Source: a virus
Strand: one strand, 5' to 3'
IMG/VR virus record: IMGVR_UViG_3300021963_000375
Span: 1-34,826 of that record
Length of the DNA stretch: 34,826 bases
Translations under genes and position numbers: made by a program
The notes under the pieces: model-generated
What the model was told of the DNA's origin: nothing
Seen by the model: only the letters and a program-made list of their open reading frames with translations
The model's database searches: none
Part shown: positions 1 to 34,826 of the stretch, piece after piece
Position numbering within the stretch: the first letter of the stretch is position 1
Layout: every line of letters begins with the position of its first letter

Positions 1-978
1 GCAGAGATTCGTGCGAAACTTCAACAGGCTTCCCAACAACAAGGCGGAAGCACAGGCGGTGACAACGCTATTTTCCCTCACTGGAATATTCAAGAAGGAA
101 CAACTACTACAGTTCGTTTCTTACCCGACGGTGACGCTAACAATACCTTTTTCTGGATTGAACGAGCAATGATTAAATTGCCATTCGCCGGTATCAAAGG
201 TGAAACTAATTCAAAACCAACTCAGGTTCAGGTTCCCTGTATGGAAATGTGGAATGAAACATGCCCAATTCTTACAGAAGTCCGTCCTTGGTTTAAGGAC
301 AAATCACTTGAGGATATGGGTCGTAAGTATTGGAAGAAAAAGTCTTACCTGTTTCAAGGTTTTGTAGTTGATACAAAATTGTCTGAGGACAAGACTCCAG
401 ATAATCCTATCCGTAGGTTTATCATTGGTAGCCAAATTTTTAACATCGTTAAAAACGCACTGATGGACAGTGAGATTGAAGAACTGCCCACTGATTATGT
501 TCGCGGTTTAGATTTCAAGATTGCTAAAACATCCAAAGGTGGTTATGCTGATTATTCCACTTCTACTTGGGCTCGTAGAGAACGTGCTCTTAGCGAAATG
601 GAGCAGGCTGCTATCAAACAGTACGGTCTGTTCAAACTCAGCGATTTCCTGCCTAAAAAACCAGGTGAAGTTGAACTCAAGGTTATCAAAGAAATGTTTG
701 AAGCATCAGTGGATGGTGAAGCATTTGACATGGATCGTTGGGGTCAATACTTCAAACCAGCGGGCATGGGTGGTGGTGGTAGTGCTACAGGAAGTGGTAC
801 AGCATCCAAACCCGTGTCTAAACCTACAGTTGAAGATGAAGAAACAGCACCTTGGGAAGAGCAAGCATCTAAAGCAGTCTCGGCAAAGGTTCAAGAAGAA
901 GAACCTAGTTCAGGTGGTGATTCAGCAAGTCGTGCTGCTGACATTATCGCTATGATTCGTAAGCGTAATCAGCAATAA
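1..978 (+). CDS. 32: Single-stranded DNA-binding protein gp32 (5' partial)
   Basis: The frame is open from the first base, so the N-terminus lies outside the window. The visible part begins AEIRAKLQQ and carries the gp32 core signature FPHWNI, then TVRFLPDGD and FFWIERAMIKL. A Cys pair region (CMEMWNETCPIL) fits the zinc-binding part of the T4 gp32 core. The C-terminus is a Gly/Ser/Thr linker followed by an acidic Glu-rich stretch, matching the gp32 tail that recruits replication and recombination partners. It coats single-stranded DNA at replication forks and recombination intermediates. Its position just upstream of uvsX supports the call. An internal ATG at 169 is in frame but lies inside the conserved core, so it is not the real start. 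Confidence 0.93.
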   Translation, partial: AEIRAKLQQASQQQGGSTGGDNAIFPHWNIQEGTTTTVRFLPDGDANNTFFWIERAMIKLPFAGIKGETNSKPTQVQVPCMEMWNETCPILTEVRPWFKDKSLEDMGRKYWKKKSYLFQGFVVDTKLSEDKTPDNPIRRFIIGSQIFNIVKNALMDSEIEELPTDYVRGLDFKIAKTSKGGYADYSTSTWARRERALSEMEQAAIKQYGLFKLSDFLPKKPGEVELKVIKEMFEASVDGEAFDMDRWGQYFKPAGMGGGGSATGSGTASKPVSKPTVEDEETAPWEEQASKAVSAKVQEEEPSSGGDSASRAADIIAMIRKRNQQ

Positions 979-989
979 GGAGATAGATT

Positions 990-1199
990 GTGGTAAAAAA
1001 ATCAATCTCTAAGATTGGCGATAAACTCGCCAAAGTAAACGAATCATTCACTGTTAATATGTACGATAATGGCTTTATGTTTGAAATAAGTGGTCGTAAT
1101 AAGGACGGTGATTATAAGGCTGTAAAGATAACAGTTACAGAAATGTCACAACTTTTGGCTTTAGTACAAGAAGCCACAGAGATGGAAAGGGACGAATAA
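990..1199 (+). CDS. Small conserved-looking phage protein, unknown function
   Basis: A 69-residue protein starting at GTG, preceded by an AAGGAGAT ribosome binding site at 977-984. It sits 11 bases after gp32 and one base before uvsX, so it is part of the same operon. The sequence looks like a small beta-rich domain (FTVNMYDNGFMFEISG, then DYKAVKITVTEMSQLLALV) ending in an acidic tail. No catalytic motif is visible. Placement between the ssDNA-binding protein and the recombinase suggests a replication or recombination accessory role, but that is inferred only from position. Confidence 0.75.
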   Translation: MVKKSISKIGDKLAKVNESFTVNMYDNGFMFEISGRNKDGDYKAVKITVTEMSQLLALVQEATEMERDE

Positions 1200-1200
1200 A

Positions 1201-2259
1201 ATGGGTAAGGCATTCGATATTAGTAAATTTCGAAAAAGCCTTACCAAGTCCATTGACGGGCTTGGTATTGGCTTTAATGATCCCACAGATTGGGTTTCTA
1301 CGGGCAATTATGCTCTGAACTACTTGATCAGTGGAGACTTTTTCAAAGGTGTTCCTTTGGGCAAGGTCACTGTATTCGCTGGTGAAAGTGGTGCTGGTAA
1401 AAGTTATATCTGTAGCGGTAATCTCATTCGTCATGCTCAAGATCAAGGTATTTTTGTAGTTCTTATTGATTCGGAAAATGCTCTTGACAAAGATTGGTTA
1501 GTGAGATTAGGTGTAGATACAGACGAATCTAAACTTCTCAAACTTAACATGGCCATGATTGATGATGTAGCAAAAACAATCAATGAGTTCATGAAAGAAT
1601 ACAAGACCATGCCACAAGAAGAGCGTCCCAAAGTTCTTTTTGTTATTGATAGCCTCGGTATGTTACTAACTCCAACTGATATCAATCAGTTCGAAGCAGG
1701 TGACCTAAAAGGTGACATGGGTCGTAAGCCAAAGGCACTGACAGCATTAGTGCGTAACTGTGTAAACATGTTTGGCAGTCATAATGTTGGCTTGGTCTGT
1801 ACCAATCATACCTATGCCAGTCAAGACATGTTTGATCCGGATGATAAAATTTCAGGTGGACAAGGTTTTATCTATGCGTCAAGTATTGTTGTGGCTATGA
1901 AGAAACTCAAGTTAAAAGAAGATGAGGATGGAAATAAGGTAAGTGATGTGTTAGGTATTCGTTCCGCCTGTAAAATTATGAAAACTCGTTATGCTAAACC
2001 ATTTGAGTCGGTTCAAGTTAAGATTCCCTATTCAACTGGTATGAGTCCTACATCAGGTCTTGTAGACATGTTTGAAAAGATGGGGGTGTTGACAAAATCA
2101 GGAAATAAGTTACAATATGTCAGTAAGAAGACAGGCGAAATTTCTTCTGAATTTAGAAAAAATTGGACAGAAGATAAATTACTTGTAATTATGGCAGAAT
2201 GGGACAGTTCAGCAGCAGTAGTGACACCTATTTTACAGGAAACTATAGAGGAAGAATAA
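1201..2259 (+). CDS. uvsX: UvsX, RecA-like strand-exchange recombinase
   Basis: A 352-residue RecA-family ATPase, slightly shorter than T4 UvsX. Walker A is GESGAGKS at residues 61-68 and Walker B is VLFVIDS near 145-151. The DNA-binding loop region is represented by SGGQGFIYASS. It forms presynaptic filaments on ssDNA cleared of gp32, driving recombination-dependent replication and repair. It follows the small gene at 990 by one base, and its stop TAA shares its final A with the ATG of the next gene (2259), indicating translational coupling. The order gp32, uvsX, uvsY-like, uvsW gathers the T4 recombination machinery in one operon. Confidence 0.96.
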   Translation: MGKAFDISKFRKSLTKSIDGLGIGFNDPTDWVSTGNYALNYLISGDFFKGVPLGKVTVFAGESGAGKSYICSGNLIRHAQDQGIFVVLIDSENALDKDWLVRLGVDTDESKLLKLNMAMIDDVAKTINEFMKEYKTMPQEERPKVLFVIDSLGMLLTPTDINQFEAGDLKGDMGRKPKALTALVRNCVNMFGSHNVGLVCTNHTYASQDMFDPDDKISGGQGFIYASSIVVAMKKLKLKEDEDGNKVSDVLGIRSACKIMKTRYAKPFESVQVKIPYSTGMSPTSGLVDMFEKMGVLTKSGNKLQYVSKKTGEISSEFRKNWTEDKLLVIMAEWDSSAAVVTPILQETIEEE

Positions 2260-2516
2260 TGGAAGAAGCACTAATTATAGAAGTATGGGACACTTTTAAA
2301 GATTATATTCCGGAAAAAAACAGAGATACAGCAGCAAATCATTTTGTAGATTTTTTATTGGGTAAAGATGTTGATACTAAAACTTTAGAAGGTATTATGG
2401 GATATGATCCTCATCTTGACAACGCTATTGAATTGGTTCTCGGCGAAGAAAATCAAGACGATGACGACGAATATGATGAGGATGGTTATGACTATGAGGA
2501 TGACGAGGACTATTGA
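2259..2516 (+). CDS. Acidic small protein downstream of uvsX, unknown function
   Basis: An 85-residue protein beginning MEEALIIEVWDTF. The ATG overlaps the uvsX stop codon by one base, which is why this start is preferred over an in-frame upstream ATG inside uvsX (2199). The body is helical with the motif FVDFLLGKDVD. The final 25 residues are almost entirely Asp, Glu and Tyr (EENQDDDDEYDEDGYD and following), a tail resembling those of DNA mimics or ssDNA-binding proteins. Similar short acidic proteins sit beside uvsX in marine T4-like phages. No function is assigned. Confidence 0.8.
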   Translation: MEEALIIEVWDTFKDYIPEKNRDTAANHFVDFLLGKDVDTKTLEGIMGYDPHLDNAIELVLGEENQDDDDEYDEDGYDYEDDEDY

Positions 2517-2971
2517 TGAAATGGTATTCACGAGTCAGCAAAGACATTACGTCTTTGCCTGACTGTATTGACTATTTCTATAAAGAACTTGACTCAGCAA
2601 AAAATGAATCCAAAATAATTGGTAATATTGAAAAGGCATCTGCGGCTCTTCCTGGTATTGTTGAACATAGATTCAATCAACTTCAAGAAATTGAAGCAAT
2701 ATTAGAATATCTTAATATTGAACTAAGAAGAACTCGCAGCCGTGTCTTCAAAAAATATCTTGAAAACTATCAACGGGCTCTTAGTTCCAGAGATTGTGAA
2801 AAATATGTAGATGGCGAAGATGATGTCGTTGATATGGAAAAAATCATCAACGAATTAGCCCTACTACGTAATCAATGGCTGGGCATTATCAAAGGTTTAG
2901 ACATTAAACAGTGGCAATTGAGTAACATTATCAAATTAAGGACTGCTGGTCTTGAAGATATCTCGCTCTAA
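2513..2971 (+). CDS. uvsY: Probable UvsY-like recombination mediator
   Basis: A 152-residue, largely alpha-helical protein overlapping the preceding gene by 4 bases (ATGA). It has a YLENYQRALSSRD-EKYVDGE segment and a C-terminal QWQLSNIIKLRTAGLED, which resembles the ending of T4-type UvsY (HIKNIIEWRKFxxG). T4 UvsY loads UvsX onto gp32-coated DNA. Length (T4 UvsY is 137 residues) and location between uvsX and uvsW agree. Sequence similarity is weak by eye, so the name is a position-supported inference; the alternative is an unrelated helical phage protein. Confidence 0.55.
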   Translation: MMKWYSRVSKDITSLPDCIDYFYKELDSAKNESKIIGNIEKASAALPGIVEHRFNQLQEIEAILEYLNIELRRTRSRVFKKYLENYQRALSSRDCEKYVDGEDDVVDMEKIINELALLRNQWLGIIKGLDIKQWQLSNIIKLRTAGLEDISL

Positions 2972-4178
2972 TCAACTCAGTATAGAAAACATGGTTCATG
3001 CCGTGGCTACGCAGGCATCATCTGTGTTAAAACCCTATGATTATGTTTTTATACAAAGTTTAAGTCAACAAATTTCCTACAACCAATATGGACTAACAGA
3101 AAAACAGGCTTCACTGTGTCAGAAAATTCTCAAAAAAAATATAAATTGGTTAAATCAATTTTATCACCGTGATGTTCTTGGAGATATTGAAAATCCCACC
3201 TATCTTTTTCCTTTGAGAACCATACCCAGTCAGCACAAAATCAGTTATATGGCGGACAATGACATCAATGAACGCATCAAACTACAATTTCCCTACAATG
3301 AAGAAATAGTAAACTATATAAAATCTCAACGCAACAAGATTTATAACTATGTTTGGAATGCCATTGAAAAATGTTGGTATCTCAGCCTAGATGCTTGGTC
3401 ATTAGAAATTTGTCATACGCTACACAAGAAGTATAAGTTTGAATATGATCCAGAATTTCAAAATTATTTTGATCAAATGGCAGAAATCTACAGCAATTTA
3501 GAAAAATATGTGCCCATGTTGGATAAAAACCAAGCAGGGTATCATTTACGCAATGTTAGCCCTAAAATTCCTGAATTTTTCAGTGAAGATTTGGTCAAAA
3601 GTATGTTTCAAGCAAGACGCTACGGTATAACATCTTGGTCAGATTCAGTGGAAAATGACACTATTGAACAAAACATAGACACAGTTACAATGAATTTTTT
3701 AAGGCATACAGAAAAGAAGGAATTTCCTGTAAATTTAGAAGAAATTGATCAAAAAAGCCTCGAAAATTTGGTAAAAAATCTACTTCCTTGTGTGTTTTTT
3801 ATCCCAGCGGGGAGCGAACTATCAAAGACTACTCATGCCTATAACATGCTGAAAAATATTGGTGTGGAAAATAAGGATATCAGTGTGCTTTTTAGATTGC
3901 CCAATGATACAAACAGCAATTTTAACATTTTTGTCAGAGAAAATGGCCTAAACACACCACTTACAGGAGATACTAAGGCAGTGTTCATCAGTCAAAAAAT
4001 TCCTAAGACATTTTTCCCCACTGCTCATAGGTTTAAAACTGCCGTAATGTATAATAAGTATCATGCTCACTATGCTACCAGAGATTTTTTAAAGTGTTTT
4101 TCTAATACTATAGAAATATGTGATAAAAACTCAAAATCTACATCAGAAAACAGCATGGATTGGTTACAAGATGTCTAA
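2952..4178 (+). CDS. Unknown protein with a HARP-like segment, upstream of uvsW
   Basis: A 408-residue protein. The longest reading uses TTG at 2952, overlapping the previous gene by 20 bases, with AAGGA upstream; an ATG at 2991 (MVHAVATQASSVLKPYD) is an equally possible start. Residues ~110-155 (IKLQFPYNEEIVNYIKSQR, then KCWYLSLDAW) resemble the HARP motif of SMARCAL1-type annealing helicases, where FPYN...I...KxxW is typical. The C-terminal third (VFFIPAGSEL and following) has a Rossmann-like beta/alpha pattern but no Walker motif. It overlaps UvsW, a helicase, by 8 bases. A partner or regulator of UvsW is a reasonable guess; no enzymatic activity can be claimed. Confidence 0.75.
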   Translation: MKISRSNQLSIENMVHAVATQASSVLKPYDYVFIQSLSQQISYNQYGLTEKQASLCQKILKKNINWLNQFYHRDVLGDIENPTYLFPLRTIPSQHKISYMADNDINERIKLQFPYNEEIVNYIKSQRNKIYNYVWNAIEKCWYLSLDAWSLEICHTLHKKYKFEYDPEFQNYFDQMAEIYSNLEKYVPMLDKNQAGYHLRNVSPKIPEFFSEDLVKSMFQARRYGITSWSDSVENDTIEQNIDTVTMNFLRHTEKKEFPVNLEEIDQKSLENLVKNLLPCVFFIPAGSELSKTTHAYNMLKNIGVENKDISVLFRLPNDTNSNFNIFVRENGLNTPLTGDTKAVFISQKIPKTFFPTAHRFKTAVMYNKYHAHYATRDFLKCFSNTIEICDKNSKSTSENSMDWLQDV

Positions 4179-5625
4179 GACTACACAGTTAAGAATACTT
4201 GACGAGGTCAATTGTAAGTTTCTAAATCTCGATTTAGACACTCGCAAGGCCTTGGTCAAAAAATTCAAGTTAGAAGACCCAACAGCCAGGTTTAGACCGG
4301 CCTATAAACTAGGTAGATGGGATGGCACAGTGAGTTTTTTCGGTCTAGGCGGCACCACCTACATTTCAATTCTTCCTCGTATCTTAGAGTATCTGGAAGA
4401 ACGCGACTACTATGTGGAGATTGAAGATCAGCGCTCACCTATTGACCTAGAATTTCCTGAAATTTCTGGTGATTTTTGGGGTGAAAAGTCGTGGCCAAAA
4501 GGTCATAGGTTTGAGGGACAACCTATTCGTCTGCGTGAAGATCAAGTTGAAGTGATCAACAAGTTTTTACAAAACCCACAGAGCCTACAAGAAATTGCCA
4601 CTGGCTTTGGAAAAACTATAACCACAGCAACTTTGGCAAAAATCTGTGAAAAATATGGTAGAACAATCACCATTGTGCCAAATAAAAGTTTGGTAGAACA
4701 AACTGAAGAAGATTTTCGCAACTGTGAATTAGATGTCGGAGTATACTATGGTGATCGTAAAGAATTAGGTCGTACACATACCATAGCAACTTGGCAAAGT
4801 TTGAACATTTTAGAGAAAAAATCACATGATGACGACGAATTGTTAACACTGGCTGAATTTTTAGATGGTGTTGAAGCAGTCATAGTTGATGAAGTTCATA
4901 TGGCCAAGGCTGATGTGTTGAAAAAACTGCTGACACAAAACTTAGGCAAGACTCCGATTCGTTGGGGACTGACAGGAACCATACCCAAAGCCGAAATTGA
5001 CTTCGAAAATATTCGTTGTTCCATAGGTGATGTGGTGCATCGTGTGTCAGCACATGAACTACAAGAAAAAGAAATTCTAAGTCGTTGCCATGTTCAAATC
5101 ATTCAAACTGCAGAACACAAAGAATTTAGCAGTTACGCAGAAGAATTAAAATATTTGGTCACTGATCAAGACAGAATGACCTATATCTCTAATATTATTC
5201 AAGGTGTTGCAGAATCCGGCAACACATTAATCTTAGTAGATCGTATCGAAAGTGGTAATTTTTTACAAGACAGGTTAACGGATAGTGTATTCATATCAGG
5301 AAGAGTCAAAACCAAAGACCGAAAAGAAGAATACGATGAAGTGGCGGTTGCTGATAACAAGATCATTGTGGCGACTTATGGTGTGGCCGCTGTGGGTATT
5401 AATATCCCTCGTATTTTTAATTTGGTTCTTTTGGAACCCGGAAAGAGCTTTACAAGAGTTATACAATCAATTGGGAGAGGTATTAGAAAGGCTGAGGACA
5501 AGGACTTCGTCCAAATCTGGGACTTGACAGCATCTACCAAATATGCTAAAAAGCATTTAACAGAGAGAAAGCGTTTCTATAAAGAAGCAAAGTACCCGTT
5601 CACCATTGAGAAAGTAAAATATTAA
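4171..5625 (+). CDS. uvsW: UvsW, superfamily 2 helicase
   Basis: A 484-residue helicase starting MSKTTQLRILDEVNC. This ATG is preferred over an in-frame upstream ATG at 4120, because the T4-family N-terminal domain begins here. Motif I is ATGFGKT (~143-149), motif II DEVH (~240-243), motif III GLTGTIP (~270) and motif VI QSIGRGIRK near the end. T4 UvsW unwinds R-loops and branched recombination intermediates, switching replication from origin-dependent to recombination-dependent mode. Its start overlaps the stop of the HARP-like gene. It lies in the recombination operon. Confidence 0.95.
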   Translation: MSKTTQLRILDEVNCKFLNLDLDTRKALVKKFKLEDPTARFRPAYKLGRWDGTVSFFGLGGTTYISILPRILEYLEERDYYVEIEDQRSPIDLEFPEISGDFWGEKSWPKGHRFEGQPIRLREDQVEVINKFLQNPQSLQEIATGFGKTITTATLAKICEKYGRTITIVPNKSLVEQTEEDFRNCELDVGVYYGDRKELGRTHTIATWQSLNILEKKSHDDDELLTLAEFLDGVEAVIVDEVHMAKADVLKKLLTQNLGKTPIRWGLTGTIPKAEIDFENIRCSIGDVVHRVSAHELQEKEILSRCHVQIIQTAEHKEFSSYAEELKYLVTDQDRMTYISNIIQGVAESGNTLILVDRIESGNFLQDRLTDSVFISGRVKTKDRKEEYDEVAVADNKIIVATYGVAAVGINIPRIFNLVLLEPGKSFTRVIQSIGRGIRKAEDKDFVQIWDLTASTKYAKKHLTERKRFYKEAKYPFTIEKVKY

Positions 5626-5627
5626 TA

Positions 5628-6131
5628 ATGCAGATTTTAACCTTAGAAAATAAAACGTTTTATCTAAATGAACTTCCAGATGAAATTGATAACGACCTGC
5701 GGTTTGCCGTGTTTGATAATAGTGATAATAATAACCCTGATTATTTTTATATTCCTTTAATTTTTCTTGAAAGTTTTACAGGTCCAGCAGTAGTATTACA
5801 AATAGGACGTCACGAAATTACTATGCCTTTAGATTGGTCCACCATTGTGGGAGATGCAGAAGGATCGGAGATGGAGGTACTGCCGTTGACCAGTCTAAAT
5901 GACAGGGGCTTCAAAACATTTTGTTTTAATCCATTAGGTAGTTTCAGACCTGAATTTTTAGACATTGACATAATCGATGTATATCAAGATGTTAAATGGT
6001 ATTTTCCTAAAATGAGAACTGGTCAATTATTATGTACTCCTTTGGAGCCAGGTGATAATCCTACCTGTGCGTATTTTGTTAAAGAAATCAGTAGGCAAAG
6101 TGAGCTTGTCAATTATACAAAAGCATGGTGA
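5628..6131 (+). CDS. Conserved T4-like phage protein after uvsW, unknown function
   Basis: A 167-residue protein starting two bases after uvsW. It is acidic and beta-rich, with blocks ITMPLDWSTIVGD, EVLPLTSLNDRGFKTF, FNPLGSFRPEFLDIDIIDVYQDVKWYFPK and a C-terminal YFVKEISRQSELVNYTKAW. These motifs are familiar from uncharacterised proteins of marine T4-like phages. No nucleotide-binding or metal-binding motif is visible and there is no membrane segment. Operon context suggests a DNA-metabolism or regulatory role. Confidence 0.82.
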   Translation: MQILTLENKTFYLNELPDEIDNDLRFAVFDNSDNNNPDYFYIPLIFLESFTGPAVVLQIGRHEITMPLDWSTIVGDAEGSEMEVLPLTSLNDRGFKTFCFNPLGSFRPEFLDIDIIDVYQDVKWYFPKMRTGQLLCTPLEPGDNPTCAYFVKEISRQSELVNYTKAW

Positions 6132-6134
6132 AAT

Positions 6135-6440
6135 ATGAGCAACTCTTATGATAAAATCAAAAACAGTCGTCGTAGGCTAAAAGATGAAACTGCGATAAAT
6201 CGACAAGTTAAAATTGCCAAGGCACATAACATTCCTGTAGATGAACCACATAAATTAGTTAAACATCATGCCGTAAACTGCGGTGACCCTAAGTGTACAA
6301 TGTGTGCTAATCCAAGGCACAAAGGATGGACTAAAGGTCAAGACCGGTTCACTGTACAGGAACAACGATTATTTCAAGAAATTGACAGTGTAAGAGATAG
6401 ACATCATAACGGATTAAAAAATGATAGAGAAGACAACTAA
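6135..6440 (+). CDS. Small protein with Cys/His cluster, unknown function
   Basis: A 101-residue basic protein with a conserved cluster at about residues 44-60 (HHAVNCGDPKCTMCANPRH), giving three Cys and several His that could bind zinc. The HxxNCGDPxCxMCxNPR block recurs in small proteins of many myoviruses. The C-terminus is a charged helix. It starts 3 bases after the previous stop and overlaps the clamp-loader gene by 20 bases. Function is unknown; a small nucleic-acid-associated zinc protein is plausible. Confidence 0.8.
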   Translation: MSNSYDKIKNSRRRLKDETAINRQVKIAKAHNIPVDEPHKLVKHHAVNCGDPKCTMCANPRHKGWTKGQDRFTVQEQRLFQEIDSVRDRHHNGLKNDREDN

Positions 6441-6897
6441 AAAGAAAAAATTAGATCTTAAAAATGTACTTCGAGCAATTGATAAACGTGAATATGGGTT
6501 TTATGAAAATTTAGAAAAAGATTTACAAAAAGAATTTAGTCCATTTGTAATGATGAGATTTGTATCTAATGTAAAAGGTGATGAAGATACACAGGAATGG
6601 TTTATTGAAAGGACAAATGAACTTGTCAATAAAAATCATTGGTTATTGGCTAATAAACACAAAAATCTAATGTGGAAATTATTAGCAGCTACAGGAGTAG
6701 GAGTACCTTGTTTTCATCCATATATAGGTCAACCAAAAGTTGAACTACACAAAATAGAAAAACTAATCGCTGAATTAAACCCAACAATGAAAATTGAAGA
6801 TGTAAAACTATTAGCGTCTATGATGTCGGACGAAGATAAACAAGAACTATTTGATAAAATGGGATTTGATAAAAAAGATAGAAAGGAATATGAATAA
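6421..6897 (+). CDS. 62: Sliding-clamp loader small subunit, gp62-like
   Basis: A 158-residue protein opening with a Lys-rich segment, then DLKNVLRAIDKREYGFYENL and SPFVMMRFVSNVKG, followed by NKNHWLLANKHKNLMWKLLAATGVG. The SPFVMxRFxS block followed by NxxLxNKxxxLxWKL resembles the bacteriophage clamp-loader A subunit family. In T4, gp62 joins four gp44 subunits to load the gp45 clamp. No gp44 or gp45 gene is in the window, and by the usual order they should lie nearby outside it. The call rests on family resemblance and context. Confidence 0.68.
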   Translation: MIEKTTKKKKLDLKNVLRAIDKREYGFYENLEKDLQKEFSPFVMMRFVSNVKGDEDTQEWFIERTNELVNKNHWLLANKHKNLMWKLLAATGVGVPCFHPYIGQPKVELHKIEKLIAELNPTMKIEDVKLLASMMSDEDKQELFDKMGFDKKDRKEYE

Positions 6898-7597
6898 AGG
6901 CATGATTAGCCTTGTAAATCAACCTTACAAATGTGTTCATTGTGGCAGAAGTTTTATGAAGGAAAAAACTTGTCTAGCCCATGTATGTGAGAGAAAACGT
7001 AGGGCTATGCAAGAGAATGAAAAAAGAGTACAGGCAGGATTTCTCACCTTCAATAGGTTTTATACACTCACACAGGGATCTAAAAAACCAAAAACATATG
7101 ATGAATTTTGTAACAGTACCTATTATAACGCCTTTGTCAAGTTTGGTAGTTTTGTCAACAACGTAAATCCTCTCTATCCTGAAAAATTTATTGACCATGT
7201 GATAAAAAGTGGAGTAAAATTAGATCATTGGTGTAGAGATGAACTATATTATTCATACCTATCTGAAATGTTAAAGGTTGAGCCTGTGGAGAGTGCTGTA
7301 CAAAGATCATTATCTACTATGATGGAATGGGCAGATACTCATGGAGCTCAATTTCAACAATATTTCAATTATGTTAGTTTAAATAAGGCAGTTCATGACA
7401 TAGTAAACGGTTTAATCAGCTGCTGGGTAATATTGAACAGTCAGGCAGGTAAAGAAATGATTTCAAAAATGACAGATGATCAATTAGATATGATAAGTGT
7501 AAATTTCGATATCAAATTTTGGTTAAAAAAATTCAATCAGAACCCTGCTGATGTTTCTCTAGTAAAAGAAATCTTAGATGAGGTAAAAATAAAATGA
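6890..7597 (+). CDS. C2H2-type zinc-finger phage protein, unknown function
   Basis: A 235-residue protein whose ATG at 6890 overlaps the end of the gp62-like gene and follows an AAAGGAA site. Near the N-terminus YKCVHCGRSFMKEKTCLAHVCERKRR forms a Cys-x2-Cys...Cys/His zinc finger. The remainder is helical with FNRFYTLTQGSKKPKTYDEF and YNAFVKFGSF, a pattern recurring in uncharacterised T4-like phage proteins. It ends by overlapping the cupin gene by 4 bases, so it is the last replication-operon gene before the sugar cassette. A DNA-binding role is likely from the finger. Confidence 0.8.
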   Translation: MNKGMISLVNQPYKCVHCGRSFMKEKTCLAHVCERKRRAMQENEKRVQAGFLTFNRFYTLTQGSKKPKTYDEFCNSTYYNAFVKFGSFVNNVNPLYPEKFIDHVIKSGVKLDHWCRDELYYSYLSEMLKVEPVESAVQRSLSTMMEWADTHGAQFQQYFNYVSLNKAVHDIVNGLISCWVILNSQAGKEMISKMTDDQLDMISVNFDIKFWLKKFNQNPADVSLVKEILDEVKIK

Positions 7598-7974
7598 GAC
7601 TTGAAGGAACTGTGCCTAAGGCATGGGGTAGTGAATTTATTTTTGCTACCAATGATAGCTATTGTGGAAAATTATTAAAATTTAACGAAGGTGGTCAATT
7701 CAGCATGCATTTTCATAATAAAAAAGATGAAAGTTGGTATGTATTAGAAGGAAGATTTATACTTAGAACTATAGACACTAATGACGCTACTTTTTTAGAA
7801 GTGCCCCTAAATCCAGGTGATGTGTGGAGAAATCCTCCATTATCGCCACATCAACTTACATGTTTGGAAGCAGGTACAATTATTGAAGTAAGTACTCCAG
7901 ATAGCATTGAAGACAATTATAGAGTAATGGCGGGAGATTCTCAAAGAGCTACAATGTACAAAAATGCCTTTTAA
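7594..7974 (+). CDS. Cupin, sugar isomerase-like
   Basis: A 126-residue single-domain cupin. It shows KAWGSEFIF at the N-terminus, GGQFSMHFHNKKDESWYVLEGRF (cupin motif 1 with HxH and Glu) and GDVWRNPPLSPHQL (motif 2 with the third His). The layout resembles the C-terminal cupin of type II mannose-6-phosphate isomerases. It overlaps the zinc-finger gene by 4 bases and the nucleotidyltransferase gene by 11 bases, so it is translated as part of a sugar-phosphate cassette. The substrate cannot be read from sequence; a hexose- or heptose-phosphate is likely by context. Confidence 0.85.
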   Translation: MRLEGTVPKAWGSEFIFATNDSYCGKLLKFNEGGQFSMHFHNKKDESWYVLEGRFILRTIDTNDATFLEVPLNPGDVWRNPPLSPHQLTCLEAGTIIEVSTPDSIEDNYRVMAGDSQRATMYKNAF

Positions 7975-8371
7975 AATCATAGTCAACGGAACATTTGATA
8001 TAATTCATATAGGGCATCTTCGCCTTTTATCTTACGCTAGATCTTTTACTGATAGTTTTGTCTATGTTCTTATTGATAGTGATAGAAGAGTAAAAGAATT
8101 AAAAGGTAATAAAAGACCTTACAATAATGAATACGAAAGGTCTAGTCTGTTATTTGCTCTAAAATATGTTGATAGGGTAGATGTGTTCGATACAGATCAA
8201 GAACTTGAAAACTATATTAAAAATTATAAAGCAGATTTAATGATCAAAGGCAGTGACTATAAAGATAAAAAAATTATAGGTGCCGAATATTGTAAAGATA
8301 TAAATTTTTATGAAAGACTTGAAAAGTACAGTAGTTCACAAAAGATTCAAGATATTATTAATAGGGGATAG
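7964..8371 (+). CDS. HldE C-terminal-type nucleotidyltransferase (heptose-1-phosphate adenylyltransferase-like)
   Basis: A 135-residue cytidylyltransferase-fold protein. NGTFDIIHIGH at residues 8-18 contains the HxGH nucleotide-binding signature. VLIDSDRRVKELKG and KRPYNNEYERSSLL match the second half of RfaE2/HldE, and VKGSDYKD is represented by IKGSDYKDK. In bacteria this domain adenylylates D-glycero-beta-D-manno-heptose 1-phosphate to give ADP-heptose for LPS core. Here it is a separate gene placed before the kinase, reversed relative to the fused bacterial HldE. It overlaps both neighbours. Confidence 0.86.
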   Translation: MPFKIIVNGTFDIIHIGHLRLLSYARSFTDSFVYVLIDSDRRVKELKGNKRPYNNEYERSSLLFALKYVDRVDVFDTDQELENYIKNYKADLMIKGSDYKDKKIIGAEYCKDINFYERLEKYSSSQKIQDIINRG

Positions 8372-9104
8372 CTGTGAGGATGTCTATTACATAGGTAGTG
8401 TAGACAGAATCAGTCCAGAAGCTCCGGTTCCAATATTAAAAATATCCGAACATTTTAGAACACCTGGGATGGCAGCAAATGTAAGGAAAAATTTTGTTAC
8501 TATAAATCAGAACGTTGAATTCATCTCTGAAAAAAGTAAAATTACAAAGACCAGATATATCGATAAGAAATCTGGTCAACAACTATTGAGAGTAGACGAC
8601 GAACCAAAAATTGCCAAATGGAATGGAAATTTTCAATTATTTCGTGACTTATCCTTTTTTGATGCCATAGTAATATCAGATTATAACAAAGGTTTTTTAT
8701 CCTATGAACACATTGAAAACATTATCTCAAAATCTAAAGTTCCTGTATTCATTGACACTAAAAAAGTAGATCTGGCAAAATTTGAAGGGGCATTTATCAA
8801 AATAAATCTAGCCGAATTTAATAATTTAACTAGTACTCCTAAAGAAAGAAAAGGACTAATAGTAACCAACGGTGATAGAGGTGCTATGTACAATGATAAA
8901 ATCTATCCCGCACCAAAAGTTGAAGTTTCTGATGTCTGTGGAGCAGGAGATACTTTTTTGGCCTTTTTAGTTTACGGATATCTACTTTACGAAAAAAACA
9001 TAGATAAGGCTATTGAAATAGCTAATCAAGCGGCCAGCATCAGTGTGCGTCATAGGGGTAATTACGCTCCTAGATTATCTGAATTAGAATTATTTGACAA
9101 CTAA
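8310..9104 (+). CDS. HldE N-terminal-type PfkB kinase (heptose-7-phosphate kinase-like)
   Basis: A 264-residue PfkB/ribokinase-family protein. FKILLIGDSCEDVYYIGSVDRISPEAPVPILK is the characteristic RfaE1 N-terminus, and DVCGAGDTFLAFLVYGYL holds the catalytic Asp and anion hole near residue 210. Bacterial HldE kinase domains are about 310-320 residues, so roughly 50 are missing, mostly between the N-terminal part and the substrate lid. It overlaps the nucleotidyltransferase gene by 62 bases in another frame, the longest overlap in the window, consistent with compaction or with splitting of a bifunctional ancestor. It would phosphorylate heptose 7-phosphate at position 1. Confidence 0.85.
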   Translation: MKDLKSTVVHKRFKILLIGDSCEDVYYIGSVDRISPEAPVPILKISEHFRTPGMAANVRKNFVTINQNVEFISEKSKITKTRYIDKKSGQQLLRVDDEPKIAKWNGNFQLFRDLSFFDAIVISDYNKGFLSYEHIENIISKSKVPVFIDTKKVDLAKFEGAFIKINLAEFNNLTSTPKERKGLIVTNGDRGAMYNDKIYPAPKVEVSDVCGAGDTFLAFLVYGYLLYEKNIDKAIEIANQAASISVRHRGNYAPRLSELELFDN

Positions 9105-9122
9105 GAATTAATAACTTATAAT
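9094..9122 (+). promoter_or_regulatory. Sigma70-type promoter for the mini-DnaE gene
   Basis: TTGACA at 9094-9099, 17 bp spacer, TATAAT at 9117-9122. The expected start point falls on the A of the ATG at 9129, giving a leaderless transcript. The -35 lies inside the last codons of the kinase gene. Confidence 0.75.
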
Positions 9123-9128
9123 TAAACT

Positions 9129-9698
9129 ATGCCAGATATTGACATTGATTTTTTAGATAGAAATAAAGTACTCGACCTTATTAAACACGTACCTGCAACC
9201 TTAGAAGACGGTAAAAAACATAATACAGGTATATATGTCCAAGAAATACCTACAGATCCTTTTACAGGTCAATCTAGTATTGATTATAAAGAGGCTGAAA
9301 AAAGAGGCTATTTAAAACTTGATTTTCTAAACGTAAGCATATATAAAGATATTCGCAACGAAGAACATCTCAATCTATTACTGAATAAGGAGCCATTATG
9401 GGATTTACTGGAACAGGACGATTTCGTCAACTTGCTCTTTCACGTCAACGGACATGGTTCGATCTTAAGAAGTATGAAACCAAGGACTATACCCCAACTA
9501 GCGGCAGTTTTGGCAATGATACGCCCCGCGAAACGTTATCTGATTGGGAAAGACTGGACCACGGTGATGAACGAAGTATGGACTAAACCTGAGGGTGATG
9601 AATATTATTTTAAAAAGTCACATGCCACTGCTTATGCGGCTGCTATTGTAGTACAAATGAACTTGATTTGCGAATCTATCAGTTACGATTATTCCTAA
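9129..9698 (+). CDS. Miniature DNA polymerase III alpha (C-family) core fragment
   Basis: A 189-residue protein with several landmarks of bacterial DnaE in the correct order but greatly shortened. MPDIDIDFLDR at the N-terminus is the PDxDxDF catalytic motif. KLDFLN near residue 65 resembles the KFDFLG segment holding the third catalytic Asp. A degenerate FQxES...LKP...ALxRP region is seen as HVNGHGSILRSMKPRTIPQLAAVLAMIRP. KKSHATAYA near 162 matches NKSHAAAYA. The PHP domain, thumb, most fingers, and clamp- and tau-binding parts are absent (DnaE is about 1,160 residues). It has its own strong promoter. It may be a decoy or accessory factor rather than a working polymerase. Confidence 0.78.
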   Translation: MPDIDIDFLDRNKVLDLIKHVPATLEDGKKHNTGIYVQEIPTDPFTGQSSIDYKEAEKRGYLKLDFLNVSIYKDIRNEEHLNLLLNKEPLWDLLEQDDFVNLLFHVNGHGSILRSMKPRTIPQLAAVLAMIRPAKRYLIGKDWTTVMNEVWTKPEGDEYYFKKSHATAYAAAIVVQMNLICESISYDYS

Positions 9699-10056
9699 CT
9701 GATCTTACAAGTTGAATACTTTTTCTTTTTACTCTTTTTTCTGCTATAGATCCTAAATTCACAATAGGGCCAAACAATAATTCTACATCTTTATAGTTAA
9801 ATGTTTTAATAAAAGGCTTGAAAGGATTCATTTCAGACCTTAAGAATATATTAATGGGTATTTTTCTATTACTTTCCCACCACCATACACTGCCTAGTTC
9901 TAGAAACAATGCCTTTAAAGCAGGATCTAAAATCATTCCTAGGTCATATATACTGGTTACATTATTATCGCTATTGAGAATTATGCCCACATATTCTCTG
10001 TCATTTGATTTAACACAACTCAAAAATGGATAATTTTTTTCGAACTCTTCTTTCAT
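9679..10056 (-). CDS. Conserved T4-like phage protein, unknown function
   Basis: A 125-residue protein on the minus strand, convergent with and overlapping the mini-DnaE gene by 20 bases. Motifs are KNYPFLSCVKSNDREYVGIILN, FLELGSVWWWESNRKIPINIFL and a basic C-terminus KRVKRKSIQLVRSVRN. The WWWESNRKIPINIFLR block is highly distinctive and recurs in uncharacterised T4-like phage proteins. A perfect late-type box TATAAATA lies upstream (10097-10104), giving a leader of about 35 bases. The basic tail suggests nucleic-acid contact. Confidence 0.8.
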   Translation of the reverse strand: MKEEFEKNYPFLSCVKSNDREYVGIILNSDNNVTSIYDLGMILDPALKALFLELGSVWWWESNRKIPINIFLRSEMNPFKPFIKTFNYKDVELLFGPIVNLGSIAEKRVKRKSIQLVRSVRNNRN

Positions 10057-10065
10057 CCTAGGTTC

Positions 10066-10073
10066 AATAAATA
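10066..10073 (+). promoter_or_regulatory. T4-like late promoter box
   Basis: AATAAATA ending six bases before the A of the ATG at 10079. With T4 late spacing (box at -13 to -6), transcription would begin exactly at the start codon. Confidence 0.6.
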
Positions 10074-10078
10074 TTGAT

Positions 10079-10915
10079 ATGCAAACATTACCGATCTATT
10101 TATACCAAAATGTTTATCACGTTACTCTAGATTTGGATCCAAGCATAAGAGGAGTCAATCAAGTTATGTATCAACGAGATCTTGTAGTACAAAAAGGTTT
10201 TAAAAATCAAATTCGTGTTCAATTTAAAAATAGTGACCAAAAAAAGATAAGTGTTTCCAATACTCAAACATTTATCTTTTCAATGTTTGATTATCTAAAT
10301 AAGCGAACTGTTATAGAAAAACCCTTGGAAATTTTAGACGTAAATACCACCGCAACTAAGGGACTGGCTCAATTGACATTAACCGAAAGTGATACGATTG
10401 ATCTAGAAAAAAGCAGCTACAGTTTCAGTATCAAATTGTTAGACTCTTCAGGAAGTTATGTACCTGCCTACAGTAATACCTACTACGGAATAAACGGTAC
10501 TATAGAACTTAAAGAAGATCTTGTGCCATATAATGTTGCTAGCAAAGAAGTAACGACCTATACAAAATTGTTTAATAATACAACTAATCTTTATGAACAA
10601 TTCAGTCCTGCTTTATATGCTGACCCCGAATATAATAGTAATTCTGCCCTGCATACCTTTGTCTTTTATCTAACAGCATTTAGAGGTTTAATGACAATTC
10701 AGGCCACCCTTGACGACACTGTAGGTGTCGGCACAAGTTGGACAACTATTTTTGAAAAAAACTATGACCAATTTACAGGGTTAGATTATCAAAACCTCAA
10801 TGGAGTGTACTCTTATGTCCGTATCAAATTTATACCTGCCACTGCACCTGCCGGGATAGACAACGACGATCCTAGCTATTACGGGTCAGTTGACAAAATT
10901 CTGTATAGAAGCTAA
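10079..10915 (+). CDS. Probable virion (tail/baseplate-type) protein
   Basis: A 278-residue, Thr/Ser/Asn/Tyr-rich beta-structured protein with no enzyme motif. The N-terminal part (YQRDLVVQKGFKNQIRVQFKNSDQKK) resembles the receptor-proximal BppU-like N-terminal fold of tail and baseplate proteins, where a linear function plus material property are described. The remainder has repeated strands (FVFYLTAFRGLMTIQATLDD). A late-type box directly at the ATG implies late expression, as expected for a virion component. The precise position in the particle is unknown. Confidence 0.68.
   Translation: MQTLPIYLYQNVYHVTLDLDPSIRGVNQVMYQRDLVVQKGFKNQIRVQFKNSDQKKISVSNTQTFIFSMFDYLNKRTVIEKPLEILDVNTTATKGLAQLTLTESDTIDLEKSSYSFSIKLLDSSGSYVPAYSNTYYGINGTIELKEDLVPYNVASKEVTTYTKLFNNTTNLYEQFSPALYADPEYNSNSALHTFVFYLTAFRGLMTIQATLDDTVGVGTSWTTIFEKNYDQFTGLDYQNLNGVYSYVRIKFIPATAPAGIDNDDPSYYGSVDKILYRS
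10097..10104 (-). promoter_or_regulatory. T4-like late promoter box (minus strand)
   Basis: TATAAATA on the minus strand, identical to the T4 late consensus, 41 bases before the ATG at 10056. It lies within the start of the divergent gene at 10079. Confidence 0.55.
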
Positions 10916-10924
10916 AATTAGTAG

Positions 10925-11917
10925 ATGAACACTGTTCTATCTACAATTCTCAACTTACTTCCAGGCCAAAAAAAAACTACACCAAGCGGTTGGATTAGTT
11001 TTAACGCTTTCTGCTGTCATCACAGAGGAGAAAAACTAGATAAGAGATCTAGAGGTGGTATTCTAGTGAACAATGATGGATTTCAATATCATTGCTTTAA
11101 TTGTGATTTTAAAGCTGGATGGACTCCTGGTAAGTTATTATCATCAAATACTAAAAAACTTTTTTTATGGGCAGGCTTACCTGATTCAGAGATAACTAAG
11201 CTAGGTCTTTATACTTTAAAAATTAAAGATGATCAACCTATTCTCCTACCGAAGTTTTCATCAGATCTGATAGATAAATCTCTACCAGAAGAGTCAAGGA
11301 GCGTTAATGATTGGATTAAAGACCCTGAGATTAACCCAGATTTGTTAGCCATTATAGATTATGTTGTTTATCAACGTGGCATGAATCTAGATTGGTATCC
11401 TTGGTATTGGAGTCCTAGTAATGGTTATAAAGATAGAGTAATCATTCCATTTTTTCATGAAGATAGGATTGTAGGATGGACAGGTAGAAAGATCACTTCA
11501 GGTAACCCAAAATATCTCACTGATTCTCAACCTGGATACGTGTTCAATTTAGACAGTCAGAAGAACAAGAAATTTGTAATTATAGTAGAAGGACAATTTG
11601 ATGCCATAGGTATCGATGCTTGTGCTATAATGACCAATGAACCTAATGAATCACAAATCAGAAGAATTAAAAATTTAGATTCTGAAATTATTGTAGTACC
11701 GGATCGAGATCGTGCTGGCAGCAAGATAATCAAATATGCTTTAGAAAATGATTGGGCAATCAGTTGTCCTGATTGGGGACCAAACGTAAAAGATGTAGCA
11801 GATGCAGTGAAAATCTATGGCAGAGTCTATACTTTATTCACGATTCTGCACTATAGAGAAACTAATAAGATAAAAATTCAATTACTTCAAAAAAAACTTG
11901 AGAACATAAATGCCTAG
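10925..11917 (+). CDS. 61: DNA primase, gp61-like
   Basis: A 330-residue primase. The N-terminus holds a zinc-binding element: C30/C31-x-H33 and C57-x2-C60 in YHCFNCDFKAGWTPG, the DnaG/gp61 zinc ribbon that reads the template. The Toprim domain follows with IIVEGQFDAIG (catalytic Glu) and VVPDRDRAG (DxD). It makes the RNA primers for lagging-strand synthesis together with gp41. The stop overlaps the gp41 start by 8 bases, indicating coupled translation of the primosome. Confidence 0.93.
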   Translation: MNTVLSTILNLLPGQKKTTPSGWISFNAFCCHHRGEKLDKRSRGGILVNNDGFQYHCFNCDFKAGWTPGKLLSSNTKKLFLWAGLPDSEITKLGLYTLKIKDDQPILLPKFSSDLIDKSLPEESRSVNDWIKDPEINPDLLAIIDYVVYQRGMNLDWYPWYWSPSNGYKDRVIIPFFHEDRIVGWTGRKITSGNPKYLTDSQPGYVFNLDSQKNKKFVIIVEGQFDAIGIDACAIMTNEPNESQIRRIKNLDSEIIVVPDRDRAGSKIIKYALENDWAISCPDWGPNVKDVADAVKIYGRVYTLFTILHYRETNKIKIQLLQKKLENINA

Positions 11918-13304
11918 TGTCAATTATTCTTACGATATTCAAAAATTATATCTAGAAATGTTTTTATCTGATGCTGAAACATTCATTAGGTGTCAGAATA
12001 TTTTCGATCATGAAAATTTTGATCAACGTCTTAGAGCAGTAGCTAAGTTCATAACTGACTATGTAGATCAATACAAGATCATGCCTGAAGTGAAAATTGT
12101 CTCAACGCACTGCGGTACACAGTTAGAAACAATTACATTACCTAAGGAAAACTATGACTGGCTGATGAATGAATTTGAGCAATTTAGCAGGCATAAGTCA
12201 CTGGAACGAGCTATACTTCGTTCAGCAGATCTAATAGAAAAAGGAGATTATGGTCCAGTAGAAAAACTGATTAAAGACGCTATTCAAATCGGCCTAAACA
12301 AAGACATGGGCACGGACTACTTTGAAGATCCAAGAGGTAGATTAGAAGCACTTAAAAATTCAAACGGCCAAATTTCAACAGGTTGGCCTTCAGTAGATAA
12401 AAAACTCTATGGCGGATTTAACAGAGGTGAACTCAATATTTTTGCCGCAGCATCGGGAGGAGGAAAAAGTTTATTCCTTGCTAATCTTGGTGTTAACTGG
12501 GCTATGGTAGGATTGAATGTGGTATATCTTACTTTCGAACTTGCCGAAAATCTTGTCAGTATGAGACTTGATAGTATGGTAACTGGTATTGCTACTAGAG
12601 AGATTTTTAAGAACATCGATGATGTCGAACTCAAGGTGAAAATGGCCGGAAAACGTGCGGGTAGTATACAGGTCAAGTATATGCCATCAGGAAAAAATTG
12701 TAATGATATTCGTGCTTATTTAAAAGAATATCAGGTCAAAAAAGGTCAAAAACCAGACGTTTTATTGATAGATTACCTAGATTTAATGATGCCTTTATCG
12801 GTGAAGGTGTCGCCTAGTGATCTGTTTGTCAAAGACAAATATGTATCAGAAGAGATAAGAAACCTGGCTATGGAAACAAATTGTATCACAGTGACAGCCA
12901 GTCAGTTAAACAGAGCAGCAGTGGAAGAAATAGAATTTGATCACAGTCATATTTCAGGTGGTCTTAGTAAGATTCAAACTGCTGACAATGTAATTGGTAT
13001 CTTTACCAGCAGAGCTATGAAAGAACGTGGCCGCTATCAAATACAGTTTATGAAAACAAGATCAAGTAGTGGTGTTGGACAGAAAGTTGATCTAGAATTT
13101 AATGTAGATACTCTAAGAATAAATGATCTAGGGGATGATTCAGAGTCAACCCCACAAACAACCAGCAATACTATATATCAGGGACTAAAACGAACCAGCA
13201 GTGTAGAACCAGATCAAGGTATATCAGCTCCTAAAATTAAGCCGATTAAGGGAGGGGCTGATATAAGAAATATGCTGGCTAATCTTAATAGTGAAAAAGA
13301 TTAA
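11910..13304 (+). CDS. 41: Replicative DNA helicase gp41 (DnaB family)
   Basis: A 464-residue DnaB-type helicase. The N-terminal helical domain is followed by GWPSVDKKLYGGFNRGELNIF and Walker A AASGGGKS at ~180-187. Walker B is VLLIDYLDLM, and SQLNRAAVE...HISGGLSKIQTADNVIGI is the H3/H4 region. It unwinds DNA ahead of the fork as a hexamer and stimulates the primase encoded just upstream. Its stop shares bases with the stop of the convergent AlgH gene (TTAA at 13301-13304). Confidence 0.95.
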   Translation: MPSVNYSYDIQKLYLEMFLSDAETFIRCQNIFDHENFDQRLRAVAKFITDYVDQYKIMPEVKIVSTHCGTQLETITLPKENYDWLMNEFEQFSRHKSLERAILRSADLIEKGDYGPVEKLIKDAIQIGLNKDMGTDYFEDPRGRLEALKNSNGQISTGWPSVDKKLYGGFNRGELNIFAAASGGGKSLFLANLGVNWAMVGLNVVYLTFELAENLVSMRLDSMVTGIATREIFKNIDDVELKVKMAGKRAGSIQVKYMPSGKNCNDIRAYLKEYQVKKGQKPDVLLIDYLDLMMPLSVKVSPSDLFVKDKYVSEEIRNLAMETNCITVTASQLNRAAVEEIEFDHSHISGGLSKIQTADNVIGIFTSRAMKERGRYQIQFMKTRSSSGVGQKVDLEFNVDTLRINDLGDDSESTPQTTSNTIYQGLKRTSSVEPDQGISAPKIKPIKGGADIRNMLANLNSEKD

Positions 13305-13867
13305 AACAGATTTTCTACTTGTATTTTTACACTTTCATTAATGACATGATGCCATTGGTCACTACCACTGGTTAGAAAAACTAGATCAGCATTGGCCTCG
13401 ATTAAATTCCAACCTAAACTAATGTCATTATAGGGAGGATCACAATCAATCTGATTTTCTAAATGTCCGGGTAACCACCTAGTATATCCTGCTATAGCTC
13501 TAAAACTACTCGGTCCTTTCCCTGAGGCTATGGCAACTAACACACTCATATCATTGCTGATGGCTAAGTCTCTTGTTATAGAGGTTGATCCGGTGCTCAT
13601 CCAATCCGATGTATGAACAACTATGATTCTGTTAGTATTTTCTACGCCGCCGAAATATACCGGAGTATCTTCATTGTAACTAAGCCCTAGACCCTGCATA
13701 ATGGTAGCAAGATTAGTATTGTTTTCCATTGGCTTGTTTATCTGTAGTCCAACACTACCACTGTTATCTTGATCTATTAACAGTATCACACCCTTTCTAA
13801 GTATGCTATCATTTCTCTTAGGGTGAGCTGCTATTAAATAGCCTTTGTAATTATCTATGTCTTCCAT
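13301..13867 (-). CDS. algH: AlgH/YqgE family protein (UPF0301)
   Basis: A 188-residue protein of the AlgH/YqgE (DUF179) family. It begins YKGYLIAAHPKRNDSILRKGVILLI, with GSVGLQINKPM, PVYFGGVENTNRIIVVHTSDW and FRAIAGYTRWLPGHLENQI, all diagnostic family blocks. In bacteria the family is widespread, linked to envelope polysaccharide and gene regulation, but its biochemical role is unsettled. Here it is encoded opposite to gp41 with a late-type box that predicts a leaderless mRNA. A cellular gene captured by a phage is the simplest explanation. Confidence 0.9.
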   Translation of the reverse strand: MEDIDNYKGYLIAAHPKRNDSILRKGVILLIDQDNSGSVGLQINKPMENNTNLATIMQGLGLSYNEDTPVYFGGVENTNRIIVVHTSDWMSTGSTSITRDLAISNDMSVLVAIASGKGPSSFRAIAGYTRWLPGHLENQIDCDPPYNDISLGWNLIEANADLVFLTSGSDQWHHVINESVKIQVENLF

Positions 13868-13872
13868 ATTGA

Positions 13873-13890
13873 TATTTACTACAATAAATA
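13873..13890. promoter_or_regulatory. Back-to-back divergent late promoter boxes
   Basis: Minus-strand AGTAAATA (13880 to 13873) serves the AlgH gene and plus-strand AATAAATA (13883-13890) serves the nucleotidyltransferase gene. The first predicts +1 on the A of ATG (13867); the second predicts +1 one base before the ATG (13897). The two boxes are 2 bp apart. Confidence 0.6.
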
Positions 13891-13896
13891 TCTTTT

Positions 13897-14595
13897 ATGA
13901 AAATAATCGAATTTCTATCACCGGGGTATCAAGTCCATAAAGAACTTAACCCTGTATTATGGACTGAAAATCAAGAAATTCGACCAGAAATAGGTAAAAA
14001 ACTACTTGCCATAGCTAGGCATTTTAGAGAATTTGTTAAGTTAGATTTTCCCATCGTTGATCTAGTTATAACTGGTGGTATGACTGGAAAATACTATACA
14101 GATAAAAGTGATATAGATCTACACCTAATCACAGACTACGAAAAAATAGAATGCGACCAAGAAACCGCTGAATTGTTCGATACTAAACGATTACTATATA
14201 AGGAAAAATTTGATATTAGAATATATGATATTCCTGTAGAACTTTATGTAGAAGATCTTAAACAACCAGCTAAGGGCGGCAGTTATAGTTTAAAAACTAA
14301 TCAATGGGTAAGATCTAGCACAGAGCCTAAACAAGAGATAGATGATCCTGCAGTAGCTAAAATGGCTATTAAAATATCAAAACTAATTAGGCAAGTAATT
14401 CACTCCGGCGACTTAGTCAAGGCTAAATCTTTACAAAAAGCCATATGGCAAACAAGACAGACAGGATTAAGCAAGCACGGAGAATTTGGGGTCGCCAACC
14501 TGGCATTCAAAAGTCTACGTAACAGCGGACAATTGGCCAAATTACTTGATCATATACGAAAACTAGAATCTAAAAGTCTAGGATTAAACCAATAA
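13897..14595 (+). CDS. Nucleotidyltransferase-fold protein
   Basis: A 232-residue protein. ITGGMTGKYYTDKSDIDLHLI at ~60-80 matches the polymerase-beta-like nucleotidyltransferase pattern (GG/GS then DxD). A second acidic strand RIYDIPVELYVEDL could supply the third Asp. The C-terminal half is helical and basic, ending HIRKLESKSLGLNQ. It has a late-type box at its ATG and ends at a hairpin terminator. The substrate (nucleic acid or small molecule) is unknown; late timing hints at a packaged or late-acting enzyme. Confidence 0.78.
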   Translation: MKIIEFLSPGYQVHKELNPVLWTENQEIRPEIGKKLLAIARHFREFVKLDFPIVDLVITGGMTGKYYTDKSDIDLHLITDYEKIECDQETAELFDTKRLLYKEKFDIRIYDIPVELYVEDLKQPAKGGSYSLKTNQWVRSSTEPKQEIDDPAVAKMAIKISKLIRQVIHSGDLVKAKSLQKAIWQTRQTGLSKHGEFGVANLAFKSLRNSGQLAKLLDHIRKLESKSLGLNQ

Positions 14596-14623
14596 AAAAG
14601 CCCGATGTTACCGGACTTTTTTA
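14594..14623. terminator. Bidirectional hairpin terminator
   Basis: AAAAAAGcCCG...CGGaCTTTTTT with one mismatch. It has A and T tracts on both sides, so it can end the nucleotidyltransferase transcript and the minus-strand ORF fragment whose TAA lies in its loop. Confidence 0.7.
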
Positions 14624-14826
14624 ATTGCTAGTAATGCCAGCTGTCGAGCTAAAAACAATTTCCACTTTATTCTATCAGATAATATTCCATCTTTTTCTGC
14701 TTCTACTCTTAGACGTTTTAAATTTCTTGCTATAGAATCGTCAAATACAACAACTTCAGTATCTTCTAGATCTTGTTTAGATTGTAGAAATCGTAGATCG
14801 CCACGACGAGCTACTATTACTTCTTT
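14608..14826 (-). pseudogene. 5'-truncated ORF remnant (or -1 frameshift extension)
   Basis: This minus-strand frame encodes about 72 protein-like residues (KEVIVARRGDLRFLQSKQD, then VVVFDDSIARNLKRLRVEA and DRIKWKLFLARQLALLAIKK) but has no ATG, GTG or TTG before the distal quarter. Upstream it runs a few codons into the end of the Ala-rich gene in a different frame and then meets a stop. It ends inside a good terminator hairpin, as a real gene would. It is either the 3' remnant of a phage gene whose 5' part was replaced by the exported-protein gene, or a product reached by frameshifting. Confidence 0.55.
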
Positions 14827-15002
14827 GCTTCTGCTTTCTTTTCGTCTTTCTTAGCAGCGGGAGCAGCAGCAGGAGCAGCAGCAGGAGCAGCGGCTGTAGC
14901 AGCAGGTTTGGCTTCTGCTTTCTTTTCTTCTTTCTTAGCATCAGCAGCAAAAGCAGAACTAATACCAAAAGCAGCAACTAACATAGCGATAACTGATTTC
15001 AT
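14817..15002 (-). CDS. Ala/Lys/Pro-rich exported small protein
   Basis: A 61-residue protein with a clear signal peptide (MKSVIAMLVAAFGISSAFA, cleavage after AFA). The mature part is low-complexity: ADAKKEEKKAEAKPAA, then alternating AAP repeats, then KKDEKKAEAKK. AAGGAAAT precedes the ATG by a good distance. Small exported proteins of this composition are common in Betaproteobacteria and their role is not established. In a phage it is unusual and may be a recent host acquisition. It is flanked by the truncated ORF and the DUF454 gene. Confidence 0.78.
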   Translation of the reverse strand: MKSVIAMLVAAFGISSAFAADAKKEEKKAEAKPAATAAAPAAAPAAAPAAKKDEKKAEAKK

Positions 15003-15013
15003 TTTAATTTCCT

Positions 15014-15040
15014 TTTTAAAAAATAACAGAATTATTCTGT
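15014..15040 (-). promoter_or_regulatory. Palindrome plus T-run in the leader of the exported-protein gene
   Basis: On the minus strand an inverted repeat ACAGAAT/ATTCTGT is followed at once by TATTTTTT and then the ribosome binding site. It could act as a weak attenuator hairpin or as an operator palindrome. Confidence 0.4.
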
Positions 15041-15091
15041 GTATTAATATTAACGCCTTAAATACATCTGCGTTGACTTAATTATACTACA

Positions 15092-15511
15092 ATGGAAAAA
15101 ATAAAAAAATATCTTTGGATGACCGCAGGATTTATCTTTTTAGGGGTTGCCTATATTGGTGTGGTTACTCCGGGCATACCCTGGTCAACACCTAGTCTTA
15201 TAGCAGCCTATTGCTTTGCCAAGAGCAGTGAAAGATGGCACAATTATGTTATGAATCATAGATTATTCGGCCCGTTTATTCGTAATTGGCAAGATGGCCG
15301 TGTATTCCCAACCTATGCCAAATGGGCCATGTTTATTTGTATGGACATATCACTAGTGATAATTTGGTTTACAACTTACAATGTGAAATTAACTGTAGGA
15401 GTTGCTCTGTTTATGGCATTTTGGATGATTTGGGCTACACGCTATCCCGGAAGCAAAGAAGAAGCAGATCGAAGACGTGAAGCGGGAGAAAAACTAGGTT
15501 GGTTAAAATAA
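15092..15511 (+). CDS. DUF454 (YbaN-like) inner-membrane protein
   Basis: A 139-residue membrane protein. It has KYLWMTAGFIFLGVAYIGVVTPGIPWSTPSLIAAYCFAKSSERWHNYVMNHRLFGPFIRNW, the standard DUF454/YbaN signature, with three or four membrane segments and a charged C-terminus. The family is common in proteobacteria and appears in some aquatic phages; its function is unknown. A TTAAATA box lies about 30 bases upstream. It ends at a strong bidirectional terminator facing the porin gene. Its place beside the porin and exported protein suggests an envelope-directed module. Confidence 0.85.
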   Translation: MEKIKKYLWMTAGFIFLGVAYIGVVTPGIPWSTPSLIAAYCFAKSSERWHNYVMNHRLFGPFIRNWQDGRVFPTYAKWAMFICMDISLVIIWFTTYNVKLTVGVALFMAFWMIWATRYPGSKEEADRRREAGEKLGWLK

Positions 15512-15533
15512 AAAACGCCCCGAAGGGCGTTTT
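15511..15533. terminator. Bidirectional rho-independent terminator
   Basis: AAAAACGCCC, loop CGAA, GGGCGTTTT. A perfect GC-rich stem with A and T tracts on either side, between the convergent DUF454 and porin genes. Confidence 0.9.
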
Positions 15534-15552
15534 ATTGTACTTCTAATTTAAA

Positions 15553-16572
15553 TTAGAAACGATGACGTATACCAACACCTGATACACGAGTATCTGCGAA
15601 GGCTGTGTTTGTTCTGTTTACACCGTCATTGGTGTAATTAGTATCACGTACAGCAGCATAGACATCTGTACGCTTACTGAGACTGTGGCTTAGGCCAACT
15701 GCCCAACTTGCTGTTTCTGCTGACTTGTTGCCTATAAAGGTGTGATCGTGCTTGGCATAACTTACCATAGCTGTGTTACCTTTACCTAAAGGCATAGCAG
15801 CACCAAGGCTCCAACCTTCATCCTCTTTAGTCACTGCGTCGCTATGTTCAACTTTGTCCCATTGAGCATAAACTTTGGCAACCTTAAGATCATAACTACC
15901 GCCTAGGATAACTGAACTCATAGCAGGCTTACCTAGACCTTGTTCAACTTCCTGCCAGGTCGCTGTAAGACCAATCGGACCGCGGAACATCATTGCGCCA
16001 ACGCTCTTACCAGCCTGCTTGGTTCCAGTGGCATCATCAACAATACCTGCTGAATATACACCAGACACTGTTAAACCAGCGACATTGGTTTTAACTTGTA
16101 CAGCATTATTCCAACCACTGTCAACACCACCAGCTGCTAGGTTGAAATTAGTAACACCAAAACGCTGTGTGACCATAGGGCTAAAAACAAAACTGTCACC
16201 AAATGAGTTAAATGCTACAGTAGAGATAAAGTATGGAGTGGTCACACGACCAACTTGTACTTCACCTAGCTTACTGCCCAATGATACATAGGCATTACGA
16301 GCATAGAAAGCATCACCGTTGAAACGCCCTGTTGAGGCTGTATCCGGGCGTAGAAATGTTTCTAGAACCACGCTGGCCTGATAGGCGCCAACTTGCTCAA
16401 CACTCTTAATACCAATGTGGCTGGTACTCATACCACCTGCTGATACTTGATTGGCAGAGTGCTTTCCTGATGTGTGACCAAAATAAGCATCTGCCAAACC
16501 GTAGAGGCTGGTCTGGGCTGCTGCCACTGTGGTTACACTGGCTAGTAATGTTGCTAATAAAATTTTCTTCAT
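15553..16572 (-). CDS. Outer-membrane porin, Burkholderiales type
   Basis: A complete 339-residue general porin of the Gram-negative porin (Porin_4) family. The signal peptide is MKKILLATLLASVTTVAAA. The mature protein begins QTSLYGLADAYFGH, the usual betaproteobacterial opening, and YARNAYVSLGSKLGEVQVGR is the family hallmark. Alternating amphipathic strands continue to a C-terminal Phe (IRHRF), the BAM recognition signal. Full length, intact signals, a good ribosome binding site and its own sigma70 promoter imply function. It would insert a trimeric channel in the host outer membrane. In a lytic phage this is rare; likely roles are altered nutrient uptake or receptor replacement and superinfection exclusion. 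Confidence 0.93.
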   Translation of the reverse strand: MKKILLATLLASVTTVAAAQTSLYGLADAYFGHTSGKHSANQVSAGGMSTSHIGIKSVEQVGAYQASVVLETFLRPDTASTGRFNGDAFYARNAYVSLGSKLGEVQVGRVTTPYFISTVAFNSFGDSFVFSPMVTQRFGVTNFNLAAGGVDSGWNNAVQVKTNVAGLTVSGVYSAGIVDDATGTKQAGKSVGAMMFRGPIGLTATWQEVEQGLGKPAMSSVILGGSYDLKVAKVYAQWDKVEHSDAVTKEDEGWSLGAAMPLGKGNTAMVSYAKHDHTFIGNKSAETASWAVGLSHSLSKRTDVYAAVRDTNYTNDGVNRTNTAFADTRVSGVGIRHRF

Positions 16573-16619
16573 TTATCTGTTTTCCTTTGAAAAATATGAA
16601 ACTCTATGTGTAAAAGTAA

Positions 16620-16648
16620 TATATAGCACGAGTTTAAAAAAATGTCAA
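16620..16648 (-). promoter_or_regulatory. Sigma70 promoter for the porin gene
   Basis: On the minus strand TTGACA (16648-16643), 17 bp, TATATA (16625-16620). The leader is about 40 bases with AAAGGAAAA before the ATG. A host-type promoter implies early or constitutive expression. Confidence 0.75.
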
Positions 16649-16657
16649 ATATCTGGC

Positions 16658-16915
16658 TCAAATACCGGGTTTTTGATCAGAGATTTCATGTTTGTTCCAA
16701 TAGCCCGCAGGACATCTACTACCTGTTAATTTGGCTTTTTGACTCATAATACAAAAACATAACTGACATTGGTCAATGGCACTGGTGTAATTTTCACACC
16801 TGTGACAATGACTTAATCTTTGTTCTAATACTTCTTGAGGAACAGGTTGAAATGGTGCCCAAGCTCTTTTCCTGGCTTGATCTAATTTTTCCTTTATCTG
16901 ATCAGCAAATGACAT
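16658..16915 (-). CDS. Small Cys-rich zinc-ribbon-like protein
   Basis: An 85-residue protein. An N-terminal helix with Arg/Lys is followed by CHRCENYTSAIDQCQLCFCIMSQKAKLTGSRCPAGYW, i.e. Cys-x2-Cys, Cys-x2-Cys-x-Cys and a last Cys before PxGYW. This resembles small phage proteins with a C..C...C..C.C...K.....CP..KW pattern (DUF6171-like). Zinc binding is likely. The porin promoter lies just beyond its stop codon, so the porin is transcribed independently. Function unknown. Confidence 0.78.
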   Translation of the reverse strand: MSFADQIKEKLDQARKRAWAPFQPVPQEVLEQRLSHCHRCENYTSAIDQCQLCFCIMSQKAKLTGSRCPAGYWNKHEISDQKPGI

Positions 16916-16957
16916 GTTATAGATCCTTTTGTATAATATATAGCCTTTTAGAAAAAC

Positions 16958-16965
16958 TATAAATA
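16958..16965 (+). promoter_or_regulatory. T4-like late promoter box
   Basis: A perfect TATAAATA; T4 late spacing puts +1 at 16971, one base before the ATG at 16972. Confidence 0.7.
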
Positions 16966-16971
16966 TTTTTT

Positions 16972-17628
16972 ATGATCCAAGATTCGGGAATAAACTGGAT
17001 TAGATTGGACAGCCGTAATCAGCTGATAAACCACTATTGGGATCTTCTAAAGGAAATAGATCTTTACATACATAGGCATAACGATCTAGAAGATGCTACT
17101 TATTGGGCTATTTGTAGAGATAATACCACACATAATGAAATCTTTTGTTCAAACAACACAGGCAAAACGATTACCACACCGTGGACCACTGTTGCCAAAG
17201 AATTCCCTGAACTATCAATCATACAACGTAAACTTCAACTCCATGCCTATATTGGTAGAACAATGGTGGGTAATTGGGGCATACATCGTCATTGTTATGC
17301 TCCTGATAGTGCATGGAACATAGCAATTTTTGATTCAGGATGTAGTAATGGTCATGTTGATTTTTATAAAACATCAACAAGTAAATTAGATCCTAATAAC
17401 GCTTACTATGAAGATGAAGTGGATTTTAATTCAGATGGATTCACGTTATGGGAATCTGTTCCTATTATGACTGGAGATATGCTAAGTCTTAATACTTGGG
17501 CATGGCATAGTCATATCACAGAAAATAGAAATGTCTGTGCTTTTCTTAGCTGTTTAAAAAACACACCCCCTGGCACTGGAACTAGATCTCGTATAAAAAG
17601 AACCTTAAAAGAGGTCGAAAAAACATAG
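16972..17628 (+). CDS. Phage protein with His-rich double-stranded beta-helix-like core, possible oxygenase
   Basis: A 218-residue protein. The segment WGIHRHCYAPDSAWNIAIFDSGCSNGHVDFYKT, then GDMLSLNTWAWHSHI about 50 residues later, gives an HxH...D...H arrangement that could ligate a metal as in cupins or 2-oxoglutarate/Fe(II) oxygenases. No classical arginine motif is clear. A perfect late box at its start marks it as late and leaderless. Its stop lies inside the minus-strand tmRNA terminator. The enzymatic guess is weak; a virion-associated protein is the alternative. Confidence 0.65.
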   Translation: MIQDSGINWIRLDSRNQLINHYWDLLKEIDLYIHRHNDLEDATYWAICRDNTTHNEIFCSNNTGKTITTPWTTVAKEFPELSIIQRKLQLHAYIGRTMVGNWGIHRHCYAPDSAWNIAIFDSGCSNGHVDFYKTSTSKLDPNNAYYEDEVDFNSDGFTLWESVPIMTGDMLSLNTWAWHSHITENRNVCAFLSCLKNTPPGTGTRSRIKRTLKEVEKT

Positions 17629-17645
17629 GCTCCTAAGAGCCTATG
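17618..17645 (-). terminator. Rho-independent terminator of the tmRNA gene
   Basis: On the minus strand CATAGGCTC, loop TTAG, GAGCCTATG, then TTTTTT. A perfect 9-bp stem directly after the tmRNA coding piece. Confidence 0.88.
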
Positions 17646-17691
17646 CTGCTAGTTTCTGTTGCCAGGTATAACTACCCCTGCATACCTTTGA

Positions 17692-17724
17692 TTAGGCTGC
17701 TAGAGCGTAAACTTCATCGTTTGC
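17692..17724 (-). CDS. tmRNA proteolysis-tag reading frame
   Basis: GCA AAC GAT GAA GTT TAC GCT CTA GCA GCC TAA encodes ANDEVYALAA, differing from the E. coli tag ANDENYALAA at one residue. The terminal ALAA is the ClpXP/ClpAP degron. It is read from GCA by a resumed ribosome, with no start codon. Confidence 0.95.
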   Translation of the reverse strand, partial: ANDEVYALAA

Positions 17725-17912
17725 GTCTATTTGGTTTTGCTAGCTTTAGGAGCTTCGCCTTGCCTGTTGTCCATATCTGTACTCTTTGCCTCGTCGAAAC
17801 CATGGTCAGGCCCTTCAGGAGTAGACTGTAATTTCATATCTGCTGGCACAGAACCAATACCAACTTCACGATCCCATTCTCTCTGCGTATACTTGATTAT
17901 AAAATCTCCTCT

Positions 17913-17995
17913 TGGTGGACCTGCCGGGAATCGAACCCGGGTCCGCGACACTTTTCCTTCAACTTCATACAACAATAAAAAACTTTGACAGACTC
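17913..17995 (-). ncRNA. Acceptor piece of the permuted tmRNA
   Basis: This is the alanine-charged half. The T arm and encoded CCA are certain; the 5' boundary is uncertain because the pairing with the coding piece beyond the acceptor stem could not be resolved by eye. Confidence 0.75.
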
Positions 17996-18100
17996 CATAG
18001 GGCGTGTGGGTCCTCTGTCTAGACATATGAGCCTCTCACTCATACACCCTGCTATGCAGGATTACCCCTACCAGATCCAGTATTTAACATTATCTACGCT

Positions 18101-18108
18101 GATAAATA
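18101..18108 (+). promoter_or_regulatory. T4-like late promoter box
   Basis: GATAAATA; predicted +1 at 18114, three bases before the ATG at 18117. It overlaps the tmRNA promoter on the other strand. Confidence 0.55.
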
Positions 18109-18137
18109 ATTATACTATGAAAACAGCACAAGAACAA
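18109..18137 (-). promoter_or_regulatory. Sigma70-type promoter for the tmRNA
   Basis: On the minus strand TTGTTC, 17 bp, TATAAT (18114-18109), giving a start near 18102 and a precursor about 100 bases longer than the acceptor piece. It overlaps the start of the divergent late gene at 18117. Confidence 0.6.
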
Positions 18138-18497
18138 GCTAGAGATTTCCTCAAATACTGTTTGACCCATAGGCCTACAGGCTGTCAATTGGTCACAATA
18201 GGCATTGACTTTGACCCAGAAGATCCCTTGGTAGATGTTATTTGCCTAGAACAGGGCTATGATTTGAATTTGATCACTGACTTTACAGACCAAAGCATTG
18301 ATCTGGTCTATGTACACAAAGATATACCCGATCCCGTAGATCACGCCATACTATGGGGCTATAAGATTAGAGGCGGCGGCGCACTCAGCGGTTGGGGCTA
18401 TCAAGATCCTAAAACTAAACAGGACCTACTGACAAAAATGGGAGACTGCTGGACTGAATTTCCAGATATTTGGGCCCTGCCTATAGTCACTGTCTAA
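18117..18497 (+). CDS. Unknown late protein, possibly methyltransferase-derived
   Basis: A 126-residue protein starting MKTAQEQARDFLKYCL. Longer in-frame readings run into the tmRNA promoter region and are rejected because the late box sits just before this ATG. QSIDLVYVHKDIPDPVDHAILWGYKIRGGGALSGWGY resembles the second half of small class I SAM-dependent methyltransferases (FDLVFID...L..W..L..GG...GHDY). The N-terminal SAM-binding glycine motif is absent, so catalytic activity is doubtful. It overlaps the convergent gene at 18494 by 4 bases. Confidence 0.68.
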   Translation: MKTAQEQARDFLKYCLTHRPTGCQLVTIGIDFDPEDPLVDVICLEQGYDLNLITDFTDQSIDLVYVHKDIPDPVDHAILWGYKIRGGGALSGWGYQDPKTKQDLLTKMGDCWTEFPDIWALPIVTV

Positions 18498-18754
18498 CCA
18501 TACTGTAGTAGAAATAGACTACAACTGCGATCACGGCTGAAATTTACTGTACAGATCATATGGTTATCATTGTAACCAAAACAACTCCAACCCCAGGTCC
18601 ACTCAACCCATCTGGCCCCTATCCTGGTGCGTAACCAAGAATCTACTTGGGCTACACTGGATTCCCAGTCAAAATAATCCCCCCTGTAGATCTTGGGCCA
18701 CGGCGCTGACGCAGAATATGGCAGTTGAGGATGAAGATCCCATAAGGCTCGCAT
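18494..18754 (-). CDS. Small Trp-rich late protein, unknown function
   Basis: An 86-residue protein with nine Trp, including DWESSVAQVDSWLRTRIGARWVEWTWGWSCFGY. It has no signal peptide and no metal motif beyond two Cys. A late-type box AGTAAATA precedes the ATG by exactly five bases, predicting a leaderless mRNA. The precise promoter fit makes it likely to be a real gene although the sequence is not recognised. Confidence 0.65.
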   Translation of the reverse strand: MRALWDLHPQLPYSASAPWPKIYRGDYFDWESSVAQVDSWLRTRIGARWVEWTWGWSCFGYNDNHMICTVNFSRDRSCSLFLLQYG

Positions 18755-18759
18755 AATAT

Positions 18760-18767
18760 TATTTACT
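18760..18767 (-). promoter_or_regulatory. T4-like late promoter box (minus strand)
   Basis: AGTAAATA with the predicted +1 on the A of the ATG at 18754. Confidence 0.6.
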
Positions 18768-18821
18768 CCCGCGAAGCGGAAAAACGGTAGGACTTTTTTA
18801 CAGAATTATCTACAACGAGAA

Positions 18822-18850
18822 TTGACTGATAATAACTCTTACTGTATAAT
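18822..18850 (+). promoter_or_regulatory. Sigma70 early promoter
   Basis: TTGACT (18822-18827), 17 bp, TATAAT (18845-18850). It marks the switch from late genes to the plus-strand early block. Confidence 0.85.
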
Positions 18851-18885
18851 GACTAGACCCTAATACACTGACAGAGAACGTGACT

Positions 18886-19188
18886 ATGAGAAGATGCTTG
18901 GCCTGCTATAATACTATGGACATTCAAGCTGACCGCTGCCCATACTGTACTAGTCTAGTGGACTACTTTGGTAGACCCGTTAAACCACAGCAGAACATAC
19001 CGCCATCCCAGAATAATCAACGGCCACAGAACAATAAAATATATCAAAGACCTGATCAACCAACAACACTACGAGATATTATTATGGCGTTGACACTGAT
19101 AGTGTCAATTGTGGCTACGTGTTTATATCAAACAGTATGGCCACTGATAATTTGGCTGCTGCTTTTTATAATAGTGTATCTAGGCTAG
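18886..19188 (+). CDS. Zinc-ribbon membrane protein
   Basis: A 100-residue protein from the ATG at 18886 (an in-frame GTG at 18880 would add two residues). RCLACYNTMDIQADRCPYCTSLV is a Cys-x2-Cys...Cys-x2-Cys zinc ribbon near the N-terminus. A Gln/Asn/Pro-rich linker follows, then one or two hydrophobic helices (IIMALTLIVSIVATCLY and WPLIIWLLLFIIVYLG). It is tail-anchored with the ribbon probably in the cytoplasm. Early promoter control suggests a host-takeover role. Not otherwise recognised. Confidence 0.75.
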   Translation: MRRCLACYNTMDIQADRCPYCTSLVDYFGRPVKPQQNIPPSQNNQRPQNNKIYQRPDQPTTLRDIIMALTLIVSIVATCLYQTVWPLIIWLLLFIIVYLG

Positions 19189-19207
19189 ACCGGTCTATAT
19201 ACAGGGC

Positions 19208-19231
19208 AAAAAATTTAGTGCGCAATTTTTT
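19208..19231. terminator. AT-rich hairpin, terminator-like
   Basis: AAAAAATT / AATTTTTT with an 8-base loop, 19 bases after the zinc-ribbon gene. It lies in a 342-base gap (19189-19530) that also holds a short GTTGT/ACAAC hairpin and the next promoter; no protein-like frame was seen in it. Confidence 0.5.
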
Positions 19232-19394
19232 TGAGGTCCTGAGATCTCGGCCCCTGGTGATTCTATCTAGGTCAAGGTTTTTAGAGTGGGGTTTGCAAGC
19301 TCATTTGTGCTAGTGTTTGTAGCGCTACAATATATGCCCCCCATACCCCCACCGTTGTCTCGAAACAACACAGTGTAGTCTATATGCAACACAG

Positions 19395-19422
19395 TTGCGT
19401 TATGCTGTAAACTGTGTATAAT
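19395..19422 (+). promoter_or_regulatory. Sigma70-type early promoter
   Basis: TTGCGT, 16 bp, TATAAT (19417-19422). It implies a leader of about 100 bases before the CDS at 19531. Confidence 0.6.
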
Positions 19423-19530
19423 ACACATATGCACACAGCGCACACAACTACACAGCAACTTGCTACAGCAAGTGCTAATACTATTGTGTGTGCTAGTGCT
19501 ACACTTTTTAACTACACAGAGAGCTCGACT

Positions 19531-19842
19531 ATGCAAAGCACACTACAATCAAGTTTAAGCGCAGACTACACAGAAGCATTTGAAGACATGTATAACTCAG
19601 ACACTGAGGTAGACATCAGCGACATTGAGCACGAGCTGATCACTCGCTTTGAGCGGGAGTTCGCAGAACACTTGCGAGGCTGCGACAGTAACGACGTGGG
19701 AGGTGTTATAGTATACCTGCGTGGGGGAGAAGAAGTTGCGTTCTTTGACTATGAGAACTTCCACGGTAGTGTATATGCACTGGGACACAAGCGAGCTAGT
19801 GAGACCAGCATAGAATGGGCAGAGCGTGTTGGGATGGTGTAG
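19531..19842 (+). CDS. Small acidic early protein, unknown function
   Basis: A 103-residue acidic protein beginning MQSTLQSSLSADY. The frame is open further upstream to 19414, but that part is a Thr/Ala-rich low-complexity stretch running over the promoter, so the ATG at 19531 after GAGAG is preferred. It contains DIEHELITRFEREFAEHL and GGVIVYLRGGEEVAFFDYENF, the latter a small beta sheet. It ends at a strong terminator. Function unknown. Confidence 0.65.
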   Translation: MQSTLQSSLSADYTEAFEDMYNSDTEVDISDIEHELITRFEREFAEHLRGCDSNDVGGVIVYLRGGEEVAFFDYENFHGSVYALGHKRASETSIEWAERVGMV

Positions 19843-19848
19843 TTGATC

Positions 19849-19881
19849 ACAGTGTGGCAGCAATGCCACACTGTTTTTTTT
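19849..19881 (+). terminator. Strong terminator of the TGTGGC hairpin family
   Basis: ACAGTGTGGCA, loop GCAA, TGCCACACTGT (11-bp stem), then eight T. It sits immediately before the -35 box of the next gene, the promoter-plus-stem-loop arrangement. Confidence 0.93.
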
Positions 19882-19882
19882 G

Positions 19883-19911
19883 TTGACAGTCCATCTAACT
19901 GATCATATAAT
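19883..19911 (+). promoter_or_regulatory. Consensus sigma70 promoter
   Basis: TTGACA, 17 bp, TATAAT. The predicted +1 falls on the A of the ATG at 19918, so the mRNA would be leaderless. Confidence 0.85.
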
Positions 19912-19917
19912 ACTTGT

Positions 19918-20256
19918 ATGGACAAAGCCGCTAGATCACGCAAGAAACGAGTAGATCGCAATCATATCATATATGAGTTGCGTATTGGTGCTGAGAACTA
20001 CATTGGGGTCACTGCTAAGACAGAGAGCACAGTGCTCAAGTCAGTTCGTGCTCGTGCTGCCAAGCACTTCTACAGAGCAAAGACTGAGAACAAAGAGTGG
20101 TTGCTCTGTGTAGAACTGCGCAAGTTGTCTAGCAAAGACGACATTGAGATTTTGGTACATGAAGTTCTGCGTGGGAAGACAGCTGCTCACAAGAGGGAAG
20201 TAGAGATACGTCGTTGCGTAAAACCCACACTGAATACAGATGTGCGTGGGGATTGA
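19918..20256 (+). CDS. GIY-YIG-like nuclease domain protein
   Basis: A 112-residue protein. HIIYELRIGAENYIGVTAKT is a variant of the GIY...YIG opening. VRARAAKHFYRA supplies the basic helix with the conserved Arg, and HKREVEIRRCVKPTLNTD carries the catalytic-type Glu before the PxLNT ending typical of GIY-YIG phage proteins. It has a consensus promoter and no ribosome binding site. Free-standing GIY-YIG proteins in phages act as homing endonucleases or host-DNA nucleases. Its stop TGA lies within the -35 box of the next promoter. Confidence 0.75.
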   Translation: MDKAARSRKKRVDRNHIIYELRIGAENYIGVTAKTESTVLKSVRARAAKHFYRAKTENKEWLLCVELRKLSSKDDIEILVHEVLRGKTAAHKREVEIRRCVKPTLNTDVRGD

Positions 20257-20281
20257 CAGCTAGTAGGTAAGACAGTATAAT
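20253..20281 (+). promoter_or_regulatory. Consensus sigma70 promoter overlapping a stop codon
   Basis: TTGACA (20253-20258), 17 bp, TATAAT (20276-20281). The upstream gene's TGA is embedded in the -35 hexamer. Confidence 0.88.
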
Positions 20282-20387
20282 AGACACATAGTAAGGAAGC
20301 AGGGGCGAACAGACAAATTGCAGCGGCAAAGCCAAAGCAGATGACCCCTGCGGAATTACTCAACACTGAAACAGTTAGGAGCAAGAG
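20282..20387 (+). promoter_or_regulatory. Long structured leader
   Basis: A 100-base leader containing GCAGGGG ... CCCCTGC (7-bp closing stem) around an inner GGC/GCC element, then AGGAGCAAGAG before the ATG. This contrasts with the very short leaders elsewhere and could be a regulatory fold or a processed small RNA. Confidence 0.4.
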
Positions 20388-20570
20388 ATGAGAAAAGTAT
20401 TAGGAACAGCAGGTGTAGTGCTAGGGCTATTGACCCTAGCAGGGCTGGCAGGTGGCATTACAGAATTAGGCCCAGAGGCGGGCATAAACGACTTCCTCAG
20501 CATTTTCAGCACTGCCTTGGTCGCAGGCTGTTTGGTCAGCCTAGGTTTTCATATGGTAAAAGAGATTTAA
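20388..20570 (+). CDS. Small two-helix membrane protein
   Basis: A 60-residue protein with two hydrophobic segments (VLGTAGVVLGLLTLAGLAGG and FLSIFSTALVAGCLVSLGF) joined by an acidic turn and ending MVKEI. TTAGGAGCAAGAG gives a clear ribosome binding site. It is in an early unit with its own consensus promoter. Such mini membrane proteins are frequent in phage early regions; no specific role can be read. Confidence 0.7.
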   Translation: MRKVLGTAGVVLGLLTLAGLAGGITELGPEAGINDFLSIFSTALVAGCLVSLGFHMVKEI

Positions 20571-20655
20571 GCACGCTCCCCCAAGTGCGTTGGGTTAGTT
20601 AAACTTGCGCCGGCCAGGGTACGCATCGCCGGCACCATTACTAGACTAGGAGCAG

Positions 20656-20871
20656 ATGATGATTGAAATACAAGGATTGACTCGCAAGCAACGAATCCTC
20701 GCAGATACACTGTGGAACAAGTGCCAAACTCAGGGCGATGTTGATGCTGTGCTAGGCCTTTTTGGAGTAGATGCTCGCATTGTCTACGAGATGATGATTG
20801 CACACACTATGGATCAGTATCAGGGAGTAGATGAGGCTCGAGACCTGCTTGACAGAATCTTTAACATCTAG
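20656..20871 (+). CDS. Conserved small phage protein, unknown function
   Basis: A 71-residue helical protein, MMIEIQGLTRKQRILADTLWNKCQTQGDVDAVLGLFG and following. The start is one of two consecutive ATGs after TAGGAGCAG. The LTRKQRxLADxLWxxCxTxxDVxAxL pattern is familiar from uncharacterised small proteins of aquatic myoviruses and suggests a compact helical regulator. The -35 box of the next promoter is nested in its last codons and its TAG abuts the TATAAT. Confidence 0.78.
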   Translation: MMIEIQGLTRKQRILADTLWNKCQTQGDVDAVLGLFGVDARIVYEMMIAHTMDQYQGVDEARDLLDRIFNI

Positions 20872-20877
20872 TATAAT
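20849..20877 (+). promoter_or_regulatory. Consensus sigma70 promoter nested in a coding end
   Basis: TTGACA (20849-20854), 17 bp, TATAAT (20872-20877). The whole -35 and spacer lie inside the preceding gene. Confidence 0.85.
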
Positions 20878-20910
20878 TAATTCTTTAAATAACTTATCGA
20901 GGAGATGACA

Positions 20911-21762
20911 TTGGCTATCAAGTCAAACACTGTATTAGAGTTCGATCAAGATGCTATCAAGCGCCGTGAGCGTGAGGTTGCCAAGGAAACTGATACCCAA
21001 ATCTTAGACCGCCTAGCAGAGCGTTTTCAGATCCTCAACGACATGACTCGGGCTGTCAAAGAGGGTGCCGTTCGTGCTATGATTGTGAGTGGTCCTCCAG
21101 GTGTGGGCAAAAGTCACGGGGTAGAGGCAGTATTGGCCAAGGCCGATCTGTTCAATACCCTAGCTGAACGCAAGCCCAAGTATGAGATCGTCAAAGGTGC
21201 CATGAGTGCCATTGGTCTATATGCCAAGCTTTATGAGTTTGCTGATCGGGGCAACGTTGTGGTATTTGATGACTGCGACTCCATCTTGTTGGAAGACCTT
21301 TCGTTGAACATCCTCAAGGGTGCTCTGGATAGTTCAAAGCGGCGTTTCATCTCGTGGAACACTGACAGCCGCTTGTTGCGTTCAGAAGGAGTGCCTAATC
21401 GTTTTGAGTTTAAGGGTTCAGCGATCTTCATCACTAACATCAAGTTTGAGCATGTTCGAAGCAAGAAACTGCGTGATCACTTGGATGCTCTGGAGTCACG
21501 TTGTCACTACATTGACCTACAGATGGACACCGAGCGTGAGAAGATCCTGCGTATTGAGCAAGTGGTCAAGCAGGGGGACATGTTGGAAGACTATGACTTT
21601 AAGCCCTGGGACACGGATGACATCTTAGACTTTATCAAGGCAAATTCATCAAAGTTGCGTGAACTATCACTGCGCATGGTAATCAAGATCGCAGACTTGA
21701 AGAAGGGTATGCCCTCAAATTGGCAGGCAGTGGCTAGAACTACCTGTATGCGTCGTGTCTAG
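20911..21762 (+). CDS. AAA-type ATPase
   Basis: A 283-residue P-loop ATPase. Walker A is GPPGVGKS (~61-68) and Walker B VVVFDDCD (~111-118). FITNIKFE is a plausible sensor 1 Asn, and a helical lid follows. The GAGGAG site directly abuts an ATG at 20905 but is correctly spaced for the TTG at 20911, so the TTG start (AIKSNTVLEF) is favoured; the ATG would add two residues. Similar AAA proteins occur in T4-like and other phages without assigned function. It has its own promoter and overlaps the next gene by 8 bases. Confidence 0.88.
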   Translation: MAIKSNTVLEFDQDAIKRREREVAKETDTQILDRLAERFQILNDMTRAVKEGAVRAMIVSGPPGVGKSHGVEAVLAKADLFNTLAERKPKYEIVKGAMSAIGLYAKLYEFADRGNVVVFDDCDSILLEDLSLNILKGALDSSKRRFISWNTDSRLLRSEGVPNRFEFKGSAIFITNIKFEHVRSKKLRDHLDALESRCHYIDLQMDTEREKILRIEQVVKQGDMLEDYDFKPWDTDDILDFIKANSSKLRELSLRMVIKIADLKKGMPSNWQAVARTTCMRRV

Positions 21763-21997
21763 TCTACTGACACGCTGTGCTCTCTACGCGACCTTGGGCG
21801 TCACTATCGACGCTCTTGGCATTGGTTGGCTGGGAACCTTTATGATCCTGGCACTCTGCCTCTGTTGCGACCATGTGGGTAGGATAGATGGGCAGCAGTT
21901 CGGTGCTGCTGATGGCCTTAGGCGTTATCTAGCCATGACAGAGGCTCAGCAGGCTGAAATACGCAAGATGGTCAAGCGATGGGAGCAAGGTAGCTAG
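21755..21997 (+). CDS. Small membrane-associated protein
   Basis: An 80-residue protein starting at GTG, overlapping the ATPase by 8 bases. The N-terminal half is hydrophobic (ALYATLGVTIDALGIGWLGTFMILALCLCC) and the C-terminal half is charged (YLAMTEAQQAEIRKMVKRWEQGS). Its TAG shares three bases with the TAG of the convergent minus-strand gene (CTAG at 21994-21997). It is probably real given coupling and composition, but unrecognised. Confidence 0.6.
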   Translation: MSSLLTRCALYATLGVTIDALGIGWLGTFMILALCLCCDHVGRIDGQQFGAADGLRRYLAMTEAQQAEIRKMVKRWEQGS

Positions 21998-22218
21998 AGC
22001 TGTTCTGTCTGCCAGACTGTGTCATCGTTTGGTTCTGACTGTGCGGGTCTAGGTGGCTGGTACAGGGCCTGGAGATAGATTAGGCCTGTGGCATTTGTGC
22101 CACGATCTGGCACTCCAGTAACGCCCCCTGCGGGAATGTATCCCGCACTCATGTAGCCGTCTACTAACATGGCTAAGACTTCGGGACTAGGGGCTTGAAC
22201 AATGACATATCTGTCCAT
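21994..22218 (-). CDS. DUF1737-like small protein
   Basis: A 74-residue protein: MDRYVIVQAPSPEVLAMLVDGYMSAGYIPAGGVTGV, then TGLIYLQALYQPP. The Y.VV.A.....L...V...L..GW.P.GG.........YLQA pattern is that of the DUF1737 family, short proteins of unknown function. It is the last gene of the minus-strand early block at its left edge and lies 8 bases after the membrane-protein gene. A GTGGCA/TGCCAC inverted repeat lies inside its coding sequence. Confidence 0.72.
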   Translation of the reverse strand: MDRYVIVQAPSPEVLAMLVDGYMSAGYIPAGGVTGVPDRGTNATGLIYLQALYQPPRPAQSEPNDDTVWQTEQL

Positions 22219-22226
22219 GCCCGTAT

Positions 22227-22424
22227 TTACTTACTGGGTGTAGTGCTCTTGAATAGAATTGAGCAAAGAAGGCTTAGTCCCCATGCTTCAAGCAGGCTGA
22301 TCTCCTTGAGATCAAACAGTGTGGGCATGAGCCAATTCCATAGCAACCACACTGGTATAGATGCGATAACGCTGACAATAAAGGCCAAGGCCAGAATGGC
22401 CAAGGCCGCGTAGATCAAGTTCAT
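22227..22424 (-). CDS. Small membrane protein
   Basis: A 65-residue protein with two hydrophobic helices (AALAILALAFIVSVIASIPVWLLW and AWGLSLLCSILF) and the motif WNWLMPTLFDLKEISLLEAWGLSLL, a pattern recurring in small phage membrane proteins where WNWLxPxLF...I....A is conserved. It is translated in a run of tiny minus-strand genes with 3-9 base gaps, probably from the promoter at 22966-22994. Confidence 0.75.
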   Translation of the reverse strand: MNLIYAALAILALAFIVSVIASIPVWLLWNWLMPTLFDLKEISLLEAWGLSLLCSILFKSTTPSK

Positions 22425-22427
22425 CGG

Positions 22428-22586
22428 TTATCCCCAGCGGCTACTAATACTCTTTAGTTCTCGGATCTCTGCGTTGATCGCAGCGATGCGGGCCTCAATT
22501 TGGGCATTGGATTCCGGATCCAGTTCACCTCTAACTTCGCAAAGGTATACTAGTTCTTCGTAGAGGTTGTCAATGGTGTCATTCAT
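22428..22586 (-). CDS. Tiny coiled-coil protein
   Basis: A 52-residue protein, MNDTIDNLYEELVYLCEVRGE then IEARIAAINAEIRELKSISS, a predicted continuous coiled coil. AAGGACTTAAC precedes the ATG. It is tightly packed between two small membrane-protein genes (3-base gap downstream, 9 upstream). Unrecognised, but heptad pattern, ribosome binding site and packing support a real gene. Confidence 0.6.
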   Translation of the reverse strand: MNDTIDNLYEELVYLCEVRGELDPESNAQIEARIAAINAEIRELKSISSRWG

Positions 22587-22595
22587 GTTAAGTCC

Positions 22596-22712
22596 TTATA
22601 GGTAAAAAGCCAGTTTGGTTAGCAATCGGGCGGTATAGAGTAGGACTGCTTGGAAGAACCCAGTGACCCAGCCCATGTAGATCACTGTGAGCAAGCCTAT
22701 CAATCGCAGCAT
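22596..22712 (-). CDS. Tiny membrane protein
   Basis: A 38-residue protein, MLRLIGLLTVIYMGWVTGFF then AVLLYTARLLTKLAFYL, almost wholly hydrophobic. GGAGTG precedes the ATG, which overlaps the neighbourhood of the upstream gene's stop by position (next stop at 22714). It would be a single- or double-pass inner-membrane peptide. Confidence 0.55.
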   Translation of the reverse strand: MLRLIGLLTVIYMGWVTGFFQAVLLYTARLLTKLAFYL

Positions 22713-22713
22713 G

Positions 22714-22935
22714 TTAGGCACTCCTTAGGTTAGCCATCAGCCTATTGTGGATCATAGTCATCTCATCCTGCTCAACGTAGAAGTCCGTCTTTGGGTCGTA
22801 GTATTGACCCACCTTGTTGTCGTAGTAGAGCACACGACCTGAGAAGTTGAATGGGCCCTCAAGTCCCTTGCGTGGGCCGTATTTGACACGCATCTCGTCC
22901 ATTTGAAACTTGTCTGCGATAACCTTGTAGCCCAT
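22714..22935 (-). CDS. Small early phage protein, unknown function
   Basis: A 73-residue protein starting MGYKVIADKFQMDEMRVKYG. The ATG at 22935 follows AAGGAGCAGCAA; an in-frame ATG at 22959 lies in the standard early leader and is not used as the start here. KVGQYYDPKTDFYVEQDEM is a distinctive motif seen in small phage proteins. It is first in a run of four or five co-transcribed genes. Confidence 0.75.
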   Translation of the reverse strand: MGYKVIADKFQMDEMRVKYGPRKGLEGPFNFSGRVLYYDNKVGQYYDPKTDFYVEQDEMTMIHNRLMANLRSA

Positions 22936-22965
22936 TTGCTGCTCCTTGTTGTTTACCATACAAGT

Positions 22966-22994
22966 ATTATAGCCCCATTTGGGTCTCGGGTCAA
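22966..22994 (-). promoter_or_regulatory. Early promoter with leader type A
   Basis: Minus strand TTGACC, 17 bp, TATAAT, then a leader with GTAAACAACAAGGAGC. The upstream gene's TGA lies in the -35 box. Confidence 0.85.
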
Positions 22995-23152
22995 GTCTGT
23001 GGCGTTTCTGCTACAATCTCCCAGAAGATCTTTGGATTCAGCCGTTGCCTCTGTCGCCAGTAGGGCAAGGCCCAAGCAAGGTTAGTCTCTATCACAATAG
23101 GAGTCATTTGACCCATCAAGTTCCTATGCCGGCTCATATACACTCGCATCAT
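22991..23152 (-). CDS. Tiny early protein, unknown function
   Basis: A 53-residue basic protein, MMRVYMSRHRNLMGQMTPIV then ETNLAWALPYWRQRQRLNPK. It starts at one of two consecutive ATGs after AAGGAGAGGTCATACA. It has its own promoter (23187-23215), and its stop TGA is part of the next -35 hexamer. Unrecognised. Confidence 0.6.
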   Translation of the reverse strand: MMRVYMSRHRNLMGQMTPIVIETNLAWALPYWRQRQRLNPKIFWEIVAETPQT

Positions 23153-23186
23153 TGTATGACCTCTCCTTGTTGTTCACTATACAAGC

Positions 23187-23215
23187 ATTATACAACCAAT
23201 CCAAAGACCTGTCAA
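23187..23215 (-). promoter_or_regulatory. Early promoter with leader type A
   Basis: Minus strand TTGACA, 17 bp, TATAAT, leader ATAGTGAACAACAAGGAG. The preceding gene's TGA is inside the -35. Confidence 0.88.
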
Positions 23216-23361
23216 CTTCGAGGGTCTTTATGCTCAATCTCAACAGATTGGTAGCCACCCCAGTTGACAAAACTTCGCCGAACTTCGAGTGCTTCTTCCA
23301 GTGTGGCACACTCGAGGCGAGCACTGTCTCCTTCATGCTCTATGATCACATAGTAAGTCAT
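23212..23361 (-). CDS. Tiny acidic early protein
   Basis: A 49-residue protein, MTYYVIIEHEGDSARLECAT then LEEALEVRRSFVNWGGYQSV, resembling the small beta-alpha phage proteins that open with YxV...EG and contain an EALE.R helix. AAGGAGCCGTAG precedes the ATG. Its stop TGA is embedded in the next promoter. Confidence 0.65.
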   Translation of the reverse strand: MTYYVIIEHEGDSARLECATLEEALEVRRSFVNWGGYQSVEIEHKDPRS

Positions 23362-23374
23362 CTACGGCTCCTTA

Positions 23375-23578
23375 TCAACCAAACTGCCTGATGTCTGCTC
23401 GCCAATAGATCTCTGCCGTACCTGAGTTCCGTGTGCGAGCATAGGCCTCAGCATCTTGACGGTTGGTGAAGATTCTTGTCTCATCTGGGCAGAGCCGCTG
23501 TCCCCAACCACGCTCATACTCTGTGACAGTGACTTCGAACAAGGGACCTTGAATCATTGGACCTTTCATTACTTGCAT
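23375..23578 (-). CDS. Small early protein, unknown function
   Basis: A 67-residue protein starting MQVMKGPMIQGPLFEVTVTE at 23578, directly after AAGGAGCCGGAA; a longer in-frame reading to 23620 would run into the upstream gene. FTNRQDAEAYARTRNSGTAE suggests a beta-beta-alpha fold as in its small neighbours (an interaction-type mini-domain). It lies in an operon with the tiny membrane protein at 23589. Confidence 0.68.
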   Translation of the reverse strand: MQVMKGPMIQGPLFEVTVTEYERGWGQRLCPDETRIFTNRQDAEAYARTRNSGTAEIYWRADIRQFG

Positions 23579-23588
23579 TTCCGGCTCC

Positions 23589-23705
23589 TTACCTAAACAA
23601 CATACCGTATACAATACCACTCACACAGGTTAGGACGAACACTGCGGGGATGCTGTAGATGGCTAACCAAAACAGTTCATCTAACACTCTATCCAACTTG
23701 CTCAT
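23589..23705 (-). CDS. Tiny membrane protein
   Basis: A 38-residue protein, MSKLDRVLDELFWLAIYSIP then AVFVLTCVSGIVYGMLFR, one membrane helix after a short amphipathic start. AAAAAGGACTACAAG provides the ribosome binding site. It is first in its unit, behind the promoter at 23736-23764. Confidence 0.6.
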   Translation of the reverse strand: MSKLDRVLDELFWLAIYSIPAVFVLTCVSGIVYGMLFR

Positions 23706-23735
23706 CTTGTAGTCCTTTTTGTTTACTGTAACCAT

Positions 23736-23764
23736 ATGATATAGCCATATGAATACCCTGTCAA
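23736..23764 (-). promoter_or_regulatory. Early promoter (weaker -10)
   Basis: Minus strand TTGACA, 17 bp, TATCAT, leader with CAGTAAACAAAAAGGAC. The upstream gene's TGA is part of the -35. Confidence 0.65.
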
Positions 23765-23931
23765 CCAATCAGGTATTCCAGTTCTTCCCTTGCTTCACGC
23801 TCTGTGTCAAAGCCCGAAGCATCGTAGGACCCGTCGTAGAGTTTTACATAATAGCCGCCAACTCCCGGACTGTGATCCAAATCCAAACCGTACTCACCGA
23901 CGCCTTCTACCACAAAGATTGTCTTGTCCAT
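23761..23931 (-). CDS. Small early protein, unknown function
   Basis: A 56-residue acidic protein, MDKTIFVVEGVGEYGLDLDH then GGYYVKLYDGSYDASGFDTE, ending in a helix REAREELEYLIG. It follows the gene at 23941 by 9 bases with GGAGTAGTC before the ATG. The fold resembles the mini beta-beta-alpha proteins nearby. Its TGA is embedded in the next -35 box. Confidence 0.62.
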   Translation of the reverse strand: MDKTIFVVEGVGEYGLDLDHSPGVGGYYVKLYDGSYDASGFDTEREAREELEYLIG

Positions 23932-23940
23932 GACTACTCC

Positions 23941-24240
23941 TTATGCTACAACCACCAGCTCTTTTGCCGGGTAGGTGATCCTACCGTCGAATTCGAGCTG
24001 ATTACGCTCGTCCTGGGTGAGGTAGTCGTCCTCAACCACGTACCAGTCAACGATGTATTCGTTATAGAACTCGTCATCGATCTCACATTGGTCCCGGCAG
24101 CTATCGACCACTGCCTGGGCTGAGTTGAATTGGGTAAAGTTTGGTACCACATAATTGAGGCCTCCTTTGGCTTTCCAGTGGGGCTTCTCAGCAGAGCCAT
24201 AGTTCTCATACACTTGGGTAAGGATCACTAACTTTGCCAT
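23941..24240 (-). CDS. Conserved-looking small phage protein, unknown function
   Basis: A 99-residue protein, MAKLVILTQVYENYGSAEKPHWKAKGG, then a helical middle and DWYVVEDDYLTQDERNQLEFDG. The LTQVYENYG...P.WK.KGG opening is a recognisable block in small phage proteins of unknown function. AAGGAGCAGCAA precedes the ATG. It is first gene of its unit. Confidence 0.78.
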   Translation of the reverse strand: MAKLVILTQVYENYGSAEKPHWKAKGGLNYVVPNFTQFNSAQAVVDSCRDQCEIDDEFYNEYIVDWYVVEDDYLTQDERNQLEFDGRITYPAKELVVVA

Positions 24241-24272
24241 TTGCTGCTCCTTGTCTGTTTCGCTATGTTTCT

Positions 24273-24301
24273 ATTATAGGATCATTTGGAGTGGCTGTCA
24301 A
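24273..24301 (-). promoter_or_regulatory. Consensus early promoter
   Basis: Minus strand TTGACA, 17 bp, TATAAT, leader ending ACAAGGAGC. Confidence 0.88.
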
Positions 24302-24305
24302 CCCT

Positions 24306-24355
24306 GTGGCATTTTGGCCACCGAGGGTGCCGGGGTCTGTGGCATCTACGCCACA
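24306..24355. terminator. Two TGTGGC-family hairpins
   Basis: GTGGC/GCCAC at 24306-24321 and TGTGGC/GCCACA at 24338-24355. The second has the stop codon of the gene at 24346 in its loop. No T-run follows, so termination may be partial. Confidence 0.6.
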
Positions 24356-24576
24356 ACATACTTTTGTAGGATGCCCACAGTGCCCGCAATGGCCATTACA
24401 ACATTTGTAGCAATTAATGCCCGGTCTTTCATCATCACAGCAGCCGCTAGCCAAATTAGTCCTGCAATGTATAACAGTGTAGGACCCTGCGCATAGCCTG
24501 CCTGCGTCATATAACCAGCGGGCACCAACAGTGCCGTCGCTGTCCATTTTAAAACGTTAAGCAATTTATCGTTCAC
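24346..24576 (-). CDS. Small membrane protein
   Basis: A 76-residue protein from GTG at 24576 (VNDKLLNVLKWTATALLVPAG), overlapping the upstream gene's stop by 11 bases. It has three hydrophobic helices including LLYIAGLIWLAAAVMM and VVMAIAGTVGILQKYV, arranged like the small YgaP/SemiSWEET-sized bundles, but no family is assigned. Longer in-frame readings run through the upstream gene and are rejected. Confidence 0.65.
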   Translation of the reverse strand: MNDKLLNVLKWTATALLVPAGYMTQAGYAQGPTLLYIAGLIWLAAAVMMKDRALIATNVVMAIAGTVGILQKYVVA

Positions 24577-24793
24577 CTGTAGCAATCTCTCTAGCAACTT
24601 CTCGTATAGCACGCCCTGCAGCTTCAAATGCATTAGTATAAGCATAGTCATCGCTTAGACTGTTAAAGCCCCTCCACAAGCGCCAAATGTCTGCGTCACT
24701 GTCATAATTTTCAACACGGATGTCGTAGGTGTTAGCAAAAGGATCCCCTAAGCTTACAACACGTACAAGTCCATAGTCGTGTATAATTCTCAT
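24566..24793 (-). CDS. Small early protein, unknown function
   Basis: A 75-residue protein, MRIIHDYGLVRVVSLGDPFAN, then YDIRVENYDSDADIWRLWRGFN and a C-terminal helix EAAGRAIREVAREIATGER. It is translationally packed between the genes at 24797 and 24576. Unrecognised; the alternating beta-turn pattern and the coupling indicate a true gene. Confidence 0.7.
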   Translation of the reverse strand: MRIIHDYGLVRVVSLGDPFANTYDIRVENYDSDADIWRLWRGFNSLSDDYAYTNAFEAAGRAIREVAREIATGER

Positions 24794-24796
24794 AAC

Positions 24797-25120
24797 TTAA
24801 GCCTCCATGCTAGCAAGTTCGTCCTCTTGCATGCCCTGCTCTGTAAAGCATACCTTAAAGCCTAGTGCTTCGCTAATAGCACGCTCAAACGCCGTGTCTG
24901 TGTAGATGTCCCATTCACTGTCGTGTCCAACATGCACTTGTACATTCACTTCGTTGTCAAATGCCTGTGTGCTAACATCTATACTGGTCACACGCACTCT
25001 GCGTCCTGCTTCGCAGCCCCATAAGCCGTCGCCAGCGCACACTACAGTAAAATTGCAGTCAAATCGCATAGTAGTCATATCGCTATGTTTTTCAAAACTG
25101 CTTAGTACTAATTTTTTCAT
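24797..25120 (-). CDS. Small early protein, unknown function
   Basis: A 107-residue protein, MKKLVLSSFEKHSDMTTMRFD, followed by FTVVCAGDGLWGCEAGRRVRV and a C-terminal acidic stretch QGMQEDELASMEA. It is beta-rich, with three Cys that do not form an obvious zinc motif. AGGAGCGAAG precedes the ATG. It heads a three-gene unit. Confidence 0.7.
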   Translation of the reverse strand: MKKLVLSSFEKHSDMTTMRFDCNFTVVCAGDGLWGCEAGRRVRVTSIDVSTQAFDNEVNVQVHVGHDSEWDIYTDTAFERAISEALGFKVCFTEQGMQEDELASMEA

Positions 25121-25149
25121 CTTCGCTCCTACTTGTTTACAATAAAAAC

Positions 25150-25177
25150 ATTATAGCACAACACAGCCCAAAGTCAA
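25150..25177 (-). promoter_or_regulatory. Early promoter
   Basis: Minus strand TTGACT, 16 bp, TATAAT, leader ending AAACAAGTAGGAGCGAAG. Confidence 0.8.
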
Positions 25178-25198
25178 CTGTGTTGTGCTTATACAACA

Positions 25199-25489
25199 CT
25201 AGCCTAATACGCAGTTATTAATGCGCAAGTAAGTGTTCCCACCACAGCGTCCCATTTCGTTATATTTGCTAGTAGTAACTTTCACTTTGTTATTGTAGCC
25301 TGCTAGTGCAAATAACGCCTGTAATTCTGTAGCAATCGCTTTTGCTTTGTGCTCGTACACAAAAAATGTAACATTACGCAAGTCGCTATTTGTTAAATTA
25401 ATGTCTGTGTAGCTCTTGCCGTAAATGTTGTCGTTAGCAATGCTGCGCACAAGTTTACGCACAAGTTTTGTGTTAATTAGTTTTTGCAT
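25199..25489 (-). CDS. Small basic early protein, unknown function
   Basis: A 96-residue protein, MQKLINTKLVRKLVRSIAND, then SYTDINLTNSDLRNVTFFVYE and an ALFALAGYNNKVKVTTSKYNEMGRCGG region. AAAGGAGCAGCAA precedes the ATG. The helix-strand mix and basic N-terminus could suit a nucleic-acid or protein-binding function, not further resolvable. Confidence 0.72.
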   Translation of the reverse strand: MQKLINTKLVRKLVRSIANDNIYGKSYTDINLTNSDLRNVTFFVYEHKAKAIATELQALFALAGYNNKVKVTTSKYNEMGRCGGNTYLRINNCVLG

Positions 25490-25515
25490 TTGCTGCTCCT
25501 TTGTGTTAAAAATAC

Positions 25516-25543
25516 ATTATAGCACACTGCTAGTTAAAAGCAA
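25516..25543 (-). promoter_or_regulatory. Early promoter
   Basis: Minus strand TTGCTT, 16 bp, TATAAT; short leader with AAAGGAGC. Confidence 0.7.
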
Positions 25544-25554
25544 GTGTGTTGTTT

Positions 25555-25731
25555 TTATGCCACAGTGCTTGCTACAATGTCAAATGCTTCTGTTGCGTAA
25601 ATGTCACTGCCAAATTCCTCCTGTGTCTCTACAATAGCACGCTCAGCAGCACGTCGTGTGGCAAAAGTGCCATAGTGCTCTCTCTCGTTGCTGTCGTTAT
25701 AAAAAAACAAATTGTATACTTTTTTAGCCAT
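25555..25731 (-). CDS. Tiny early protein, unknown function
   Basis: A 58-residue protein, MAKKVYNLFFYNDSNEREHY, then ATRRAAERAIVETQEEFGSD. The YxFxYNDSNEREHYGTFATRRAAERA composition resembles its small neighbours (strand, loop, helix). GAGAGAGCGTAA precedes the ATG. It has its own promoter. Confidence 0.62.
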   Translation of the reverse strand: MAKKVYNLFFYNDSNEREHYGTFATRRAAERAIVETQEEFGSDIYATEAFDIVASTVA

Positions 25732-25765
25732 TTACGCTCTCTCTCTTTGTTGTTACAGTAAAAGC

Positions 25766-25793
25766 ATTATAGCATACTGCGCACAAAAAGCAA
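25766..25793 (-). promoter_or_regulatory. Early promoter
   Basis: Minus strand TTGCTT, 16 bp, TATAAT, leader with GTAACAACAAAGAGAGAG. A TGTGGC/GCCACA hairpin (25797-25814) lies just upstream. Confidence 0.7.
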
Positions 25794-25796
25794 GCG

Positions 25797-25814
25797 TGTG
25801 GCTAAAAAGCCACA
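25797..25814. terminator. TGTGGC-family hairpin
   Basis: TGTGGC, loop TAAAAA, GCCACA, immediately upstream of the -35 of the promoter at 25766-25793. The rest of the gap to 25932 holds only a short GGGC/GCCC hairpin. Confidence 0.6.
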
Positions 25815-25932
25815 GTCATGACTGTGTTGTATAGGAGCCACAGACTCGAAACTGGTTGACAAGGAGCGAATTTGGCAATACAGTTTGGTCTGTGGCAGAC
25901 ACCGGGGCGGGAGCGAAGCGCCCTAGCATCGT

Positions 25933-26523
25933 TTAGTCAGTATGGGGCGGCAGTTTGTGGTTGCGCTCGTCCTCCATGTCAGTGTCCATGTTCTTGCGGT
26001 CTTCTTCAACTATCTCCTCAAGTTCATTCAGCAATTCTTCCTCAGAGTCATCCCTATATGATTCCCACTCTGCCATGCGCTCAGTGATGCCAAACTCTTC
26101 ATCAATGTCTTCACCTACGATGTCCTTGATCTCATCTGGATCAGCATTAGCATATTCTCTATAGTCATCATCAAAGTCGTTCTCATCACCTGTGACTCTA
26201 CCACAGAAAGCCATACCGGGCTCATCGTAGTAGGCATCAACTTCATAGCCCGCAGCACACATGGCACGATAGACTTCGATGGGTGGAGCCCATGCTGAGT
26301 CAAAGTAGAAGGTAGCTTGATGTGCTAGCTCCTCTACGACATCACCTGTGACATCCCACTTGGTGCCCCAGTTAGACACACAGAAGTCATAGTTCCATTC
26401 ATTGTTGGGCAAGGGCACAAAGGTCTCACACAATTTACCATCATTGAAAGCCAAAACAGCTAACTTGATCTTACGTGGATCTTTGTGTGACACTGTCAAC
26501 TTGTTAGCGCACCAATTAGGCAT
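25933..26523 (-). CDS. Api92/DUF1281-like ferredoxin-fold protein
   Basis: A 196-residue protein beginning MPNWCANKLTVSHKDPRKIK with FVPLPNNEWNYDFCVSNWGTKWDVTG. The MPNWCxNxLxV opening with VPxP...W...NWGTKWD is diagnostic of the Api92-like (DUF1281/YubB ferredoxin-like) proteins found in phages and plasmids. The C-terminal third is extremely acidic (DENDFDDDYREYANADPDEI). Function is unknown. It follows the gene at 26580 after a GGGGTAT/ATACCCC hairpin. Confidence 0.88.
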   Translation of the reverse strand: MPNWCANKLTVSHKDPRKIKLAVLAFNDGKLCETFVPLPNNEWNYDFCVSNWGTKWDVTGDVVEELAHQATFYFDSAWAPPIEVYRAMCAAGYEVDAYYDEPGMAFCGRVTGDENDFDDDYREYANADPDEIKDIVGEDIDEEFGITERMAEWESYRDDSEEELLNELEEIVEEDRKNMDTDMEDERNHKLPPHTD

Positions 26524-26552
26524 AATAAAACTCCATTCTAAATTAGATAGGT

Positions 26553-26571
26553 GGGGTATAGTGAATACCCC
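26553..26571. terminator. GGGGTAT hairpin between early genes
   Basis: GGGGTAT, loop AGTGA, ATACCCC. It may modulate read-through into the Api92-like gene, which lacks its own clear sigma70 promoter. Confidence 0.5.
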
Positions 26572-26579
26572 GCTATTGG

Positions 26580-26822
26580 TTAGACAGTTTCCTTGTTGAT
26601 TTTCTTAATAGCCTGCTCTTCCTGCCGCTGTGTAGCACGGATGAAGTCATTGATCAAGCCCTTCTGATACCGCTTGGGCGTATACCGCAACATCTCAATC
26701 ACAGTGCTCTCAAGGTAGCCAGCAGCATAAGAGTGACTGCCATAGTTCTTAAGACTGGCATCTGTGAACGCCTTGAGCACAATCTTCAAAGTGTCTTGAT
26801 TCTCTGTAGTCCACATTCCCAT
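26580..26822 (-). CDS. Small helical early protein, unknown function
   Basis: An 80-residue protein, MGMWTTENQDTLKIVLKAFT, with SYAAGYLESTVIEMLRYTPK and a basic end RYQKGLINDFIRATQRQEEQAI. The helices could form a small DNA- or protein-binding bundle. It has type B leader and a promoter nested in the end of the SWIM gene. Confidence 0.7.
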   Translation of the reverse strand: MGMWTTENQDTLKIVLKAFTDASLKNYGSHSYAAGYLESTVIEMLRYTPKRYQKGLINDFIRATQRQEEQAIKKINKETV

Positions 26823-26854
26823 CTTTCGCTCCTAAGTAATTGTTCAGTTCAATA

Positions 26855-26882
26855 ATTATACACTAATTTAGATCTAGGTCAA
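26855..26882 (-). promoter_or_regulatory. Early promoter with leader type B
   Basis: Minus strand TTGACC, 16 bp, TATAAT, then the leader ACTGAACAATTACTTAGGAG. The -35 and spacer lie in the last codons of the SWIM gene. Confidence 0.82.
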
Positions 26883-27210
26883 CCTGTTGCCGTTCTGCCA
26901 CATGACGACAAGCGCCCCTGTAAGTATAGCCCGGGCAGGAGCAGGAATAGTTGCCTTCGCTGAGTCTTACTGTATGAAAGTCGCCACGACTTCCCGGCAC
27001 TCTCCACTCATTGGTCTTCTGCCCGGGCTCTTCTTCAAGTTCCCTAAACTGCCGTCCTCTACGATCTAATACAATAGGTGCCTTAAACTTGCGAACCCGC
27101 TGTTCACCTTGTGGCACATAGGCTATGATGTGACGCAGGTCATCGTCAAATACATAGACATGATTTGGAGTGGCATCTGTCCACTCCGTGGTCTCCTCAA
27201 ATACTCGCAT
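26863..27210 (-). CDS. SWIM zinc-finger protein
   Basis: A 115-residue protein. HTVRLSEGNYSCSCPGYTYRGACRHVAERQ near the C-terminus is a SWIM domain (Cys-x-Cys...Cys-x-His). The N-terminal part (TPNHVYVFDDDLRHIIAYVPQGEQ) is beta-rich. SWIM domains mediate DNA or protein binding, e.g. in bacterial SNF2 ATPases and MuDR transposases. A free-standing SWIM protein in a phage early region suggests a host-directed or recombination-related factor. It overlaps the next gene by one base. Confidence 0.85.
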   Translation of the reverse strand: MRVFEETTEWTDATPNHVYVFDDDLRHIIAYVPQGEQRVRKFKAPIVLDRRGRQFRELEEEPGQKTNEWRVPGSRGDFHTVRLSEGNYSCSCPGYTYRGACRHVAERQQVDLDLN

Positions 27211-27452
27211 TAGTAGTCTACTCTGGTAGCACCCGTCTCCGGGTCAACATCTACAAAAACCTTAGTGGTCTGCTCAATGCCCATTTCCTTGTCAAAGTAT
27301 TTTACCTTATAGCAGAACTGACCGCCGTTAGTAATACCTAAGAACTTGGCACTGGTAAACCTGTCACCCTTGTAGCCAGTGATCCTAATACCTTCCGTCA
27401 AGTCTGCGGCAGTGAAGGTGCTTAAGATCTCAATGTCCTCTGCCAATACCAT
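27210..27452 (-). CDS. Small early protein, unknown function
   Basis: An 80-residue protein, MVLAEDIEILSTFTAADLTE, then RITGYKGDRFTSAKFLGITN and CYKVKYFDKEMGIEQTTKVFVDVDPET. It is a compact beta-barrel-like sequence with no motif. The stop and start codons overlap with both neighbours (1-base overlaps at 27210 and 27452), showing translational coupling in a three-gene unit. Confidence 0.72.
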   Translation of the reverse strand: MVLAEDIEILSTFTAADLTEGIRITGYKGDRFTSAKFLGITNGGQFCYKVKYFDKEMGIEQTTKVFVDVDPETGATRVDY

Positions 27453-27604
27453 TATGCCATCTCCATATAAAGGTTAGCACGTTGCCACTTCCAAAGGTCC
27501 GTTATACTATTAAACACGGGGCCAATGAACTCTACGGGCTCTCCCTCAGCATTTACGCTGGCAGTGACCCATCCACCTACTACACTCCAACACGCATATT
27601 TCAT
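27452..27604 (-). CDS. Tiny early protein, unknown function
   Basis: A 50-residue protein, MKYACWSVVGGWVTASVNAE then SITDLWKWQRANLYMEMA. The ATG at 27604 follows AAGGAGCGAACA; a longer in-frame reading (27634) lies in the early leader. It is first of a three-gene operon with the SWIM protein. Confidence 0.65.
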   Translation of the reverse strand: MKYACWSVVGGWVTASVNAEGEPVEFIGPVFNSITDLWKWQRANLYMEMA

Positions 27605-27634
27605 TGTTCGCTCCTTGTTGTTCACTATACCCAT

Positions 27635-27663
27635 ATTATAGCAAGTTTCGAGACCCTAGTCAA
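27635..27663 (-). promoter_or_regulatory. Early promoter with its -35 in a hairpin loop
   Basis: Minus strand TTGACT, 17 bp, TATAAT, leader ATAGTGAACAACAAGGAG. The -35 lies in the loop of GAGACCCT/AGGGTCTC (27650-27675). Confidence 0.85.
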
Positions 27664-27675
27664 CCTAAGGGTCTC
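27650..27675. terminator. Hairpin overlapping a promoter
   Basis: GAGACCCT and AGGGTCTC form an 8-bp stem with a 10-base loop that contains the -35 hexamer of the next unit. It follows the stop of the gene at 27692. Confidence 0.65.
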
Positions 27676-27691
27676 TGTTGCGTTATTACAA

Positions 27692-27943
27692 CTAGCGGTA
27701 GAGGCTGGTGCGTTCTTGCTCATAGCAGTCGGGCTCAATACCTGCTTCTTCACCTGCTACAAGTTCGTCCGCAAAATTTATAAAGGACTCGCAGGCGTGG
27801 AACAGTTCTTCAAAACTCTCACGCTCTGAGCGGCTAAGGTCGTGTAAGAACATAGGGCCCTCTTCCCGCATAGCATTAAGGATTTGGTGCATAGCAAGTA
27901 AAGTGTTCTCGCACATACAGTATGACATATTGGGTCCACGCAT
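27692..27943 (-). CDS. Small acidic early protein, unknown function
   Basis: An 83-residue protein, MRGPNMSYCMCENTLLAMHQ, then RSERESFEELFHACESFINF and an acidic end EAGIEPDCYEQERTSLYR. It is helical, with four Cys and two His scattered. AGGAGCGAACAA precedes the ATG. It is a single-gene unit with a type B leader and hairpins on both sides. Confidence 0.7.
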   Translation of the reverse strand: MRGPNMSYCMCENTLLAMHQILNAMREEGPMFLHDLSRSERESFEELFHACESFINFADELVAGEEAGIEPDCYEQERTSLYR

Positions 27944-27976
27944 TTGTTCGCTCCTAAGTAGTTGTTCAGTTCAATA

Positions 27977-28005
27977 ATTATATGGCAATTTACGCTGTCT
28001 GTCAA
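27977..28005 (-). promoter_or_regulatory. Consensus early promoter with leader type B
   Basis: Minus strand TTGACA, 17 bp, TATAAT, leader ACTGAACAACTACTTAGGAG. Confidence 0.9.
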
Positions 28006-28007
28006 CG

Positions 28008-28027
28008 GTGTGGCTATGCTGCCACAC
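28008..28027. terminator. TGTGGC-family hairpin
   Basis: GTGTGGC, loop of 6, GCCACAC, placed between the stop codon of the HNH gene and the -35 box of the next promoter. Confidence 0.75.
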
Positions 28028-28449
28028 TAGGCCACCAGGCCCAATGACCTGCGCCCTGGACTAAGATAGTCCTTGTTCATCACAGTCTTGTAGGCATGAC
28101 AACATTTGCATAGTGTTTGAAGATTAGCTTCACGGTTATCAGCAGGATCCCCGTTGATATGATCAACATCTAACATTCCTTCCCAATGTATGTTAGTGGT
28201 ACAGGTGAATCCCAATCGACCGTCTTTGTTCTCACAGTAGTCTTTTCTATATTTGCGCCACGGATGCCAACTATTAAGAAGCTTTGAAACACTGATACCA
28301 TTTTTTTTGGCCAGCCGTTTAATATGGCATTGCCCACACCATTTACGATAGCAGGCATATCCGTCATAATAGTCACGTATAAGAGCTGCATCCCCACTAC
28401 AACCCGGAGTAATACAGGATGGTCTGTCTTCGTAAGGCACTGTTGGCAT
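28027..28449 (-). CDS. HNH homing-type endonuclease
   Basis: A 140-residue protein starting MPTVPYEDRPSCITPGCSGD at 28449 after AACAAGGAGAAACCG. CITPGCSG...CYRKWCGQCH forms an N-terminal zinc element. LDVDHINGDPADNREANLQTLCKCCHAYKT is the HNH core (His-Asn-His with the CxxC zinc pair), typical of phage homing endonucleases. The unit has a hairpin and a -35-like TTGACA but no -10, so it probably depends on read-through from the gene at 28508. Likely a mobile gene inserted between two early genes. Confidence 0.88.
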   Translation of the reverse strand: MPTVPYEDRPSCITPGCSGDAALIRDYYDGYACYRKWCGQCHIKRLAKKNGISVSKLLNSWHPWRKYRKDYCENKDGRLGFTCTTNIHWEGMLDVDHINGDPADNREANLQTLCKCCHAYKTVMNKDYLSPGRRSLGLVA

Positions 28450-28474
28450 CGGTTTCTCCTTGTTGTTGTCAATG

Positions 28475-28494
28475 GTGTGGCCGCGCAGCCACAC
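28475..28494. terminator. TGTGGC-family hairpin upstream of the HNH gene
   Basis: GTGTGGC, loop CGCGCA, GCCACAC. It follows the stop of the gene at 28508 and precedes a TTGACA that lacks a -10. Confidence 0.7.
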
Positions 28495-28507
28495 CTGGCA
28501 CTCCCGC

Positions 28508-28942
28508 TTAGAACGGTGCGTCTTCAATGTCCTTCAATTGTGCTTCAATCTCAGCCTTGGTCAAAGTGGTCTTTGGAGCAGCCTTCTTGGCCTCTACTTT
28601 GGCAACGATGCCCGCCATAGTGGGCTTCTTAGGTTGCTTGGGCTTCTTGGCCTCTTTCTTGGGACGATCTTTGCTACCAGCCTGCGGAGTGCGACGCTCT
28701 TGTGCGTCCTCAATTGCAGCCTGCTTCTCACTGTTGATGACACCAGCATCGTTCTTGTAAAACTCAATCTTCAACAGAAAAGCCACAGCCTCTTCTTTGG
28801 TCATTGGGTTGGGCAAAGGCATAAGATCAACTTCAGTGTGACCATTCTTCTCTAAGACCTTGACACGTAGTGCGTCATTGGCAAAACGAACCTTGACTGA
28901 ACCATTTAAACGGCTAGTACCTGCGTGAGTAAAAGTGCTCAT
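28508..28942 (-). CDS. Conserved phage protein with Lys/Pro linker and SSB-like acidic tip
   Basis: A 144-residue protein starting MSTFTHAGTSRLNGSVKVRF at 28942 after AAAGGAAATAC. The N-terminal ~65 residues (FANDALRVKVLEKNGHTEVDL, LPNPMTKEEAVAFLLKIEF) form a domain recurring in marine phage proteins. The middle is Lys/Pro-rich (KDRPKKEAKKPKQPKKP). The end LKDIEDAPF looks like the acidic-hydrophobic tip of SSB proteins. It may bind nucleic acid and recruit partners; this is inference. It has its own consensus promoter. Confidence 0.8.
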   Translation of the reverse strand: MSTFTHAGTSRLNGSVKVRFANDALRVKVLEKNGHTEVDLMPLPNPMTKEEAVAFLLKIEFYKNDAGVINSEKQAAIEDAQERRTPQAGSKDRPKKEAKKPKQPKKPTMAGIVAKVEAKKAAPKTTLTKAEIEAQLKDIEDAPF

Positions 28943-28991
28943 TGTATTTCCTTTCAAGTGTGTGTGTAAATTTGTTTGCTACTGTTCTATG

Positions 28992-29020
28992 ATTATATGT
29001 TCGAAATGTCTAGTTGTCAA
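28992..29020 (-). promoter_or_regulatory. Consensus early promoter
   Basis: Minus strand TTGACA, 17 bp, TATAAT. The upstream gene's stop TGA lies in the -35 box. The leader here differs from types A and B. Confidence 0.88.
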
Positions 29021-29196
29021 CCGATATCTTCCTCCATTTCTATGTGTTGTAGTTCTGCCACACCAAAGCGTAGGTCTGCTTCTTCTTGGGCCTCGCTGTA
29101 ATATGTGGCATCTAACTGCTCAAAGGAACCATCGCTGAACATGGCACTCCAGTATGAGGGAGCATCCTCCCTTACTGCAACAAGGTAGCGCTTCAT
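29017..29196 (-). CDS. Small acidic early protein, unknown function
   Basis: A 59-residue protein, MKRYLVAVREDAPSYWSAMF, then ATYYSEAQEEADLRFGVAEL and an acidic end HIEMEEDIG. The ATG overlaps the stop of the gene at 29193 (ATGA), so the two are coupled. Its TGA is inside the next -35 hexamer. Unrecognised. Confidence 0.65.
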   Translation of the reverse strand: MKRYLVAVREDAPSYWSAMFSDGSFEQLDATYYSEAQEEADLRFGVAELQHIEMEEDIG

Positions 29197-29600
29197 GCCG
29201 CTGCCTCTACCTTACAGAACTTGGCAAACTCTGCCCAAGAGCCTTCAAACAAGGTGGCATTGACTCCAGGATTGAATATGCTGCCTGGACCCAGCACCTT
29301 AACCCTATCCTTGTAGACATGATACTCATAGTCCTGACCACAGTCAGTTGAAGTGACCGAGTGAATGTAAAAGCCGCCTACGGTTTCTTTGAAGTGTGCT
29401 ACGAGACTGGCAGCAAGACAACCCATACCGTTAGCAAGGGAAGTGCTCTCCTTACCAAAGCCATTGACCAAAGTCTTGCCTGCGAGGAACTCTGCTAGTT
29501 CTCGTCCGTGTCCCTCAATGTAGCCGTCATATTGGCTATAAAGGTTGAGGATGACTTCGTTGTGCTCGTTGTAGACAAAGGTTAGTGCTCTAGTTCCCAT
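29193..29600 (-). CDS. Conserved phage protein (MGTRALTFVY family), unknown function
   Basis: A 135-residue protein beginning MGTRALTFVYNEHNEVILNLYSQYDGY with GRELAEFLAG and GMGCLAASLVAHFKETVGGFYIHS. The MGTRAL...VY...QYDGYxEGHG opening is well known from small phage proteins of unknown function. TCTGGYDYxYHVY is seen as DCGQDYEYHVYKD. AGGAGCAAGAG precedes the ATG. It is first in a two-gene unit with a type B leader. Confidence 0.85.
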   Translation of the reverse strand: MGTRALTFVYNEHNEVILNLYSQYDGYIEGHGRELAEFLAGKTLVNGFGKESTSLANGMGCLAASLVAHFKETVGGFYIHSVTSTDCGQDYEYHVYKDRVKVLGPGSIFNPGVNATLFEGSWAEFAKFCKVEAAA

Positions 29601-29632
29601 CTCTTGCTCCTCGGTAGTTGTTCAGTTCAATA

Positions 29633-29661
29633 AGTATATGCCCAAACCATTCTGCTGTCAA
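29633..29661 (-). promoter_or_regulatory. Early promoter with leader type B
   Basis: Minus strand TTGACA, 17 bp (ending TTTGGGCA), TATACT, leader ACTGAACAACTACCGAGGAG. Confidence 0.85.
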
Positions 29662-29665
29662 CTCA

Positions 29666-29681
29666 GTGGCTTAGATGCCAC
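29666..29681. terminator. TGTGGC-family hairpin (short)
   Basis: GTGGC, loop TTAGAT, GCCAC, directly after the stop of the gene at 29683 and 5 bases before the next -35. Confidence 0.6.
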
Positions 29682-29682
29682 A

Positions 29683-29838
29683 CTATTCACCCTCCGGTAA
29701 GTAATCTCGCAAGTATTCTTTGGGACATTGGGCTAACAGGATCTCCAAGTCCTCAGTCTGCCCCAGTTCCAAATCCCATTTGATCTGTGCTACCACAGCC
29801 TCAACCAACTTGACCAATTCAGTGTCCAAGTGTTCCAT
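29683..29838 (-). CDS. Tiny acidic helical protein
   Basis: A 51-residue protein, MEHLDTELVKLVEAVVAQIK then WDLELGQTEDLEILLAQCPK. It is helical throughout. CTAGGAGAGTGAG precedes the ATG, 9 bases after the gene at 29848, with which it is co-transcribed. Unrecognised. Confidence 0.62.
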   Translation of the reverse strand: MEHLDTELVKLVEAVVAQIKWDLELGQTEDLEILLAQCPKEYLRDYLPEGE

Positions 29839-29847
29839 CTCACTCTC

Positions 29848-30036
29848 CTAGTAGTCGTTGAGTTCGTATTGCTCGTCGTACCAATTGTCGTTAGTTTGAT
29901 CCTGATATTGTTGCATGAGTTCACCGCAGGCAATGTCTACCCACTCCAGAGGCACTCTATGCTTGTTGGCAATCTGCTGGAAAGTGAGCAAGCCCCGCTC
30001 AATGTCCTCTTGTATGCCGATTATTACATCTCTCAT
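29848..30036 (-). CDS. Conserved small phage protein, HTH-like
   Basis: A 62-residue protein, MRDVIIGIQEDIERGLLTFQ then QIANKHRVPLEWVDIACGEL. The segment TFQQIANKHRVPLEWVDIAC reads as a helix-turn-helix (the QIA.....P...V pattern). The family recurs widely in aquatic phages. The C-terminus is acidic (DNWYDEQYELNDY). An early transcriptional regulator is possible. AGGAGCGATAG precedes the ATG; type B leader. Confidence 0.78.
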   Translation of the reverse strand: MRDVIIGIQEDIERGLLTFQQIANKHRVPLEWVDIACGELMQQYQDQTNDNWYDEQYELNDY

Positions 30037-30064
30037 CTATCGCTCCTAGTTGTTCAGTTCAATA

Positions 30065-30093
30065 ATTATATGCCCAAACCATACCCTTGTCAA
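30065..30093 (-). promoter_or_regulatory. Consensus early promoter with leader type B
   Basis: Minus strand TTGACA, 17 bp (ending TTTGGGCA), TATAAT, leader ACTGAACAACTAGGAGCG. Confidence 0.9.
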
Positions 30094-30095
30094 TG

Positions 30096-30115
30096 CTGTG
30101 GCACGTCTGCCACAG
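30096..30115. terminator. TGTGGC-family hairpin
   Basis: CTGTGGCA, loop CGTC, TGCCACAG, between the gene at 30121 and the -35 of the next promoter. Confidence 0.72.
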
Positions 30116-30120
30116 TGTGT

Positions 30121-30384
30121 CTACATGCTCCAATATGCTTCTGAACTAGGACTGGCAGCGAAGTGGGTATCAAATCGCTCTTCGTACTCCTTGCCCGTCA
30201 TCAAGTTCCGTCGCTTGACCATAGTCTTGTGAATTTCATAACGATAACCCTTCTTGCTGGGAAAAGTATATCGCATGGTGCTGTCTAGGCCCTCCAAGTC
30301 CTCAGTGTCAAAGTCCTCTTTGAAGATCATGCGCTCTTTTACTCGAGTCCTAGCATCCTTCTTGTAAGCGATCACAGTCAACAT
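30121..30384 (-). CDS. Small early protein, unknown function
   Basis: An 87-residue protein starting MLTVIAYKKDARTRVKERMI at 30384 after AAGGAGCGGACT; longer in-frame readings run into the upstream gene. RYTFPSKKGYRYEIHKTMVKRRNLMTGKEYEERF is basic and beta-rich with a conserved-looking RYEI.KTMVKRRNL block. It is second in a two-gene unit. Confidence 0.72.
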   Translation of the reverse strand: MLTVIAYKKDARTRVKERMIFKEDFDTEDLEGLDSTMRYTFPSKKGYRYEIHKTMVKRRNLMTGKEYEERFDTHFAASPSSEAYWSM

Positions 30385-30394
30385 AGTCCGCTCC

Positions 30395-30643
30395 TTAGCA
30401 ATCCGGGTCAAAGTCTGCCCACTCTTGTGCTTCATCGGGCTGTCCATCGTCGTCCTCATCCTCATCGCGGTCAAGCCAGGTAATTATGTCATTCTTACGA
30501 GCAAAATCCGCTACTTCACTCTCGCTCAAATAGCCCAACAAGTCCCTAATCAGTGCATCCTTGTCCACCATGTCGTCCTCTACAAGGCTTAAGAGTTCGC
30601 AAGTGTATCTACGGCTGCGATAAGAATCTTGCTTTGTCCACAT
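30395..30643 (-). CDS. Small acidic early protein, unknown function
   Basis: An 82-residue protein, MWTKQDSYRSRRYTCELLSL, then DKDALIRDLLGYLSESEVAD and a strongly acidic end RDEDEDDDGQPDEAQEW. LLxYLSESEVxxFxxxxxI resembles a short helical segment shared by phage early proteins. It has a type B leader with AGGAGCGAAACT before the ATG. Confidence 0.75.
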   Translation of the reverse strand: MWTKQDSYRSRRYTCELLSLVEDDMVDKDALIRDLLGYLSESEVADFARKNDIITWLDRDEDEDDDGQPDEAQEWADFDPDC

Positions 30644-30673
30644 AGTTTCGCTCCTTAGTGTTTCAGTTCAATA

Positions 30674-30702
30674 AGTATACGCCCAAACTCAACTTAGGTC
30701 AA
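30674..30702 (-). promoter_or_regulatory. Early promoter with leader type B
   Basis: Minus strand TTGACC, 17 bp (ending TTTGGGCG), TATACT, leader ACTGAAACACTAAGGAGCG. Confidence 0.82.
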
Positions 30703-30704
30703 CG

Positions 30705-30724
30705 GTGTGGCATTGCTGCCACAC
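30705..30724. terminator. TGTGGC-family hairpin
   Basis: GTGTGGCA, loop TTGC, TGCCACAC, 2 bases upstream of the next -35 box. Confidence 0.75.
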
Positions 30725-30735
30725 CTGGCACTCCC

Positions 30736-31071
30736 TCAGTCCATTCTGCTGTTAGCGTAGGCCTTAACGCCCAGATGCTCTGTAAGGAACTTGGCCGCAG
30801 CCTCAGCAGCCGCCTCAGCAATGTTAAGGCTTTGACAATTTGTATAACGGCTAGCACTCATCTCAAGCCCACCGCCGTAGGCCTTGCGGAACCCTGCCCG
30901 AAGCAGAGCCTTGCCCATCTTAGTGCTACCTTTCTCGTAGACAGTGATGCGAGCGAACCCGCAACAATCCCTGTCGCCATACTGGGCAAAGGCGTCTTGT
31001 GCGGCCTTACGGGCCACGTCGTGCATAACAGAAACAGCAAGCTCTACAGTGTTAAGGGTGTCTTTGCTCAT
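30736..31071 (-). CDS. Ala-rich early phage protein, unknown function
   Basis: A 111-residue protein. ELAVSVMHDVARKAAQDAFAQYGDRDCCGFARITVY is followed by KAYGGGLEMSASRYTNCQSLNIAEAAAEAAAKFL. The GFA.I.V...G.T..G.AL...GF...YGGGL pattern recurs in uncharacterised phage proteins. It is a single-gene unit with a consensus promoter and type B leader (AGGAGCGACAA). Confidence 0.8.
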   Translation of the reverse strand: MSKDTLNTVELAVSVMHDVARKAAQDAFAQYGDRDCCGFARITVYEKGSTKMGKALLRAGFRKAYGGGLEMSASRYTNCQSLNIAEAAAEAAAKFLTEHLGVKAYANSRMD

Positions 31072-31103
31072 TTGTCGCTCCTAGTTAATGTCTCAGTTCA
31101 ATA

Positions 31104-31132
31104 AGTATACGCCCAACTCACTCTCTTGTCAA
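31104..31132 (-). promoter_or_regulatory. Early promoter with leader type B
   Basis: Minus strand TTGACA, 17 bp (ending TTGGGCG), TATACT, leader ACTGAGACATTAACTAGGAG. The upstream gene's TGA lies in the -35. Confidence 0.85.
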
Positions 31133-31290
31133 TCGTTGTATTCTTGCAACTCCGCCTGTTGCTCAAAAGCCACACGTTGGCACTCCGCATTTATAGATGT
31201 TATACTAGTGGGATCTTGCAAGTCAATCCAACGCTCGTACTCATATTCGTATTCTGCCTGCTCTGAGGGACTCATTGTGTATATATACAT
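31129..31290 (-). CDS. Tiny acidic early protein
   Basis: A 53-residue protein starting MYIYTMSPSEQAEYEYEYER at 31290 after CGGAGCAGAGA; an upstream in-frame ATG (31314) lies in the leader. It is Glu/Tyr/Gln-rich and helical. It is the first (rightmost) protein gene of the minus-strand early block, and its TGA is embedded in the next -35. Confidence 0.62.
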   Translation of the reverse strand: MYIYTMSPSEQAEYEYEYERWIDLQDPTSITSINAECQRVAFEQQAELQEYND

Positions 31291-31320
31291 TCTCTGCTCC
31301 GTTGTGTTCATCATTCTCTA

Positions 31321-31349
31321 AGTATATGCCCAAAACGCCATTTTGTCAA
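31321..31349 (-). promoter_or_regulatory. Early promoter
   Basis: Minus strand TTGACA, 17 bp (ending TTTTGGGCA), TATACT, leader with ATGAACACAACGGAGC, a variant of types A and B. Confidence 0.85.
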
Positions 31350-31388
31350 GTGTGGCAAAAACGCTACAAGTGTGGCTCTTGTACAACA

Positions 31389-31408
31389 CTGTGGCATCTC
31401 TGCCACAG
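31389..31408. terminator. TGTGGC-family hairpin
   Basis: CTGTGGCA, loop TCTC, TGCCACAG, between the tRNA genes and the next early promoter. The surrounding segment 31350-31520 contains three further TGTGGC half-sites and no gene. Confidence 0.65.
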
Positions 31409-31522
31409 GAACTCCCGCCGTGGCAGATCTACAACACCTGTGGCTGATCTACAACATGAGAATTTATAACAGTATATGTTCTATAATGTGGCAGAATAAC
31501 CACTGGCAATGTCTAGGGTTTT

Positions 31523-31609
31523 TGGTGCCCGTAGCCGGAGTCGAACCAGCACGCCCTTTCGAGCGAGGGATTTTAAGTCCCTTGTGTCTACCTATTTCAC
31601 CATACGGGC
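31523..31609 (-). tRNA. tRNA-Leu (anticodon TAA)
   Basis: An 87-base type II tRNA with encoded CCA. The acceptor stem is GCCCGTA/TACGGGC, the anticodon stem GGGA-CTTAAAA-TCCC gives anticodon TAA, the long variable arm is CGCTCGAAAGGGCG, and the T arm contains GTTCGACTC. UUA codons are frequent in the AT-rich phage genes, so it may supplement the host supply. Confidence 0.96.
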
Positions 31610-31614
31610 AATTT

Positions 31615-31693
31615 TGGTGCCCCCTCACGGAGTCGAACCGCGCACCAACAGATTATGAGTCTGCTGCTCTAACCATGCATGAGCTAAGGGGGC
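31615..31693 (-). tRNA. tRNA-Met, elongator (anticodon CAT)
   Basis: A 79-base tRNA with encoded CCA. The acceptor stem is GCCCCCT/GGGGGC, the anticodon loop CTCATAA gives CAT, and the T arm contains GTTCGACTC. The paired first base argues against an initiator. Ile-CAT (lysidine type) is a less likely alternative. It lies 5 bases upstream of tRNA-Leu in one transcript. Confidence 0.92.
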
Positions 31694-31725
31694 TTATACT
31701 GTGAATCAACGTGTATAATGTATGT

Positions 31726-31754
31726 ATATTACTGTATTTATGGAATTTTGTCAA
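31726..31754 (-). promoter_or_regulatory. Promoter of the tRNA operon
   Basis: Minus strand TTGACA (31754-31749), 17 bp, TAATAT (31731-31726), about 33 bases before the tRNA-Met gene. Confidence 0.7.
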
Positions 31755-31769
31755 CTGTGGCGGAAGGTC

Positions 31770-31931
31770 TACAGGGTGTGAAAAAGTGCAGAAAAGTGTG
31801 AAAAAGTGTGACAAGTCTCAACCATACTGTGGATAACCTGTGGGCAAAAACTGTGGTCTTCACGGTGGGAGGGAGAGGCTAAGTTCAAATACTCCCACAC
31901 AGATATCCACAGAGAGATTCACCAGATCCCA
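31770..31931. other. Possible replication origin: DnaA box and iteron-like repeats
   Basis: A non-coding segment with two copies of GTGTGAAAAAGTG (31776-31788 and 31796-31808, 20 bp apart), a perfect DnaA box TGTGGATAA (31828-31836, reverse of TTATCCACA), a one-mismatch box ATATCCACA (31903-31911), and a C/T-rich tract with TTTTCCACC repeats. It lies at the boundary between early and late transcription units. Confidence 0.45.
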
Positions 31932-32096
31932 TTATTTTCCACCACTTTTCCACCAGCGATAATTGTCTGTAAAGGAGGGTCCACAGTCTTTACAGGAGTA
32001 GAAACCAGGATGTGGGTCATAGGTCAGTTCTTCGATCCAGTAGCCTAGAATAGCCCCAAGCAGCAAGCAGACTAGGATTCCGGGTATCGTTCGCAT
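31932..32096 (-). CDS. Tiny exported or membrane-anchored CxxC protein
   Basis: A 54-residue protein, MRTIPGILVCLLLGAILGYW then DPHPGFYSCKDCGPSFTDNY. An N-terminal hydrophobic helix is followed by a CKDC pair in a short soluble tail. It lies downstream of a TAAATA box and a repeat AATACCCCGCTGTAGA. A cell-envelope location is likely. Unrecognised, but composition and placement favour a true gene. Confidence 0.6.
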   Translation of the reverse strand: MRTIPGILVCLLLGAILGYWIEELTYDPHPGFYSCKDCGPSFTDNYRWWKSGGK

Positions 32097-32101
32097 AGGT
32101 C

Positions 32102-32152
32102 TCTACAGCGGGGTATTTACTAGTATATACACGGGTTCTACAGCGGGGTATT
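32102..32152. repeat. Pair of 16-bp direct repeats
   Basis: TCTACAGCGGGGTATT occurs at 32102-32117 and 32137-32152 (35 bp apart), the second ending in the stop region of the glycosyltransferase gene. On the minus strand they read AATACCCCGCTGTAGA, preceded by GTAAATA- or GTGAATA-like boxes. The core AATACCCCGCT recurs near 26565. Confidence 0.8.
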
Positions 32153-32922
32153 CACGCAATAGTACGACTAGCCGTGGGTAGTTGTAGATTATCTATCCAA
32201 GTCCAATGTTGGCCCAAAACTGGAGTCAGTCCTATATGACTACGTGGTATGAAGTATCTGCCGTCGTCTGAGTTCAGTGCCAATTGATCCACTATGTTAG
32301 CCATAACTGAGTCTACCAATATAACGGCGTGTGCTTGATCTAGGGCCAGACACCAATCCCAAACTGAGTCTGTAGCTTCAGTAATTTCCACAGCTGGGAT
32401 GTCTTTGGGAATAATCTCAGTATTGAATTCAGCACGATGTGTACTACCTGTAACATGTACCAAGATATAGGGTTCGTTAGCTCCACCTAGTTTATCCTGG
32501 ATAACCTCTAGGAGGGCCTGTTCTCTATCCCTATCTCTAGTTATGCAGTCTTTAAGCTGCCATTTATAGTAGAAGGGAACTTCAGCTCTAATATACTTAT
32601 ATTGATCAAACTTAGTATGCTGGAAGTAGTTCTGTTGACTAAATTCTGGGTGATTAGTCAGTGCCTGATAAAGTGGAATAATTTCGTCGCAGCCCACTTC
32701 TAGAAGTACTCGCATAGGTTCGTCATAGAAGTAGTAGCCTGTAGAATCTGTAGTCACGGGATGCCATATGATTTGGGGAGCTACTCTATACATATGACTG
32801 ACAAATTCTCTACAGATTGGCCAATGAATTTCCCAGCCCTGTTTTCTATAATATTCTGCTATAGGCAGTGCGATCACAAGGTCTCCCAGTCCTCTGCTCT
32901 GTATAATACCAAGTCTTTTCAT
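32152..32922 (-). CDS. GT9-like (heptosyltransferase-type) glycosyltransferase
   Basis: A 256-residue GT-B fold protein. MKRLGIIQSRGLGDLVIALPIAEYYRKQGWEIHWP is the N-terminal nucleotide-sugar transferase opening of the ADP-heptose:LPS heptosyltransferase family (GLGD.....P.......). The C-terminal half has PYILVHVTGSTHRAEF and a DSVMANIVDQLAL loop similar to the donor-binding D(S/T)...H.A. Together with the HldE genes it would transfer a heptose or related sugar. The acceptor, LPS or phage DNA/protein, is unknown. It sits alone on the minus strand behind a weak sigma70/late promoter. Confidence 0.8.
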   Translation of the reverse strand: MKRLGIIQSRGLGDLVIALPIAEYYRKQGWEIHWPICREFVSHMYRVAPQIIWHPVTTDSTGYYFYDEPMRVLLEVGCDEIIPLYQALTNHPEFSQQNYFQHTKFDQYKYIRAEVPFYYKWQLKDCITRDRDREQALLEVIQDKLGGANEPYILVHVTGSTHRAEFNTEIIPKDIPAVEITEATDSVWDWCLALDQAHAVILVDSVMANIVDQLALNSDDGRYFIPRSHIGLTPVLGQHWTWIDNLQLPTASRTIA

Positions 32923-32993
32923 TGTGTCTAGTTCTTTCAGTGTAAGTTATCCGAGTATTTAATAGCAGTCAATTACTGGGTCTAATAGAAGTG

Positions 32994-33001
32994 ACTAAAT
33001 A
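32994..33001 (+). promoter_or_regulatory. T4-like late promoter box
   Basis: ACTAAATA; predicted +1 on the A of the in-frame ATG at 33007, just after the first ATG at 33001. Confidence 0.55.
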
Positions 33002-34826
33002 TGTCTATGCCCATTACCACTACATTTCAGCAGGTCATCAGCCCCAGTATTGTCATAGCCACAGGGTCAGTTGGTCAAGGCATAGTTGCTCCCGGGGTAA
33101 CTATAGTCAATAGTTCTGCTGTCATAGCATCAACAGTGACCAATTTGCTGACCACTCGAATCAGAGACATTGTGGGCCAAAGTGATCAGGGCTATGGTCT
33201 AGGTGCTTATCTCAGCCTACCTGTCAACACCAGCACCAGAGTCACTGCCAGGACCTATAATTCCATACTAACAGATTTAGATCTTGTGTTACGCCATATA
33301 ACGTCAGCCAGTATAGTCAATAGCCTAACACAGCTCAGCACATGGACCGATAGTCTAGTGGTTTCAACAGGCAGTTTGGTATCTGCCACACAGTGGCAGA
33401 GCGTGGTCAATCTCGTAGATTTTGCGGCCTTAAACCGTTATTCAGTGCATCCTGGGCAGTTGGCCACAGATCCCAATGGTTGTACAGTGACCTATGATCA
33501 AAGCATATCATATCGAACCACGTCGTGGGGTACGGGCACCAGTTCAGTGATCACAATGGAAGTCCGAGCAGAGTGGCCACAGAGTTATTTGGCCGACAGT
33601 TTCTTCAACACGGGCGGTGATTTTGTTTTTTCACCATTCATACATAGCATGGGGCTAGTTACCAGCAATCCCGTGGCCACAGGCACCAATTTAACACTAC
33701 AGACAGCCTTGGATACCGCAGACATCTCAGTGCCTTTAAGTCTCAATGGACAGAGTATTGCCCGGGGGCCTCTGTTTCATGTAGACCCAGGTCAATGGTT
33801 CTATGGTCCACCTAGGACTAGTTTGATCGGTGATGTTGACTTTTTTTATAGACCCGGTGTAGGAGTAAGTGGTAATGCTGCCTATTTAAATCAAAACCCC
33901 CAAATTTATGGTACACCTTTTCAATTTGTAGGTGTTCACTACGGCGACTATACCACACAACTAGTCATAGGAGTAAGGCAGGGTCAAGAGGTGCCCACAG
34001 AGAGTACACAGCTCACAGTTTATCTTAACAATGATCAGAGTCGTCAATATGTGGTCACTGTGCCCGGTAGGCATAGCAAATATGAAGGACCTACACCAAC
34101 TGCCAATCTAGATGCTTATGGTACCGAGGGTTGGTGGATCTACAGGTATTATGATTATATTAATCAAACTGGCGCTTCATACTATCAAGATAATCTAATT
34201 CCTTGGATTGAAATCTATTCTGGTCGTAAGGGCAGTGATCCCATAGGTCTAACCGATGCGGTCAACAGTAGATTGCCTTTCAGTCTGCAGATTGTGCCCA
34301 ATGGACTGGCTCCTGGCTCAGCTTCAAGCAGCACAGGGGTTGGTAGTACAGTGACCAATGCCTGGGCTCAGTTCATTGATGAACTCAGAGCAGGTGCTGC
34401 TCAGAGCTACAGTTATGATCGTAGTCGTTGGCGTGACTCAGCCTGGCAGACCACAACCAGTATTTTTACCAGCAGTATAGGTACCAATACCAACAAGATC
34501 TCAATCGCAGCCACTAGAGATACCCTGGCTGTGGGACAGAGCAAGCGAATAAACTTTGTCTTAACTGCTACCAATTTCGAAGTGAACAATGTGATCAGTT
34601 ACTATCATCCCTATACCTATACTACCAGTAGTCAAACCTGTACCAACACAATCAGCGCTGGTAATACCACAGACGGTGCCACAGGCGACTATGGTGGTGT
34701 GGGTGGCAGTGGGTTCCCTTGGTGGATTGTAGCTGTGGGCATTGTGAGTGTGGTCACTGGTGTATGCTTCACTGGGCCCACTCTGGTGCGCATGGCTGAT
34801 GGCTCTAGACGAGCCATAAGAGATAT
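33001..34826 (+). CDS. Large late structural protein with Hint domain start (3' partial)
   Basis: The frame is open from ATG at 33001 (or 33007, favoured by promoter spacing) to the end of the window, at least 608 residues. Most of it is a Ser/Thr/Val-rich beta-structured protein (SIVIATGSVGQGIVAPG, LNRYSVHPGQLATDPNG), with no enzyme motif, as in tail or fibre components. Near residue 570 it has a membrane-like helix FPWWIVAVGIVSVVTGV followed by CFTGPTLVRMADGSRRAIRD. The C-x(5-7)-V-MADG-x(4)-I-D pattern is the start of a Hint (hedgehog/intein) domain with Cys1. The remainder lies outside the window. Confidence 0.85.
   Translation, partial: MSMPITTTFQQVISPSIVIATGSVGQGIVAPGVTIVNSSAVIASTVTNLLTTRIRDIVGQSDQGYGLGAYLSLPVNTSTRVTARTYNSILTDLDLVLRHITSASIVNSLTQLSTWTDSLVVSTGSLVSATQWQSVVNLVDFAALNRYSVHPGQLATDPNGCTVTYDQSISYRTTSWGTGTSSVITMEVRAEWPQSYLADSFFNTGGDFVFSPFIHSMGLVTSNPVATGTNLTLQTALDTADISVPLSLNGQSIARGPLFHVDPGQWFYGPPRTSLIGDVDFFYRPGVGVSGNAAYLNQNPQIYGTPFQFVGVHYGDYTTQLVIGVRQGQEVPTESTQLTVYLNNDQSRQYVVTVPGRHSKYEGPTPTANLDAYGTEGWWIYRYYDYINQTGASYYQDNLIPWIEIYSGRKGSDPIGLTDAVNSRLPFSLQIVPNGLAPGSASSSTGVGSTVTNAWAQFIDELRAGAAQSYSYDRSRWRDSAWQTTTSIFTSSIGTNTNKISIAATRDTLAVGQSKRINFVLTATNFEVNNVISYYHPYTYTTSSQTCTNTISAGNTTDGATGDYGGVGGSGFPWWIVAVGIVSVVTGVCFTGPTLVRMADGSRRAIRD

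Follow-up and report, generated by a model that had tools for sequence, protein, structure and literature searches.

The permuted tmRNA gene

The window, by which we mean the whole stretch of 34,826 nucleotides analysed here (IMG/VR record IMGVR_UViG_3300021963_000375), carries on its minus strand, at 17621-18035, a permuted (two-piece) tmRNA gene of betaproteobacterial type that is complete. ARAGORN calls a permuted tmRNA with the tag ANDEVYALAA at 17601-18005 on the same strand, and both Rfam models are exceeded over their full lengths: RF04321 (tmRNA_permuted) at 119 bits against a gathering score of 47 (E 6.8e-23, model positions 1-213 of 213, minus strand), and RF01850 (beta_tmRNA) at 108.9 bits against 84 (E 1.8e-32, 1-331 of 331, at 17621-18035). 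The match is far above chance, and all of the parts needed for function are present. A first-pass annotation made from the letters alone had proposed a phage-encoded permuted tmRNA and had named a covariance-model search as its check, which bears the proposal out.

In this gene the acceptor piece comes first (17913-17977, minus strand, as are all tmRNA coordinates of the window below), its extent being set by the RF04321 alignment, by motif positions and by covariation of the T stem and acceptor stem in phage relatives, with a putative 5' end. It contains UGUUG (17974-17970), the 5' strand of a helix formed with the coding piece, followed by the T arm with its encoded CCA (17944-17913), within which the acceptor 3' strand CAGGTCC (17923-17917) and the encoded ACCA are recognised by sequence motif. 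In the coding piece downstream, the acceptor 5' strand GGGCCTG (17807-17813) pairs with CAGGTCC at 7/7 positions, including G3.U70, and is followed by a D-like arm, GGTTTCGAC (17793-17801), placed by the Rfam alignment and its motif. AATAGAC stands directly 5' of the resume codon GCA, from which the tag frame runs to TAA (17692-17724), encoding ANDEVYALAA according to both ARAGORN and the RF01850 alignment. The gene ends in an intrinsic terminator, CATAGGCTC-TTAG-GAGCCTATG plus T6 (17618-17645), whose hairpin proper spans 17645-17624 and which is evident in the sequence, in the RF01850 terminal helix and in the predicted fold. All of these elements, from T arm to terminator, lie where the first-pass annotation had put them. 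The G3.U70 pair, which is the alanine identity pair of the acceptor stem, is present in the window and in every phage tmRNA compared.

The sigma70 promoter proposed in the same annotation fares less well: a -10-like TATAAT is present (18109-18114), but the best -35 upstream of the tmRNA matches at about 3/6 positions and a sigma-70 consensus scan found no 9/12 match at this site, which leaves a weak candidate promoter. Single-strand folding alone gave a weak signal (z -1.6 to -1.7 for the long pieces and 0.45 for the acceptor piece), as is expected of a pseudoknotted two-piece RNA, and was not used as evidence.

Selection on the two-piece structure and the tag

A scan of IMG/VR recovered at least 58 distinct permuted tmRNAs, so that the earlier statement that phage tmRNAs are uncommon is dated, as is also clear from the 53 two-piece tmRNAs counted among 18,146 phage genomes in 2022 (PMC9004378, in its available text). 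From the permuted tmRNAs collected in this way, 45 distinct phage T-arm/acceptor constructs were aligned, with the acceptor 5' strand placed via the D-like motif and not via complementarity. Paired cells made up 93.5% of this set as opposed to 79% in shuffles, cells with double changes numbered 70 as opposed to 19.3, and the covariation score was 0.334 as opposed to 0.063 in shuffles and 0.05-0.10 in slid versions; the figure is conservative, since rows with another offset, the window included, were scored as broken. Compensatory changes are found across phages in both the T stem and the acceptor stem, the latter being the 7-bp complementarity noticed at first reading.

Phage tags vary, while the degron end L/M/V/I-AA is kept in 51/58 of them among the matches listed. 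This bears on the idea that the tmRNA is a decoy, competing for SmpB or AlaRS and thereby blunting host trans-translation, for which there is a precedent in the tag-less tmRNA of phage DS6A (cited in the accessible part of PMC11915505) and which would suit phages that carry a tmRNA without a detected smpB. A decoy would have no need of a conserved degron end, however, and the tag frame of the window is complete and ends as a degron, so this explanation is an unlikely one.

Very long predicted tags of 27-31 aa, often ANADTFDFSAMSFTGN..., were also observed (L054, L057, L070, L093, L101, L111, L116, L432 and others), and some of these very-long-tag phage permuted tmRNAs end in a normal ANDSRFALAA. 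The tmRNA of one related locus (L200, 15443-15775, minus strand) has an atypical T loop, GGCAGAG for TTCGATT, and GATTCGAC replaces GGTTTCGAC.

The phage, its relatives and the origin of the gene

The window covers part of the genome of a T4-like phage of jumbo type, a freshwater virus of bacteria from a large aquatic clade, and encodes a gp32-like SSB, UvsX, UvsY, a UvsW-like helicase, a primase and a DnaB-like helicase. Among isolates, the helicase is nearest to those of the jumbo phages PA5oct, Atu_ph07 and Phosso, and it is 72-85% identical in 80 IMG/VR loci, some of them on contigs of 200-355 kb. An AlgH-like (DUF179) gene (13301-13867, minus) adjoins the replicative helicase 3' and is kept in 114/160 related loci (L200-L359), which makes it core to this phage clade. 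Cupin, cytidylyltransferase-like and PfkB-like kinase genes stand in tandem at 7594-9104 (plus) and resemble a split HldE-type sugar-nucleotide module. The AAA-type gene (phrog_1250; 20905-21762, plus) is co-oriented with the helicase in the window and opposed to it in relatives, through an inversion or an assembly joint.

The tmRNA lies in the variable interval from hyp13897 to this AAA gene, together with two phage-carried betaproteobacterial genes, a porin (15553-16572, minus) and a DUF454 gene (15092-15511, plus). Both are syntenic in the closest relative, contig IMGVR_UViG_3300021963_000051 (L368/L488), in which DUF454 is 97%, the porin 91% and the helicase 84% identical; its tmRNA has the identical tag at the same syntenic place, and tmRNAs are present at the matching position in L200 and L201. 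As host-like genes adjoin the tmRNA in a region of variable cargo, the gene could be a passenger, host DNA caught by accident with the porin and DUF454 genes and having no selected function. This is very improbable, as tag, stems and terminator are intact in syntenic relatives, L488 and L201 show no decayed stems or tags, both stems have undergone compensatory change across phages, and permuted tmRNAs recur in the clade, being found in 8/20 related phage records. A search of 20 related phage records, several being fragments, detected no smpB, and the tmRNA of the window would therefore rely on host SmpB for trans-translation.

Among plasmid records, the porin matches only betaproteobacterial genera, which points indirectly to betaproteobacterial hosts, and an origin of the tmRNA in a betaproteobacterial-type lineage is likewise supported indirectly, in that the beta model scores best. 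To this extent the suggestion that the phage acquired the gene from such a host stands. A recent capture from the present host finds no such backing: in a sample of genomes that did not extend to Betaproteobacteria, the exact tag ANDEVYALAA was found under no labels but Lysobacterales, Xanthomonas, Thiotrichaceae/Thiomargarita and Cyclobacteriaceae, and 4/4 tested genomes that carry this tag contain no permuted tmRNA. As a guide to the nearest bacterial donor the exact tag led to no betaproteobacterial genome, and sampling within the class and phylum to which a Lysobacterales genome belongs brought up nothing resembling Burkholderiales. One member of that class (L137) has a permuted tmRNA with the tag ANDDNFEVALAA and an intervening segment of 4 nt, apparently adjoining smpB, while its order-mates have one-piece tmRNAs.

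A reading frame in the intervening segment

Between the encoded CCA and the acceptor 5' strand lies an intervening segment (IVS) of 99 nt (17814-17912), delimited by sequence and predicted fold, which is expected to be absent from the mature tmRNA and which is far above the betaproteobacterial model in length, with an unaligned stretch of 86 residues as opposed to 16. It opens, immediately 3' of CCA, with the Shine-Dalgarno sequence AGAGGAG (17912-17906), predicted to be partly paired with CTCCT near the IVS 3' end. The first-pass annotation, right about the tmRNA, had missed an open reading frame of 57 codons here (17727-17900). This frame runs from AUA (17900-17898) through IKYTQREWDREVGIGSVPADMKLQSTPEGPDHGFDEAKSTDMDNRQGEAPKASKTK to the stop TAG (17729-17727), reads I-I-KYTQREWDREVGIGSVPADMKLQSTPE, crosses the acceptor 5' strand and the D-like arm, and ends 2 bases before the resume codon; as it continues without a stop 5' of AUA, across the T arm, AUA is a putative start.

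The peptide belongs to a KYTQREWDR-x-VG family and matches the IVS ORF of L368 at 86% over 56 aa. Its IMG/VR relatives number 34 loci. In L368 and L369 the frame occupies the same IVS place, with ATG and Shine-Dalgarno, and the AUA of the window sits where L368 has ATG. Most other KYTQREWDR relatives are free-standing small genes, eight of which have a permuted tmRNA nearby (L370, L374, L376, L377, L380, L386, L387 and L391), at 1-2 kb downstream in those examined; in several marine phages these free-standing genes lie between lysozyme-like and nuclease-like genes. A related YYTxxEW peptide is encoded in the IVS of L017, L055, L056, L415 and L498. No PHROG family was found for the peptide of the window, nor any convincing match among deposited phages.

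With the coding IVS described below, the window shares a Shine-Dalgarno directly after CCA and a frame that is open and conserved as protein, but no ATG, GTG or TTG is present 9-14 nt after CCA, where the start codons of that class lie. NCBI table 11 includes AUA among the start codons, although it is a poor one. The lack of a usual start codon after the Shine-Dalgarno would fit a phage permuted tmRNA of the ordinary kind, with an IVS that is a mere spacer and a frame that is a product of chance or a dead relic, and so would the comparison with L368 over the whole IVS, which is not strongly synonymous (13 nonsynonymous and 7 synonymous sites), and the non-coding IVS in many relatives. Such a spacer would not be expected to encode a peptide with homologues both in the IVS of L368 and L369 and among free-standing phage genes, nor to show, over a 17-codon core around KYTQREWDR, 7 synonymous and 2 nonsynonymous codons against L369, and it sits poorly with the coding signal of the class as a whole; we hold it at somewhat short of even odds. 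Since the core is conserved at the protein level, the frame of the window is probably translated now or was so recently.

Coding intervening segments as a class

A recurring design is seen in phage IVS, where TAAGGA or AGAGGAG right after CCA is followed 9-14 nt on by ATG and by a frame spanning the IVS, often stopping with TGA 1 base 5' of the acceptor strand. In a sample chosen blind to the IVS, namely the 35 distinct tmRNAs with an IVS of at least 70 nt among the matches listed in IMG/VR, Shine-Dalgarno, start and a frame over at least 85% of the IVS occur together in 10, compared to a mean of 0.3 and a maximum of 2 in 300 trials with shuffled IVS and 0 on the reverse strand. A second sample was chosen only by Shine-Dalgarno and ATG, openness itself being unselected; here the frame is open in 60/62 loci as opposed to 8.9 expected (2 and 6 in the other frames), and in 19/19 as opposed to 0.35 expected where the IVS is at least 150 nt. 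The synonymous fraction is 0.66 in one IVS family and 0.65 in another, compared to neutral values of 0.30 and 0.23, respectively, the pairs being non-independent. By these sequence measures the signal for coding IVS frames as a class is overwhelming, and the IVS would be a small protein gene in many phage permuted tmRNA genes, across dozens of related viruses.

The proteins so encoded are diverse. The IVS of L410 (248 nt) encodes a protein that scores above the Pfam cut-off for PGDYG, matches phrog_419 at 1e-11 and has similar sequences in 650 phage records, and that of L426 (382 nt) encodes 122 aa, for which a GNAT fold is only suggestive, below cut-off; most other IVS proteins have weak PHROG/Pfam matches or none. 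One 24-aa membrane-peptide family in the IVS is combined with a wide variety of tags, and the tags of L307 and L438 differ although their IVS is identical, which argues that tag and IVS cassette are reshuffled. In many phage permuted tmRNAs, by contrast, the IVS is non-coding. The cultured phages BUCT628 (MZ593728.1, L546), QDWS595 (OK149171.2, L547) and DLP_6 (KU682439.2, L548) carry permuted tmRNAs, unannotated as such, and no Shine-Dalgarno-led IVS frame is present in these three isolates. In a sample of alphaproteobacterial permuted genes, the IVS measures 6-59 nt in 26/27, and the exception holds a repeat.

Proposed working of the gene

Taken together, the best explanation, to which we give a probability of roughly 0.8, is a working phage permuted ssrA whose IVS has been turned into a small-protein cassette, the window frame having AUA as its putative start. 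The gene would be read as a single transcript from which host tRNA-processing enzymes excise the IVS, leaving two pieces joined by two helices, one of them the acceptor stem. The tmRNA would be charged by host AlaRS via G3.U70, and together with host SmpB it would free ribosomes stalled during infection, adding AANDEVYALAA to the stalled proteins and so marking them for host proteases. Of the two roles suggested at first reading, rescue on degraded mRNA is plausible from the sequence, while nothing was found in support of rescue on the phage's own leaderless mRNAs.

In the phage family of the window and in many other aquatic phages, the IVS would serve as a cassette that houses a gene for a small protein. 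The Shine-Dalgarno after CCA is predicted to be paired with the IVS 3' end, with a probability of being unpaired of 0.05 that lies below 0.3 in 69/69 coding IVS and becomes 0.43 on shuffling of that end. While the transcript is nascent the Shine-Dalgarno would be free, and folding of the precursor for processing would close it, so that the cassette could be translated at first and then be shut. This stem also occurs where the IVS has no frame, which makes processing its probable older role, and it may serve processing only.

A broader reading, which we regard as evenly balanced, is that the permuted tmRNA genes of phages have a dual nature, the excised spacer being a swappable small-protein cassette whose translation is stopped by precursor folding or processing through closure of the Shine-Dalgarno. 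As the nested frame of the window enters the tmRNA body and overlaps its structural parts, a cut at the acceptor end would take away the stop of the frame, and maturation would leave a stop-less message that the same tmRNA could rescue.

Relation to known systems and significance

Phage two-piece tmRNAs are already known, and the window adds a new member to the permuted tmRNA family. With the betaproteobacterial permuted tmRNA (RF01850, merged in RF04321) it shares the order of parts, the acceptor/T-arm structure, the inter-piece helix, the terminator hairpin and a tag that starts with ANDE and ends with ALAA; it differs in being phage-borne, in its tag ANDEVYALAA and in its 99-nt IVS with a reading frame, as opposed to a much shorter consensus IVS. 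Another two-piece ssrA in aquatic T4-like phages has been described in methylophage Melnitz and pelagimyophages, with a proposed role in host takeover, where the tmRNA is of alphaproteobacterial type and lies under a glutamine riboswitch; an IVS protein was not found in the available text of that account (PMC9004378). No riboswitch was found upstream of the tmRNA gene of the window, unlike in Melnitz.

Inserts in the IVS of permuted tmRNAs are known as one tRNA-Ala gene and one repetitive element, and a protein-coding IVS was not found in the accessible part of the 2025 tmRNA database paper (PMC11915505). The tmRNAs with a group I intron treated there likewise have an in-gene segment that is absent from the mature tmRNA, but this intron is self-splicing and lies in the T loop, whereas the IVS of the window would be cut out by tRNA-processing enzymes (PMC11915505, same part). 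A literature text search, thin on subscription journals, found no published IVS-encoded proteins, an absence that is not proof. What is new is the coding capacity of the IVS that separates CCA from the acceptor 5' strand.

It is unusual for a protein gene to be housed in the supposed waste segment of a non-coding RNA gene, and this cassette position recurs in many aquatic phages. The coding IVS contributes small proteins, which may escape gene finders because the region is counted as RNA, and shows a route by which phages can pack genes inside RNA genes. It also offers a ready test of competition between tmRNA maturation and translation, and the role of the phage tmRNA becomes more testable through several marine phages that have a free-standing copy of the IVS protein family of the window close to permuted tmRNA genes.
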